Shown here: positions 1-64,000 of the stretch, piece after piece
Numbering within the stretch: position 1 is the first letter of the stretch
Layout of the letters: each line of letters begins with the position of its first letter
DNA from: Dissophora ornata
Taxonomy: Eukaryota; Mortierellomycota; Mortierellomycetes; Mortierellales; Mortierellaceae
Direction: 5' to 3'
DNA: 64,000 nt
Assembly (NCBI GenBank): GCA_025201705.1
Contig: MU616581.1
Span: forward strand, 1 to 64,000
Made by a program: the position numbers and the translations under genes
The notes under the pieces: model-generated
The model's database searches: none
The model's input: only the letters and a program-made list of their open reading frames with translations
What the model was told of the DNA's origin: nothing

Positions 1-136
1 TTTTTGCGAGCACAGCAGTTTCGTCCAGTGACAGCTTGTTGACGCTCTCTTTTCCGCAGTTTTTATTTGAGCATGGGTATATGGAGTCGTGGTGCTGTTT
101 TAAAAGACTATGTATATGTTCGCGATGGGCTTCCTC

Positions 137-1795
137 TCAGGCACCGTATTGAAACTTTGGTAAACGATATGGTTCAAATGAGTCTGAAGTGTTGACTTGA
201 GGGTAGAGGTAGGAGGGCTGCGTGTAGTAGCACTCCTGCAGTATCCCATCCTGAACAACTGGACCGCCTTTGCTATGATTTTGATACTCTGGTGTTTGTT
301 GGACACCATTGTGAGTGTTGGTCATGGAGCGAAGAGGAGGGGCCGGTGAGGGTGGAGCATATTTAGGAAGGTCAGATCTGGAGCGCGAAAGATTAAAAGG
401 AAAGAGGTCATCGGTGCTTGAAACCGGGTGTGATGATGACTTGGAGCTTGGATCGAAATCGATGGCGAACTCGGCATGCTTGGCCCGAACGCGAGAGCGG
501 TATATGGCCAGAACTCCTATGGTAAACGTACCGGCGGCGACTCCAAAAACAGCTCCGGCGATGGTAATGATAGGATATCCTTTGTTTGGTGGTGTGGGTG
601 TGTCTGTTGAGAGGGTGTCGTTGGGGTAATAAACAGTGGCAACTATAGAGGGAGTGGTAACTATGGAGGGAGTGGCAAATATAGAGGGAGTGGCGGAGGT
701 TGATGGGGCTGATGGGGATGGCGAGGCCAGAGTGGTGGGTGTGTTTGACGTTGACGTTGGGACCAAGGTCGTAGTAAAGGTACTTGTAGTGGCGGTTTGG
801 ACTGGCATATTGATGTAGGTTGAAGTCCAAACTGCTGACCTGATGTTATACACCATCGTTGTGTTGAACGCTGTAAGAGAGGAGTAGCCACCCCATGCGA
901 CAAAGTAGTCGTTAGGTGCAGCGCAAGCAGCACCGGCTCGCGCATTCATCGGGTCGACATCGGGCCCTCTTGTCCATTGCAGTTTTGCGACATCAAAGAT
1001 GTAGATATCGTTCAAAGTAATATTCGCTGTCGCGTTGTAGCCGCCAAACAGAACTAGTTCCGACCCCCCATAGGCAGAAACTAGGCAGGCGTCGTTGCGT
1101 GGAGTAGGGATAGTTCCTCCTGTGGTGAGAGTTATCCATCCGTTGGTTGCATTATACGCATACATGTTGCTGTCAGCTCCTCCATACATAATCATACTCT
1201 GTTGTGAAGAGCTCCAGACAATAGAATAGCTCGAGTTCGCTGAGATCTTTAAGTCATCCATCATGGAAGTACTGTCGATAATGCCGGCCGAGTCATTGGC
1301 GGCCATCTTGACTGTCAACATAACTTCCGATTGAGCTCCATTGAGGATATAAACCGTGTCCGTAGCAGGGTCTGTGACCGCAGCGAGTCCTTTATCCGAA
1401 CTTAGCATCAGGGTTGGACTAAATTGACTCCAAGTTCTTGACCCAACGTCGTAAAGGTAATCTGAAAAGGCTGTCAGGACAAGCCATCTCTGCCCATTCG
1501 ACAACAATGCGCTCGCCAGAATGGAAGTCGAATCAGAGGAGTTGAGACCAGCAGGCGCGCTTGGTAGCGCCGGTAATGTCTTGATGGCAGGATTGCTTGT
1601 GTTCCAAGAGACACTGAGGTCAATTATAAACGGATATGTACTTCCAGATTCCCCCGGCACGTAGAGTGATTGACCATCAGCAGATGCGCTGCCAGAAGCG
1701 TAAACGAGATTATGGAGGGGTGTGAAGAGAGCAAATGCATAGACTTGCAAAAGAATAAGCGTGAAGCCTTTGAGTGGATAAACAAGCAGGAACAT
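137..1795 (-). CDS. Kelch-repeat type I membrane protein (family member 1)
   Basis: Encodes about 552 residues in one exon. I chose the Met at 1795 rather than the upstream Met at 1921 because it places a hydrophobic signal peptide (MFLLVYPLKGFTLILLQVYA) at the N-terminus. The ectodomain has kelch/galactose-oxidase-type blades: several GG doublets, a motif like LVLFGGY, the phrase LNDIYIFDVAKLQWTRGPD, and FVAWGGY. A Ser/Thr/Pro-rich stalk follows. A single transmembrane helix lies at roughly residues 405-431 (IITIAGAVFGVAAG onward), then Arg/Lys and a cytosolic tail of about 120 residues. By family knowledge this is a beta-propeller displayed at the cell surface or wall. Ligand and function are unknown. 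Five paralogues lie in the same window (11620, 44556, 46504, 52335, 56344). Confidence is high for the architecture and low for any biochemical role. Confidence 0.85.
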   Translation of the reverse strand: MFLLVYPLKGFTLILLQVYAFALFTPLHNLVYASGSASADGQSLYVPGESGSTYPFIIDLSVSWNTSNPAIKTLPALPSAPAGLNSSDSTSILASALLSNGQRWLVLTAFSDYLYDVGSRTWSQFSPTLMLSSDKGLAAVTDPATDTVYILNGAQSEVMLTVKMAANDSAGIIDSTSMMDDLKISANSSYSIVWSSSQQSMIMYGGADSNMYAYNATNGWITLTTGGTIPTPRNDACLVSAYGGSELVLFGGYNATANITLNDIYIFDVAKLQWTRGPDVDPMNARAGAACAAPNDYFVAWGGYSSLTAFNTTMVYNIRSAVWTSTYINMPVQTATTSTFTTTLVPTSTSNTPTTLASPSPSAPSTSATPSIFATPSIVTTPSIVATVYYPNDTLSTDTPTPPNKGYPIITIAGAVFGVAAGTFTIGVLAIYRSRVRAKHAEFAIDFDPSSKSSSHPVSSTDDLFPFNLSRSRSDLPKYAPPSPAPPLRSMTNTHNGVQQTPEYQNHSKGGPVVQDGILQECYYTQPSYLYPQVNTSDSFEPYRLPKFQYGA

Positions 1796-2309
1796 TTTTA
1801 TGTTATGGTGTCCGAATTGAACTATGAGCGACAAGTACACAGATTGGATGGGAAGAAAATGGACTGAAAAAAAAGAAAGAAAAAAGTGCAGTGTCTGCCG
1901 GATAGCGTCGAACCCTGGCATTTATATAACCATTCCTTTCTACTCCCCCCGCATGTTTTGAGGAAACAATTGTGCTGTGTTCAGGTTTTGTCCTCAGACA
2001 GGGGGTTTGTGTAAATTGTGTGCGAATGGGACTATTGAGGAAGCCAGCCCCTCGAGGGTCAAACAAAAACACCTGAAAATGTCCCACTGTGGATATTTAT
2101 TGCATGGTAGCACAGCCGTTGTTTGAGGATACAATAGTGCACTGAGTGCACACTCAGGACAAACGAGCAACTGCTATCGGGAGTCAATGTGGTGCTTGCA
2201 GAGTTATCCCTTAGTCCGTTTTTGCGACAATTTTTTTTCCCGATAGATTAGTTGCAAATATGGAGTTTCTGTCTTTTTTGATCCCTCGAGTCTCAACCCC
2301 CATTTCTTC
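1796..2309. other. Intergenic, divergent promoters
   Basis: This lies between the kelch gene (minus) and the piggyBac-like pseudogene (plus). Apart from the TATA-like site at 1921-1928 I see no gene. No TTAA target site and no convincing terminal inverted repeat of the piggyBac element could be seen here. Confidence 0.5.
1921..1928 (-). promoter_or_regulatory. Probable TATA box of the kelch gene
   Basis: On the minus strand this reads TATATAAA, about 125 nt upstream of the chosen ATG at 1795. It supports that start over the Met at 1921, which would lie inside the promoter. Confidence 0.4.
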
Positions 2310-4245
2310 ATGGTATCGTTTTATGAATCGTCTGATGGAACCACGTCGGAGGAGGAAGAGTTCACCACTCTACTGCAGGAAGACGCACCAGAACCGGAGG
2401 ATATACCAGGCGACTTTCAAGAGGAACTAGAAGGTCCACAGACGGATATCTACCGCAGACCTCGCTGTCATCAAGAACATTTCGATGGTAATGACAAAGC
2501 CAAGCTCAATCGATTCCTCTTTTGATATTGATCAGTTATTAACATTTTCGCTCTGCTTAAAGACCTGGAAGATTTGGATGACGATGAAGACGACGACCCC
2601 GGTCCAGCACTCGCTCAGCCTGCTACATCAAATAATGGGGGGCCAAGAAAGGGACGCGCTGCGCTCGCGCCTCTGCCCCCAGTTCCACACGCCTCGCTCC
2701 CTCCTTGGAACGGTCCTTACACCCTACCAAATCTTCTCTCTTTTCTTCACTCAAGATGTTCTGGAGGATCTCGTCGCCAACACCAACTCGTACGCCGAGG
2801 TGTACGGGGCAGGACAGAGTGGGAGTAGAAAGTGGGTGGATACGAACGTTACTGAGATGCAGATACATCTAGCAATCATCATTTACATGGGCACCCATCG
2901 CAAGACGATCCCCATAGACTTCTGGACCACCCTGGAGAATTTTTCCGGCTTCAATCGGTTCATGAGCTTCGTCCGCTTTGAACAGATCAAGCGTTATTTC
3001 CATGTGTCGCCGCCTTCGGACCCGAACCGCAACGACCCATGGGTTGCCAAAGTGAAACCTCTTTCGTCGAAGTTGGACTCCGCCTTTCGACAGTATTACA
3101 TCCCCTCCAGCGAGGTTGCCGTGGATGAGATGATGGTCCGCTTCAAGGGTCGTTCCAGCCACACATTCCGCATGAAAAACAAGCCCACCTCCTCAGGCTA
3201 CAAGATCTTGGCCCTGTGCGACTCAGGATACACTTATTCGTTTCTCTACACCTCTAGAGTAAAGTCCATTCATGGCCTTCGAAAAATACCAGGACTGACC
3301 GACACCTCCAGCGCCGTCTACCAACTCGCCACGACACTTCCCCATCACGACAAGCAGTACACTGTTTTCATGGACAACTATTTCTCCAATGTCCCTCTTT
3401 TTTTGAAGTTGCGGGAAGCCAACATCGGTGCATGTGGAGCAGCCAGGATCAACGTTTCTCAGTTCCCAAAAGCGCTCAAGGTCAAAAAGGGCGATCGTTT
3501 CGACTGGAACACTATATCAGGAGTCATGGTTAAGGAGAAGGTTCTTGCCGTGTTCTAGATGGACAATGGATCTGTCTCCATGCTCTCCACCGTCGACGCC
3601 CTCAGCCTTGGCGACGACGAGTGGTCCGTTATCCGAAATCGCAGACGCCCTCGAGAGACAAGCACCAACGCAAAATCAGTGCGAGCTGTTTTCAAAGGAC
3701 AATCCAGGGCGTTACTCCCGATCCCAAAAATCATCGATGACTACAACCACCACATGAACGGAGTCGACATCGCCGACCAGTTACGCAGCTACTATTCGAC
3801 TCTGCTCCGGACTTATCGCACATGGGTTCCGATCTTCTTCTGGTTACTGGACACGACAATCATCAACGCGTACCTTATCAATAAACTCTCCGGCTCTTCT
3901 ATGCATCACAGGGAGTTCCGACAGCTCCTGGCTCAGGATCTGATAGATTCCGCCAAATATGACAGCCGGAAGTGAAACACCAACACTCGCGACACCCCGA
4001 CCCAAATATCCCCTTGTGTCTCGAAAAAATTCAAGGGACTTGACGATGAACGATTCATGACTGGCTCCCATTACCCCATCCGGGCCAAGGGCCCCCCCTA
4101 CTGCATCCTATGCAGATACAAGAAACGAGAAGGCGTAACACAAGCAGATCCTCAAGCCACCCAGCGAATTTGCTCACTCTGCAAGGTTCCTCTTTGCACC
4201 AAGAATGATCGAACCTGTTTTGAAGAGTACCATACGCGCCCATGA
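2310..4245 (+). pseudogene. piggyBac-type transposase (DDE_Tnp_1_7), broken
   Basis: The reading frame carries the piggyBac signature. It has an acidic N-terminus, an RNase-H-like core with three candidate catalytic Asp (in VAVDEMMVRFKGR, LALCDSGYTYSF and VFMDNYFSN), a conserved NGVDIADQLRSYYS stretch, and a C-terminal Cys/His domain (CILCRYKK, CSLCKVPLC, H near 4239). A plausible intron spans 2488-2562 (GTAATG...TTAAAG), joining exon 1 in frame to LEDLDDDEDDDPGP. Three lesions follow. A frame change lies at about 2705-2735, just before TPYQIFSLFF. A TAG at 3556-3558 stands where the family has Trp before MDNGSVSMLST. A TGA at 3973-3975 follows DSRK, and the frame stays open beyond it to the zinc domain. 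The element is therefore probably inactive, but few changes have accumulated, so the loss looks recent. Ends and target-site duplication were not found. Confidence 0.85.
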
Positions 4246-5454
4246 GCTTTTTTGTTCCTCTTTTTGTTTACACGTTACAAAATTTGCGACGGGTTCTGAG
4301 TCACTCAAAGTGGAGAACTGAGAGAGTTTCCTGCAGAAGCCTCTGCCATGCATGAAGTGAACACACTGTGTACGTAGTAATATTCTCAAGACAAAGTAGC
4401 CCTTTCGTCCTTTGCTCTTCCTTCCAATGCACTATCGACATATTCTTTGAGTCTTATCCTCTCTTCAGTGGGCTGCGAACTTCGTTTGGATGGCGGTGTA
4501 CTTTTACGCATGATTTTCGATTAGCTTCTTGTCCGCCGCAGTCATCACCGCTGTGCACGAGGTTCCAACTGTACCAGATACTGATTAGCTTCCTTCCCAA
4601 AGTGATATGTCCGAGCGAGCGAAGCTTAAGACTGAGCTTAAGGTATGAGAATCGCTATTATAATGGCGTGCGCATCATAGAATTTACATACACACACTGA
4701 ACCCCCCCTTGGGAGGCATGGTGCTGAAGACATTGGATGAATATTCTTTAGCGAAGAAAGTTTCGTTTGCAATGCGAGCATTTCTGTTGAGATGAGCGTG
4801 AAATGATGATCGAGAAGCGATAGTCGTCGCATCACCGACTAACGTTGCCAACGCTGCGACTCCTGCTAAAACCCAGCAACCATTCTGATATAACCTAGAA
4901 CCACTTAAACACTCACCCTGCCGATTTAAATTCACGTGTCATGGTTTTGACGCGTTTGTTGATCGAGCAGTGCTAAAATCAAACATTTTAAGTTCACCCT
5001 CCTGAAATCGGGCAAGAGCAAAGCTGCAGAGGCCACACCGAGCGATTATGACATTAGTCCCGTTCTTATCCACTCCGGAGACCTCGGCCACGACATGGCG
5101 ATGAAATCTGTGCAGCTTACATGGAAGCTTTACTGAATTCTCGGCGTTTGAGGTTTCATGTGTCCAGGCCGCATTTTTCACACGGGCATCCAGTCGTTGA
5201 GAAAAGTGCGAGCGAAATTCTTGCTGGTGACTCTCTGCTAAAAGGAAAAGGGGCGGGTAACGCGTGGTCGAGTACGTTGCCCTCGCCTAGCACAAATCAC
5301 ATGTGCTACAGTACGAATACCGCACCCCAAGGAATAGATCGCAAGACCGCGCTCCCTGATCCTCTTTGTCAATAAGCATGCTATGATCGCGCACGATCTC
5401 CAGGACGATATTCCCGGAAGGAACGAAGGTTCCCAAATTTCGTGTACTGGGCTT

Positions 5455-5479
5455 CACACCCGCTGCTTTCGCGGGTGTG
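5455..5479. repeat. Perfect 9-bp inverted repeat, 7-nt loop
   Basis: CACACCCGC at 5455-5463 is the exact reverse complement of GCGGGTGTG at 5471-5479. It is a GC-rich hairpin in an otherwise gene-poor interval between two transposon-type genes. Function is unknown. It could be an element end, an RNA hairpin or chance. Confidence 0.5.
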
Positions 5480-6068
5480 TCAATCGTGAATATTGTGGTT
5501 CAGGGCCACTGGTCGTCACTCAAGGTCTTCAAGAAGCATTATCGCCTATCGAGTGCCACCGCCTACAATATCGAAAATGCCACACTTGGACGCCTCTGGA
5601 GTCACATACGCACATGGCGCTGTAAACATTGGAGTATCGAATGGCCTACAAAGGACGACCTATTCGCATTAACATAGGTACCATAGATATTTTCCCACCC
5701 TCATCGCCCTCACCATTAGGACACATGGATTGCAACTTTTTATTTTACACAACAAATACTTCAGCGAGACAGCGGCCAAGTCCCAGTCCTTGACCGCTGT
5801 CTGGCTCAACCATTTATTGGTGTCCACTGATACGGATGGGATGTATTTAGTGCTTCGGAATATATAGTATAAAGAGGGCATTGTTGTTGTTGCTTCTGTT
5901 GTTGTTTTTTATGATGGAAAGAGAGCAGCTTGTGGCGAGGAACATGAACCCTCATTCTATACTGCAGCCCAATTTTCACCGACATTGGCGAAAGCATCGA
6001 ATCCTCTCTTCGACCACCATGCGACATAATGACACAATGATATCACGGCTTGCCTAAAAGAGGGAGGG

Positions 6069-6089
6069 CGATCAGCGCATCGCTGATCG
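6069..6089. repeat. Perfect 9-bp inverted repeat, 3-nt loop
   Basis: CGATCAGCG at 6069-6077 mirrors CGCTGATCG at 6081-6089. It lies about 260 nt upstream of the nuclease-Fanzor ATG. It could be a protein-binding palindrome or part of an element border. Nothing else supports a function. Confidence 0.45.
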
Positions 6090-6351
6090 TCATGCATGAA
6101 GGAAAGAGTCTTTTTCATTTCGTGTACTTTGAGTCGTCGCGTCGTAAGCGTCGCCTCGTGTCCCTTTCTCCTTAACTGCCTCCTTCTTCGTAAAGCATCA
6201 GAACAAATACCATCATCATCAACATCTTCAACAGAATTCTGTAAGGCCGATGCTGAGTCATGCTATCGAGAGAATCTGTGAAGTTAGAAGGGGGAGTAGA
6301 CTCGCGCTAACCATCAGCCTTCAATAGTAAATTAACTTCGACTTGTAGCAA

Positions 6352-8225
6352 ATGGGTATCACAAACCTCACTGGCTGGATCAAGGCGACAGACGGGGTGG
6401 AGGAAGATCTGACCAAGGAGAGATGCGAAGTCGACTTTTCGTCGATGTTTTTTGCGTTAGTGAATGCGCAAAGTTTCCGCGCAACGGTGCAGTTTGCTGC
6501 AAAGTCCGCCCGACGCCACATGTCTACTCACACAACAACATCGACACAACAGGCTTCATCCGGCCCAGAACGATCAGCTGATGTCGACACAGCAGGCATG
6601 TCTACTCACACAACAACATCGACACAACAGGCTTCATCCGGCCCAAAACGAGCAGCCAACGTCGATGACGCGGACACCACCGAAACTGCTCCCTCTAACA
6701 AACGCCTCCGACCTCTTCAAATCAGCTCCAGCTCGCCGACTCTCGTTGAAAACATGCAACAATTGCTGGCGACACAGCCATCCTAGATTCGGCTCGATGA
6801 GAGTGGCTCTCTGACCACTATCTGCGCCCAGGAAAAGACCATTGTAAGTACCATGAATCATGCCTGCTGGAGAAAAGCTAAATTTCTGTGGCAAAAAAAT
6901 TAACTCGCTGCTCGCTATTTCCAATAGGATTTTCGATCAGTCGGAGTCGCGGTTGAGAAGATTCTCTCCTCACGATTGTCCAAGAGCAATACAAAGCTCC
7001 ACCTAGATGGTCCACGGTCAGTGGAGAAGAAATTGGCGCACGACAAACGGGATCGGGCGCTGTCCAAGCTGTTGGAGGCACTGGAGCGAGATTACGCGGA
7101 GGGCAAGCTGCACAAAAAAAGACAGCTGTACAAACGCCTGAAGGCGTCGTACCGAGCACCACCGGAGGCATTGCGCGCCATTTTGGAAGTTCTGAGTCAG
7201 AGTGGATGGTCGATTTGCCGATGTCTCAATCAAAGCGACACGTGCATTGCTCGAACAGTCAACAACGCCACCGCACCAGGAGATATCCGAGTTATCACCA
7301 AGGACTCCGACCTCATGGCGTTCGAGTCAATCATGTCCGTCACCATGCCAGTCAAGAACACTTGGACTACTTTCCGCAAGGATAAGCTTTTGAACAAGCA
7401 TGACATTCCAACCCCTGTACATCTAACGCTTGCCGCTCTGGTATCGAGCAACGACTACACCAACGGTGTTTTTTCCTATGGCTTGACATCCAATGTCAAT
7501 ATGATTCGGCAGTTCGAGATGGCAGGTCTTGATGGAACGGTTGGCCAAGATCGAGTGGAGGCGTTTCGGGTCTATGTTAGGCATTACCTCGACATCATAC
7601 ACCAAAAGGCCTGTACGATTAAGGATGCTGCCACCCGGAGCGCACAGAGTCGACTGCGACGCAATCCTAACCCAACGGTGAAGGCACACGTCAAGGATCT
7701 GAGGAGGATCGAAGCGGCCGATCGACAGCTGAGTGCGGAAGTGACATATTTCGACAAGGCTCTCAGGGCATTCGTGCATTGCGAGGAGACTACTCTGGGC
7801 GACGACAGGATTGGCCCGGCGGCGGATGCACATACACGACTGATGGCTATTATTGACAAGACGGAGCTCAACAAAGCCTACAACGATTGGAGTCGCTTTG
7901 CCGCGAGTCGGACAGGATCATTGCCGCCTGGGCTGCAAGTAAATCCAGCTTCACAGGAGGCGGCGACACACGCCCAGGCAGCGCCACCACCGCCCCCGAC
8001 ACTACCTCCAACGGCGCCCAGGACAGGATCTCCAGTAGCAGTCCAAGCAGAACCCAGGGCAGGATCTGCACCATATCCGCAAGCTGTATCAGTAGGATCG
8101 TCTTCCATCGGCCACAAGCATGACCCAGTTGAACATCCACCATCGCACAAGGCAAAGAAAAAGAAACAACGCCGGCACGGTTCACGTGCCCGCCAGCGGC
8201 GACGACAAAAGTGGCGCCGTTCCAG
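6352..8225 (+). other. FEN1/XPG-like (PIN-fold) nuclease region of the composite gene
   Basis: The N-terminus MGITNLTGWIKAT and the segment EVDFSSMFF match the XPG N-region. LHLDGPRSVEKK matches the second acidic strand, and IRVITKDSDLMAF matches the XPG-I strand. SNDYTNGVFSYG matches the helix-hairpin entry of flap endonucleases. Counting from 6352 with the TAG read through, acidic positions are D28, D191, D268, D290, D292 and D340. The site usually held by the first Glu of the EAEA motif is Gln266 (codon 7231-7233). A 26-residue duplicated linker (6520-6675) splits the N-region. The region ends in a Pro/Ala linker and a very basic stretch with KAKKKKQRR, a likely nuclear signal. By family knowledge such enzymes cut 5' flaps or branched DNA. 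Activity here is uncertain because of the Gln and the TAG. Confidence 0.75.
6520..6675 (+). repeat. 78-bp tandem duplication, two copies
   Basis: Copies at 6520-6597 and 6598-6675 both encode a 26-residue block beginning MSTHTTTSTQQASSGP. They differ at a few codons in the second half (ERSADVDTAG versus KRAANVDDAD). The duplication is in frame and lengthens a Ser/Thr/Gln linker inside the nuclease N-region. Confidence 0.9.
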
Positions 8226-8310
8226 GTATGTCTTTCGTCGTTGTATTTCTCTGCCTTGCCCTATTTATATATATTTTCACCTAAACATACATCTCCAAAA
8301 TCACATCTAG

Positions 8311-10925
8311 ATTCCGCTCCCGCACAGACATGCAAGATCGCTATGTGCCGGACACTGTTTTCCTAGAGAAGGCCAGCCCTGTTGATGACGTGGAACTTTC
8401 AGGATTGAAGCCGTCGACCCCCCGTCCTCCAAAGCCAAAGGTGCCATCCACCCGCATCGACCAAGCACGTGCCCCCGCTCCCGAGATGAAAAAGAAAAAA
8501 CTCCTTGGTGACCCTACGAGAATAGCTGGACCCAAGGCCCTGAAGAGATCGTTCCAATCTGTTTTCGCCACGGTCACGCTCACGACTGGATCCCTACAAG
8601 GCTGTCTATGGAGATCAACCAATCTGTCCAAAGCAGAGATTGCGCAGGTTACCCAACGCTTGGGTTTGGCCGTCTCTACCGTCAATAGCGCCAAACACGT
8701 TGTGTATAAGCTAGCAGAGATGCGAATTCTGCAGCCGCTGCTCAAGACTGGACCCGACCAGGTAGAGGATGGACTGGGCAAGAGCTTCTTGGAGAAGATC
8801 CTGGATTCCGAATGGGCGGAGAGGTTTCTCCAGAACTTACTGTCCTTCGTCTTGAGGAATTCCACTGTAACCCAAGGACGTCCACCCGCGTCGGACAAGA
8901 GCAAGGATGCTGTCGCTGAGGCAATCTCGACGTTCAACGAGTTCAAGAAAACACTGTGCCCAGGGTTCAAAGCCCTCAACCCATCAGATCTGGCTTTGAG
9001 TAACATTATCGCTGAACTTGCACCCAGGATTTGTCTGAATTTGAAACTGCATTTCAGAAGAATGCCAGAGACCCTTAGAACAAAAGTACGATTCATCAAT
9101 GAGGTGGAAAACATATTTTAACACTATTTTTGTTTATACGACGCTAGCTCTCCAGGTTATCTATTGATTGCGATGGTCTTCCTGAAATGGATCAAGATGA
9201 TGCCGACGCTGGCGGTGATGCCAGTGCTGCTGATGTTAACGTGGATGTGGACGACGACACCCTCCAACGATCCAAAAAGATTGTTTTCAAGCCAGGTCAT
9301 ATTCAACTCTGCTGGCAATACTTCCTTCGTTTACCATCATCCAAGCGGCCCCGGTTCTGCGCTCACGCCAAAATGAGCGATGCTTTCATCGACATCAACG
9401 AGGAGGCGTTGGTAGCGCTTCTCTGGGGACAGAATGCAGGCCAGCTGGACAACGTATGGGAGGACACTCACTACACTCACAACTGGGCAGTCACCAAACA
9501 GCGTTCTTCGTACGGGGAGGTGATCAAGGAACTATTCATCGGGGATCGGGATGCCATCAAGAAAGCCAGTAACAAGCAGCAGACGACATACGGGAAGAAG
9601 ACAACAACTATGGCTGAGCGTCATGAAGCCCATCCACACATCTATGGACAGTTGGAGCTCGCGCAGTATTGGACAAGGAGGGTCAATTATTTCCGAGAAC
9701 GGCACAACGCGGCCCAGACACCACCATTGTCATCCTCAACATCATCGTCATCGACGGCCTCCGCCCCACCGCCCCACCGCCTCTGCCCACCCCACCTCCG
9801 CTGCAGCGTTCTTACCGCTACGCCCTCAACAACTATATCAGGACGGATGGCCAACAATTGCAGATCCTCGCGTATGACCTTACAAGACCCCGCCAACCAC
9901 CCAATCGCAAGGACTTTCTTTCAAGAGTCGAGAAATTGTACCCCACGCAGCGGCACCTTATCGAGGCGTTCGGTGATGATCTTGATTCTGTCATTGTCGT
10001 CGGCATTGACCCTGGAGAAGTAGTGAGTGGGGCATTTTGTTTGACGCTTCCCGGTGGAAAGGTCATTAACTTGCTGGTGAAGAGAGCGTCTCTATACCAA
10101 CCTACTCTGGCGTTCCGAGACTGGGAGCAGCATTGGAAGCGGCAGCATCCAACAGCTGGTCCAGGCGATGTTGTCGACTCGTCCCTTTGGACACGGATTC
10201 CCGACTTGGACAAGCCCACCACTCTCCCGTCTGCCCATGACCTAGAGAATTCTCTCCCCTCAACAGACTACGACTCATAGGGAGCTTTGACGGCAGCCCA
10301 CAAGAGGTACTACGAGCTAGAACCGCTGGTCCACGGAATTTACGCATCTGGAGACTGGAAGGAGGCGGTTCACCAGCAGAGAATGGCAAAAATGTCGGAG
10401 ATGGATTTGGCCGCGGCTGGCGTTTTGCGGATGGTGGATGAGGCCTGTCAGGGCGCACCTGTCGATCAGAGAAAAGTCCTTTTTGCTCTGGGGAACGGAA
10501 CCTTCCGTTCTGGCTTGAACCTGTCTTCGATGCACACCACATTTCTCAGACGACTCTTGCAGAAGGTATGAAAGGCGAAAAGAAATCGTGAAAGGCATGG
10601 TTGTACTTCATTGTTTTGATTGTGTGTAACCATTATGTTATTTCTGCACCGATAGAGTGCTGCGCTTGGATACAAGGCTGCCCTGGTAGATGAATACCTT
10701 ACATCAACAATGTGTCCAACATGCGTTGTCGAGAACCGGGCCAACCGCCTCGCCAAGCCGTCAATGAGAACGTGCGCTTGCGTTGAGTGCGCCCGGTGGA
10801 TTCACCGAGATGGAGTGGGGGCGCACAACATCGCTTTGATCGGACAGCACTACCTCAAGACACTTGGACGTCCCCCGTCCCTCTCGAGACCGTCCTCCCT
10901 CCCCAACAGACAACAACCTCTATAG
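8311..10925 (+). other. Fanzor (TnpB-like RuvC/zinc-ribbon) region of the composite gene
   Basis: The C-terminal half shows the order of motifs expected of Fanzor/OrfB proteins. VVGIDPGEVVSG is RuvC-I (Asp codon 10008-10010). VLFALGNGTF is followed, after the 10566-10655 intron, by ALVDEYLTSTMCPTC, and then CACVECARWIHRDGVGAHNIA (RuvC-III Asp codon 10809-10811). CPTC and CVEC are the zinc-ribbon knuckles. The Glu in VDEY (10692-10694) sits where a relocated catalytic Glu has been described for Fanzor. The upstream part (8311-9800) is a lineage-specific N-terminal region with an acidic segment near 9190-9260. The known role of Fanzor proteins is RNA-guided DNA cleavage using an omega-type RNA. 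Whether this copy works is doubtful given TAG 10278-10280 and the frame change. Confidence 0.8.
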
Positions 10926-10946
10926 ATTGAACCTATAGTTTACTAC

Positions 10947-10973
10947 TATCCCCCTTTTACGGATTAAGGGATA
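10947..10973 (+). other. Hairpin just after the Fanzor stop, candidate part of a guide RNA or 3' end
   Basis: TATCCCCCTT (10947-10956) pairs with AAGGGATA (10966-10973), leaving two unpaired C, 22 nt after the stop at 10925. In TnpB and Fanzor systems the guide RNA scaffold commonly overlaps or follows the 3' end of the gene. That makes this the place to look, but the hairpin alone does not prove it. A 3' processing structure is equally possible. Confidence 0.25.
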
Positions 10974-11619
10974 CGACAACCAGTATGGCACCTGACCCCT
11001 ACTAGCTTCCTTTTTATATTTGACCGAAGAAAGTTGATATTTACACGGAACAGGGGCTTTTACATGCTCCCATGAGGCTCTCCTATTGTTCCCAACAAAA
11101 GCGGAGTATGAGCCATAGCGTTGCTCTGAGGGCGATCATGTCGTCTTTGTTCTCTGCATGGAAAAGTACATCAACTAGCCGAGTATCCACGCCTGTGCAT
11201 AAAAATCTAGCTTCTATTTAGGTTAGCTATGGGTCTACCCTCTTTTGCTATTTGAAAGGGAATTGAAGACGCTGATTCAGTTCCCGAAAAAGTGGATGAC
11301 AAGAGTTACTGGAAGCTATCGAACAAAAATAAGATATACAGGGAAGAGCTGTGGACAGCAGTGGAAGCAAACTATGAGAGAATCCAGAGTATTTATTTTC
11401 ACAAATGACCTCCGGTTTTCGTGGGGGTGCCGTCGCGTCATTGGTCTTGCGCCGTGCAACCGTCGCTTTGAGCTAAGAAATCTCGATCACAGTGCCATTC
11501 TCAATCGCGCTAGCTCAGATTTCCACCAGTCGAAGTCGCTGTCAAAAATAGATGGCTCTGGAAACGAGGACCGTTTTTTGGGTCAAATACACCTTCACTC
11601 CTTTCATCCCCTTCCAACG
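10974..11619. other. Intergenic between Fanzor and kelch gene 2
   Basis: No gene is supported. The open frame upstream of 11620 (from 11245) lacks protein-like composition and is taken as 5' region. It may hold the 3' border of the Fanzor-bearing element, but no inverted repeat matching the upstream side was recognised. Confidence 0.4.
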
Positions 11620-13022
11620 ATGCAGTTGCGATCCCCATTTGCGCCAGCAATAGCCTTGCTGCTGAGTCTTGTCTGGAATACTCAACATGTGGTTTGTCAA
11701 AACATGCCCTCCAAATCGACGCCACCCTGCACAGTGCCAAGGGCAGTTTGGGCGCCCTCCCATGCAGCCTTAAACAGCAAGCTCTATATCCAAGGTGGAC
11801 AGGCCCAGGATCTGAGCTATGTTGGACAGTTCTTCGCCCTCGATCTTTCTACTGCATGGGATGTCCAATGCCCCGTATGGGAGGAACTGCCAAGCGGCCC
11901 CATCAACTTCTATCATAGTAGCACCTCAGTGCCGCCCAGACCAACCGTGCCATCGGATACCACTGAAAATATGGCCATGGGTACGATATTGACGTTCAAA
12001 GCGCCAGTCGACTCGTCTAGTCTTATCAACCGATACGATATTGCGACGAGAACCTGGGCTAATTCGAGCGTCCAGGTGTTGGTGCCTCGACGGTATGGCA
12101 TTGATGCGGTGACGAATCCAAGTTCAGGATTGGTCTACCTGCTGGGCGGTTACAACACATGGCTCCTTGATAAGATGGCTATTTATGACCCGTACTCGGA
12201 CTCGCTTGCGTCAGAGCCCCTATCAGAAGAACAGGGCAGCGAAAAGGCCCAGGTCTGGGGACTTGATTACTATTCTGCAGCGTGGGTATCTAGCTTGCAG
12301 CGGGTGATTTATATTGGAGGGACAAGTGACACATATCCGAACAAGACAAAGGCGAGCATTGAACTGTACTCACCAGCGGAGGATAAATGGATATCCGTCG
12401 TAAGTTCTGTCTTGGCATGAAGACACTGGCTCTCCTTGAAAAAATTGATCACTGAAATCACTGTCACGCGATTCGATTTGTTTCGATTCGATGCGTAGGA
12501 AACAAAAGGGGATGTGCCACAGGACACTGATGGAGCTTGCCTGGCAATTGGTTGGTATTTGTGTCTGCTTTCTGTGTAATACGATATATCCACACACTCA
12601 CACGCGGCCATGCACGCGTTTTTCTCGTAGACGAGATTGGAGGCCAGGCAATCCTTTTCGGGGGCTCGGGACAACTTCACGACTCCAACCAAATCTTCTT
12701 CCTCAATCTGGATCCTGCATCAGATGCGATTTACACTTGGAAACAGGGTCAGCTGGCGAACCAATCGCGACGAAGTATGGCGTGTGCAGCTTACGGAAGG
12801 TTCTTCGTGGCCTGGGGCGGTAACATACCTCGTCTATCTTTCATGGCATGTATTTCTACCATGTAATGTTATGCTTCTAAATATCTATGATGTTTTGTGT
12901 ATCCCTCTCTAGGTAAGGTGAACAACGCCGTGGGCAACTATCAGACCCCGGTCGTTTACGACTTGAGCAAAAGTCAGTGGGTGGGCCGATACGATCCGAT
13001 TTCTGGAACATCAAGCTCCTAG
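11620..13022 (+). CDS. Secreted kelch/galactose-oxidase-like protein (family member 2)
   Basis: Four exons agree in phase: 11620-12399, 12499-12550, 12631-12819 and 12913-13022, giving 376 residues. The start at 11620 opens a clear signal peptide (MQLRSPFAPAIALLLSLVWN). Kelch-like blades follow, with LVYLLGGYNTWLLDKM, KGDVPQDTDGACLAIG (split by an intron), GGQAILFGG and FFVAWGG. Unlike its five paralogues in the window it ends soon after the last blade (GTSSS) with no transmembrane helix, so it is predicted to be released or wall-trapped. It is also the only one of the six that needs introns. Function is unknown beyond a beta-propeller fold. Exon 2 is only 52 nt, the least certain part of the model. 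Confidence 0.75.
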
Positions 13023-13574
13023 CGATTTGATAACATCTCTCTAACATCTCTCTCGCTGAAGAGCACTCAATGGCACATGTCGTCGATTCCCTTTTGGGAT
13101 TGGTTGCTTTACTCGTTCGTGACTTGAGTTCTGAAGTTTAAATGTTTAAAAAAGATGGTCTGTAGAAAAAGAAAAAAAAAGATCCTGGGTTTCCAGTTCA
13201 TTATTTGGTTATGTTGTATCTTCATCTCAACAGGCTTAATGATCTCCTGCGTTATCACCATTTGCTGCCTGACACGTGGCGCAGCCGCTTTGTGTTTTAG
13301 CAGCTGCAGGTGCTGCCATCATCGGTCGAGATTCAGTTGTTGTCCTAGTCATGATCGAAAACGGGGCGTTGCTGCTCAGTCAGGTTGTCATGTTCATCAT
13401 TTAGACCGGCCTGATAGCATGCAAATGGCAAGCAATGCAGCAGGTGGCTACACAGCAAGTTCTTCGCACGACGACACGCCGCGCATCCAAAGTCCAAATA
13501 TACATTCTTCGTTTATTGCAGTGCGCATGGTATGCATTACACGTAATATCTTGACGACCTACTTTCTTTCACTC
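13023..13574. other. Intergenic between convergent genes
   Basis: This holds the 3' regions of the secreted kelch gene (plus) and the small secreted protein (minus). The ORF at 13155-13790 on plus is antisense to the latter and looks non-coding. Confidence 0.5.
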
Positions 13575-14285
13575 TCACATGGCCCGGAATCTGGCCACGT
13601 CATAAAGTGCCTTCTTTCTCATTACCACCGCAGGTCCTTCCTCGTCCGAGTGCATCACCGCCATCCACCCGCTCATTGGCAGCGCCATATTGTTTTTGTT
13701 CTCAGCCACCTCGCCTGCTGTCTTCATGGCAGTGCTCTTAGCCTCCGGCCTGATTTGCTTCGTCTCTGCCTCGATAGGCCTCATTGCTGACTCAACTGAC
13801 TTCATCTCTGCCTTTCCTGACTCCATAGCTGCCTCCGCCGGCTTCACCGCTACTTCCATTGGCTCTGCCGATGCCATCACTGGCCTCGCAGCACCGCCGG
13901 GGACATCTGCGACCATGAACGGACCACTGAACGTCTCTGCACCCGACGCATCAATGGCTGAGAAGCTGAACCCTTCGCCAGCACGCATTGGTGTAAACAT
14001 ACAGCTTCCTGCAGCAAGGTTCAAAAAGGCGCAGGCTGGGACCTTGTCTTGGCTCAGATTCATCGGGTTTCCGTAACGCAGTCGAATAGGCCCTGAACCG
14101 GAGCAACCCGACATCTCAACCTTGTACGCTTGGCTTCGATAGAGGGTTTCTTGTGGCGTAACAATGACACAGCTAGGCGTGGTTGCCATTTTAGTTGTGG
14201 GGAATGAGCCCTGAGGGAGAATGACGGCCGATTGAGAACTCGCGACGACAGTCAAAGCAAGCAGTGCGATGGAAATACGAGTCAT
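13575..14285 (-). CDS. Small secreted protein, unknown function
   Basis: Encodes 236 residues with a signal peptide (MTRISIALLALTVVASSQSA). A Cys-containing domain of about 110 residues follows, with phrases CVIVTPQETLYRSQAYKVEM and GPIRLRYGNPMNL. Its layout recalls the N-terminal Ig-like domain of fungal Kre9/Knh1-type wall proteins, but the resemblance is weak. The C-terminal third is a low-complexity run rich in Ala, Glu, Lys and Met (units like PAEAAMESG, KSVESAMRP, IEAETKQIRP). No GPI signal or transmembrane segment is seen at the end. It is likely secreted or wall-associated. It is convergent with the secreted kelch gene. Confidence 0.65.
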   Translation of the reverse strand: MTRISIALLALTVVASSQSAVILPQGSFPTTKMATTPSCVIVTPQETLYRSQAYKVEMSGCSGSGPIRLRYGNPMNLSQDKVPACAFLNLAAGSCMFTPMRAGEGFSFSAIDASGAETFSGPFMVADVPGGAARPVMASAEPMEVAVKPAEAAMESGKAEMKSVESAMRPIEAETKQIRPEAKSTAMKTAGEVAENKNNMALPMSGWMAVMHSDEEGPAVVMRKKALYDVARFRAM

Positions 14286-15275
14286 GCTACTATGAGGATA
14301 GCTACGGTGCTAGTGGAAAATAGTACGAAGGTTTGTTGACTATCTGTTGGCGCAGGAAAAATGCAGACGTTTTATTGTTTTGTATGCCTACCGGTGTAGC
14401 AACAAGAGAATGTACGAATCGTGTAAAATGAAAGGAGGTGCATTGATACCCGGTTGTCCTTTTGTGTAGCTCTCTCACTCCTTACTCCCGCGATAGTAGA
14501 GGCGTTCTCAGCGATATTTAATTTTAGGGACTTGAAATGCGTGTTGGAACTTTTGCATGCATGTGAGCTCAAAAATAAAATTTAAAAAAGCAAGACAGTG
14601 CTACCATCCAAATATGGCCGACAATTGTCACCGCCCCGTGTTCTACGACCCAGGAAACATGATGTGGCAGCCTAACAAAGTTAAGGTCGGTATGGAATTC
14701 TATAGAGTGTCGTGTGCTCGACCAGAGCTTCGTTATTTCAGTTGCTCTAATCTATGCACATGCCGTCAACGAGGAGAAACAATTTTCCCCAGGAAACATT
14801 GAATTCAAAGAAAACAAAGAAAAATTCTATTCTCACTAGTGTCTCGTCATCGGCACTCGGCAGTATGAGGAGCGGAATTTAGGTTCAAGGTGACCGATTT
14901 TCTCGGCTGGACCCTTGTCATTCGTGAGACATCGTGCATAGTAGATACGCCAGATGCCACTTTGTTTTGCTTAGTTTTACCTCGCTAGTCTGCAACACTT
15001 TGTGTTAAGGAAAAACAAAAGGAAAGCTGTTACCCAGAAACCAGATTTCTGCTCGGTATCGCTGTCGCGCGTGTTTCTCTACAAAATATGGTCGCTTACT
15101 CTTCCCTTCCCCTCGTCAGAATTACTTTCTTTTCATCTCTTACGATCATCTCCCCTCTTTGCTTGCTGCTGCAACTATCCTTTGTATTAACCTACACAAA
15201 CACCCACAATTACACAGCCACGCTCTTTCTGATACTGTAAACAGTTCACTTCTCACATCAATTGCTCATTTCCTG
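14286..15275. other. Intergenic, divergent promoters
   Basis: This separates the small secreted protein (minus) and the P-type ATPase (plus). A short ORF at 14557-14802 has no recognisable features. A pyrimidine-rich stretch lies at about 15090-15180 ahead of the ATPase start. Confidence 0.45.
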
Positions 15276-18200
15276 ATGGTTAAGAGTAGAGCCGTACAAC
15301 TCGAAGAAGAAGGGCCTTTTCACGCTCACTCCGTCGAAAAAGTCGCTGAGCATTATGGCACAAACACCCTCGAGGGGCTTAGTTCACAAGAGGCTATCGA
15401 GCGACTCAAGAAATATGGTTACAATGAGCTTCAAGGGAATGGTGGAGTGAAATGGTACAAGGTGCTCTGGCGCCAGGTCGCTAATGTCCTCGTCGTCATC
15501 CTCATCATTGCGACTGTAAGTCATCCTTTTTTGTTCGTTTACAAAATATCCTGGAATGGTAATAAAGTCTAGCCCGGCTATTCAGGGCTACCTACGATTT
15601 TAACCTCTTGAAATTGCACCATAGATTTTGTCGTACGCAACTAAAGACTGGGCCGAAGGAAGTGTCATCCTGGTAATCATCATCATGAACGCTGCCATCG
15701 GGTTCTGGCAGGAGTACAACGCCGAGCAGACGATGGAAGCCCTCCGGAACATGTCCTCACCCACAGCCAAGGTGATCCGTGACGAATCCCGGACCACGAT
15801 CCCTAATAACCACGCAGTGCCAGGAGATATCATGATTTTTGAGGACGGAGATGTCATCGGAGCTGACTGTCGTCTCTTCGAGGTCTTTAATCTCGAGACC
15901 GATGAGGCTCTGCTCACCGGAGAGTCACTTCCTGTTCAAAAAAATCTCGATGTCATTGAGAGACCAGATCAACCGCTCGGTGATCGTCTCAACATGGTGT
16001 TTTCCTCTACAACCGTTGTGAAGGGCCGCGCCAAGGGTATTGTGACAGGCACGGGCATGAAGACTCAGATTGGCCAGATTGCAACCACCCTTTTGGAGGT
16101 TGGTGGTAACGAGACGACACCTCTGCAGAAGCGATTGAACAAGATGGCCTACTTTATATTCCTGGCCGCCGTGGTCTTAGTCATTGTGGTGTTTGCGGTG
16201 CATAGTTTTCACTACAACAACGAGACTGCCATCTATGCCATTTCGGTCGCCATTGCCATGATTCCTGAAGGCCTGGTCGCAGTCGTGACTCTGACCATGG
16301 CCTTTGGTGTCAGAAGGATGGCGCAGGTGAAGGCCATCGTGCGACGTCTCTCTAGTTTGGAGAGCTTGGGTGCTGTCACCAATATTTGCTCTGACAAGGT
16401 GAGACAACGAGCTTTTTTTTTTTTGAGCCGAGTCACCTAACAACTTCCACGTCATTGATTAATCCTACAGACTGGAACTCTCACACAATCCAAGATGGTC
16501 GCTGTGCGCATGTGGCTCCCTGGAGATGGATTTTATCGCATGACAGGAACTGGATTTGACCCCGTGGGTGAAATCTATCAGCAGGGCGAGTTGCGTGGTG
16601 GCGACGAGAGTCAGTTACAAGAGCAGCTCATCGAGAATGGCACCGGCTCCAGTCATTTTTCTCAAACTCTTCAGGCAGCGTCTCTCTGCAACATGGCCGA
16701 ACTTCGCAAGACGACACATCCCGAGAGCCACGGTGAATGGTCTGCCATTGGTGATCCTACCGAGATTGCTCTTCAAGTTTTAGCCCACAAGGCAGGTTTC
16801 GCTAAGCCTGATCTGCTGGCAGAGGGATTCAAACTCGTAGCCGAAAATCCTTTCGATTCTTCTGTCAAGCGCATGTCAGTCTTGTATCAAGGCCCCGAGA
16901 GACAGGAAGGTCCTGGAGAGTATTTCATTCTCCTGAAAGGCGCCACTGAGCGTGTCCTCAGCTGTTGCACTCACTACCTTGACGGAGAAAACGAACGTAG
17001 TGTGAATGGGGAAAAGGGAGACGTTGATCGACAGGATTTTGAAGCCATGATCAGCGAAAAGGTGGACATTCTGGCAGACAGAGGTCTTAGAGTTTTGAGT
17101 GTGGCATTCCGCAGGTATCATCCTCAACCAGAAGTGGATCTAGTTCATGACCTGACTCGCGAAGAGATGGAGCAGGATATGATTTTCTTGGGTTTGATAG
17201 GAATCTACGACCCGCCTCGCGCAGAGTCGCGTCCTGCTGTCCTTGAGTGTTATGATGCCGGAATCCGAGTCCATATGCTAACAGGTGACCACCCCTCGAC
17301 AGCCGCTGCTATCGCTAAAGAGGTTGCCATCATTCCTTCCGATGTTCCTGTGAAAGGCAATCCTTTGATTATGACGGCTATCCAGTTCGAGTCCATGTCT
17401 GATGAAGACGTCGACAAGCTAGAGGAGCTTCCCCGCGTGGTCGCTCGCTGCTCACCCAATACTAAGGTCAAGATGATTGCCGCTCTCCATCGCCGCAAAC
17501 TCTTTGCAACTATGACTGGCGACGGCGTCAACGACTCCCCATCGCTCAAAGCCGCCGACGTTGGCATTGCCATGGGCCAATCTGGTTCGGATGTTGCCAA
17601 GCAGGCTGCCGATATTGTGTTGACTGACGACAACTTTGCTACCATTGTGCAAGCTATCGCCGAAGGCCGACGTATTTTTGCTAATATTCAAAAGTTTATT
17701 GCCCATCTCCTGGTAAGCTCGATTTTGTCAGTTGTCTGTTTCAAATCTGTATTCATGATCAGGGCTTGGAAGTTGTTTACCAATGGTATTGCATACATTT
17801 ACATATCAACAGTCTACCAATGTTGCCGAAATCGTGGTCTTGATTGTCGGGTTGGCTTTCAAAGACGATGAGGGATCATCAGTCTTCCCGATGAGCGCAG
17901 TCCAAATTCTATTTGTGAACATGATCACATCTTCGCCTCCAGCCATGGGTCTCGGCCTCGAACCTGCGAGCGAGTCGAACATGCGGGAGCCCCCTCGTTC
18001 AGCCAAGCAAGGGTTGTTCTCGAAAGAAGTCATCATGGACACCTTTGTATATGGCCTGACCATGGGCGCCCTGTGTTTTGCGGCATTTTGCACTGTGCTC
18101 TTTGGATACAACCATGGAAATTTGGGAATTATGTGCAACGCGGAGTATTCGGACGCATGCGAGGGCGTCTTTCGCGCACGTGCAACGGCCTACGCTTCCC

Positions 18201-18580
18201 TGACGTGGCTGCTATTGGCTCACGCTATCAACTGCAGAAGTATCCGCAACAGCAGTTGGTCAATCTCGAGCCTCAGAACCTTGCGCCGAAACAAGATGCT
18301 CTGGCTGTCCATCGTGATCGGAGCAATCATCGTGTTCCCATGTATATACATTCCCGGCTTGAACCACAGTGTCTTCAAACACAGTGGCATCAGCTATGAG
18401 TGGGGCTTTGTCGCGGTCGCATTGGTCATCTTTATTATGGTTTCTGAGCTCTACAAGTTTATTAAGCGGAGGACCATGAAGCCACTTTCGATCAGAGCGA
18501 ACTCCGAGCTCGAGATGGACCGTATGAGGACCTTCATGTCGCTGAACACCCAAAGCGATTCTGTGATGGAAAACAAGTAG
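15276..18580 (+). CDS. P-type cation ATPase, ENA (type IID) like
   Basis: Four exons, 15276-15515, 15625-16398, 16471-17712 and 17813-18580, give 1,007 residues. The N-terminal cation-ATPase domain has LSSQEAIERLKKYGYNEL. TGES is at 178-181, the M4 motif IPEGL at 293-297, the phosphorylation motif CSDKTGTLTQ with Asp337, and TGDGVNDSP at 687-695. About ten membrane helices are expected. The M2 region (DWAEGSVILVIIIMNAAIGFWQEYNAEQTMEALR) and the SPTAKVIRD segment fit fungal ENA-type Na+/K+ efflux pumps better than SERCA or plasma-membrane Ca2+ pumps. The role is export of Na+ or K+ across the plasma membrane or an endomembrane. The intron at 16399-16470 splits the catalytic motif between Lys338 and Thr339. 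The length is typical. The main doubt is ion specificity. Confidence 0.88.
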
Positions 18581-19795
18581 AGAATCTATATTATTAACTT
18601 GCAGAACCTCGTCCTCCCTCAGTTAATTGTATTACTACATATGCCGGAATAAAGAAGACATGCTATATAGTCCTGTCACTCCATAACATAATCAGCCATG
18701 TAAGAGATCTAGAGGTTTTATGGATGGTGCTGACTCAATTTCAGATTCCATCTCACGGCGTCTTGATTTCTGCGAATTCTCGGTAATTCGGCTGCTGTCA
18801 TTGTAATCTATACCGGGGCTTGCAAATTTACATTGCGACGTGTGCGCTATTCCCCTTCCACCATTGGCTCATGTGGAGGGAGGCTAATTGGCAGCAAAGA
18901 AGACTAGAGAGCCTCTGCAAAGTAGTTGATATGCATTAAATTGTGAATCCTCGGTGAAAATAGAAAAAATGGAAATCTTCATTTGGAGTGCAGGTAGCCC
19001 AAGCGGAGAAAAGAAAAAGCAGGTTGGAAAGCATGAATACTTATTTGTTTGTTGCTCTGCTCAAAAAGGACACAGTTTCGCCTCTCATGGACAGCAATCT
19101 GTCCACGTTCCTGTCAGAAAAGGAAACGGCGCCCTTCCTTGTGCATTCATACACTCGCACGCACACATGTGTGTGGCTCTACATGTACTTACGCTGTCAA
19201 CAGTCGACAGCGTTGTTGATAAAGTAGAATATACTGTTGAAAGTCGAGGTTCGCATTTTGCGTGCTACTTTCACTACTTCAACTCATGAGAAGCTGAGAA
19301 GGCATAGTCGACCATGGGACTCGTTGACTGTATTAGCAGACTAACGGCTTTGATTCAAATATCCACGAAAGGCAGTGCAGCACCAGAGTCGAGAATTCAA
19401 AGGGGAAGAATGATGGAACACAACCGCTCGCTGCATGCACACCCACAAAACGAACTTTTTTTCTTTTTTTCTTTTTTTCTTTGTTGCCACATAATTTGAA
19501 CCTTAAATCGCGAAGTCTCTGCCAATCAGCGACTGTTCTGTGCCACGCGTTGCTGATCATTGGGAATCAGCTCTGTGCAGCCTGAGCGTCAGGGCGGAAA
19601 GAACCACTCAATTTGTGATCCAAAAAAGAGAGCGGGCCAGACGTTGTATCAATTTATTTACTCTCTTTTCATCATCCGATCGTACCCTGTGTACAACTCT
19701 AAACAATGTTCCTGGTACAGCAGCCAAAAGATATGCCCTCGTGTGGTCGGTAATGTGCCTGCTGTCGGGATGAGCTCAGACCCTGTCAACCCGAC

Positions 19796-19801
19796 CACGT
19801 T
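19796..19801 (+). promoter_or_regulatory. CACGTT motif, possible Pho4-type bHLH site
   Basis: This half-palindromic E-box lies about 310 nt upstream of a phosphate transporter gene. In yeast, CACGTT/CACGTG sites bind the phosphate-starvation factor Pho4. A single 6-bp match may be chance. Confidence 0.2.
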
Positions 19802-19983
19802 CTTACTTCTCTGGTGCTCACGCTCTACCCATCATCCAATGAGAACTTGCATCATCTACTCTCGTTCTACTCTCGGTTCTTTTCTACTGTCCCTTTGCTG
19901 TAAACCTTATGATGATGAGCGTCGCTCCCACTTCTACTCGCATGTCCATTGTTTATAATACAGCTTCTTGCTTGTCAACATCG

Positions 19984-19989
19984 TATAAA
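19984..19989 (+). promoter_or_regulatory. TATA box of the phosphate transporter gene
   Basis: TATAAA lies about 120 nt before the ATG at 20108 and is followed by a pyrimidine-rich leader of the kind seen ahead of strongly expressed fungal genes. Confidence 0.5.
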
Positions 19990-20107
19990 TACCCTCAATA
20001 CCCTACCATCCCTTTTCTTGTTCTCCATCCTCATTCGATCAATTGCTTCCTCGCCGCCTCCTCTCTCCCCCTCCCTCTCTCTCTCTGTCGTCTTATTGAC
20101 ACACATC

Positions 20108-21676
20108 ATGTCCGCCCAAAACAACGCTAAGCTGGATTCCTACCAGCTCAATGAACGTCGCCGCGAGGCTTTGTCCAAGATTGACAACGCCGAGTTCGGT
20201 TGGTTCCATATCCGTGCCTGTCTCGTCGCTGGTGTCGGTTTCTTCACCGATGCCTACGATCTTTTCGCTATCAACTTGGTCACCCCCATGCTTGGTATGA
20301 TTTACTATGGCGGTACCCTCCCCTCTGACTTGGACCTGGGTATCAAGGTCGCTGCCTCTGTCGGAACTTTCCTCGGTCAAATCGGTTTCGGTTACCTCGC
20401 TGATCGTCTTGGACGCAAGAAAATGTATGGTGTCGAATTGATGATCATTATTGTTGCCACCCTCGGCCAGGCCCTCTCTGGAAACGGCTACGTTTTGTCT
20501 TTGCCCGCTGCTCTGATTATCTGGCGTGTGATTGTCGGTGTCGGTATCGGTGGTGACTACCCCTTGTCTGCCGTCATCACTGCCGAGTTCGCCACCACCA
20601 ACCGTCGCGGTGCCATGATGGCCGCTGTCTTTGCCATGCAGGGATTCGGTTACTTGACCACTGGTATCATTGCTGTTATTCTCCTTGCCGCCTTCAAGAC
20701 CAGCATCGAGGACAACGTCCAGAACTTGGATTACGTCTGGCGCATCTTGATCGGTTTCGGATGCATTCCCGCTCTCGTTGCTGTCTACTTCCGTCTGACC
20801 ATCCCCGAGACCCCCCGTTACGTCTTGGATATCGAGAACAACATCAACAAGGCCGAGCGCGATGTCGCCAACGTCCTCAAGGAGAACCGCAACCACTTGC
20901 AGTCCGATGATGATGCCAACGATGTCATCGTCCACAACCCCGCTGTTGCCAAGGGCTCTACTGCCGACTTTATCACCTATTTCTCCAAGTGGCAAAACTT
21001 CAAGGTCCTCTTCGGTACCTCCATGGCCTGGTTCGCTCTTGACGTTGCCTTCTATGGTATCGGTCTCAACAACTCTTTCATTCTGTCCTCGATTAACTTC
21101 TCGTCTGTCAAGGGTGATAACTACAGCACCTGCTGGAACGCCGCCGTCGGTCAGATCATCATCGTCCTCTTGGGTACCGTCCCCGGCTACTGGGTCACCG
21201 TCTTCACCATTGAGCGTCTCGGTCGTATTAAGATCCAGATCATTGGTTTCGTCATGTCCTGCATCCTCTTCTGCGTCCTCGGTTTCGCTTACCACCAGAT
21301 CAAGGACTACTCGATCGCCCTCTTCATTTTCCTCTTTGCCGCCACTCAGTTCTTCCAAAACTTCGGACCTAACTCGACCACCTTCATCATTCCCGGTGAG
21401 GTCTTCCCCACCCGCTACCGCTCGACCGGTCACGGTATCGCTGCTGGTTCCGGAAAGTTGGGTGCCATTGTTGCCCAGGTCGGTTTCTCTCGCCTGAAGG
21501 ATCGCGGTGGTTCCAACGCTTTCATTCCTCAGTTGCTCCAGATCTTTGCCCTGTTCATGCTCATCGGTCTCTTGGTCACCTTCCTCATCCCCGAGACCAC
21601 CGGCAAGACCCTCGAGGAGCTCTCCAACGAGGATGAGTTCCCCACCCAGCCCTACAACAGCGAGGAGGAGAAGTAG
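20108..21676 (+). CDS. PHO84: Inorganic phosphate:H+ symporter, PHO84-like MFS
   Basis: Intronless, 522 residues. The start at 20108 (MSAQNNAKLDSYQLNERRR) was chosen over the in-frame ATG at 19949, which lies in the pyrimidine-rich leader. It carries the phosphate-symporter family signature VGVGIGGDYPLSAVITAE, the early motif GFFTDAYDLFAINLVTPMLG, the loop motif GYLADRLGRKKMYG and the late motif PGEVFPTRYRSTGHGI. Twelve helices with a hydrophilic central loop are expected. It is a plasma-membrane high-affinity phosphate uptake protein by family knowledge. Codon use is strongly biased toward C- and T-ending synonyms (GGT, ATC, CTC), unlike neighbouring genes, suggesting high expression. That bias also produces the long spurious antisense frame over it. 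Confidence 0.92.
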   Translation: MSAQNNAKLDSYQLNERRREALSKIDNAEFGWFHIRACLVAGVGFFTDAYDLFAINLVTPMLGMIYYGGTLPSDLDLGIKVAASVGTFLGQIGFGYLADRLGRKKMYGVELMIIIVATLGQALSGNGYVLSLPAALIIWRVIVGVGIGGDYPLSAVITAEFATTNRRGAMMAAVFAMQGFGYLTTGIIAVILLAAFKTSIEDNVQNLDYVWRILIGFGCIPALVAVYFRLTIPETPRYVLDIENNINKAERDVANVLKENRNHLQSDDDANDVIVHNPAVAKGSTADFITYFSKWQNFKVLFGTSMAWFALDVAFYGIGLNNSFILSSINFSSVKGDNYSTCWNAAVGQIIIVLLGTVPGYWVTVFTIERLGRIKIQIIGFVMSCILFCVLGFAYHQIKDYSIALFIFLFAATQFFQNFGPNSTTFIIPGEVFPTRYRSTGHGIAAGSGKLGAIVAQVGFSRLKDRGGSNAFIPQLLQIFALFMLIGLLVTFLIPETTGKTLEELSNEDEFPTQPYNSEEEK

Positions 21677-23001
21677 AGTTACACCCTTCCCTTCTCTTGC
21701 AGCCGCTATGTTGTATTTTTATATAAACATCAATATACCAATAGTTATTTCACTTCATAATTAAAAACGAGTGCAAAATAGTTTTTTTGAAATGATATTG
21801 GCTGTGAAAGGCACTGGATTTTTTTTCTTTTTTTGTGCATGCCAGGCGGATGTGCGGTTTGGTCTTCACAAGGCAGACGACGATACATTTGGCTACCTGT
21901 ATGTACCTGAAGCAAGCTGGAGATTGGAGCAGGCACGTTGTCTTCGAATGGGAACGAGGCCATTATGATGCGTTCCAGAACGCACGCATTGATGGGAGGG
22001 TTGATTGAAGACAAAGGGAACCCGATATCGAGCCACAGGTGAAAGAGCGAAAGAAAATTTTCTAATCCTCGTTGTGGAAGGTGTCATTCTTCATGATAAT
22101 TAGAAGCACGATGCCACACCACAGAGTTTTTTCTTTGTGTCGGTGCACGACTCGTGCACGTGATGCAAACCTCTATATTGAAAACTCTTTCCATCTCCGC
22201 TCAGCGCGCTGTAGTAAATATACGACTTATCTAAAAGCAAATATTTCACGAAGAAAAATATGTGGGTTTGAGCCTGCTTATTAGGCAATTGTGCTGAGGT
22301 ACAGTGGATCCTCCTTTCTTCCAATCTCTCTGACTGGTACATAGTGACTTGAAAAAAAATAATCAAAGCGAAGACATCCCATGAGGGACGCATCCGGCTT
22401 CGTAGAGACAACTGCCATTCATCCATCGATCTACCAACGACGCAACTCTACCAACCATCATCGTCACTATCTACATCCAATGTTGTTCTCGGGAGCGGCG
22501 AAGCGATCCCAATGTTCATGGAGTCACTCATCTACAATGGCGTACATGGAGCATAACAGATCTTGTCAGGCTGTGGCCTATTTGGCTTGACTGAACGATC
22601 CCTGATGCAGAGCAGGGAAACGCTAATGGCATGTGGAAACTCTGATCGATTGCGTATTTTACTCAGTGCTGCACCGCATGGAATCAGGGCGCTTCTGAGG
22701 GACCAAAAAGAAATAGACATGATCTCATTCAGCATGGAGACTTACTGATCAAGCAGGACATGGCATTGGATTCCATGGAGTCCTTGGAGGAGAGCGCTTG
22801 TCGCATGAATTCACAGTGGCAGAATGTTTTTACTGACGATCTGTCTCCTGTTTTCTGTTCCCTCTTCCTTCACAAATCGGATTGTTTCAACGAAATCACT
22901 GGAAATGCGACCTCCCTTACCGAATGAAACCATCATCTTTGGAATCAACCATGGTTCCCTCCCTACGTCGACTTGTTATTTTTTGTTGCCGTTAACAGAC
23001 C
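21677..23001. other. Intergenic between phosphate transporter and eL13
   Basis: No supported gene. Short ORFs here lack conserved features. A pyrimidine-rich AG (TTAACAG at about 22993-22998) immediately before the eL13 ATG could be the acceptor of an intron in the 5' untranslated region. Confidence 0.45.
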
Positions 23002-24213
23002 ATGAAGCACAACAACCAATTGCCCGGAGAGGTATGTATCTGCGACAGGATATGTCGGTAGATAGGATAGCACAGGACCATTTGCAAGCGTTGGGAAGGA
23101 GTAGCGTCATTGAAAGGATCACAGTTTAAATATATCTGACTGTGCCGAAAGAGATGCTATTTCTTTCCAACTCTCCTTGCGGAGGGTCTTCATCGAATGC
23201 GTTTTTTTTTACAGCAAGGTGACTGCAGCAGAAAGTAACCAAAGCCTAATATTTCTCCTGAACACTCTCTTTTGATCCTGTAGCACTTCCGCAAGGACTG
23301 GCAGTCCCGCGTCAAGACCTGGTTGGACCAGGCTGGTCGCAAGAAGTCCAGACGCATTGCGCGTGTCCAGAAGGCCGCTCGCATTGCCCCTCGCCCCGTT
23401 GATGGCTTGATCCGCCCTGCCGTCCGCTGCCCCACCGTCAAGTACAACACCAAGCTCCGTGCTGGTCGTGGCTTCACCCTTGATGAGCTCAAGGTACAGC
23501 ACCATGAGATCCTTTTCATTGCAACAGAGCAAGGATCGAAGTTGGAACTAGGATGCGGCTACAACATGCATCCAAGTACAAATCAATACCAAACTCAGGA
23601 TGGAGAATTGGAAACTCGAGTGATCAATGGAAATAGCTCGAACCTTTGTCATGTGGATCGCTACGATGAGAGGACTTGGCTGACAGGAAAAAGGCAATGC
23701 GGAGAGGATAAAACATCATGTCCGACTCGTGCTTCTCATGGAATTTCTGAAGGAAAAAGTGCTGGGACCTTTTGTAGCCAGAACACAGTTATACTCATCG
23801 CATACGGTTATTTTTGTGTCTAGGCTGCTGGTATCCGCCGCAAGGAGGCTCTCTCCATCGGTGTCTCCGTTGATCACCGCCGCCGCAACAAGTCCGAGGA
23901 GTCCCTCCAGTTGAACGTTCAGCGCCTTAAGGCCTACAAGGCTAAGTTGATCGTCTTCCCCCGCAAGGCCGGCAAGGTCAAGGCCGGTGATGCCGAGGCT
24001 TCTGAGCTCTCTTCCGCCACCCAGTTGACTGGCGCTCTCTTCCCTGTCACCCAGGCTTGGGGCAAGGAGAAGGCTCGCAAGATCACTGAGGAGGAGAAGA
24101 ACAACTCTGCCTACGAGCAGCACCGCAAGGCCCGCTCCATTGCCCGTCTCCACGGTATCCGTGAGGCCCGTCGCAAGGCCAAGGAGGAGGAGGAGGCCAA
24201 CAAGAAGAAGTAA
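23002..24213 (+). CDS. RPL13: 60S ribosomal protein eL13
   Basis: Exons 23002-23031, 23284-23493 and 23824-24213 give 209 residues, the usual size for eL13. The short first exon ([10 protein letters not shown]) ends at a GTATGT donor, and exon 2 opens with [16 protein letters not shown]. Conserved phrases are [36 protein letters not shown] and [20 protein letters not shown], and the tail is Lys/Glu-rich. The protein is a component of the large ribosomal subunit. Introns of 252 and 330 nt are long for this genome, as is common for ribosomal-protein genes. Codon use is highly biased, in keeping with strong expression. The ten-residue first exon is the least certain part, though its splice sites and phase are good. 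Confidence 0.92.
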
Positions 24214-24941
24214 AAATCTATGTCGCTTTTTGTTAGTTTTTACTCTCTTATTAAACCAATCTTCCCCAGCTTGTTGCCAGTGCTGTGGTCAAAGAAAATG
24301 TACACGTTTTGGCGCCTTCATCAGTTAAGAAATGTTTTAATTAGCGAAGTTATCCGATTAACCACAGTAAACTACAGTTTATCGCAGCAAACCATCACTT
24401 CCCAGAGACACTCTCTTCCCCATTCGCATACAACTAACCTTTCTCACCATGAATACACCTACCGATGGAGGCGCTACTTCGTCCACACCATCCTTCGTGC
24501 ACAAAAACCAAAGTTCTTCCTTGTCATTCGAAGGGCAATCCTTCGACCACAATTCACCAGGCTTCTTTCTCAATGGACAGCAGTGATATAGCCGACATAG
24601 ACCCATACTCCGACGCTTAGTGATGATCCCAGCGATGCACCCAAAATTCCAGGTAAAATGCCTGCCATGGTTCGACCTTAGATAAGTTCATTGAATGGAT
24701 ACTGACAAGCAGAACGTCTTCGTCTAAGTTTTAGGTCGCTGGGGGGTACTTCAAGTCTCAACGCGTCTTCAGGTTGCTCTGTCTTCAACCTGGATGCTGA
24801 GCCACCTTCGCCGCTTCTTCCTCCTCGTCTTCCCTCGCTTACCACTTCAAGGGGAAGCATCGCCGGACATACGTAGAGTTGTGAGGGAAAACTAAAGCAG
24901 TAGACGGTTCTCCTCCTTCCTTAATCCAGACCAATCTCAAC
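24214..24941. other. eL13 3' region and left end of a hAT-type element
   Basis: From about 24334 the sequence TTTTAATTAGCGAAGTTA resembles, in reverse complement, the block near 26790, and TTAACCACAG-type motifs follow. I take this as the left terminal/subterminal region of the decayed hAT element at 24942-26300. No transposase coding was recognised before 24942. Confidence 0.4.
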
Positions 24942-26790
24942 ATGGCACCTGTCCCAAAGGTCGAACGCGACAAGATTCTAGCGGCGACCATCGAGTGGGT
25001 CATTGGAAACTTGCTGCTGTTTTCCACTTTGGACTCCAACCTGTTTAAAGCCATGGTCAGAGAGTATGCTCCTAATCTGGCTCCCCATTGTGCAGCCGCC
25101 GTTTGTGGTTTGGTAGTGGACCATCGCATAATCCAAAAAGAGCGGCTCAAGGACCTATTGGATCGAACCCATATGCATGGTGCTCTCATAGCAGACGGTT
25201 GGAGTAGTCGGCTTATTTTGGTGTTACCCTTCTCTGGCTAGATGAGGACTTGAGGACGCTCGAGTGTGTCTTGGATTTGGCGCCTCAACCACACCCTCAC
25301 ACTGCGGTAAACACTGCCCGCATCCTAAGTAAGTGGCTGCTACTCGCACGGTGTATTTCTTCACTCGATATACTCTATTTACATATGTTGGTCTGTCTTA
25401 TTGTAGAACGGACAGTAGGCAATGCCGATTAGGACATAGAGAGCTCGATTATGTCTTTCACCTCGGACAGCGTAGCTGTTGTGATCAGAGCTGCGGAGGT
25501 AGCAGGCATGACGCGCGTTGCCTGTTATGCTCACTGTCCCCACAACTCTGTGAAGAGCGCATTGAACCTCTAAAGGTCGTCGTCGAGAAGTGTCATGATC
25601 TAGCCAAATTCTTTCATTCCAGCCCCAAGATGGCCGAAGCCCTTGACGTGGAGCAGCAGCAGACCGACCCGTCGGCTAGGGCTGTCGTGGTTGTCATGGA
25701 CGTAGTGACAAGGTGGAACAGTGCTTTGCATATGATGCGAAGACTTTTGCATCTCAGGTACGCGATCGAGTCGTTACTCATACACCTACAACACATACAA
25801 GATAGAGTTGCTTGCGACAAACTGGGAGCATTGAGACCGAAAGGTCCCGATCGGGATATCGTCGAGGAAATGGTCAAGATCCTCGTACTCATAGAAGATA
25901 TGCCTCTGATCTTCAGTTCAGCATCAAAGGGCTTTGCTCCAGTGTCAAAGACGAATTGACCAGACGCACTTCACAATCGAAGGCTGTTGACGCCTTCCGA
26001 CACGAACTCAAGCTCGAGCTGGAGAGGCGCGTTTATAAAGCGGCAAAGGACTGCACTAGGATCTGCGACGTCAAGCGATCGTCAAACCGACATTGAATTT
26101 GAGCGCTACTTCAGCCGTCCCCTGACGGCCGACATTGTTGAGCCCCGACAATAGTGACGAAGAATTTCCCCGTAATGGCAAAGTTGGCAAGAAAGTTCCT
26201 GGCAATCTCAGCTACATCGGTCGCTTCCGAGCGCATGTGTAGCTTCTGGAGGAGTGTGTATGGGCAAGCACAATCGCCTCTCAGACGATGCAATGAGTGA
26301 TATCGTGTTTTGCAACTATGTGTCAAAGTGCCTTGCAGATGCAGCTTCAAAGACTGCACAGGCTTAAATATATTTTTTTGTAGCTGCGACCTTGTATTCC
26401 CTACTTCCATGCCAGCGCATCACTTCTTTGATACCTCTATGCGTCATCAAGGACTTCCTGTTCCATACCTTTTATGCGGCAAGACCCAAGACCTACTCAA
26501 CGAGTATCAGCTCCTCCCATCTACTCCTTCATGCCCGTAGATACCATGCAGGTATTTTGGCCTCGTTGATGATCTTTCGAGGCCATCAAATGGAAAGACG
26601 ATTAAAGACATTTAATCACATTTGACCGTAGTTAATCACAGTTGACCACGGTATCAGTTAACCACGGTTAGTCGGTTGATTGTTGAAGTGTGCGGCCACA
26701 TTTTAACCATTGGCCAAGAAAAAAAGTTCAGTCAAGTTAATCGCAGCAACAGTTAACTTTTACCGCGGTTAACTATTCGCCGGTTAAAAT
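24334..26790 (+). mobile_element. Decayed hAT-superfamily DNA transposon
   Basis: The left end (TTTTAATTAGCGAAGTTA, about 24334-24352) and the reverse complement of the right end (TTTTAACCGGCGAATAGTTA, about 26769-26788) form an imperfect terminal inverted repeat. Both flanks carry repeated TTAAYCACRG and ATCGCAGCAA motifs as subterminal repeats. The hAT transposase remnant lies between them. The exact ends and an 8-bp target duplication could not be fixed by eye. Confidence 0.5.
24942..26300 (+). pseudogene. hAT transposase, multiply frameshifted remnant
   Basis: Fragments in shifting frames spell a hAT transposase. They include the DDE-region opening HGALIADGWSS (about 25190) and a continuation GVTLLWLDEDLRTLE one frame away, so a shift lies near 25212. 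Next comes RVACYAHCPHNSVKSAL, another shift near 25560, and VVMDVVTRWNSALHMMRRLL with the typical TRWNS motif. Finally ISATSVASERMCSFWRSVYG near 26200-26260 is the C-terminal dimerisation motif (usually atSvpSER). Several stops and shifts make it non-functional. It is older than the piggyBac copy at 2310, judging by the number of lesions. Confidence 0.75.
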
Positions 26791-27200
26791 CACAAAGACT
26801 TATTCTGTGTTGTGTGGAGCTTATGTGAATGATATATGCCGGGTCCGTCAGCGTGAGAACCATAGTGACATAGTGACGAATGAAAGGGGTGGGCGAAGTC
26901 CGGCGAGAAAGGGTATATTTGGCGGACAAAGGAATGGAGCTTTCGGACCAGCGTCTTGGCGGAGACAAAATTTACAATGCTCGTTGGAGCGGTTGGATCT
27001 GGTAGAACTTAATTTTTAGTATAAAAAGAAGCTGCCCTTCAGAACCCTCACTGGCACACCCATCTCGAAGTAATTGATCATACTCCTCCTCCCTCCTCTC
27101 ATTGCTTCAAATATACCCTATTCTGGCTGGACATCACAGCAAACTCAGGATTTCCGGCAAACAAAACAAATATACTCACAAATAAGGCGCCTCACCGCAA
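26301..27200. other. Right end of the hAT element and DHA2 promoter
   Basis: From about 26600 to 26790 there is a run of TTAATCAC/TTAACCACGG-like motifs (subterminal repeats). A TATAAAA at 27020-27026 lies 175 nt before the DHA2 transporter ATG. No gene is seen. Confidence 0.45.
27020..27026 (+). promoter_or_regulatory. TATA box of the DHA2 transporter gene
   Basis: TATAAAA stands about 175 nt upstream of the ATG at 27201, with a C/T-rich leader after it. Confidence 0.4.
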
Positions 27201-29090
27201 ATGTCAAGCAAAGGCTCCGTCCGAACGGTGGAGGTGTTGAACCAGTCTTCAAAGAAGGAATCCGAGATCATCAACATCGACAAACTGGAGACTGGATCAT
27301 TTGATTCTGTAGAAACCCAGATTGACCAGAACAAAGCATCAGACGAGCTCCAGGCACCAATGTGCCATGACAGGCTGGCAGCGATGCAGAAAAAAATGGC
27401 ATCTCTCATGTTGTATGTGATCTCCGTGGCTCAGTTCCTTGATATCAGTAAGCGACTCTTATCCTGTCGATGGTCGATCCATCCTTCTTGTTGATTACTG
27501 TCATTGGTGTTAAGCATGTCTCTAACTCTTGCTCCCTACTCTAGTGAACGGATCGGCAATGACGGTGGCATTCGTAGACATTTCCAGAACTCTCGACTTT
27601 GATACGTACTCTACGCAGTGGATCATGAGTTCTTACGCTGTCGCCTTTGGAGGGTAAATTCCCAGTATCCAGCATTGTCATTCTACCAAGATCGTTGTCC
27701 GGTCGATCGTATTCTTTAAACGAATCCTGACGTCATTTTCTTGCCTATTAGATTCCTCTTACTCGCTGGTCGAGTCGGCGATATGTATGGCCATCGCAGT
27801 GTCTTCTTAGTTGGTCAGATCTGGTTCGGCCTATGGTCCCTGATTGTATCCTTCTCGACAAGTCCCGCCATGTTCTGTATCACCCGTGCACTGCAGGGCA
27901 TCGGTGCCAGTATGAGTGTCCCTACCGCTTTGGGACTTATCACCACCACCATCCCCGCAGGACCCAAGCGCACCCGTGCCCTATCGATATTTGGGGGGTT
28001 CGGCGCTGCAGGTGCAGTCGTGGGTTTGCTCCTTGCAGGAGCCCTGATCTCGGCAATGAGTTGGCATTGGATCTTCAGATTCTCATCTATCTTTTCGTTC
28101 GTGCTCTTTGCTCTGGGTTTCTTTGCGATCCCATCGACACCCAAGAAGCAGAATCCAGCCAATATTGACGTCGCAGGCGCCCTGACAGCAACTTCGAGTC
28201 TGATCTGCATAATATATTACATCTCCGCGGGTTCTGCTACGGGCTGGGCTTCTGTCCAGACATTACCCGTCCTAGCTGCAGGTCTTGTCCTGTTTACGGC
28301 CTTTATTTGGATCGAGATGCGATGGGTGTCTAATCCAATCATGCCGTTCCGGATCTGGCATCTCAAGAACTTTTCATCAGCCTTCATTGCCATCATGTTC
28401 TTGCAGGGCCAATTCCAGGGATACACTTACTATGCGACACTGATCTTCCAGAACGTAATGGGATACACGTCGATGCAGACATCGCTTGCGTTCTTGGCCC
28501 ACAGTCTTGCTGCCATCGTTACATTCACGGTTCTGGGAAAAATCCTGCCAAAGTACCGTCTCAAACCCTTTATCCTCACAGGGTTCGTCTTCCGATGCGC
28601 CTCCGCGATTATGTTCGCATTTGTGACAACAAAGACCTCCTACTGGACATTGCCGTTCCTTGGTCTCCTAGTACATGTGATCGGTGTGGGAACTTCCGTC
28701 TTGCCAGCTCAGATTACGGCACTGAAGGATGCCAAGAACGAAGACCAAGGTGTCGTCGGAGCGCTGTACTCCACAGGTATGCAGTTAGGTGGTCCTCTTG
28801 GACTCGCGATTGTTACCGCCATCTCGGAGAACTCTGTGAGTGCGGCGGATCAAGCTGCATCGGTTGATATGCTGATGGAGAGCTATCGAAACGGTTTGTT
28901 TGGTGTCGTCGGCCTGGGTGTTCTGGGAATTATCGTATCTGCGATTTTGCTGCCGAATAATCCCACAGCACCAGCGACTCCTCCTGCAGATGCCGCCACG
29001 GACTCAGTAGTAACCGATGATGTTGCAGGGGTTGTGATTGAGCCAAGTTTGGAAACCACTCAGGTAGTGGTCATTGACGAAAAGATATAG
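27201..29090 (+). CDS. MFS drug:H+ antiporter, DHA2 (14-helix) type
   Basis: Exons 27201-27447, 27545-27653 and 27752-29090 give 564 residues. A hydrophilic N-terminus of about 70 residues precedes the first helix. Exon 2 spells MNGSAMTVAFVDISRTL and STQWIMSSYAVAFGG, and exon 3 opens with the MFS motif A region LLLAGRVGDMYGHRSVFLVG. The helix-5 motif is present as FGGFGAAGAVVGLLLAGALI. The order and the W-I-x-x-x-Y-x-L-like stretch fit DHA2 multidrug or toxin exporters. It is expected in the plasma or vacuolar membrane. The substrate cannot be read from sequence. Introns of 97 and 98 nt sit in the first third, and both junctions are in phase. Confidence 0.85.
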
Positions 29091-29212
29091 ACTATAGATA
29101 AGCACACGCACATATTCCGGCAAAATAGCGCATTTTGCGAGAATAAGCAGCCATGATTTTGTATTGTCAATTCTATGTCAAGGCTTTAGTTTTTCCATGT
29201 TCCTTAAGTTAT

Positions 29213-30592
29213 CTACATTTCCATCTCGCGCTGCGCATGCACCTCATCCTGAATATCCTCCTTCTTGCGGCGTTCAATGAAGTCCTGTTCCAGCAGGTAG
29301 TCAATATCGGAGACGCGCCAGTTCCAATCAATTGGTGCTTCATCCGGCCGAGATCTGGTTCTGGATGCCACCATCTTTTCCGCTGGCTCAAAGAAAGGTG
29401 TTTCAAACCGAACGAGAAGTGGCCGCCGGGTAAAATCTGAGATCACATCTGAACCCATTACATTTGAGCGGATCGTGTAGTCAATAGAAGCATCAACTAA
29501 CAAAGAATATTCATGAGATCGATTAGTACGCGTCATCGTGAGCAGTATGGTCTTCCATTCCGCATAGAGAGCGAAATTATGGAAAACATACACTCGACAT
29601 CTACTTTGAACTGTACGCCTTCCATCATCATCTGTGCAACTTGGTCTCTTGAAGACATCTGGTCTGTTGCTGCTCTGAGTGCGATCGTCAGTGACTGCCA
29701 TCTCCATCTGATAAAGCCACGGGTTGAACCGCTCTTCAGTTTAGGACCTAAAAGAACCCACACGTCCTTAACCACGCCATCGTGAACTGCAGCAAGCTGG
29801 ATTGACACATCTGACTTGACTTCCTCCTGCCTTTGAAGCTCAGATTCAAATCTGTCATACAGTTCTTGTGTCATCATACTGGCAAGCGGTTCGCGGTTGA
29901 CATCCGTGGAGAGCAAGGGCAACATTTGGTGGATAGCTAGTCCAGCTAAACAAGAAAGGGCCAGATCAGTTGAGAAGGACGTAAGAGTCTGCCGCGCGTC
30001 CCAAAATATCAAGTAGTTTCTCAGGGTAATCGAATGGTGAACGCATTATACCTCCTTGGAGAAACTGGTCCGGAAAGTATTCTGGTGAGGTATTGTTTCG
30101 AAGCATCCTCTCGCAAGCGGATTTGCAGATCATGTACTGAATAGACTGGGGGATCAGACCCAACATTGACCAGACCTTGGGGGCCTTAGGGTAGGGGTAA
30201 TGCTGGATTCTTGTCAAATGACTCGATCCGTCGTATAGCCATGCTGCGAAACAATGAAGAGTATGAGAAACGCGTTTCAGATCAGGACGGAGAAGCGCTG
30301 GACATACGATCGCCTTGGGTAATCATTGGTATCGACCATCGTCTCGAAACGTACGGAAATCATATGCGCGTGCTTGGATCTCCCCTTCGCTTGGTGGCTC
30401 CGCGTTCTCTCTCTCTTCTAACTCGGTAGCTTTGGACGCCAACGTTGACGACGGCGGCGTTTGAGAATCGTTAACGTTCTCGCTCAGAGGGCGAAAGCGC
30501 ATAGGAGATGAATGGATATCGCGTGCCCATACTGCTGCGCTCCTGGGTATTGTCTGCGCCAGTGGCCTTATTCGCCTAACGAGGAATGACAT
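29213..30592 (-). CDS. Mitochondrial Tim44-like domain protein (Mba1/mL45 type)
   Basis: Read on the minus strand, exons 30592-30355, 30243-30052, 29945-29592 and 29496-29213 give 355 residues, with all junctions in phase. The N-terminus MSFLVRRIRPLAQTIPRSAA is Arg-rich and amphipathic, followed by RDIHSSPMRF, as expected of a matrix-targeting presequence. The body contains EYFPDQFLQG, MTQELYDRFESELQRQ, EGVQFKVDVEFDASIDYTIR and the ending DWNWRVSDIDYLL. This layout matches the Tim44-like fold of the mitoribosome receptor Mba1 or ribosomal protein mL45. Family assignment is by pattern only. A role in membrane association of mitochondrial translation is inferred. It is divergent from uS9. Confidence 0.65.
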
Positions 30593-31103
30593 GTTATGAT
30601 TTTGAATGAAAGTCGGGAGAATGATTGGGGAATGCGATGTTAGTGCAAGACGCTGCTGTTCGTCATGTCTGAGGACCTGTGGAGACCAAGCCACTTTTGT
30701 GGAGTAGTGGAAAATTATATCGGGTCTGCAGTCCACCACTGGTTTTGCTCCTTCTTTCAAATCCACTTGGTAATAATCGAGACTGCGGCTGGGTCACAGA
30801 GCTGGAGAGACTGCTTTCTAGACATCATCCGCGAGAACACAACGGACCCATCCAATGCATGATGGAAACGCAACCATCAATCGCCGTAGGAAACTCCATC
30901 CGATACGGCGATTATCCATCAATCGACAAAATATTCACTAGAACCTATGCTGGAAAATCGCAGAGCTGGATACCAGACAGAGCAGAGGATGGCGGGGATG
31001 GGAGTTTTCAATGGACCCCAGAAGAGAGACTACAGAACTAAGATCAACTCAAACTCATCCATCGACTGCTTGCTTTATTGCTCATCTGTCCTCATAGTTC
31101 ATT
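30593..31103. other. Divergent promoter region between the mitochondrial protein and uS9
   Basis: This 511-bp shared upstream region contains no supported gene. A polypyrimidine/branch-like stretch is not obvious. Confidence 0.4.
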
Positions 31104-32337
31104 ATGTCCGACTCGAAGAGTGTTCAGTGCTACGGCCGCAAGGCAAGTCTTTATTCCTAGCCGTACAAGTTCATACACAGGAGCAAGCTTCATGGACTAG
31201 CGGGGATCAGGATGCAACGTAGCTCCGAAAATAGATGGCAATAGGAACAGAAACTGGAGTTACGATGGCAGCTCTCATGGGGAACCCATGATCTAGCGTT
31301 CAGCAACGTGAGGGACAGTAACGTGAGGGATGAATTGCCCTTCCAAAGTCAGGATGCAACAAAGAAGCTTGATGCTGAGTGCAATATGCACACAATCTCG
31401 CTTCAGGAATGAATAAGTCGTTTTCGACAGCGCAGGGACTGGCCATTTCATGGACTCTCGCTTGCTGCCCATCAACTCTACGCTACTCGGCTGGCGACTT
31501 TTACCAACTCAACGCCCCAACGAAAGTAGAACTGGAATAGTACGACTCGTACCCGACCACAGAGTCCTTCTATACCCAGAGTCAGTAATTAAAGGACACT
31601 ACCCGACACAGCTAATGATGGCGCAACCAAGCTTCAGTAGCCAGTTGGCACGGCTTATCATAACTCAATGAAGCAGCGCTCAATGAAGGTTACCGTTCGC
31701 AAAGCAAAGGATCAAGTTTCTGGCACCACCACATCACAAACACACAAGGATTAATAGCTGGAGAACAATTACACTATCTCAAAAATGCAGCATGGTAGAC
31801 TAACCAACAGTCCATTGCTGAAATTGGACGACTCTGTTTTAGAAAACCGCCACCGCCGTTGCTCACTGCAAGGCCGGCAAGGGTCTCATCCGCCTCAACG
31901 GTTCCCCCATTGAGCTCGTTGAGCCCGATGTCTTGAAGTTCAAGGTCTACGAGCCTATCCTCCGTGTCGGCTCTGACAAGTTTGCCAACGTTGACATCCG
32001 CATCCGTGTCAAGGGTGGTGGACACACTTCCCAGATCTACGCTATCCGCCAGGCTCTTGCCAAGTCCATCGTCGCCTACTACCAGAAGTACGTTGATGAG
32101 GCCTCCAAGAACGAGCTCAAGCAGATCTTCCTCCAGTACGACCGTACCCTCCTCGTCGCTGACCCCCGTCGTTGCGAGCCCAAGAAGTTCGGTGGTGCCG
32201 GTGCCCGTGCCAGGTAAAAACCATTTGCCTATTGGCTATTTGGCAGGCGTCCTTGCTCTTGTCTTGGCTACTATGGATACTGACTCTTATCTTTGACTCT
32301 GTTTTCTACCTATAGATACCAGAAGTCCTACCGTTAA
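31104..32337 (+). CDS. RPS16: 40S ribosomal protein uS9 (S16)
   Basis: Exons 31104-31142, 31843-32213 and 32316-32337 give 143 residues, standard for uS9. Exon 1 encodes [13 protein letters not shown]. Exon 2 starts [20 protein letters not shown] and includes [20 protein letters not shown] and [20 protein letters not shown]. The universally conserved C-terminus YQKSYR is in exon 3. The first intron (700 nt) uses a GC donor: CGCAAG is followed by GCAAGT, the classic GC-AG consensus, and the phase is right only with this site. The second intron is GTAAAA...TATAG (102 nt). Codon bias is strong. The product is a small-subunit protein whose tail reaches the P-site tRNA. Confidence 0.95.
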
Positions 32338-32690
32338 AGGTTGCGACTGTCGGGATTGGCGCGACGTTTTATTTGCACCCAGTTCAGGCATTGGGAAGAT
32401 TTTCGATGCGTTACTTTGTCGCGTGTCTTCTTGGTCTTTTCTCAGCACTGCTCAGTTGTGAATAAGGGAATCGCTCTTCGCACGAATAAAAAAACACATA
32501 TCCGTAGCTGAACCCAAAAAAAAGAAGTGTTGTTGAAGAAAGACAAGGCAGAGAAATTCTTTTTTTTTTGCCTAAATTACGTCACCGTATTAGGCGGGGC
32601 CCGACCTTCATACCGTATTTTGATCTGATTCATCGTATTGAAAGGTCCATTCATTATTCCCTTCCCGTCTACATCTTCATTACAAGCACA
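32338..32690. other. Intergenic uS9-NDUFS5
   Basis: Holds the uS9 3' region (AATAAA-like signal at 32485-32490) and the NDUFS5 promoter. No gene is seen. Confidence 0.4.
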
Positions 32691-33445
32691 ATGGCCTCCG
32701 GTTACGGTTACAACGGTGGTAAGGCGCGCGACTCTCTCTACTGGATAGACACGACTCCGAGCTTGCGCATTCGTATGCGATCCGTTGACATCACAACTGT
32801 TCCGTCGTTAACCGATGCTTTTTATGTCTACCTGTTTGCCTTAAACTTCGGAAACGTCCGACATCACCCCTTGCCTCTCCATCTCTCGCTCCCATCACAT
32901 GCACTCCCACTCCCATATTCCCGGGCCTAATTCTATCCTTGCCATTCCTTTCTGCCTTGAATTGTAATGGCGTGCCTGATTCACTTTCACCAACACAGGA
33001 CGCAGTAGATGCTACCCTTTCTGGCAGGAGTTCCACAAGTGTTACGCTCTTGCTGACAAGCCCGAGGAGTGCGTCCTCCAGCGTGACGATTACCTCGAGT
33101 GCCTCCACCACAGCAAGGAGGTAAATAGAGTCCTTTTGCGAGCTCAATTGCCATTGCCTGGCTCTGACGACTATTAGTGTTCAGAAAGAGTCCTGTAACG
33201 CTGTGGAGTCATTGAGTATTGCCTCCGATCTGCTTGGCGACACTGAAAACTAATTTCTGATCCCCCACCCTTGATCTACAAAATTACAGATCCTTCGCAC
33301 AAAGACCATTCAGGATGAGCAGTTCAAGCAGAAGGAGAAGCGCGCCAAGGAGGCTGCTGCATCAAAGAAGAAGGCTGACTCTGCTTCCGCCAGCAATGTG
33401 CCAAGGTTGAATGTCGTGGAGGATAAGGCTAAAGCATCAGCATAA
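32691..33445 (+). CDS. Complex I 15 kDa subunit, NDUFS5-like twin CX9C protein
   Basis: Exons 32691-32718, 32999-33120 and 33290-33445 give 101 residues. Exon 1 encodes MASGYGYNGG. Exon 2 continues RSRCYPFWQEFHKCYALADK and CVLQRDDYLECLHHSKE, giving two C-x9-C pairs (CYPFWQEFHKC and CVLQRDDYLEC). The tail is Lys/Ala-rich. By family knowledge this is an accessory subunit on the intermembrane-space side of NADH:ubiquinone oxidoreductase, folded by the Mia40 relay. Introns are 280 and 169 nt. Size and motif spacing match the family. The Lys-rich extension is slightly longer than usual. Confidence 0.88.
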
Positions 33446-34838
33446 GAAGAGCCAAAAAAAAAAGAAAAAGACAGTATAATATTCAATCGCTTGAAATGCT
33501 TCTACTTGCAATTGAATTTACGATGTAGAAAAATAGAATTGCAGGCGCAAAAGGTTGATTTATCTCAAAGTCGATTATCTTTGCAAAGAATAAAATACGA
33601 TGTCCTGCAAAAACATACTCAAATGTACGATGTCACTTTTGAAGTACTTGGGTCATTGCTCATCTCTGATATGAAGAGAACGTGGGAAATTGTCTGGGTG
33701 TCTTTGTAGGTCATAGAAGTGAGGTCATGCCGCTCTCGTATTCCGAAAGCAACTGTGCCTTTGAAATTGTGATGTTTGTTTTTTCACGTTTACCGTTTGC
33801 GGTGCAGGCTTACAAATAGTCATTTCACTAAACGCCATTTTGTCTCGCAGCTAATATTACGTGGACAAGCATGCAGAATTGCATCCCATGCTGTTCGGTG
33901 TCTGCTATTAGACGGAGAGACTAAAAGGGGTGTTCTACGCAAACGGACGCGTCTCATTGGCTTAAGTCAATTTACACATATGATGTGATTCTTCCGTCCT
34001 TGTTCACTCTGCCAGAGAGTGTACCAAGAACCCTCGGGAAGTAACAGCCTCAATATCAACTCGACAACAATAGGTCCTCTTGACGCATAGCGGGCGTGGA
34101 ATTACGCTTTGCTTCCACTTCTTCATCAGAAGAGAATGGCGGCGTTATCTCCTGCAGCATGTCTTTGAGCGAGATGCAGGTGAGTTGGAAAGAGGGTAGT
34201 TCATGCCACGGAGTAATGATTCCTCATAGGCGTTGCTGTCACTGACATCCAGCCTGTGATCCTCCCCCCATTCGGCTGTAATTTACACATTCCAATTTCC
34301 CCAATTTTCTCGTCATAGTTACCCTTGCTAACCAGGCCAGATCATCACAGCACATACACCAAAAAATTACTGTTTCTCTTATTCCTGGAAGCCTGCATGC
34401 CTGGTCTCCAACAGCACCAACGACGATTTTTTTTTTGTCTCTGTTGTCCCCTCTTCTCCCATAATCAGCCGTATTACTTTGCCCATCCACCCACTTGCAC
34501 AACTTGCACTTCTCCCTTTCCCCCTTTTCCACTCCCTTTTTATTTCGTCCGTCTTTGACGCCACGCTTCGACGTCGACCGTTCGCTTCGCACACATTTGG
34601 GACCACTGTCAAACGACTTAGCAGATAGGGAAAGATTCCCCTCCCGTCAGCCTCCTTGGTCCATCGATTCTACCTTACGGGCGTAATCTGAATACCTTAC
34701 TCGCCCAACCCATACCCTTCAACTGAACTACGGCGCCTGACATTACCTGAACAAGCACATCGTTGGTCCTCTTGAACACAGTACTCTAAACTAGTACTCT
34801 ACACTAGTACCCTATACTAGTACTATAAACTAGCTATC
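33446..34838. other. Intergenic between NDUFS5 and LRR protein
   Basis: No gene is supported. The downstream half (about 34400-34560) is pyrimidine-rich, and the last 60 nt hold a 13-bp tandem repeat directly ahead of the LRR start codon. Confidence 0.45.
34781..34832 (+). repeat. 13-bp tandem repeat, four copies, ending 6 nt before an ATG
   Basis: Units GTACTCTAAACTA, GTACTCTACACTA, GTACCCTATACTA and GTACTATAAACTA occupy 34781-34793, 34794-34806, 34807-34819 and 34820-34832. They differ at one to four positions. Each unit carries TACTA- or CTATA-like sequence, so the array may serve as promoter or leader. Confidence 0.9.
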
Positions 34839-37800
34839 ATGGGGAACGTATATTCAATCACGCTATGCGACCGCGACCTTCACCATGTCCCCGACGACAT
34901 TTACAAACACCATAAACATGTCGCAAAATTGATGTTGCGTCGCAACAATATCCAGGAAATACCGCCAGAGATTAGAGTGTTGACGAACTTAATTGAGCTC
35001 AGTTTACGAGACAACCTCTTGACAGGACTTCCTTACGAGGTAAGTGTTTGTATTTGGAACATGTCAAGTAGAAAAAGGATGAAGTGACAAGGAGCAGGAT
35101 CAATGACACGCTGCACGAGAAAAGATATCACATATGCGAGGGGTATGCCTAGTTCTTGGAGCAAAGCAGCTGATAGAAGCATCCCTGGTTGACGACTATA
35201 ACAATCGCGAGAGTGCGATATGGATAATGCGGGCGGAGGCGACATATTGAAAGTGCCAACAAAATATGACGACGAACACAGTTCCTCCAGGAAACATTAT
35301 TACTGTCAATCTCTCCAGCAATGTTTTCAGCAGATGTGTCCAGCACATCTTGTCCGGGATCAAGAAGGGGCCTCACGATTTAAAGAGTACTGTCTGACTC
35401 TTCGCGTATCAACTAGATGACGGGCCTCCGGCTACTTCAGAGGCTCTCCCTTGCGAATAACCGAATCCACGAAGCTCCAGAACCCATTGCAGCCTTCAGC
35501 CAACTCACTTGGCTGTCTCTCGCGAGCAATACGTAAGTAGTGAGTGCTTCAGGCGAAGACTTCCTTTTCTCCTGTAACACGCAACTGTGCCTGGAAAACA
35601 AATCGTGGAATGTGACTGGATGGTTAACATTTTATACTTTTGCACATTCAGGCTCGCGTCGTTACCAGACTCATTCGCGCTTCTCCAGAAGCTTACTTCG
35701 CTCGACCTCCAGCGGAACCGCTTTAACACTATCCCAGGATGCATATTTCAGCTGCGGTCCCTCAATATTTTACTGCTCCAAAAGAACCGAATCACTTCTG
35801 TCTCGCCACTCATCGGGCAATGCAGTCAGCTCGTTTCTCTGAACCTGTCCTATAACCGCATCCAGTACCTCCCTGCCGAGATGGGAGATTGTCGGCATCT
35901 GCAGCATTTGCTCTTAAGCGTCAACTCTATTCAGAGCTTGCCCGCAGCATTGTGCGAAGCTTGGACGAATCTTTTGAATCTGGATCTCCATACCAATGAT
36001 CTCAAATTGTTGCCGGATCAGTTAGGTTGCATGAAGTCACTTCGCCGACTGAACCTGGCTATCAATAAGATTGAGGAGATTCCGGCGTCGATCGGGCAGT
36101 TGCAACTCTTGGAATGGCTGAATCTCAACGACAACAAACTGGCGACGTTGCCAGCTACTATGGATCAGATGCAGAAACTTGTGAAGATGGGGATCGTACA
36201 GAACAAGCTTCAGACACTTCCTGCAGCGCTTGCCCGTCTTAACTTGCTTTATAAACTAGACTGTCGTCGCAACGAGATTGAATTCTTGCCAAGCGCGTTC
36301 AAGGAGATGCAAGGGATCCATAGTTTGTTGCTGGAGGAGAACCCATTGAGTGTCAAGTACGGAGTCTCAAACTACAGTCGACAGCCGGCATCCTTGCTGG
36401 AGTTGGCGGCGAGGGTGGTTTTGGAGCATTATTGCTCGCAGGATAACAATGTATCACCCATTTCCAGCATTCATTCGTCGGGGTCCTCCTGCAACTCGCC
36501 TTCAATCTCTTCTGCCGAAAACGCTAGCATGGGCGTTGCACAATTGCTTCCAATGATGACAGACCTGGGATTGACTAAACCATCGACATTCCTTCTACCA
36601 CTCTCATCCACACAACAGCGCCCGAAAGCAACCCAGAAAAGTCGCTACAGTTTTTTCAGTCGGGCCTGTGTCACAGTCCATCCACACCAGTCATCGAAAG
36701 CAGCGCGGACTTCGACCCTCAGCTCGACCTGGTCCAATGATTCTTCAGAATCCTCAGCCTCATCAGCATCCTCATCTTCCTCCAGATCGCCTCCTTCGTC
36801 GACATCGCCCTCATCAACTATGATCCCTTCATCCTTCGCCAATGGTTATCTGACGCCTGGATACGCCACTGTCGAAGGTGGTGGCAAATTTAAACGACAA
36901 AAATCTTCCCCTTGTAATCTCAAGCCCGGGGGTCTGTTCCGCAAGTCCTCCCGTAACCAGCACGAAAACTATCGCGTGCTCGACCACCTGAATCCCTATC
37001 CTAACCTTCACCATCGTCATCAACAGCAGCAGCAACAACAACAAGCCACGACGGTCTTTCAACATGCTCAGCAACAAGACATAGTTCCTCGTAAACGCTA
37101 TCTCTCCAAAATCGATCGTCTCCTCGATCCCGAAGTCTCGCTCCTTCCCTTGTCCCTGATCAACCTCTTAAAAACTCCTACCACTGCATGCGACTATTGC
37201 GGTCGGCGGATGTGTACCTCTGGCTGGGTTGATTTCTTAGAACCGGCCAAGTTGGGCAATTCAAGCATGATCATTCCAGTACGCCACAGGATGTGTTCGT
37301 TGCAGTGTATTCGTCAGCAACATCGAGATAGTTTTGGAGGCGAGTTGACAGATTTGTTCGAAACGACAGATTTTCATATTGGCCCGAATGGAGAGATAAT
37401 CGGGACTAGACCTATTGTTCCAGGAGAGCTGGATGAGTACATGATCGAGGCCGTCCAGGAGGCAGCGGAAGCTGCAGATATTTCGATTACTCATTTGTTG
37501 GAGCAGCATCAGCAACTACTGCAGGAGCAGCAACAGCAAGCACAACAACATCAACAGGTGGGTTTGGAATATGTAGCCGAAGAAGGCCAGCAGCAGCCAG
37601 GAAGCACGCAGAGTACCTTACCTGGTGCTTTACCGACTGGGCGCATCTCGATTACAGCGCTGAACCAGATGACCCTGGCCAACAGCAATAACAATATCAT
37701 GCAGCAGCAACCGTCGTCATCAACTGGTTCTTCGGGACCAACATCCGTAATCCGCCAGACGACTGCGCGACTCCGTCGCTCACTCTCGCGTCCAATCGCA

Positions 37801-38160
37801 CCGATCGAAATCCAGGTCGACACACAGGGTCAACTCCGCCGGGTAGTTTATAGACAAAACAGGAGCACGAGCCATCGCAGGCGGTTCTTGGAGACATTCA
37901 GGTCTCTGAGTCAAGTGGGCCAAAGTACGGGACTCGGAGGGAATGGCGTTGGAGGTGGATTGGGAGGACTGGGTGTGCTCGCGGCAGCTGGATTGGGCCA
38001 TTATCCCCACGTTAATGGCGCCGGCGGTGGCGGTGGAGGAGGAAACCAAGGGGTAGTAGTTGTTGCTGACGGACCTGGATGGCGAGGGGGAGCTTCGAAT
38101 AGAGCACCAGGAGAAGTGATGAACGTGACAACGTTTGCGGTGGAACTGGAGAGGTTCTGA
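34839..38160 (+). CDS. Leucine-rich repeat protein with C-terminal Cys/His zinc-binding-like region
   Basis: Exons 34839-35039, 35417-35532 and 35652-38160 give 941 residues. About 14 LRRs of the short 23-residue type occupy residues 15-340 (units such as LRRLNLAINKIEEIPASIGQ and LEWLNLNDNKLATLPATMDQ), resembling Ras-suppressor/SHOC2-type LRR proteins. Ser-rich and poly-Gln linkers follow. A Cys cluster comes next: CDYCGRRMCTSGW, then MCSLQCIRQQHRD about 40 residues later, a plausible zinc site that recalls the C-terminus of LRRC28-type proteins. Another Gln-rich stretch, an Arg-rich segment and a Gly-rich tail complete it. The N-terminus MGNVYS has Gly2, compatible with N-myristoylation. A cytosolic scaffold in signalling is inferred. 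No enzymatic domain is visible. Confidence 0.82.
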
Positions 38161-38337
38161 AAGCATAGAAACATCAGGAGCTGGCTAAAAACGCCACCAA
38201 AATGAATAGTGTGACTGGGCGGCAATCCACGATTCCCAACACAAATAAACATTGCTCCATTGCCAAAGCTGATCGCCTTTCTCGACTACCCTTGCCGCAG
38301 CGAACAGGGCCATACGATACTGATAGCCTGAAACATA

Positions 38338-39687
38338 ATGACGACCAAAGGACAGGAGGCGGGAAGTGGTAGCGGCGCCAGCGACATGGCTAGCAACAAG
38401 AAATTCACGTCCCCTTTTGAGCAATTTGACATCACGTCGACAGATGTCCTCAACACCGTTCAGAAGATGCATTGTCCGACATGTAACCGGAATGTTCGCT
38501 ACTACTGCGCCAAGTGCCTCAAGCCTGTGAATTGCCCCGACGGTTCAGTTCCACAGCTCAAACTCCCTATTAAGGTTGATATCATCAAACATGAACAGGA
38601 ACGGGACGGCAAGTCGACGGCGTTGCATGCCAAGATCCTCGCACCAGATGATGTTGAGGTTTATGGATGGAAGGATATGCCAGAGTACAAGAACGTGGAT
38701 CGGCTTTTGCTGTTGTTCCCAAGTCCTGTAAGTTCCACTGCAACTGCACCACGGTTCTAGATCTGGGATTTAGTGTGAAGGTACGCTGTTTAATCACACC
38801 GTCATGTTATTAATAGGGTGCAAAACAACTATCTGAAATTGATCCTTCGTCATTCGACAAGTTGGTGGTAATCGATGGCACATGGGAACAAGCGAACAAG
38901 ATGTCGAAAAGCGACAGCCCCCTTCTTCGGATGAAGCGAGGTACATATCGATTTATTTCGGGTCGCCTACTAATGCGTGGTACATATGTGAACCATTTGA
39001 ACTAAAGTACATCATGTTTGGGATATGTACACCTTTTGCGGGACATGATTCCTCATGGTAGTGACGATTGCACCACATGAGACGTTGTTCTGGAGACATC
39101 AACGGAAAACAGATGACCACCTTGCAACAATTGAGGCGATCTATTACTTTTTGAGGGAATACCACGAGACTTATCTGTCCACAATGGCAGATCCAGTCTC
39201 AGATTCAGTAACAAAGGACACCGCGGTGCAGGTCGCATCTGATTCTGCGCGTTTATCAGCAAAAGTCGATGAGACTGGCGTAAGCAAACAAGAAGATAAG
39301 ACCAAGGCGATCACACCTCACAAGGAGTGGATCGACTCTCAGAAGCTTGGACCGTACACAAACCAATTTGACGACATGCTGTGGTTCTACAAGTATTTCT
39401 ACGAACTGATCCAGAAGACATATCGGGAAAGAAAGGATGGACGCGAATTCACGATGAGGCACAAGAAAGGGTATATTCAATACCGTACTGATGGGGAGAA
39501 AGGGAAGGGTGATGGGGAGTCAACGGCCTCAGTATCAGCAGCGACAACGTCTGCCCCGGCAGTTGCAGCTTCATTCGCTGCGCCGTCAGCAGTGCCCGGC
39601 CCGGTGATTGCAGTATCAGGGGAATCGGCGACTGAAACAAATCTGCATGCAGCGGCCATTGCGCCTTCGAAAGAAGAGACCAAATAA
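38338..39687 (+). CDS. tRNA-uridine aminocarboxypropyltransferase, DTWD1-like
   Basis: Exons 38338-38727, 38817-38940 and 39062-39687 give 379 residues. Near the N-terminus is a zinc-knuckle pair, CPTCNRNVRYYCAKC. The family motif appears as VIDGTWEQANKM (Asp150 begins the DGTW form typical of DTWD1), followed by VTIAPHETLFWRHQ and ATIEAIYYFLREYH. DTW-domain enzymes transfer the aminocarboxypropyl group of SAM to uridine in tRNA (acp3U). DTWD1 acts at position 20 in the D-loop by family knowledge. The tail of about 100 residues is low-complexity (Ser/Ala-rich). The last intron (38941-39061) begins GTACAT and ends GGTAG. Junction phases agree. Confidence 0.85.
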
Positions 39688-40078
39688 AATGACATGAAAA
39701 TTGGGGTAGCATCTCTGCGTATCGCTATAGCGCGCATGTTTTACACTTGAGCACAACATTAAAAGAAAATGGCCTTGTGTCTAAAACCTGGAGGAGGCAG
39801 ATGTGTGTTATTCCGGCCTCACATGGATCTACACCGAGGAGACAGAGGAGACACTCTTGATTTGAACATGCCGCTTTATTACGAGGCACGTGGAAAAAAG
39901 AAGAGCTTTAATAACCTCGGCTTTTTTTCCCTCTCCCTCTCTCTCTTTCTTTCTTTTCCTCCCAGTCTCCGTTTAAATTCATTCTCATTCTCATTCTCAT
40001 TCCCTCCACTCCATTGCCCAGCACCGCATCACATACCCAGCACCTCTTTTCATCGCAACGACCGCAGCGCAGACGCTC
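39688..40078. other. Intergenic DTWD1-HAD gene
   Basis: A polypyrimidine tract (39924-40005, CTCTCTCTTTCT and CATTCT repeats) lies just upstream of the next start codon. No gene is seen. Confidence 0.45.
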
Positions 40079-42442
40079 ATGCCGACATTCATAACACACT
40101 CCAGTTTGCGCCTGTCGGAGGGGCAAGATTGTTTTGGCCGGCCTACAGACCCCGATTCCACATGTACCCATGCCAGTAACCTTGACAGTTCCGAATCCCT
40201 CCCCACCCCTTCCCATTCGCCTTCCCTCTCACCGCCCCTCTCCCCAGTTGCGTCTTGCTTCTCAGAGAGCTCCTCTTGCTCCTCTTCAATCACCCCAGCC
40301 GACGACGTGGACGACGAGCAACAGCGAGAAGAGCCGTTTTCCCTTCTGACTCACCCAGCAGTTGTCTACGCCTCGGCGCGGCTCTCCGACCCAGATTACA
40401 CTTCACGCCTACGCACAGTCAAGGTCTTTGACTTTGACCAGACTCTTTTCCAATCACCGCTGCCAAACCCTGCACTCTGGGACCCGTCGTTCGTGGGTAT
40501 CCTGACGGCGTGGAATTATTGTGGAACAGGCTGGTGGCATAATCCAGGGACGCTTGAGCTTGGACCTGAACTGGAGGCGAAGTGTTGGGAGGGCTGGTGG
40601 AACGAAGAAATCGTAAGTTTGATTCTATAATCAGTTTTGTTATGAGTTAATTCAAAAAAAAAAAAAAAAAAAAAAAAGGCCCAACAGATCCCACAAGTAA
40701 ATATGGATTCAAGCGGCAATATACAAAATTTAGTGGGCGCATTACAGCGATTTTGTGATGCAGCCCGCCCATCATAAATTAGGCTAGTGTGTTTGTGCGA
40801 TCGTGAGCATGCATCTGTTGATGTTGCAACTGAATCTGCACTGACCTAATCTTGCCTAATCGTGTCCCTTTTTTATTTTATTTTTCAGGTCAAGAAAGTT
40901 CAGGAGTCATCGGAAGATCCAGGATGCTTGACAGTGCTCCTTACCGGCAGGAACGGGCCTACGTTTGGTTACAAGCTGATCGAGATGGCAGAGCGCAAGG
41001 GACTAGATTTTGATATTATCGCCACCAAACCCACAACAGTCGCTCGGATAGAGAGCAACGTGCCGTTCACACCAACCTGCAAAATGCCCAAACCTGTGGA
41101 CCGATACCTCAAAGTCCACACGTTCAATACCAAACACGACTTTCTGTACAACCTGTTGTTTGAATACCCCAACATCCGTAAGATGCATCTATGGGACGAT
41201 CGACCGTGCCAAGTGGCCAAGTTCCGTCAGGTGGGACAGGAGTGGCTCGATAGGGGGATGCTAGATGACTTTGAGATTACAGTTGTTCAGGAACCGCTGC
41301 TCTATATGGATCCCCAACGAGAGGCACACTTGGTGTTGGCGATGGTGGAAGCGAATAATAAGCAGGTCGATATCGAGGCGGCTGGTGGGCTGTTCTTGGT
41401 ACCTGGTGTAGGCCCTTTCCCGAGGACACGACCTGAGCTAAAGGATCTCCGAATGTGGGATCCTTATGAGATCTATATTCCGCAAGCAAGACTGAAAGTC
41501 GAGGTGACCAAGATTGTGCGATACACGGGCATTTTGTTTTCAGAGGTAGTGCAGAAGATCATGAGGGAAAAGTTGGGACGACAGAATGCGACTAGTTCTG
41601 AGGATCAATGGATTGAGCAGCCGCAAGAGCTTCGTGGAGAGGACCTTAGCAAATGGGTTGTGCCTGATGACCTGCATGTGACGATTTGCCTTGGGCCTGC
41701 ACCCGAAGAGCACCTGAAGATGATTGGGGGACTTGGGGCAACTGCTCTTGTGGAAGTTGAGTCTCTGGGACAGCACGAAGGTCAGATATGGGCTTTGAAA
41801 ATCAAGGAAATGGACTTGAGTAATGTCCAAGATCAGCGTGAGCTTCAGATCGTGGCGCCCAATGGAGATATCTACTCGAGCATCGAAGCTTTGCGCTCAG
41901 CTTACGCTTCCTTGCAGCCTTCCAGTTCTCCTTCGTCGCTTTCGAACCAATATACCCATGTGGACTTGGATCATCTAGGCCATGTGGTTCTGAAGAGAGA
42001 CGTAACGCCGCACATTACCATGGCATACGACCGTCTCAATGGCGTTCGGGCCGTGGACTCTGCCAAGATCAAGGGATGGGGATCTCTGATGACACCGATG
42101 GGCGCGCCCTTTTATAAGAGACTGATCTTTGTAGGCACGATTGGCGAAAAGCGACTTTTGGGTATGAAGTGTCGCAAGCCGCCGGGCCAACTCTCTGCGT
42201 CTGCGAAGGGCGGAATCAGCGTCGCAAATGTCATTAAGAGTCTGACTGGCGACAAGGATATCTCAGGAAGGGAGCTTGGAGAGATGATTAACTCTGTCAA
42301 GGAGGAAATGGAGAGAATGTCGGTCGAGAACGGGATCGAGAACGAGGAGAGGATTGCGACTATTGCGCAGGAAGTGTGCGATAGGGCGCAGACGAGAAAA
42401 TCTGCTTCGTCTTCCAGACATCACAGTCCGACAATAGTATAG
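40079..42442 (+). CDS. HAD-type (Swiss Army Knife RNA repair-like) phosphatase with a C-terminal 2H-phosphoesterase-like region
   Basis: Exons 40079-40612 and 40889-42442 give 695 residues. A Ser/Pro-rich leader of about 110 residues precedes the HAD domain. Motif I is VFDFDQTLF with Asp118 and Asp120. A Trp-rich block (NYCGTGWWHNP) follows, then motif II LLTGRNGPTFG and motif III KMHLWDDRP. This combination matches the HAD family named Swiss Army Knife RNA repair. Farther on are two H-x-T-x motifs about 112 residues apart, HVTI (His441) and HITM (His553). That is the hallmark of 2H (LigT-type) phosphoesterases, which open cyclic phosphates on RNA. The combined reading is a bifunctional RNA-end-processing enzyme, inferred from motifs only. 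The start at 40079 is the first Met in frame after a polypyrimidine tract. Confidence 0.78.
40654..40677. repeat. A24 homopolymer inside an intron
   Basis: An uninterrupted run of 24 A lies in the 276-nt intron (40613-40888) of the HAD gene. It is probably a slippage microsatellite. I see no retroelement body or target duplication around it. Confidence 0.85.
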
Positions 42443-42657
42443 AAACGCAAGCATGGAAGAGATGTTATTTATCCTCCCCCCCTACCCTACCCCCCCCCAC
42501 TTTCACGAGCTCTGTACTTTTAGAAAACTGAACTGAAAATAAAGTATGCTGCAGCGTTCTGCCAGCCATGCCATCAAAGAAACTGACAGTGTCATATATT
42601 TAATTAGTTAGATATTTACATAATTGAGAGCGATAGTATGGTTAAGTCGTTTGGTGA

Positions 42658-44556
42658 TCATATTTTCCCAGACGGGGTTTTGCCAGTTTTGTCGATAGAG
42701 TAAAGCGAAAAGGGTCTTGGATCGTAGTAAACGTCTATGAAGTCGTCATCCGCCAAAGGATCTTCATCTACATCGTTTATGCTGGAATCCTCGGAAATGT
42801 GCTGCATTGTGTTGGTTGCATCTGGAGAGTCCTCCTGCAGCATGGAGATGTCGTTCAAGTCACATGGATGCTGAGTGGGAAGTTGTGGTACAACGTTTTC
42901 AAGAGCACTTTTCATGATCGCAGTCCTTATGACTGCTCGGGAATATTGTGAGATGGGCCGTGCGCGATAAATTCCGAGGAATGTTTCGCCGTTGTCATCC
43001 ACAGAGCCTGCATGAGGTTCCACCGGGGAGGGCTGTGCGGAATAAAAACCCTCTTGGAAATGGCTCCTATCCGGCAGCGAGAGTTCACTTGCGTACATTG
43101 TCATCGATCCAAGAGTGTCAATTGTAGCTGGTGGACTATGCTTGACCTTGGCATGGTTGTACAGGGTAGAAGCAGGGCCTTGAAATATCTTGTTTTGGGC
43201 AATGGTGTCTTCCAAGGATCCTCGGGTATTTATCTTGTCATTTGAGACGTTCAAGAACGGCGAAGCTGGCGCGCTAAGAATCACGCTGGGTGGATAATGC
43301 GGCTTCAGGAAGTCGTCGTCAGCGACTTTGGCGTGATTCGAGCGAGCGTTGAATAGAGTGACCCCTCCCACAATGGCCATCATCAAAAGCAAGGCTCCAA
43401 CAGACCCCAGAAGCGCGATAACGTGAGGACCGGGTTCCGATGTATTTGTTGAAAGGTTCTGTGTTGCTGATGTGTTGGGCGATGCAGAGATTAGGGCAGC
43501 GGCAGTAGTTGTGGATACGCTCTGCGTAGTGCCGGTGGTATTGGGCATGAATGCTGCAATATAGCTCGAAGTCCAGGAGTTGGTCCTCAGGTTGTAGACC
43601 ATCGTCGCATTAGCCGGTGATGGTAAGATAGATCCATCATATCCACCCCACACGATGAAAGCGTCGTACGAAGCGGCACAACTTTGACCAACTCTCGCGT
43701 TTGATGGGGACGCATCTGGGCCTCTTGTCCAGTTCAAGGAGGCAACGTCCAATACGTAAATGTCCCGTGCCGGTCCCAGAGCAGTTGCGCCTCCGAAGAG
43801 AACCATTTTCGAGCCTCCGTATGCAGCTACAAAGCAGGCGTTGGTGCGTGGTCCTGGGACGGCTCCGCTGGTATTAAGTGAACTCCACAAATTGGTTGGA
43901 CTATAGGCATGCAAAGCGCCACTCCCGGCGTTATACTCTATCGCACCCTGCAGAGGTTCGCTCCATGCCATGTAACTTGCTGCTGCTGTAGTGCTGTTGT
44001 ACATGTTTCCTGAATCCCAGGTTCCGCTGGTCAGGTTCAACTTGAGCATGTATCGTGCGCTAGTGTTTGGATACTCATATCCGTTCGAAGCATAGATGAT
44101 GCCTGTTGTTGGGTCGGTTGTCATGGCTGTTAGACCATCAGTCATGAGGTAGTTGGGTGTATTGATATCTGTCCAGGTCGAGGACTGGATGCTGTAGACA
44201 GAGGTGACATTTCCGAGTACTAGCCAATTACTTTTGTCGGATGTGATTGTGGCGGAACGAGGTACTGGGGGCCCGTCCGGTAACCCTGTGATGGCAGGGT
44301 TACTCGCATTCCACGAAACCGAAAGGTTGATCGTGAATGCCTTTTGACTGTGTGTCCAGTTGCCTGACACGAGAAAATCACCGCCGTCGACGTACATGGC
44401 TACGCCATCTATGAATGAGCTGCGGGAATTCATCGAAGGGGCCGGCAATGAGGTTTGAGCATGGACTGAAGAATTAGGGGATATTGTGATAAGAAATGTA
44501 AAAATGCATGCTAGGAGAGGAAAGGCATGACTGAGAGATATAGCGTTTTTAGGCAT
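42658..44556 (-). CDS. Kelch-repeat type I membrane protein (family member 3)
   Basis: Single exon, 632 residues from the Met at 44556, which gives a signal peptide (MPKNAISLSHAFPLLACIFT onward, ending near VHAQ). The Met at 44658 would precede a longer, less signal-like leader. Kelch blades show GAVPGPRTNACFVAAYGGSK, MVLFGGATAL, ARDIYVLDVASLNWTRGPD and FIVWGGYDG. A Ser/Thr stalk precedes a helix at roughly residues 380-404 (VIALLGSVGALLLMMAIVGG). The cytosolic tail is long (about 228 residues) and acidic toward the end, the longest in the window. It shares phrase-level identity with the members at 137, 45254, 50704 and 54611. Function is unknown. The tail suggests signalling or sorting. Confidence 0.85.
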   Translation of the reverse strand: MPKNAISLSHAFPLLACIFTFLITISPNSSVHAQTSLPAPSMNSRSSFIDGVAMYVDGGDFLVSGNWTHSQKAFTINLSVSWNASNPAITGLPDGPPVPRSATITSDKSNWLVLGNVTSVYSIQSSTWTDINTPNYLMTDGLTAMTTDPTTGIIYASNGYEYPNTSARYMLKLNLTSGTWDSGNMYNSTTAAASYMAWSEPLQGAIEYNAGSGALHAYSPTNLWSSLNTSGAVPGPRTNACFVAAYGGSKMVLFGGATALGPARDIYVLDVASLNWTRGPDASPSNARVGQSCAASYDAFIVWGGYDGSILPSPANATMVYNLRTNSWTSSYIAAFMPNTTGTTQSVSTTTAAALISASPNTSATQNLSTNTSEPGPHVIALLGSVGALLLMMAIVGGVTLFNARSNHAKVADDDFLKPHYPPSVILSAPASPFLNVSNDKINTRGSLEDTIAQNKIFQGPASTLYNHAKVKHSPPATIDTLGSMTMYASELSLPDRSHFQEGFYSAQPSPVEPHAGSVDDNGETFLGIYRARPISQYSRAVIRTAIMKSALENVVPQLPTQHPCDLNDISMLQEDSPDATNTMQHISEDSSINDVDEDPLADDDFIDVYYDPRPFSLYSIDKTGKTPSGKI

Positions 44557-45253
44557 GTCGAAAGGTGTGTCGTGGGCAATGTGCGGGGAACGTGAAAATA
44601 AAAAAATAAAAAAACAAGAACTGGACTTGATGATGGAGGGTCGGGTTGTGAATGACAAGTGGAGGGAGTAAGGATGCGAAGTGGAGGGAGTAAAAGATGC
44701 AAAGTGGAGAAGAAGTGCAAAGACAACGAAAAGACGAGAACGCGGTGTAGTGACGCGAAGGAACGGAGCTCAATGGTCATCTCGCTGAAAGTGTGTATTC
44801 AGATATTTCTCCCCCCCTGTCTCATTTCACCGTAGAACGGGTTGCACAAATTTTTAAGTTTGTTGAGATGTGTCGCCGCCTTGGCTTGCAGCCCCTGTAT
44901 ACCGTCAAACTGTCTGCGACGGTTTTATATCTATTTTGCCGACCAGAGGGGTGTCTCGGGCCATTGTCGTGGTCAATGCGTGCATGGGATTTCACATTTT
45001 TTAAGAGGTGTTTGCAGAGGATTGTGCTTGTTATTGTACATTATCTAAATCTAATATTAGACCATTACTATGTATGCAGGGTGTAGTGAAGTGTCATAGA
45101 GAGTGAAAGGCATGAATGATATGACATGGGTATGTACAGAATATGGGTAGGAGGAATCCAACGTGTGTGTGTTTTGACACAGTACATGCAAGGTGAAACG
45201 CAGAGCCTGCGTGTGGTCTCTGAGAGCGAGGTCGACGGAGGATGTGACGGGGG
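44557..45253. other. Intergenic between kelch genes 3 and 4
   Basis: Upstream region of kelch 3 and downstream region of kelch 4 (both minus). It is purine-rich on plus at about 44600-44720 (pyrimidine-rich leader on the minus strand). No gene is seen. Confidence 0.45.
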
Positions 45254-46504
45254 CTACGGCTGTTCGGGACTTTCTTTAGACTCTTTCGCATCTTTGGCCT
45301 TCTTGACACGTGTACGGTAGAAAATCGTTCCACTGATGGAAAGTAGGACGACGGTCACTTTGAAAAGAGCAGTCAAGATTTCGGAGGTGCTGGCACTTGA
45401 TGGTGATGGTGATGAGGAATCAGGCGCGACACCACTGGGAGACTCAGTGGGAAGTGTTGACAACGGTGAAGCCATAGTCGCGGTGGTCGTGGCGGTCACG
45501 GAAGGGTGCTGGGTAGAATTTTGTGCAGATGCAGCATCGAAATTGGATGTCCATACTCCACTCTTCAAGTCGTAAAGTATAACGGTATCGCCAGTGCTGT
45601 TTTTTATGGAGCCACCCCAAGCGATAAAATAGTTGTTTGAAACAGCACATGCTGCCCCTGCACGTCGGTTCGCCATTATGACGTCGGGGCCTCGTTTCCA
45701 ATCCATGGTGACGACGTCGAGCACATATATGTCGCCTAGAACTTGCTGCCCCTGATCAATGCCGCCGAAATAAACAGCCTTGGAACCATTGGCTGCCGGG
45801 ACGAAACATGCCTCAGAGCGAAAGGCGGGTATATCCCCAGTCATGTTCGAACTGCTCCAGTTCCTGGCTGGACTATACTCGAGAATGCTGGCAGAAGGGG
45901 AGCCGTCGAATGCAAGCATTTCTTGCTGAGACGTACTCCAGATAGCAGAAGAGACGGCAGGAATACCCATGTCTATGGCGATGTTGTCGAATGAGCTGGA
46001 CTGAAAGTCCACCATCCACATAGCCGAACCGTCAGGAACTGTAATAAAGACAAGACCGGTGCCCGGGTCTGTAACCGCTGAAGATCCAGTGAAGTCGTCT
46101 GTGCTGTTGAATGATAGCGTCTGGTTCCAGGTAGCAGATTCGATGCTGTAGGTGTATGCTGTGTCATTTGAGACTACGAACCAACTTTGTCCATCGGATG
46201 AGAGTGTGCTTGGACTAAAGGCGCAGCTAGGTCCATCAGGTAACCTCTGAATGACTGGGTTGCTCGCGTTCCAAGAGATCGAAAGGTCGATCTTGAACGC
46301 TTGCGTTGGATATGTCAAGTTTTGCGTGATGCCGCCCATGATGTAGAGCCCCTCCCCCACCGCAAAAGCACTAGCAGCGCCAGATGTGATGGATGGCTGG
46401 AATGTTTGTGCATGGCAAAACCCACCACTGCAAACCCACAGAAAAGTTGATATGTGAAAAACGATAGAGGCACGAATTCTAAGATGTAGCGGGCATTGGA
46501 CCAT
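45254..46504 (-). CDS. Kelch-repeat type I membrane protein (family member 4), short tail
   Basis: Single exon, 416 residues. The signal peptide spans MVQCPLHLRIRASIVFHIST and the following hydrophobic stretch. The kelch ectodomain includes GLYIMGGITQN, GDIPAFRSEACFVPAANG, AVYFGGIDQG, LGDIYVLDVVTMDWKRGPD and FIAWGGS. A Ser/Thr stalk leads to a helix (FKVTVVLLSISGTIFY, about 378-394) and a short, charged tail of about 20 residues (RTRVKKAKDAKESKES). It lacks the long cytosolic tail of its paralogues, so it may act only as a surface protein. Confidence 0.82.
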   Translation of the reverse strand: MVQCPLHLRIRASIVFHISTFLWVCSGGFCHAQTFQPSITSGAASAFAVGEGLYIMGGITQNLTYPTQAFKIDLSISWNASNPVIQRLPDGPSCAFSPSTLSSDGQSWFVVSNDTAYTYSIESATWNQTLSFNSTDDFTGSSAVTDPGTGLVFITVPDGSAMWMVDFQSSSFDNIAIDMGIPAVSSAIWSTSQQEMLAFDGSPSASILEYSPARNWSSSNMTGDIPAFRSEACFVPAANGSKAVYFGGIDQGQQVLGDIYVLDVVTMDWKRGPDVIMANRRAGAACAVSNNYFIAWGGSIKNSTGDTVILYDLKSGVWTSNFDAASAQNSTQHPSVTATTTATMASPLSTLPTESPSGVAPDSSSPSPSSASTSEILTALFKVTVVLLSISGTIFYRTRVKKAKDAKESKESPEQP

Positions 46505-47161
46505 AGCGATTGAGGCCAGAGATATGATATGTGTAGTGAGGATAGTAACGGTAAGAAAGTGATGTCAAAGGCAAAAACGAAGACAAAGACAAGAGAGAAA
46601 GAGGAGGAGCTCCCCAGAATAAGGATATCTAGAAGATTTCCTCCCCTGGAATGCAGCTGCAGTTTCATTCTCTCACAGGAGTGAATAAGGATCGGGACAT
46701 GAATCTTGCTTGAGGATATGCATGTAATTTGAGGCATCGGTTCCCAGTTACAAATTCTATTGCGGAACACTAGACAAGAAACCAGTCATCTCCTTGGACA
46801 TAGTGCTTGGAAGCGCGTGGATCTGTCGGAACAAGTTGCCTTGCCTTCCACTATCGAATATTGAAACGTGATGAATTCATTTTTATTTTCGTGCTTGGAT
46901 TACCCCTGTTTTATTGTCGTTAAAACATCGCCACCTCTATTGCTCATATTTGCAATAATTTCTGTACAGCCCCTGAATCTCAAAGTGGCGCATCATATTT
47001 CATACATGTTCATTGCATGAAGAATACCGCCCTGGCAGTGTGACGCCTGGTGATCTGCAGACCGTGCTCGTCCATGGCGACCCGCAAAGCTCACGTTGAT
47101 GACAATGATGCTATTTTTATTTTTATTTTGTTTTTTTTATGTTGATGTTGCAAGACATATT
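46505..47161. other. Intergenic between kelch 4 and the MCT transporter
   Basis: No gene is seen. The minus-strand leader of kelch 4 at 46520-46620 is pyrimidine-rich on that strand. Confidence 0.45.
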
Positions 47162-49153
47162 TTAAGCGATGGCAAAGAGTTTCTTGCTGATACGGAAACG
47201 GATAACGAGCACAAAGAAGGCAGCCAAGACGGGTGAGAGACCTGCGAATATGATGGCACCAATGTAATTGCCGCCTTGAGAACGCATAATGGCCGTCGCA
47301 ATTGGGGCGCCCAGCAGGTTACCTGAAAAAGAAGAACTTGTCAGTAACTCTCTCCCATCTAAGCGTTTAATCAGTAATCATGCAGAATAATGGGAATATA
47401 AGTCCTACCAACAACGTTTCCAAAGTACAAGATTCCAAGGGCAGACGACAAGCGCTCGACCCCGACAACTTGAGCAACAACCACAGGGAAAATACTGATG
47501 AATCTGTAAAAGTTTGAAAGTGATTAGGTGCGTCAGCAAGCAAAGTAGTCAACACACCCAATACACGAATTGGATTTACCACATTTTATGGGAATCCCTA
47601 CCCTCCTCCGAACAGACCATAGACAACCATGAAGCTCGTCAATATTTCGATGTTCGAGGATACACTCCTGCAGTACGATTAACAAAACGATTGGTGCCAG
47701 AGTTAGCCTCTGTGCCTGTTTGGTGTCTTTGATGGAATTCACACACTCATGAAAATTTATGTACCAGAGAGTGAGGCAGGAGAGTCCGGCTAAAAAGCAG
47801 CAAGTAAATAGGGTGTTTGTTCGTCCTAGCTTGTCTGCAGCGACCCCCAGGCCCACTCTGGACACGGCATTGATGCCCTTAAAAAAGTATTGGCAGATGA
47901 TTAGCTCTTCGGGTCCCTGAGATGAATTACAGCTGCCACCATTATGAAACCACTGGTATCTTACGGAATAGATGCTGATCAAGTTGGCGCCCGTCGCAGC
48001 CGACTGACCGAGCCATACGTTGCTGTAAGTCGGGATCAAGAAAATTGGTACCATGTAGCCTGCAACAAAAAAAAAGTTAGTATTTCCCAGCTGTAAGAAA
48101 AAAAAAGGGGGGGCTCCCGCTCTCATTACCAAATGTGACAACGAACGCTGTCAGGAGAAGCCAGCTGAACCCAGGAACCTTGAACAGGCTAAGATCGAAA
48201 ATCGGTCCTCTCTTCACAGTCTTGACTCTTGGTCGAATAAACGCAAAGATGGCGGCCATGAAGCCGAGTATCGCGAAACCAACGATTCGCTGGCACCATC
48301 GGATGCCAACCTGCGCAATCAACAGTCTTGTCAAGGGCGCCAAAGCCAATCCTCCGATGCCAGAGCCGGCCACCGCGATTCCGTTGGCAAGTCCGCGACG
48401 CTTCTCAAAGTACTGAGCCGTCACTGAGATGGATGAAAAGAAGACCAGACCACCACCAATGCCGAACAGCAAACCCTGAGTCATATACAGATGCCAAAGC
48501 TGGGTCGCGAAGCTGGCGGTGATGAATCCCAGAGACGCCAAAATAATTCCGATGGCGACCACAGCCCTCAGCCCTAAGAAACGGGTCATGGGTGCCACAA
48601 ATGGACCGGGGATGAACATCGCTGCGGTACCGATGCTTCCTACCCAGGAGATATCTGTTGCCAGCGCACCGGGAAAGGTACCAGCCTTCAGGAGGTGGGC
48701 CTGGTAGACACCAAAGGTGATATTGGGCCCAAACGACCAAAAGTTGACGACAAAGGAAGCCAGTACCACTAACCAGCCAAATCCGCCTTCAGGGTAGTCG
48801 AGCAACTTGCCTTCCATGGCTGGATCTATGTTTTGAATATCCGAGCCCTTTTCATCGTTGGTGGTTTCGCTGTCGTCTATATTTGTTGATGATCGATCCT
48901 GTTCTTCTGGCTCTAGCTTTTCGGAGATGATCGAAGGGGCCTTGGATCTGGGGCAATCATGATGGATATGGCGGCGGTTATGTTCAAGGTCATGTTGATG
49001 ATGTGAACCCCCTATGTGAGTGACGCTGGAGGATAGAGCAAGGCTAGTCGACGAAGGATTCTCGAAGGCCATCGCCAGTGTGGAGGGAAGCTCGTCGGCC
49101 GGAGTGTATGCTGACGCCTCCGAATGCCTGGATGGCTCTCTTGATAGATTCAT
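47162..49153 (-). CDS. MFS transporter, monocarboxylate (MCT/SLC16-like) family
   Basis: Six exons on the minus strand, 49153-48130, 48059-47965, 47877-47765, 47667-47602, 47503-47409 and 47322-47162, give 517 residues. All five junctions keep phase. A hydrophilic, His-rich N-terminus of about 120 residues precedes the MCT signature PEGGFGWLVVLASFVVNFWSFG. Later motifs are ISVTAQYFEKRRGLANGIAV, GINAVSRVGLGVAADKLGR, SFMVVYGLFGG and ERLSSALGILYFGN. Twelve helices are expected. Fungal relatives move monocarboxylates, riboflavin or similar small acids. The substrate is undetermined. The four introns after the first are clustered in the C-terminal half, and two exons are under 100 nt. Confidence 0.85.
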
Positions 49154-50703
49154 TTTTAATTAGAAGTATGGGTAAAATGGTGATCGATGATTATTTGGAA
49201 TGAACTACGGGTGGAGGGATGGGGTCTATTGTGGGGTAACCGAGAAAAATGGGGTAACTGAGAAGAGTGTGATAGCTGAGAAGAGTTGGGGAAGAAACTT
49301 TGGGTGTAACAGCAAGAGCTGGAGATGGAAGTGTTTCTTTGGTGAATGCTGTGAAAACGTAGAAAAGTGATATGCAGAGGAGAATGATGAAAAACAAAGA
49401 GGCAAAGGACCGTTATTTGTACTTTTTTTTTTCTCAGAAAGAAAAGCGTGTGGTAAGGAAGCTTAAGTTCAAGCTTCTGCTGTTGCTTTTGCTTGGTGCG
49501 GCTATTTTACTTCCTGCACAGTGTTCTCGGTAACGGGTGGGTTGGTGCTAGAGCAATAATGAGATAAACATCATGCCCATAATTGGGAGCAGCTTTGCCG
49601 TTGTTGCTGGGTTAACGTTAAGGTTATTGGACTGAAGTATTTGCTCAGATAGTCTTTCTTTTCTCCACTGAGGGCGTAAGAAGCATGCATATAAACTTCA
49701 TGCGGGGGCAGGGTTCTTCTATTGCTGGCCTAATTTGCTTCTTTGATTTTAAACGTCAAAAGCTTTTTAATGACATAGCATTTGCGGGTCCGTGTCTGCG
49801 ATCGCTGGTCGAATAGGTGATTAGTTTTCCATTCGCTATGTATATTGCAAAAGCAGCTATCACCTTTGAATGCCCCAATAACTAAGGGGATCGAGTTGTG
49901 AAGGGTTATGATGATTAGCTGAGTTGGGATTCAGTGTCCTCGCCATCTCTTGGCGTGCCATGCGCTTGTCCGCAGTGATGAAATGCACGCAACTAGGCGA
50001 ATAAACAGCGCAGCACGTTTGTTGAGGAATAGAACGAGCAACAGCAACGGGTGCTCAAATCATTGACGCCCTTCGTTCCAATTGAGCACTGTTTGATGAA
50101 AATCCTCGGGACGAGATGAAAAACCTAAAATTCTTACACAACCACTTAAGCAGCGTAGCGGCATCACAGGACAGGCACTGAAACCGATGCTTATTTGATG
50201 ATGCCTGTTGCCCATTTTGCAAAACTAGACATCTGCGCAGCTCGGTTCGACGCATCGAGCGACTTTTTCTTATCAGATCCAAGAATGAAAGTAATCTCTG
50301 ACAAGCATGGCTTGTTCGGCACGATGCCTGTGTTTCAATACCATTTCGCCCCAGGACGCTACAAAAAGTGCATCAATAAGCTACAGATCGCGTTGTACTC
50401 CAAGTGCGATCTAGCGTTTGAAACGTGTATACGCTTGCTTTTGTCTTCAGGATCATCAAATGACATCTACGTTTACACGGGACGGTCTGTTGGGTAAGAG
50501 AAGTTATGAAGATGTACGCTCGTCTTATGCTTCTGGAGAGTAAGAGTAAGCACGCAAACTAGTCTACCGTGGGACAAATTGTCATATCGAGCCTTCTCAA
50601 ATTCCATTCTTCAATGGCATCGCCACTTTTTCTAGCAAAATGCACCTTTCTCAAGCTATACATTTTCTTTCGCAGCTTTATAAACTCGACGATAAATGCT
50701 GGA
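49154..50703. other. 1.5 kb intergenic region
   Basis: No gene is supported. Short ORFs (for example 50195-50497) show no recognisable features. The region is AT-richer than the flanking genes. Confidence 0.45.
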
Positions 50704-52335
50704 CTAAATGCTCTGAGGGTTTCTGACTAAATTTGAATCATCTCCTTCCCATTGGGTGATAGCTTGGGGTCCTCGACCCTGCACGTTGATAATCTCATTT
50801 GGTCTATACACACTCTGGTCTCTCTTTAGCCCGACTTGTTGTGCTCCTGCTAATGCTGCAGAGTGATCCATAATTTCTCCGTGAGCATTACCGGTGAATG
50901 CATACACTGGCACCGATGTGTAATTGGCACTTCCTGGTGGCAGAAGAGGCAGATGCAAGTTTTGAGACCCCTGCAGAGGGCTAATATCCCCCATATGGTA
51001 GGCTTGTCCTGGACCGGCCATATCAGGCGAAGCGATTGGGCCAGAGTCCCGGTTGTATCTAGCATTTGCCTTCAATCCATCGTTTTCCTCGGAGTCGCTG
51101 CTTCCTGACACATTCACGAATGAATTACGTTGATTCCGCTTCTTCCGCCGATACAGCAGAAATCCTGCAGCAAGAGCGATTAGGCTCGCGCCTCCCACAG
51201 CACCCCCGATTATAGGTCCGGGGCTTGAAGGTGATGGAAGAGGGGAGGTAGAAGACGAGGGTGTCGACGGTGCAGTAGTGGCGCCTGGTTGTGGTGTTGG
51301 CGTATATGTCGACTGCCAGGCGTTGGACTTCATGTTGTAGACGACTGTAATGCTACTTGTCAGAGCTGTGATTTCGCTGTCACATCCGCCCCATGCCAAA
51401 AACAAGTCATTGGTGATTGCACAGACTGTGTTCCCACGCGCCACTATTGCACCGCCATCGACTCCTTTGGTCCAGGTCAGTGTGGCGACGTCAAGTGCGT
51501 AGATGTCTCCTAATACAGCACCAGTCTGATCGATCCCTCCAAAGACGATCATCTTCGTACCTCCATACGCTGGCACCATGCAATGACTCATCCTTGCTGG
51601 TGGTACATCACCTGTGTCCGATAGCAGGGTCCATCCAGAATTGGGAACATACTCGTAGAGTCCGCGTTGAAGTGTATTCGTAGTGGTGGTTGCTCCTCCA
51701 TGAACGAGCAGACTTTTCCTGACTGTACTCCAGGACGCCGCAAAGCTATTCACACCCAATAGTGTGGGTTGCATCGGCACACTGTTGATCTGGTTGCTGA
51801 CAGGGTTGTATTGTTGCATCGATACGCTTCCATTGACCTGCCAGCCATTCACAACGTAGACAAGGCCAGACACCGCGTCAGTTGCTGCTGCCAGACCTTT
51901 AACGTTGTTCACGTTCCCTGAGACACCGATGACAGACCAAGTATCATTGTCTGTGGCGTATTTGTGGGCCGTCTGGTTCGACAACAGGAACCAGCTCTTG
52001 TTGTCGCTCAAAAATGTGCTAGCATATTTGTAGTCGCCAAAGCCATCCGTCAGGTTTTTGAATGCAGGCTGAGAGGTGGTCCAGTTCGTCGATAGGTCGA
52101 TAGAAAACGTCTGTCCGAGTGGTGTCGACGTGGTTGTCGTGGTTCCCCCATGGATATACATGGCTCTACCCTCGACAAAGACCGAGGACATTCCCCAGAG
52201 GGAGATTGGCTGAAAAGTCGACTGGGAATGGGTATTGGTTGCCATGAGGAAACAGAGGAAGGCACTTAAAGTGTAGGAGGAGCGTCCGGCAGCGGGTTGG
52301 GATGACCCTGCTCCTGCTCTTGTCCTGAGAATCAT
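50704..52335 (-). CDS. Kelch-repeat type I membrane protein (family member 5)
   Basis: Single exon, 543 residues. The hydrophobic signal segment (TLSAFLCFLMATNTHSQ) lies after about 20 residues of leader, so the Met inside it at 52242 is a possible but poorer start. Ectodomain phrases are AMYIHGGTTTT, SLLVHGGA, GDVPPARMSHCMVPAYGGTK, MIVFGGIDQT, LGDIYALDVATLTWTKG and FLAWGGC. A Ser/Thr/Pro stalk leads to a helix (PIIGGAVGGASLIALAAGFL, about 368-390), a stop-transfer RRKKRNQR and a tail of about 145 residues with Asp/Ser/Pro-rich parts. Function is unknown. It is closest in phrasing to family member 6. Confidence 0.83.
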   Translation of the reverse strand: MILRTRAGAGSSQPAAGRSSYTLSAFLCFLMATNTHSQSTFQPISLWGMSSVFVEGRAMYIHGGTTTTTSTPLGQTFSIDLSTNWTTSQPAFKNLTDGFGDYKYASTFLSDNKSWFLLSNQTAHKYATDNDTWSVIGVSGNVNNVKGLAAATDAVSGLVYVVNGWQVNGSVSMQQYNPVSNQINSVPMQPTLLGVNSFAASWSTVRKSLLVHGGATTTTNTLQRGLYEYVPNSGWTLLSDTGDVPPARMSHCMVPAYGGTKMIVFGGIDQTGAVLGDIYALDVATLTWTKGVDGGAIVARGNTVCAITNDLFLAWGGCDSEITALTSSITVVYNMKSNAWQSTYTPTPQPGATTAPSTPSSSTSPLPSPSSPGPIIGGAVGGASLIALAAGFLLYRRKKRNQRNSFVNVSGSSDSEENDGLKANARYNRDSGPIASPDMAGPGQAYHMGDISPLQGSQNLHLPLLPPGSANYTSVPVYAFTGNAHGEIMDHSAALAGAQQVGLKRDQSVYRPNEIINVQGRGPQAITQWEGDDSNLVRNPQSI

Positions 52336-54610
52336 TATTATTGGGTGTATGTTGTGACAGAGGGATTGTGACCGCGACCGGAAAAGATAGAGAAGAACAG
52401 CTCGGAAGGAGTTTGGGACAGAGGCAGGGCAAGGAAAGGATGGTGGGGATGGGGCGAGAAAATGAAAGAAAGGAGAGACAAAGGCAAGGATGGGTGAGAC
52501 CTCTTGAAAAAGTGTTCTCTGTGGCGGTTGACAACGGCAACCTTAATAGCACACTGATTGTCGCATTGCAACATGTACTCCCTCCCTCGTTTGCCCTGCG
52601 ATAAAAATAAATCAACCCCTTCAGAGGACGTGGCAAGCTTTTTTTTCTAATTATTTTGTCAGCAAAGGTCCAGGCGCCTAAAATATGTCCCCGAAGGCAC
52701 TTCGCCATGCTTTCATTCTGTGTGAATAACAAGCGTTGGTATTCAGTCTTCCCTGTTAACATTCTGCAGACTCTCCTGAGTTGATGATATGTCTCTTCGT
52801 TGCATACATAGCCGGGTTTCCAATAGGCAGTGCACCTTGGCTGTGAATCCCTTTTGACTAACATACACAACTGGGCTGTGCTGCGTCCACAGCGGTCAGG
52901 TGACCGCTGTGTAAAAGAACCAGTTTTGCTGCACCTGGGGGTTACGCGCACTAGCCTTTAACACTTGGATACAAGCGCTGGGTCTGCAGTTTCAACTTCC
53001 AAGAGTGGCACCACAATATGGTGCCACATGGTCCTTCACCGTAGTGATTACTGGAGTCGAGGCTCCACGATCACTTCAGCTTGGCGCAATGGCGAGTGTT
53101 TTTGCTTCGCTGAAATCTGAATACACTTGAAAAATGAGAGCAGGTTTAGAGCAGAAGTAGACCGCCGATATCTTAGAGAGATCCTGAGCGAGGTTCAACA
53201 CTATGGACGCGATGCAACAATGCGCGTTTTTCAGTCTTGGGGTCCCAAAAAAATGTGTGAGGGGGAGTCACACAGTTTTGATGATCATTCGACGACAGCC
53301 TTTTTCACTAAAATGTCTCCGTTCTCCACCTGCGAAAATAGCAAGCACCGCCTCAACGCTCGATCATTTTTATTTCGACTTGCTGGAAAGTCAAAAAGTG
53401 AGTTTGAAGTAAAGTGTATGGAGACCGAAAAATAGAGCCTGGGCAATCGTGCACTCGATTAACTTTAGTTTCAGGTATTGAAAGGGAGCACTGAAAGTTA
53501 TCAATATTGCACGGCTTAGAGAGAAGTTATTATTTTGACTCATCGATTGAGAGTTAGTTGTTGCAACAGTTGTCAACACTGTCGGATAGGACATCACTAA
53601 GAATCTGGCGACCTCGGTTTTGTTTGTTCTGGTTAGCTACACCCTCACTAAATAACTAAATAACGAGAAATCGAATATGTAAGGTGTTTATTTCTACCGC
53701 GTTGTTTAACACGTAACACTCACAGAAGACGAAAGATGACAGTTTTTTAGGCAACAGGAATTGTTTACAACGAGCCCGAGGGGATGAGGTAAATATATCC
53801 GATCATGCTCGACACCAGCTACAGCAAGCTCTGGCACGACGTGTTTGTGAAACAATCAAAAATGAAAACATGATTGCCTACAAGCAGGGCCATCGATATT
53901 TCAACAATTTTGCGGATGTGTGAAGTTGCAAACGATAAGGCGGGTGGCATTTTGAAGTCCACGGCCGGTGTTCATCAGATGGGCCTGCTGTGAGTCGGAG
54001 TAGGGACTGTGAAGGTTGGGTAGCCTGACCTGTATCCAGGTCAAGACAGCATTTTTTTTTCAGTCGCCTGCTCAATGTGTGTTTGCATGGAGAGCCATCT
54101 TTCGCATGGATTAGGCTATCTTGTCGATTGGAATGATGCGGTCGTCAAAGACAAAGGCGTAATAATGCATTTGCCATATCCCTTGAAGGCCACAGCTGAG
54201 ACTCTGTAAGGTGCAGTTGGTATTCGGGTGGTCAACACAGCAGCCCCGGTGAGGCAGGCACAGTGACATGGCTTCACAGCTGCGTAACCACGCTTCTCTC
54301 TCCCTCCAAAGGAAGAAAAGAAAATTCCGCAATTGCGGTGTAATCCATGACTGACGGTGATGTTCCTGTGCTCTAAACAACAATAAAGTCGATACCACAT
54401 GGAGTGATATCTGCTCCATGGACTACTGACGGCATTTTTTTCAGATGCTTTGGTGCACACAGCACTTAGATACGCGCTGTTTTCTGAGAATACACTGCTC
54501 TCAATACAAGTCGTGTCTGTCCATGCTTAAGTGTAATGTACCTTATGAAAGGAACTAACAAAACATCCGGTTTTTATTCTCTCTTTTTCTTTCACGGTGA
54601 CGTTACTTGA
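52336..54610. other. 2.3 kb intergenic region
   Basis: No gene is supported. ORFs at 53127-53435 and 54111-54460 are short and featureless. A palindromic stretch GTGGCACCACAATATGGTGCCAC occurs near 53005-53027. A purine-rich stretch on plus (52380-52500) is the leader of kelch 5. Confidence 0.45.
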
Positions 54611-56344
54611 CTACTGTGTTGGGGTATATACGTTGTGACCTTGAGGGTGAACATAGACGCTGCTTGGGGTGGTAGGTTGCCCAGAATTGTATGACGCTTG
54701 CGGGCTTGGGGCATCATACGTGCTCGCGTAGACACTGCCTGGATTACCTGGAGAGCCGCCTGCCTGCCCAGGCGCTTGCTGATAAAGGCTTTGATTCACA
54801 GATGGTACGAATATCTGAGGGCCGTATGGCTGCGGTTGGATATAGTATTGCGTTTCTGGCCGCGCTTGGTGATGTTGTGGCGACTGGGCCTGGGGTTGAA
54901 GCTGAGGCTGGGGTTGAGGCTGGGGCTGGAGCTGAAGTTGAGGTTGGGGTTGAAGCTGATATTGCTGTTGCAGCTGCGGCTGGAGTTGAGGCTGAGGCTG
55001 GGGCTGAGGCTGGGGTTGGGGTTGAAGCTGATATTGCTGCTGCAGCTGGGGCTGGGGTTGAAGCTGGGGCTGGGGCAGAGGTTGATATTGCTGTTGCGGC
55101 TGTGACATTGGATAGCCATACGATTGACGACTAGGGTCCGTAGATGCGACAAACTCTGTCGGTTTTGCGACTACCACCGTCGAAGTAGGGTTCGCCACTG
55201 TAACGGCTTTGCGCTTTTTGGATCTCTGTTTGTAGAAAACCAGACCCCCAAGGGCAATGAGGACCACTCCACCTACACTGCAGCCAATGATAAGACCCAG
55301 GTTGGATTTGGGTTTGGTCGCGATGTAATTGGTTGTCCATGACCCAGTCTTGATGTTGTACACGACCGTGTCATTGATGATGGCATTTGCAGTGGTGTAT
55401 CCTCCCCAGGAAACGAAATAGTCATTGGTGACCGCACAAGTGTGTGCCGTCCGCCCTCCCGATAAGCCAGCATCAGAACCTTTCGTCCATGTTAAAGATG
55501 CCACGTCAAGAATGTACAGATCGGACAGAGCAAGGTTATCTGAGTTCAGCGTAGCTCGCTCTCCTTGTCCCCCGAAGAGAACCATTTTGGCACCAGAGTA
55601 GGCTGGAACGAGGCAAGCGGAGTAGCGTGCTGGGGGTATATCACCTTTTGTCACCAGAGTGCTCCAGCCAGTGTTAGGGTCATATATATACATGTTGTTG
55701 CTGGTCCTATTGGTATCGGTGTCGTAGCCTCCAAAGAAAAGCACTCCTTTTCTGACAGGGGACCAAACGACAGAGTGGAGCCTTGTCGACAACAGATTCG
55801 ATGCCATCCCTGTATAATGAAACTCGCTTTCTTGAGCAAAGTAGATTAGCTCAGAACGGGTGTTCGAGGTGGCATCGAAGTATCCATTGGGAATGTATAT
55901 TCGGCCAGAATCTGGGTTTGTGGCTGCAGAAAGGCCCAGGACGGCACTTAGGATGTTCCCGGAATTGAGGGTGCTCCAGTTTGAGTGTTCAAAGTTGTAG
56001 AGGTATGCAGTCTTGTTGTTGATCATGAACCAGTTCTTGTTATCGGCGGTAAGCGAGTTTGCTATGGCCGCACCCGCTTTTCCATCCGACAGGGACTTGA
56101 AGGCCGGACTGGAGGTGCTCCATGACTTGGATAGGTCGAGCGAGAACATCTGCCCAACCAAAATGTTGAGGGAATCGTCGGTATAGCCGCCCAGGACATA
56201 CATCGCCTGGCCTTCTATGTATACACTTGACGAAAAGTAGGTGCGAAATGGGGTGTATTGAGCATTGATGGGGATAAGCGTGCAAAGGTGCACAAGTAGG
56301 AGTAGAAGGTAGCTTCGCACTAGAGTTTGAAATTTGTGCATCAT
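54611..56344 (-). CDS. Kelch-repeat type I membrane protein (family member 6) with Pro/Gln-repeat tail
   Basis: Single exon, 577 residues from the Met at 56344 (MMHKFQTLVRSYLLLLLVHL), a clean signal peptide. The 98-residue upstream extension of the frame is A/C-rich and unlikely to be translated. Kelch phrases are AMYVLGGYTDD, GVLFFGGYDTD, GDIPPARYSACLVPAYSGAK, MVLFGGQGE, LSDLYILDVASLTWTKGSD and FVSWGGY. The membrane helix is near 347-371 (LGLIIGCSVGGVVLIALGGL), followed by KQRSKKRK. The tail has about 75 residues of Q/P/L repeats (QPQ, QLQPQ, QQQYQ units), then a Tyr/Pro/Gly-rich end. The repeat zone is a minisatellite at 54880-55110. Such tails can bind SH3/WW or coiled partners. No partner is known. 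Confidence 0.84.
   Translation of the reverse strand: MMHKFQTLVRSYLLLLLVHLCTLIPINAQYTPFRTYFSSSVYIEGQAMYVLGGYTDDSLNILVGQMFSLDLSKSWSTSSPAFKSLSDGKAGAAIANSLTADNKNWFMINNKTAYLYNFEHSNWSTLNSGNILSAVLGLSAATNPDSGRIYIPNGYFDATSNTRSELIYFAQESEFHYTGMASNLLSTRLHSVVWSPVRKGVLFFGGYDTDTNRTSNNMYIYDPNTGWSTLVTKGDIPPARYSACLVPAYSGAKMVLFGGQGERATLNSDNLALSDLYILDVASLTWTKGSDAGLSGGRTAHTCAVTNDYFVSWGGYTTANAIINDTVVYNIKTGSWTTNYIATKPKSNLGLIIGCSVGGVVLIALGGLVFYKQRSKKRKAVTVANPTSTVVVAKPTEFVASTDPSRQSYGYPMSQPQQQYQPLPQPQLQPQPQLQQQYQLQPQPQPQPQPQPQLQPQLQQQYQLQPQPQLQLQPQPQPQPQLQPQAQSPQHHQARPETQYYIQPQPYGPQIFVPSVNQSLYQQAPGQAGGSPGNPGSVYASTYDAPSPQASYNSGQPTTPSSVYVHPQGHNVYTPTQ
54880..55110 (-). repeat. Pro/Gln-coding minisatellite in kelch 6
   Basis: Irregular 6-12 bp units (GGCTGGGGTTGA, GGCTGAAGTTGA and similar on plus) encode Q/P/L runs in the tail. 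It is likely length-variable between strains, as is typical of coding minisatellites in surface proteins. Confidence 0.8.
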
Positions 56345-57766
56345 GAAATGATACAGCAAAAACAGGCTTGCGGGGGTGGGGGGTGGATGTGGGTGCAGAA
56401 AAAAGAAAGAAAAGGAAAAGCGCCCAAACAACTGGGCATGCAAAGCGATTGGAATACCGAGTATTTTATTTCTCCTATTGCTCCTCGGAAGGGCTCTCAA
56501 TCTCAGAAACCGAGGGTGGCCGAGAACCGTAGGGGTCTTCGCCTTCTTGAGAGCAAAAAAAAAAATCTTAAATGCACCGCCATGTGCGCCATGTTTGTGC
56601 ATTGAGTTTTGTGCGCTATGTTTTATTTTCATGTCCATTCAGATGTGGGCGGAAAAAGGCTGTCCAAAGTTGTGGCGTTGATGGTTGTGACCAAACGTCT
56701 CTTGATGACTCTCGGCAGCTCCGCGACAGCGTCTCTCTGACCATCGAAAACGTCTTAATCTCGTGGATTAACATAGTCTGACTCACTTAGCTCCCTTGTG
56801 AACGTCTGAAAGTTCGGATGAGTGGATGCGGTATTATCAACTGCAGGAAAATCAACTGCAAACTCGAGTTCAAAGAGGACCGCCTGAATTTATCGGAGGC
56901 GCTAGTGGTTTTCCCTGCCCAACCTACAAAAGGAATTTCATACAAGGTCAGCCGCGCGGAAGTACCTGTCCCTCTGCGCCTGTGTCTGCGGCGACCAGTT
57001 TCAATCTGAGGAGATCTTTCTCACTGCTTCTCGGCGTGCAACGGTCTTGCAATCGCGCGTGTTTGTTGGGTTGTCAGATGCTTGCACTCTGTTGAGCAGG
57101 GACAGAACATTTAATTCTAAGCTGCAATTCGCACCTAGGAGAGTACTTGCAGGTTATATTCTGCTGAACGGACGGGAATTGATTGTCAACCTGGTACAGT
57201 AGAAATCCATACGCCCTTTATTACTGTTGATAATGAAAAGTCGCCATGTAACGCTCTAGTCGCCTTGCCCCGACACCAAGGTGCCTGAGAAATATCAGGA
57301 TCAAGAATCACTGGATACAGGACTAATGAGCCAACAAGCAGGCCAGTTCCATCTCAGAACAGTACATCATCTCGCAGGCGCGCAAAGTCCACATCAAGTT
57401 CCACAACCTCTGTTTATTTCTTATGATGGGCTTCGAGATACTTGACCACACATAGGATGTATCTCGTCTTATTGTTGGCCGATTTCTATTCTTGAGGGTC
57501 TGGCGCGGAAAATAAGACATTCAGGATAAATTAACTCAAAATTACTACACGATGCGCTCAGAAAAGTGTGACGTTTCCAGCGATGTCACTGATGTCATCG
57601 GCGATCGAGAAGGTAGGCTACTTTTGTAAAGGTATATCATATCATCTGTCTGTGTGAAAGTGGCGGAACCCCAAGGCAAGACGCCGTTTATAGCGAAGGG
57701 ATTTTCGTCCGGACGCCATCAGATGGCCAGGCCGCGCGCGATACATACATCTAATGCTGTTGGAAA
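56345..57766. other. Intergenic between kelch 6 and the LRR pair
   Basis: No gene is supported. Several small ORFs (56818-57095 and others) are featureless. Confidence 0.45.
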
Positions 57767-59770
57767 CTACGCGCACCCATTTACGTACCCTACAATATAA
57801 GAAGCTGTCGTCGAAACGACACCGGTATCCTCAACTTTAAACTCTTGCAGATGGTGGTTCATTGACCTGAGCAAAGCCAAGATCTCGCAACAACCTTCGT
57901 CGCCAATCCTTCGATTGCCCGAGATATCGAGCCGCTTGAGATTAGAACCTTTACTGATTGCCATCATCACGAACGTCTTTGCGGTCTCGGCATCGATATC
58001 ATTATAAGAGATTTTTAGTTGCGAAAGTCGCTCGAACCGCTTTCGGACTCTCTCGTCCCTATTCGAGATTAGGATTGCCAGCGCAGGAATCGTGAAACAT
58101 GCATGTGATATGCACAGTCTCGACAGGCCTGTGTTGCTCCAAAGGATTTTTTGGAGGTTGTTTGCGGCTACGGCCGTGTCGATTAGAACATCATCCAGCA
58201 CTAGTTGTGTTAGAAGTCGACAGCTATTTGAGATATCTCCACTTTGGAGAAAGAGTGGTACTCCACGAATGACGAGCCTCTGAAGGGTGGAGCACTTGAG
58301 AACATCCTTTAGGCCGGCATACATCGTGCCGTCCGTGGAATTGCCCTTGAATTCGAAAAACGTGAGGCGCATCTTGGATAGGGTCTCACCGAGACCATTG
58401 AATTGATCGCAGATGGCGTTGAATTGAGCTCCGGCGGTTCGCTTTGGGGCCTCAAAGTATGCGGGATCGATTTGGATAATAACCTTTTTCGTGTCTCGGC
58501 TGCTGGACAGGGTCTTTGTGAATATGATCAAGGACGCGGAGCAGGTCAGAGTCACGTTAAATTCGGCGCTTTTTGTCGTGAGAAGGGAGTAGTCATCCAA
58601 GAAAGTAAGTTACTTGGGTATGATAGGCTTGCTCGCCAATATTTTGTCATAGCACTCATAACAGACCCAAAGAGTTCGTCCAGTTTTTTGAGAAATAATT
58701 CCCTTCAGGTTTCCCGTCAACCCACATGTCGAGTCCGACACGGTGGCAGCGCGAAGAAGAGTTGTCATGGCTGCTCGCTGATGATTATCAACGACTACGT
58801 GCCTTGAGTAAAAGTTGCGGGGTCCAATGCCTGCCCCGTTCAGGTGGATTCTATTGTGCGCCGTCGTGCGTAGTGACGACATATATTGGTCAATAAGATC
58901 TCCAGGAATCCGAGGGTAGCCATGTGTTTGCATCGCAATAGATGCGCCCTGCAGCAGATAGGTCTGAATGGTGTCCAACAAACTGATAATGTGTCTGTTG
59001 TTGTGGACGAAATCTCGTGGATTCTTGACAGTGTAACCATCGTGTTCAGTCATGTGGATCGCATCCTCGGCTCCAGTCGTGTACGAAGGAGCTTGACATG
59101 GCACCAAAATCCTGAAAGGTTTGCTCGTTCCTTCGACAAAGGGATCATCCAGTAGCGGAGCAACCAGAAACAATCTCGGCATTCCATCGACCGAATCGGT
59201 GAACTCCCTCGGCGGTTGTACCGTGGAAACAACAGAGTGTGGGTTACTACCGGTCAACGGAAACCCAATGGGGCTATGAGAACGTTGCCTGCAAGATTCG
59301 CTATCCGCGCGCTCTCCTTGAAGGTTGTCCGCGCTCCTGCTCCTGTGAATTGAGGGACAGCCCTTTTGCAACTTGTCATGTAGACTCAAAGTCATTGCAT
59401 ACTCTAGTTGTGCCGACTCCAAGGCCAATAGTTCGTCCTGGTCGTATGCGACAGACGAAGTGTGATTAGCCATCTCGAGGAAGGCCGTGGAACGTGGAGG
59501 CAAAGAAGCAGGTCGAAGGGGAGGTACAACCGGATGGAAGGGTGCTGGAGGAGGTTGGGGATCCACTGGCGGGTATGGTACTGGCGGCGGGTACCTTTGA
59601 TTTGCCATAGAGCTGTCATAGTGGGGCTGGTGATGATAAAAGTTGTTCGGGACTTGTGGGACATGCGGTGGATATTGATGAGGGGTAACCATAAGTTGTG
59701 GCGGTGGTTGGTGCCAGAGGATGGTTGTGTTGACATTTCCCTGTGGATGGGTTGTTATGAAGTATGACAT
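57767..59770 (-). pseudogene. RNI/LRR-family protein, paralogue A, interrupted by one in-frame stop
   Basis: The frame runs from 59770, with MSYFITTHPQG, a His/Pro-rich N-terminus and an acidic helix. A central block follows with PRLFLVAPLLDDPFVEG, FRILVPCQAPSYTTGAED and TLWVCYECYDKIL. TAA at 58610-58612 then stops it after 386 residues. The same frame continues without indel to 57767 and encodes RNI-type LRRs (LKISYNDIDAETAKTF, LDISGNRRIGDEGCCEILAL). Ungapped comparison with paralogue B places a Tyr where the TAA stands. The locus therefore probably encodes a truncated protein without LRRs, or is a fresh pseudogene. A TATA box (59820-59828) and CCAAT sequence lie just upstream of 59770, so the promoter looks intact. 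Confidence 0.7.
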
Positions 59771-59819
59771 TCTTTGCGTGTGATAGAAGAAGAGAAAGAA
59801 AACTAAGAAAACTTCAGCT

Positions 59820-59831
59820 TATATATATTGG
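59820..59831 (-). promoter_or_regulatory. TATA box and adjacent CCAAT of paralogue A
   Basis: On the minus strand CCAATATATATAA is seen about 50-60 nt before the ATG at 59770. The TATA-like run is unusually close to the CCAAT pentamer. Confidence 0.45.
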
Positions 59832-60472
59832 CTCGTTGTTTTCTGCTTGGACCATGCACAAACAGCGTCGGTGGTATCCCTCACCATCTCAAACGCAGCA
59901 ATTGGCACATAATTTTAGACGCAGTTCAAGACCAAGCACCGCACAGTTGCCGAAGAAGTTACCAATCGACTCTATGCATTCATGCCATTATTTTCTTCCT
60001 TCCCATTCAAAGTCTAGGCATCCAATAGATTCTTCCACAGACGGAGTTTTTCTCCCGTCCCCCTGCACGGTACATGCACAATGGCACATTGCCCTCCTCG
60101 ACACAAGGGCCGAGATGCGCCTATTTGGACAAATAAAAAAATTACCTGGGAACAAGACTTTCGAAAGCCAGAATCATCATGCAGTTCATATTACAAGTGA
60201 GGCCGCCCTCGGTTCTAAAAAAAAAGCATTTTAAGGGTGTGTCCAGACTCTTGTGCCATGTCCCTTGCTCGAAAGCACCCCAGAACCTAGATAGAACGTT
60301 CCTGTTCCCCTGCAGAGTATGCCAGAGGTCGTTTTCATCTTGGAAAACACCAATGTGCTGTTTTCCTTCAAAAGACGGGTTACATGAACCTCTCTCTGAA
60401 CGCAGCCCGTACAAAGAGAAAACTGCTCCAAAAAAAGAACTGACGAGGGAATGATTATTAAAAGATGTCGTT
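59832..60472. other. Intergenic between tandem paralogues
   Basis: This is the 3' region of paralogue B plus the upstream part of paralogue A's promoter. No gene is seen. Confidence 0.45.
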
Positions 60473-63400
60473 CTAAGCGCTACCAGGTTTAGCTAAATAG
60501 CGCTGAATCTCTAACCGCGTCTTCTCTAAAATCCCCGTCCGATCCGTCTTGAACTCGACCAATCTCCGATTCTTCTCCTTCAACAGCGTCAGGATCGCCC
60601 GTCCCCCTGACTCCCCAATCCTCGAGTTGCCCGAAAGGTCAATGTGCGTCAAATTGACACTTTGGAACGCCATGGCGGAGAATTTGGTCGCTGCGATCAC
60701 ATCCAACTGATTGTCCGCCAGATTCAACTGAGTTAGTTTCTTGAATGACCTCTGCATATCTTTGGCCTTGTCCGATAACAACAGTTCCAGCGCCTCGGCG
60801 TTGAAGCTAGCATTGGTCACCCTCAAGATCGTCAAGGATGCGTTCGCCACAATTAGAGCTCGGAGATTGTTGGCGGCGTCCTCACTGTCGACCAGAGTGC
60901 CGTCCAAAGTCAACTTCGTCAGCGATCTACATGCAATATCTCTGTGAAGCTCGGACCCCTGGAGGAACAGGGGCATCCCCGCAATAGCCAGCTGCTCTAG
61001 GCTCGGACACTTAAGTATGGTGGACTGCAGGTCCTTGAAGAGTAGACCCCTTAGCGAGTTGGCAAGGATTTCTAAATGTGTGGGCCTAAGTTTCACTAGG
61101 GAACTTCCGAGCTCAAAGAACAGGGATTGGTAGGATCGCAAGGTCCCGACTGCGCTTCGCTCGGGCGCCTCAAAGTAATCACTCACAATACGGATCGACA
61201 CCTTTTGGGCACTACTGCTGCGAAGAGCGTCCGTGAAGATGATAAGCGAGGTCGAGCTTCGGAGTGTAACCTCCAGATTTTTCCCTCTATTGATCAAGGT
61301 TTCATAATCCCTCAATGACACTTGGTACTCGTCCTTGACTGGATCTCCTCTCAACATCCGGTCATGACATTCGTGGCAGACCCAAATTGTCCGCCCGTTC
61401 CCCAGCACGATACCCCGCAGCTCTCCCGTCATGCTCTTTGTCCGATCAGAAGCCGCCGCTGCCTGAAGGAGAATCTTTAAGGCTTCTCGCTGATGGTTTT
61501 CGGTAGCGAGATGTATCTCAAAGAGGCTGCCGGTATCGAGGCCTGTATGATTCAAATAGGTCCTGTTATCTGCATTGGCCTTCATGGTGCCCGCAATGGA
61601 TGTTGCCGCATCGGTGGCGAGTGCCAATCCAGGAACGCCTTGAGCTTTTCCTGCCATCGAAGCCGCGCATAGAAAGTATGCAGTAAGGGTCCCTATCAAC
61701 TTGACCGCCTCCTTGTTGTTGTGCAAGAACACACTTGGGTTCATGATCACGTAACCGCCATGGGACGTTATATGGACTGATTCTTCGTTCCCATCGGCAG
61801 CAGAGGGTGCCTGACAAGGCAGAAGAATTCTTGTGGGTGTGTAAGGACCCTTGACGACAGGTTCATCCATGGTGGGTGCAATTAAGAGCAGTCTCGGGGT
61901 GTCGTCTCTTGAGTCCGCAAAGGTCCGGAACGAGGGAGAGTTTTTCTACAACAGCAAAGTACATTGTGTCAGTGAAGAACGATCTGAAAAAATTATTAAT
62001 CTTCGTTGCGAAATAGAGCATTTTTACCATTGCAGGGCGCGCTCCGCTCTCAATAATTTGGGCGCGCTCCAACTGCTTCCTCAACTTCTCGTCCTCCAGT
62101 TCCTCCCTCCTTCGACGCTCTGCATGTGCCATTCGGTGTCGGGCGACTGCGGAAGCAGTGGAAGAAGTCGTCGCCGATGCTGGCGCTGGTGAGGCAGGGG
62201 GAGGACTCAACGATGTCGTTGAGCTAGTAGAACTATAAGACTGCATGAGTTGCGGTCAATAGGGTTGAGCAACGGTCAGTATTTGCGCGACGGCTGGTTG
62301 ATAAGGTTTGGGAACGTTTGATTGATTGGGCAGTGCAGCTACCTGGGTGACCACTGAAGGTTTATATGTCTGCTGAGAGGCTGTTGGTACTGCACTTGAT
62401 GTCGAGTGGTTATGGACAGGGACTGAGTTAAGTCGAGTGCTCGAGGAGGAAGGGAGCGCTGAAGAGTATCTAGAATCGGTTCGTGTATCCAATTGCACCG
62501 TTCGAAATGACGTGGAGACTACATGGGGAGCACTTGAGCTCACAAAAGAGGAGGTGGATGATGAGGTTAAGTTATCGTCAAACGTCTGCGGGTTTCTAGC
62601 TGCTGTGGAGACGATCTGGGGATTGCGAGATTTACTCGCGCTGCTCAGGTGCAGCTGGGTTTGATCGTCCTTTTGAATAATGCTGGAGCTGTTGTGTTTG
62701 TTCAGGTGCTGGTGCTGCTGGGTTTGATTGTCCTTTCCAATAGCACTGACACTGTTCTGTTTTTGAAAATAAGTCGCTGTTGAGGGCCCGGGCATAGGGA
62801 TCCTGGCAGCGTAAACTGTCTCAACAGACATGGGAAGGATGGGCTTCTTTTTCTCATCAGGGTTGTATGGAGAGGTCAGGACCGATGTACCAGGGGAGGC
62901 CTGGGTCGGAAGCTTTTCATGATAATAGGTATGTGTGGGTGGGTTCGTAGGCTGTGGCTCTGGTGGGGTGTACGCAGGTGGGGCGTGCTCCATGTATGGT
63001 GTTGAGGGAACTGATTGATAATGATTGCGAGGTGTAGATGGCGCTGTTGTGGGATAGGCATGATGGAAATGAGGAGTTGACGCTGCAGCCTGATAGTGTT
63101 GCTGTGCAGGTGGACGAGCCTGGTATGCCTGGTTCACTGGTTGTTGAGCATTAACATGAGGCGAGGGTTGTTGCACAACTTGAAACTGGGGCAAGGGCTG
63201 TTGAACCGGGCGCATATGCTGCTGCTGATAGTGTACAGGTTGCGCAAGCAGCATAGGACCTACATGGTGCTGAACGTTCTGCTGCATAGGTTGCATAACT
63301 ACACCTGGGTGCTGTGGGACTTGTTGAACCTGGAAAACTTGCTGTCCAGGAACTATCGCTTGCTGACCCTGCTGTACATATTGCACTTGCTGCCCCGGTT

Positions 63401-63527
63401 GCACTGGTATTGGCCGCCCCGGTTGCACTGGTATTGGCCGCCCCGGTTGTCCACCGACCTGCTGGACATAGACGTAGGTTGTAGTCACGGTTTTATTGGC
63501 GGTGTAGGGTTGAAACCAATGGCTCAT
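60473..63527 (-). CDS. RNI/LRR-family protein, paralogue B (intact)
   Basis: Exons on the minus strand 63527-62343, 62240-62028 and 61945-60473 give 956 residues. The 102-nt first intron (CAG/GTAGCT...TACTGAC...GCAG) removes an in-frame TGA at 62256-62258, and its length is a multiple of three. Without it the locus would read as two ORFs. The N-terminus is Gln/Pro-rich low complexity (repeats of GRPIPVQPG). An Arg/Glu coiled coil follows (AHAERRRREELEDEKLRKQL). A central block PRLLLIAPTMDEPVVKG, RILLPCQAPS and IWVCHECHDRML (C-x2-C) leads to RNI-like LRRs (LTQLNLADNQLDVIAATKF, LTHIDLSGNSRIGESGGRAI). It resembles large Mucoromycota families of unknown role with LRR or other repeat C-termini. 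A sensor-like role is speculation. Confidence 0.72.
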
Positions 63528-64000
63528 TGAAGGAAAGGAAGAAGGAAATACAGGGGGGGGTTTGTTTGTGAGATGAAGCTGGGAGGCAAAGGAAAGGAAC
63601 GGTTGCAGATACGAGGCACAGAATGATTTTATGGGGATGGAGAAAAGAGGAAAGAGGAAAGAGAGGGCTGTGAAGAAAAAAAGATTTTGTGAGGCGATGC
63701 TGCTGATGACGAATGATCTGAATGGTCCTTCGACTCAAAGTTCGGCGTGCGCATACAACTCATGTACCACAAAAATGTTTAATTTCACCGACCACATCCC
63801 GCCTTTTGTAATCCCATCACTCGGCACACTTTCAGGGGCTACACAAGCAGATTCGCACTGCGACACGCTTAAGACAGGGCCAGGACGAAGGAAAGAGAAG
63901 AGATGGAAATGCTCTTCCGATCGCGCTGAGCCCAAGAAAGCAAACAAGAGCCTGGGAGATGCTACAGACGTGCAAGCGGAATAGTGACATTGATGGGAAG
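63528..64000. other. Window edge, upstream region of paralogue B
   Basis: Purine-rich on plus (63610-63690), that is, a pyrimidine-rich leader for the minus-strand gene. No other gene is supported up to the window end. Confidence 0.4.

Follow-up and report, generated by a model that had tools for sequence, protein, structure and literature searches.

Fanzor proteins are recognized by a split RuvC, in which a glutamate precedes a C4 zinc ribbon by six residues and an aspartate follows it, as set out in the available part of the published account (PMC10711439). In fungi, the Fanzor1 protein PpFz1 of Parasitella has an added FRI domain, which binds cyclophilin and which, in the available part of that report, is described from Parasitella and Rhizopus alone (PMC11423790). 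In viral Mariner elements, a GIY-YIG or EcoRII-like nuclease is encoded by a gene of its own next to the transposase, and one of these elements, PGv-1, also has a Fanzor, as far as the accessible text of that study goes (PMC3627910). It is an open question in what way eukaryotic transposons benefit from Fanzors and whether Fanzors direct how their own breaks are repaired; a Fanzor conserved in one chain with a nuclease of the repair type offers a natural experiment. A literature search found no published description of a Fanzor joined to an XPG or flap nuclease; a first-pass annotation of the present DNA named none with a fused structure-specific nuclease.

In the window (the whole stretch of 64,000 nucleotides of the Dissophora ornata contig MU616581.1 that was analyzed), a fused gene on the plus strand at 6352-10925 joins an XPG/FEN1-type nuclease and a Fanzor in one frame via four introns. 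Exon 1 (6352-6843) encodes the XPG-like N-terminus, beginning with MGITNLTGWI at 6352 and including D28 (6433-6435), followed by a low-complexity insert; this stretch, which contains an in-frame TAG in the window, is read through continuously in the related protein P0009. Downstream of intron 1 (6844-6927, GTAAGT...AATAG, phase 0), exon 2 (6928-8225), for which 29 matches were obtained in the genome search, holds the XPG core with D191 (7006-7008), Q266 (7231-7233), D268 (7237-7239), D290, D292 and D340, as well as a helix-two-turn-helix-like stretch and a basic linker. The junction intron (8226-8310, GTATGT...CATCTAG) has phase 2 and restores the frame exactly. Exon 3 (8311-9085) encodes a middle region with no fold assigned, which is conserved in P0008 and partly in the fused relatives, and intron 3 (9086-9147, phase 0) was placed from the continuity of P0008 and from frame. 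The end of the middle region and the RuvC, with GIDPG and an aspartate at 10008-10010, lie in exon 4 (9148-10565). The last intron (10566-10655) has phase 0, likewise in the related loci C298 and C141, and exon 5 (10656-10925) provides the repositioned RuvC glutamate (10692-10694), the C4 zinc ribbon, the last RuvC aspartate (10809-10811) and the stop, in agreement with the published Fanzor pattern. The start, the six XPG-half aspartates, the junction signals and the Fanzor-half motifs GIDPG, VDEYLTS, CPTC and HRDG were all present as the first-pass annotation had reported them, and Q266, which replaces one FEN1-type acid, was absent from its list. The fusion architecture that it proposed also stands, but the lesions of this copy went unmentioned: the window copy itself is dead, being broken by two in-frame TAG codons (6784-6786 and 10278-10280) and by one change of frame located between roughly 9740 and 9800. 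Relatives at C454 and C33 align across the second stop.

The mobile unit is far larger than the span given earlier. The fused gene is the cargo of a piggyBac-type element at 2205-10973 with a transposase gene and matching 14-bp inverted ends, the left one (2205-2218, plus strand) reading TATCCCTTAGTCCG and the right one (10960-10973) reading TATCCCTTAATCCG on the minus strand. Only three exact TATCCCTTARTCCG sites exist in 31.4 Mb (both ends of the element in the window and the right end in the C33 copy), and the reversed-pattern control gave none; when one mismatch was allowed, only two sites were present within the window (0.05 expected; reached in 1 of 100 shuffles). Similarity stops at the right end, 10973, in both the C33 and C939 copies. 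The piggyBac-type transposase gene (2431-4242, plus strand) is broken by in-frame stops at 3556-3558 and 3973-3975; its pieces match PF13843 and PF13842, the former (DDE_Tnp_1_7) at 212 bits and 9.5e-62 over profile positions 1-349 of 349, and a zinc finger lies at the C-terminus. Between the transposase and the fused gene, a different repeat has inserted into the element and splits it (4288-6124); most of this nested insertion matches L064 on contig C113, and in the C33 copy, window positions 4287 and 6125 are only 11 bases apart. piggyBac elements generate TTAA target-site duplications. The ends of the present element read TATCCC...GGGATA with no TTAA directly adjoining them in the window, whose flanks would fit a TA duplication at most, in an old copy for which two other right ends are comparable. 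Taken as a whole, these sequence features indicate carriage by a piggyBac-type element for the window subfamily.

Intact forms of the fused gene are found elsewhere. Two stop-free models of the fused gene occur in this genome, at C298 (1178 aa) and C141 (1300 aa), both with intron phases 1,2,0,0 in models whose splice sites were picked by eye or hand to keep the frame; the models L056, L058 and L061 broke off prematurely and are left out of the intact set. Whole fused proteins are also present in public annotations of several Mortierellaceae genera, including P0018, a single protein above the Pfam cut-offs for XPG_I, XPG_I_2 and TNB; Benniella sp. (with P0018) and Mortierella sp. GBAus27b (with P0017) are examples of fungi with an intact copy. 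P0008 of Mortierella hygrophila has an annotated splice at the same join as the window junction. The in-frame union of nuclease and Fanzor is therefore borne out by stop-free models and public proteins that keep the same order, the outcome sought when a search of related fungi was suggested. At the level of gene models, the fusion is near certain, and it is highly probable that both halves are made as one polypeptide. The gene architecture, the conservation of the fusion and the retention of catalytic residues are evident from these comparisons.

The family assignment of both halves had been left to profile searches. A profile of the XPG-half alignment matched Rad2 (7e-11), FEN1 (1e-10) and XPG structures almost end to end; the match to EXO1 covered most of the profile, and that to GEN1 covered its second half. 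A Pfam search of the window protein itself gave no XPG match, and only relatives match, the fused loci C661, C298 and C21 being above the XPG_I cut-off. For the C-terminal half, window exon 5 matched PF07282 (TNB zinc ribbon) at 1.2e-7 and 32.2 bits, above the curated cut-off of 26.3; the TNB domain was detected in 18 of 30 relatives at E 0.01, and a profile of the fused alignment matched the mimivirus TnpB-like protein L79. Among eight sequences scanned, the glutamate-zinc ribbon-aspartate pattern was found in seven (window, L057, L062, P0010, L056, L058 and L054) and was absent from P0008. RuvC-I reads GIDPG in the window and GLDLG in L057, L062 and P0010. By plain translation, the RuvC-E stretch is NEYYTS in C123 and NEYNTS in C237, the letters Q and F given for these loci in the residue table having come from overlapping HSPs.

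Seven acids of the XPG half, whose FEN1 numbering we take as given, were mapped from the Rad2 alignment, the first of them by its position near the N-terminus. All seven are present in C298, C141, C123, C21, C160, C661, C228 and C20:68724, and six in the window, C454 and C237. It is conceivable that the XPG-like half is a catalytically idle module for binding DNA or RNA (R-loop, guide RNA or branch) and that the Fanzor half alone cuts. In favor of this, the window subfamily (window and C454, and by reading P0001-P0007) has Q for the first acid of the E-x-D pair, one aspartate is replaced by N in 2 of 30 aligned relatives, and the first acid is N in C237. Against it, the glutamate is kept in the other rows of the residue table, the remaining core acids are invariant in 15 aligned rows (down to 28% identity to the first row), and 7 of the 30 relatives retain all seven XPG acids together with the full RuvC DED and the four cysteines. 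The ratio dN/dS is also well under 1 in older pairs: 0.24 (XPG) and 0.18 (middle) for the window versus C454, with dS saturated and, for RuvC, not estimable, and 0.29 (XPG tail plus middle) and 0.19 (RuvC) for C298 versus C824, while in the recent pair C228/C190 the XPG half gives 0.65. These ratios point to purifying selection on the fused family. An idle module is accordingly judged unlikely, and both nuclease sites are probably active in intact copies.

The two halves also appear to have largely travelled together, since the distances of one half correlate with those of the other (Mantel r 0.80, a value that 1 of 10000 permutations attained). Three strongly supported splits, of nine, are common to the trees of the halves, and C237, C160 and C661 are placed differently in them.

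It is reasonably likely that the family represents a transposon-encoded, dual-nuclease Fanzor in which RNA-guided cutting and flap or end processing are combined in one chain. Such a polypeptide, of about 1180-1420 residues, would start with a structure-specific nuclease of the XPG/FEN1 type and end with the RuvC/zinc-ribbon Fanzor nuclease; the conserved region between them presumably forms the lobes that bind guide RNA and DNA. The Fanzor half would be loaded with a guide RNA derived from the end of the element and would cut DNA matching the element flank, either an empty allele or the donor site; the XPG half might then work on 5' flaps, the displaced strand or ends arising from the cut or R-loop, and the break would thereby be committed to homology-directed copying, with the element retained or copied. 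For this scheme, we infer splicing in vivo, a guide RNA, RNA-guided cutting, XPG activity and a repair role. Folding of the 3' end for a guide-RNA-like structure gave nothing that stood out (z -0.66), and an Rfam search of the 3' end for a guide RNA gave no match. It is plausible that the fused protein processes element ends or repair intermediates, and end or flap processing may, tentatively, be assigned to the XPG half. A more specific version, in which the Fanzor half makes the break or R-loop, an XPG/EXO1-like half at once trims flaps, resects the end or cuts the displaced strand so that homologous copying can use the break, and the transposon homes into empty alleles, is possible yet rather doubtful. 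Alternatively, the XPG-like half could mature the guide RNA or cut the displaced R-loop strand instead of processing ends for repair. FEN1/XPG enzymes act on bubbles and flaps, and the R-loop of an RNA-guided enzyme would offer such a substrate in cis. In published work on TnpB and Fanzor, however, both strands are cut by RuvC alone, so that cutting of the displaced strand by the XPG half would have no evident need; this alternative seems improbable.

A further reading, that two neighboring genes of one element are expressed separately and have been joined by gene prediction alone, draws on three public proteins (P0001, P0002 and P0004) that end at or just past the junction, and an unspliced XPG product would be possible, because the exon 2 frame in the window continues for 28 codons beyond the donor until it reaches a stop. 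In addition, the window, C123 and C21 have an in-frame Met ahead of the conserved exon-3 motif. The second half nevertheless has no conserved start: the first in-frame Met lies downstream of that motif in four of eight loci (C298, C141, C661 and C237) and is scattered in the other four. The junction intron has phase 2 in seven of the eight loci (window, C298, C141, C123, C21, C661 and C237), the exception being C160, where a hand-chosen acceptor gives a different frame, and fused proteins are annotated in several genera. Because of start codons and intron phase, two separate genes are considered very unlikely.

The two halves lie together in the genome more often than chance would allow. Of 47 XPG loci, 16 are followed on the same strand by a Fanzor (random mean 0.4, maximum 4 in 1000 placements), counts that are approximate because of row selection, the three XPG entries contributed by C454, part of whose XPG region is inverted, and a random control that placed loci on one uninterrupted 31.4-Mb line with contig ends ignored. 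The search rows taken were 58/58, 6/29 (exon 2), 135/150, 20/85 and 8/12, the 15 dropped from the 150 being short pieces. Spacing is 1.4-2.2 kb in 14 of the 16 paired loci, and other arrangements within 6 kb are rarer (two upstream on the same strand, four on the opposite strand). A coincidence of neighbors or a chimeric assembly confined to the window, as its broken copy in a repeat-rich stretch might suggest, is ruled out, the former by the paired loci and their spacing and the latter by stop-free fused models and by public fused proteins in other assemblies.

Coordinates leave 31 of the 47 XPG loci and 86 of the 102 Fanzor loci without a partner. Among the 86, four upstream regions were read, together with five short loci. 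XPG-free Fanzors were considered as an ancestral form, but the four regions (C450, C219, C824 and C292) read as 5'-truncated copies in which similarity to the fused protein begins at residues 514, 779, 259 and 681, respectively. C33 is an internally deleted fused copy, C516 has (by eye) an XPG-like N-terminal stretch ahead of its Fanzor part, C410 and C570 have no visible XPG half, and the C918 and far-end C20 loci are at contig ends. With regard to unpaired XPG loci, downstream of C134 and C28 lie (by eye) middle-region and Fanzor-like stretches that have diverged, the similarity of C425 ends after residue 294, and several others of the 31 are at contig ends. No intact homologue with the halves as separate genes was found among the part of the unpaired loci that was read; in three of them (C425, C570 and C410), one half is missing or unsettled.

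If the homing version is true, a natural two-nuclease RNA-guided homing system would have been kept in several Mortierellaceae genera. The fusion would also show genome engineers how an RNA-guided cutter and an end-processing nuclease can occur naturally in one protein. Compared with known systems, the host element resembles piggyBac in its whole-profile PF13843 transposase, C-terminal zinc finger and short terminal inverted repeats; no TTAA is seen at the ends of this old copy, and its cargo is the fused gene. With XPG/Rad2/FEN1/EXO1 proteins, the XPG half shares the MG start, seven metal-binding acids, the XPG-I region and the NDY/helix-two-turn-helix stretch, whereas it belongs to a family of transposon genes, is joined to a Fanzor and has E-x-D (Q-x-D in one subfamily) where the Rad2 alignment has E-x-E. 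With Fanzor1 and Fanzor2 (Spizellomyces SpuFz1, Guillardia GtFz1 and mimivirus L79), the family shares the split RuvC D-E-D (glutamate six residues ahead of CxxC, C4 ribbon, aspartate 4-8 residues after it), the TNB domain, carriage by a DNA transposon (for the window subfamily) and multiple copies in fungi; in contrast, its polypeptide also contains a nuclease of the XPG/FEN1 type and a long middle region, and three fused sequences have D-L-G where Fanzors, like the window, nearly always have D-P-G. PpFz1 is similar in bearing an extra domain on a fungal Fanzor1, although its FRI domain, unlike the XPG half, is not described as a nuclease in the available part of that report (PMC11423790). 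In the viral Mariner elements, a second nuclease likewise travels in the same kind of element, but, according to the accessible text, as a separate protein of another kind rather than as a fused XPG domain (PMC3627910).

Judged from the sequences, two conserved nuclease sites, one of XPG/FEN1 type and one of Fanzor type, lie within one reading frame. The fused gene at 6352-10925 has five exons (6352-6843, 6928-8225, 8311-9085, 9148-10565 and 10656-10925), and the window copy is broken, with in-frame TAG codons at 6784-6786 and 10278-10280 and a shift of the reading frame somewhere between about 9740 and 9800. All residues and motifs listed in the first-pass annotation were found in the window sequence. 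The window opens contig C20 (its initial 64 kb) in a draft genome of 31.4 Mb and 968 contigs. The low-complexity stretch of exon 1 contains a direct repeat of 69 bp (6519-6665; 93% identical, 78 from start to start), of which the copy on contig C33 has a single unit.

The XPG identity proposed for the first half was supported at the level of the family, although the window half alone gave no significant Pfam match. A profile of the XPG core, aligned from 15 sequences (the window, 11 other loci of the D. ornata genome and three public proteins), matched structures of Rad2 (7e-11), FEN1 (1e-10) and XPG (2e-7) over nearly its full length; the match to EXO1 (6e-7) took in most of the profile and that to GEN1 (9e-4) the second half. 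The metal-binding acidic positions were present when the cores were set against the Rad2 alignment. These acids were nearly invariant among the tabulated D. ornata loci; the exceptions were C237, where N replaces the first acid, and two related copies, in the window and on C454, where the E of the E-x-D pair is Q; by eye, the public relatives P0001-P0007 show the same change. The six aspartates previously pointed out are six of the seven metal-site positions, the remaining one being Q266 in the window. By Nei-Gojobori counts, dN/dS was 0.24 in the XPG half (dS about 2) and 0.18 in the middle region (dS about 3) between the window and C454, a pair for which RuvC was not estimable; 0.29 in the XPG tail plus middle and 0.19 in RuvC between C298 and C824; 0.41 and 0.36 at the two ends between the window and C33; and 0.65 for C228 against C190, a recent pair, in the XPG half. 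These values indicate that both halves have been constrained, less clearly among recent copies.

5' flaps, bubbles and ends are substrates of XPG/FEN1 enzymes. In the simplest joint function, the Fanzor half would generate a guided break or R-loop that the fused XPG half would process in cis, and this processing might favour homologous copying and hence retention of the element. Alternatively, the XPG half could be a binding-only module, a reading whose strongest case is the window subfamily with its Q at the metal site, or it could mature the guide RNA or cut the displaced strand.

Less probably, the two halves are separate proteins. An in-frame methionine does precede the motif opening the second half in the window, C123 and C21 and lies inside it in C160, at four different places; in C298, C141, C661 and C237, the first in-frame methionine is downstream of that motif, which would leave a separate second gene without a start at these loci. 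The in-frame linkage proposed earlier held at the level of gene models, with the junction intron (8226-8310) in phase 2 at seven loci (window, C298, C141, C123, C21, C661 and C237; splice sites were picked by eye, and the acceptor chosen at C160 leads to a different frame). Spliced models without stops were obtained at C298 (L057, 1178 aa) and C141 (L062, 1300 aa), each with four introns in phases 1, 2, 0 and 0. The suggested check of related fungi likewise yielded annotated fused proteins: P0008 (Mortierella hygrophila) runs across the same junction, and in P0018 (Benniella, 1276 aa) a single chain scores above the Pfam cut-offs of XPG_I, XPG_I_2 and TNB alike. Public annotations, which are gene predictions, agree with one fused gene.

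Six of nine relatives of the window protein had a stated organism, Mortierella or Linnemannia. In a search with P0010, scored over just the 7992 candidates with the most shared words, 27 proteins came back, P0010 among them, with matches named Dissophora, Benniella, Entomortierella, Haplosporangium, Linnemannia and Mortierella; the relatives from the wider search belong to Mortierellaceae, the family that includes Mortierella. When these 27 were aligned with P0012-P0014, seven of the 30 had all seven XPG acids, the full RuvC D-E-D and the four cysteines; P0015, P0016, P0023 and P0024 had the complete RuvC set, one or two N-terminal XPG positions being absent in the alignment, and the others were partial, lacked one half or carried substitutions. 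At E 0.01, Pfam detected TNB in 18 and XPG_I in 11 of the 30.

Genome matches clustered into 47 XPG and 102 Fanzor loci, approximate counts because only part of the match rows was entered. A same-strand Fanzor lay within 6 kb downstream at 16 XPG loci (spacing 1.4-2.2 kb in 14), whereas 1000 random placements averaged 0.4 and never exceeded 4; within the same distance, a Fanzor lay upstream on the same strand at two XPG loci and on the opposite strand at four. By coordinates, most of each class were unpaired (86 Fanzor and 31 XPG loci). Of the unpaired Fanzor loci, four that were inspected resemble 5'-truncated fused genes, while no XPG half was apparent at C410 and C570; the diverged unpaired XPG loci C134 and C28 show, by eye, recognisable middle and Fanzor-like stretches farther along. 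Distances of the two halves correlate (Mantel r 0.80, 1/10000 permutations, 12 sequences), and their trees share three of nine splits, all strongly supported, with C237, C160 and C661 changing position. The pattern is consistent with a single old fusion that was passed on as a unit and broken later; occasional recombination may also have occurred.

Several rearranged copies were also observed. Apparent internal deletion derivatives are L044 (C33), without window 6825-10078, L021 (C7), with the XPG part joined almost directly to RuvC, and L051 (C516), which by eye still has the Fanzor part behind an XPG-like N-terminal stretch. L055 (C454:20800-26978) has its central XPG segment inverted in an otherwise collinear copy, which is preceded by a further XPG copy at a distance of about 3 kb and followed by part of another Fanzor. 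On C21, a second RuvC piece (L058:4771-5100) directly behind the fused copy, beside ambiguous bases, is a tandem copy or an assembly problem. On C824, a 5'-truncated fused gene (L067:2-1690) adjoins an open frame that, by its motif, may encode a Crypton-type tyrosine recombinase.

A piggyBac-type transposase (PF13843, 9.5e-62), broken by two stops, lies upstream of the fused gene. The C33 copy matches window 3279-4287, 6125-6824 and 10079-10973, the middle of the fused gene being lost; since only 11 bases separate its first two blocks, window 4288-6124, which parts transposase from fused gene, is a later insertion, most of it matching a repeat on C113, with related repeated sequence on C144. 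The right end at 10973 is common to C33 and C939, and the 14-mer TATCCCTTARTCCG occurs three times genome-wide (2205, 10960 in inverse orientation and the C33 right end), so the window element spans 2205-10973. PF13843 matched at four places only (window, C33, C570 and C22); judged by that profile, none of the other fused loci sits beside a piggyBac transposase. Possible kelch-like secreted protein genes, noted by eye, flank the element at about 300-1860 (-) and 11620-12420 (+).

In a literature search covering mainly open-access papers, Fanzor was not found together with XPG, nor with Mortierella or Mortierell-, and among the matches listed (Fanzor with fused or flap, and wider searches) no title named an XPG- or flap-nuclease-Fanzor fusion; such a fusion may still have been described elsewhere. 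The Fanzor identity assigned earlier to the second half was confirmed: the last exon matches the Pfam Cas12f1-like TNB domain over its cut-off, and the window order of DPG, a glutamate six residues ahead of CxxC and an aspartate beyond the zinc ribbon follows the published Fanzor pattern (PMC10711439). By analogy with the RNA-guided activity published for that family (PMC10432273), we infer that this Fanzor half may be RNA-guided as well.
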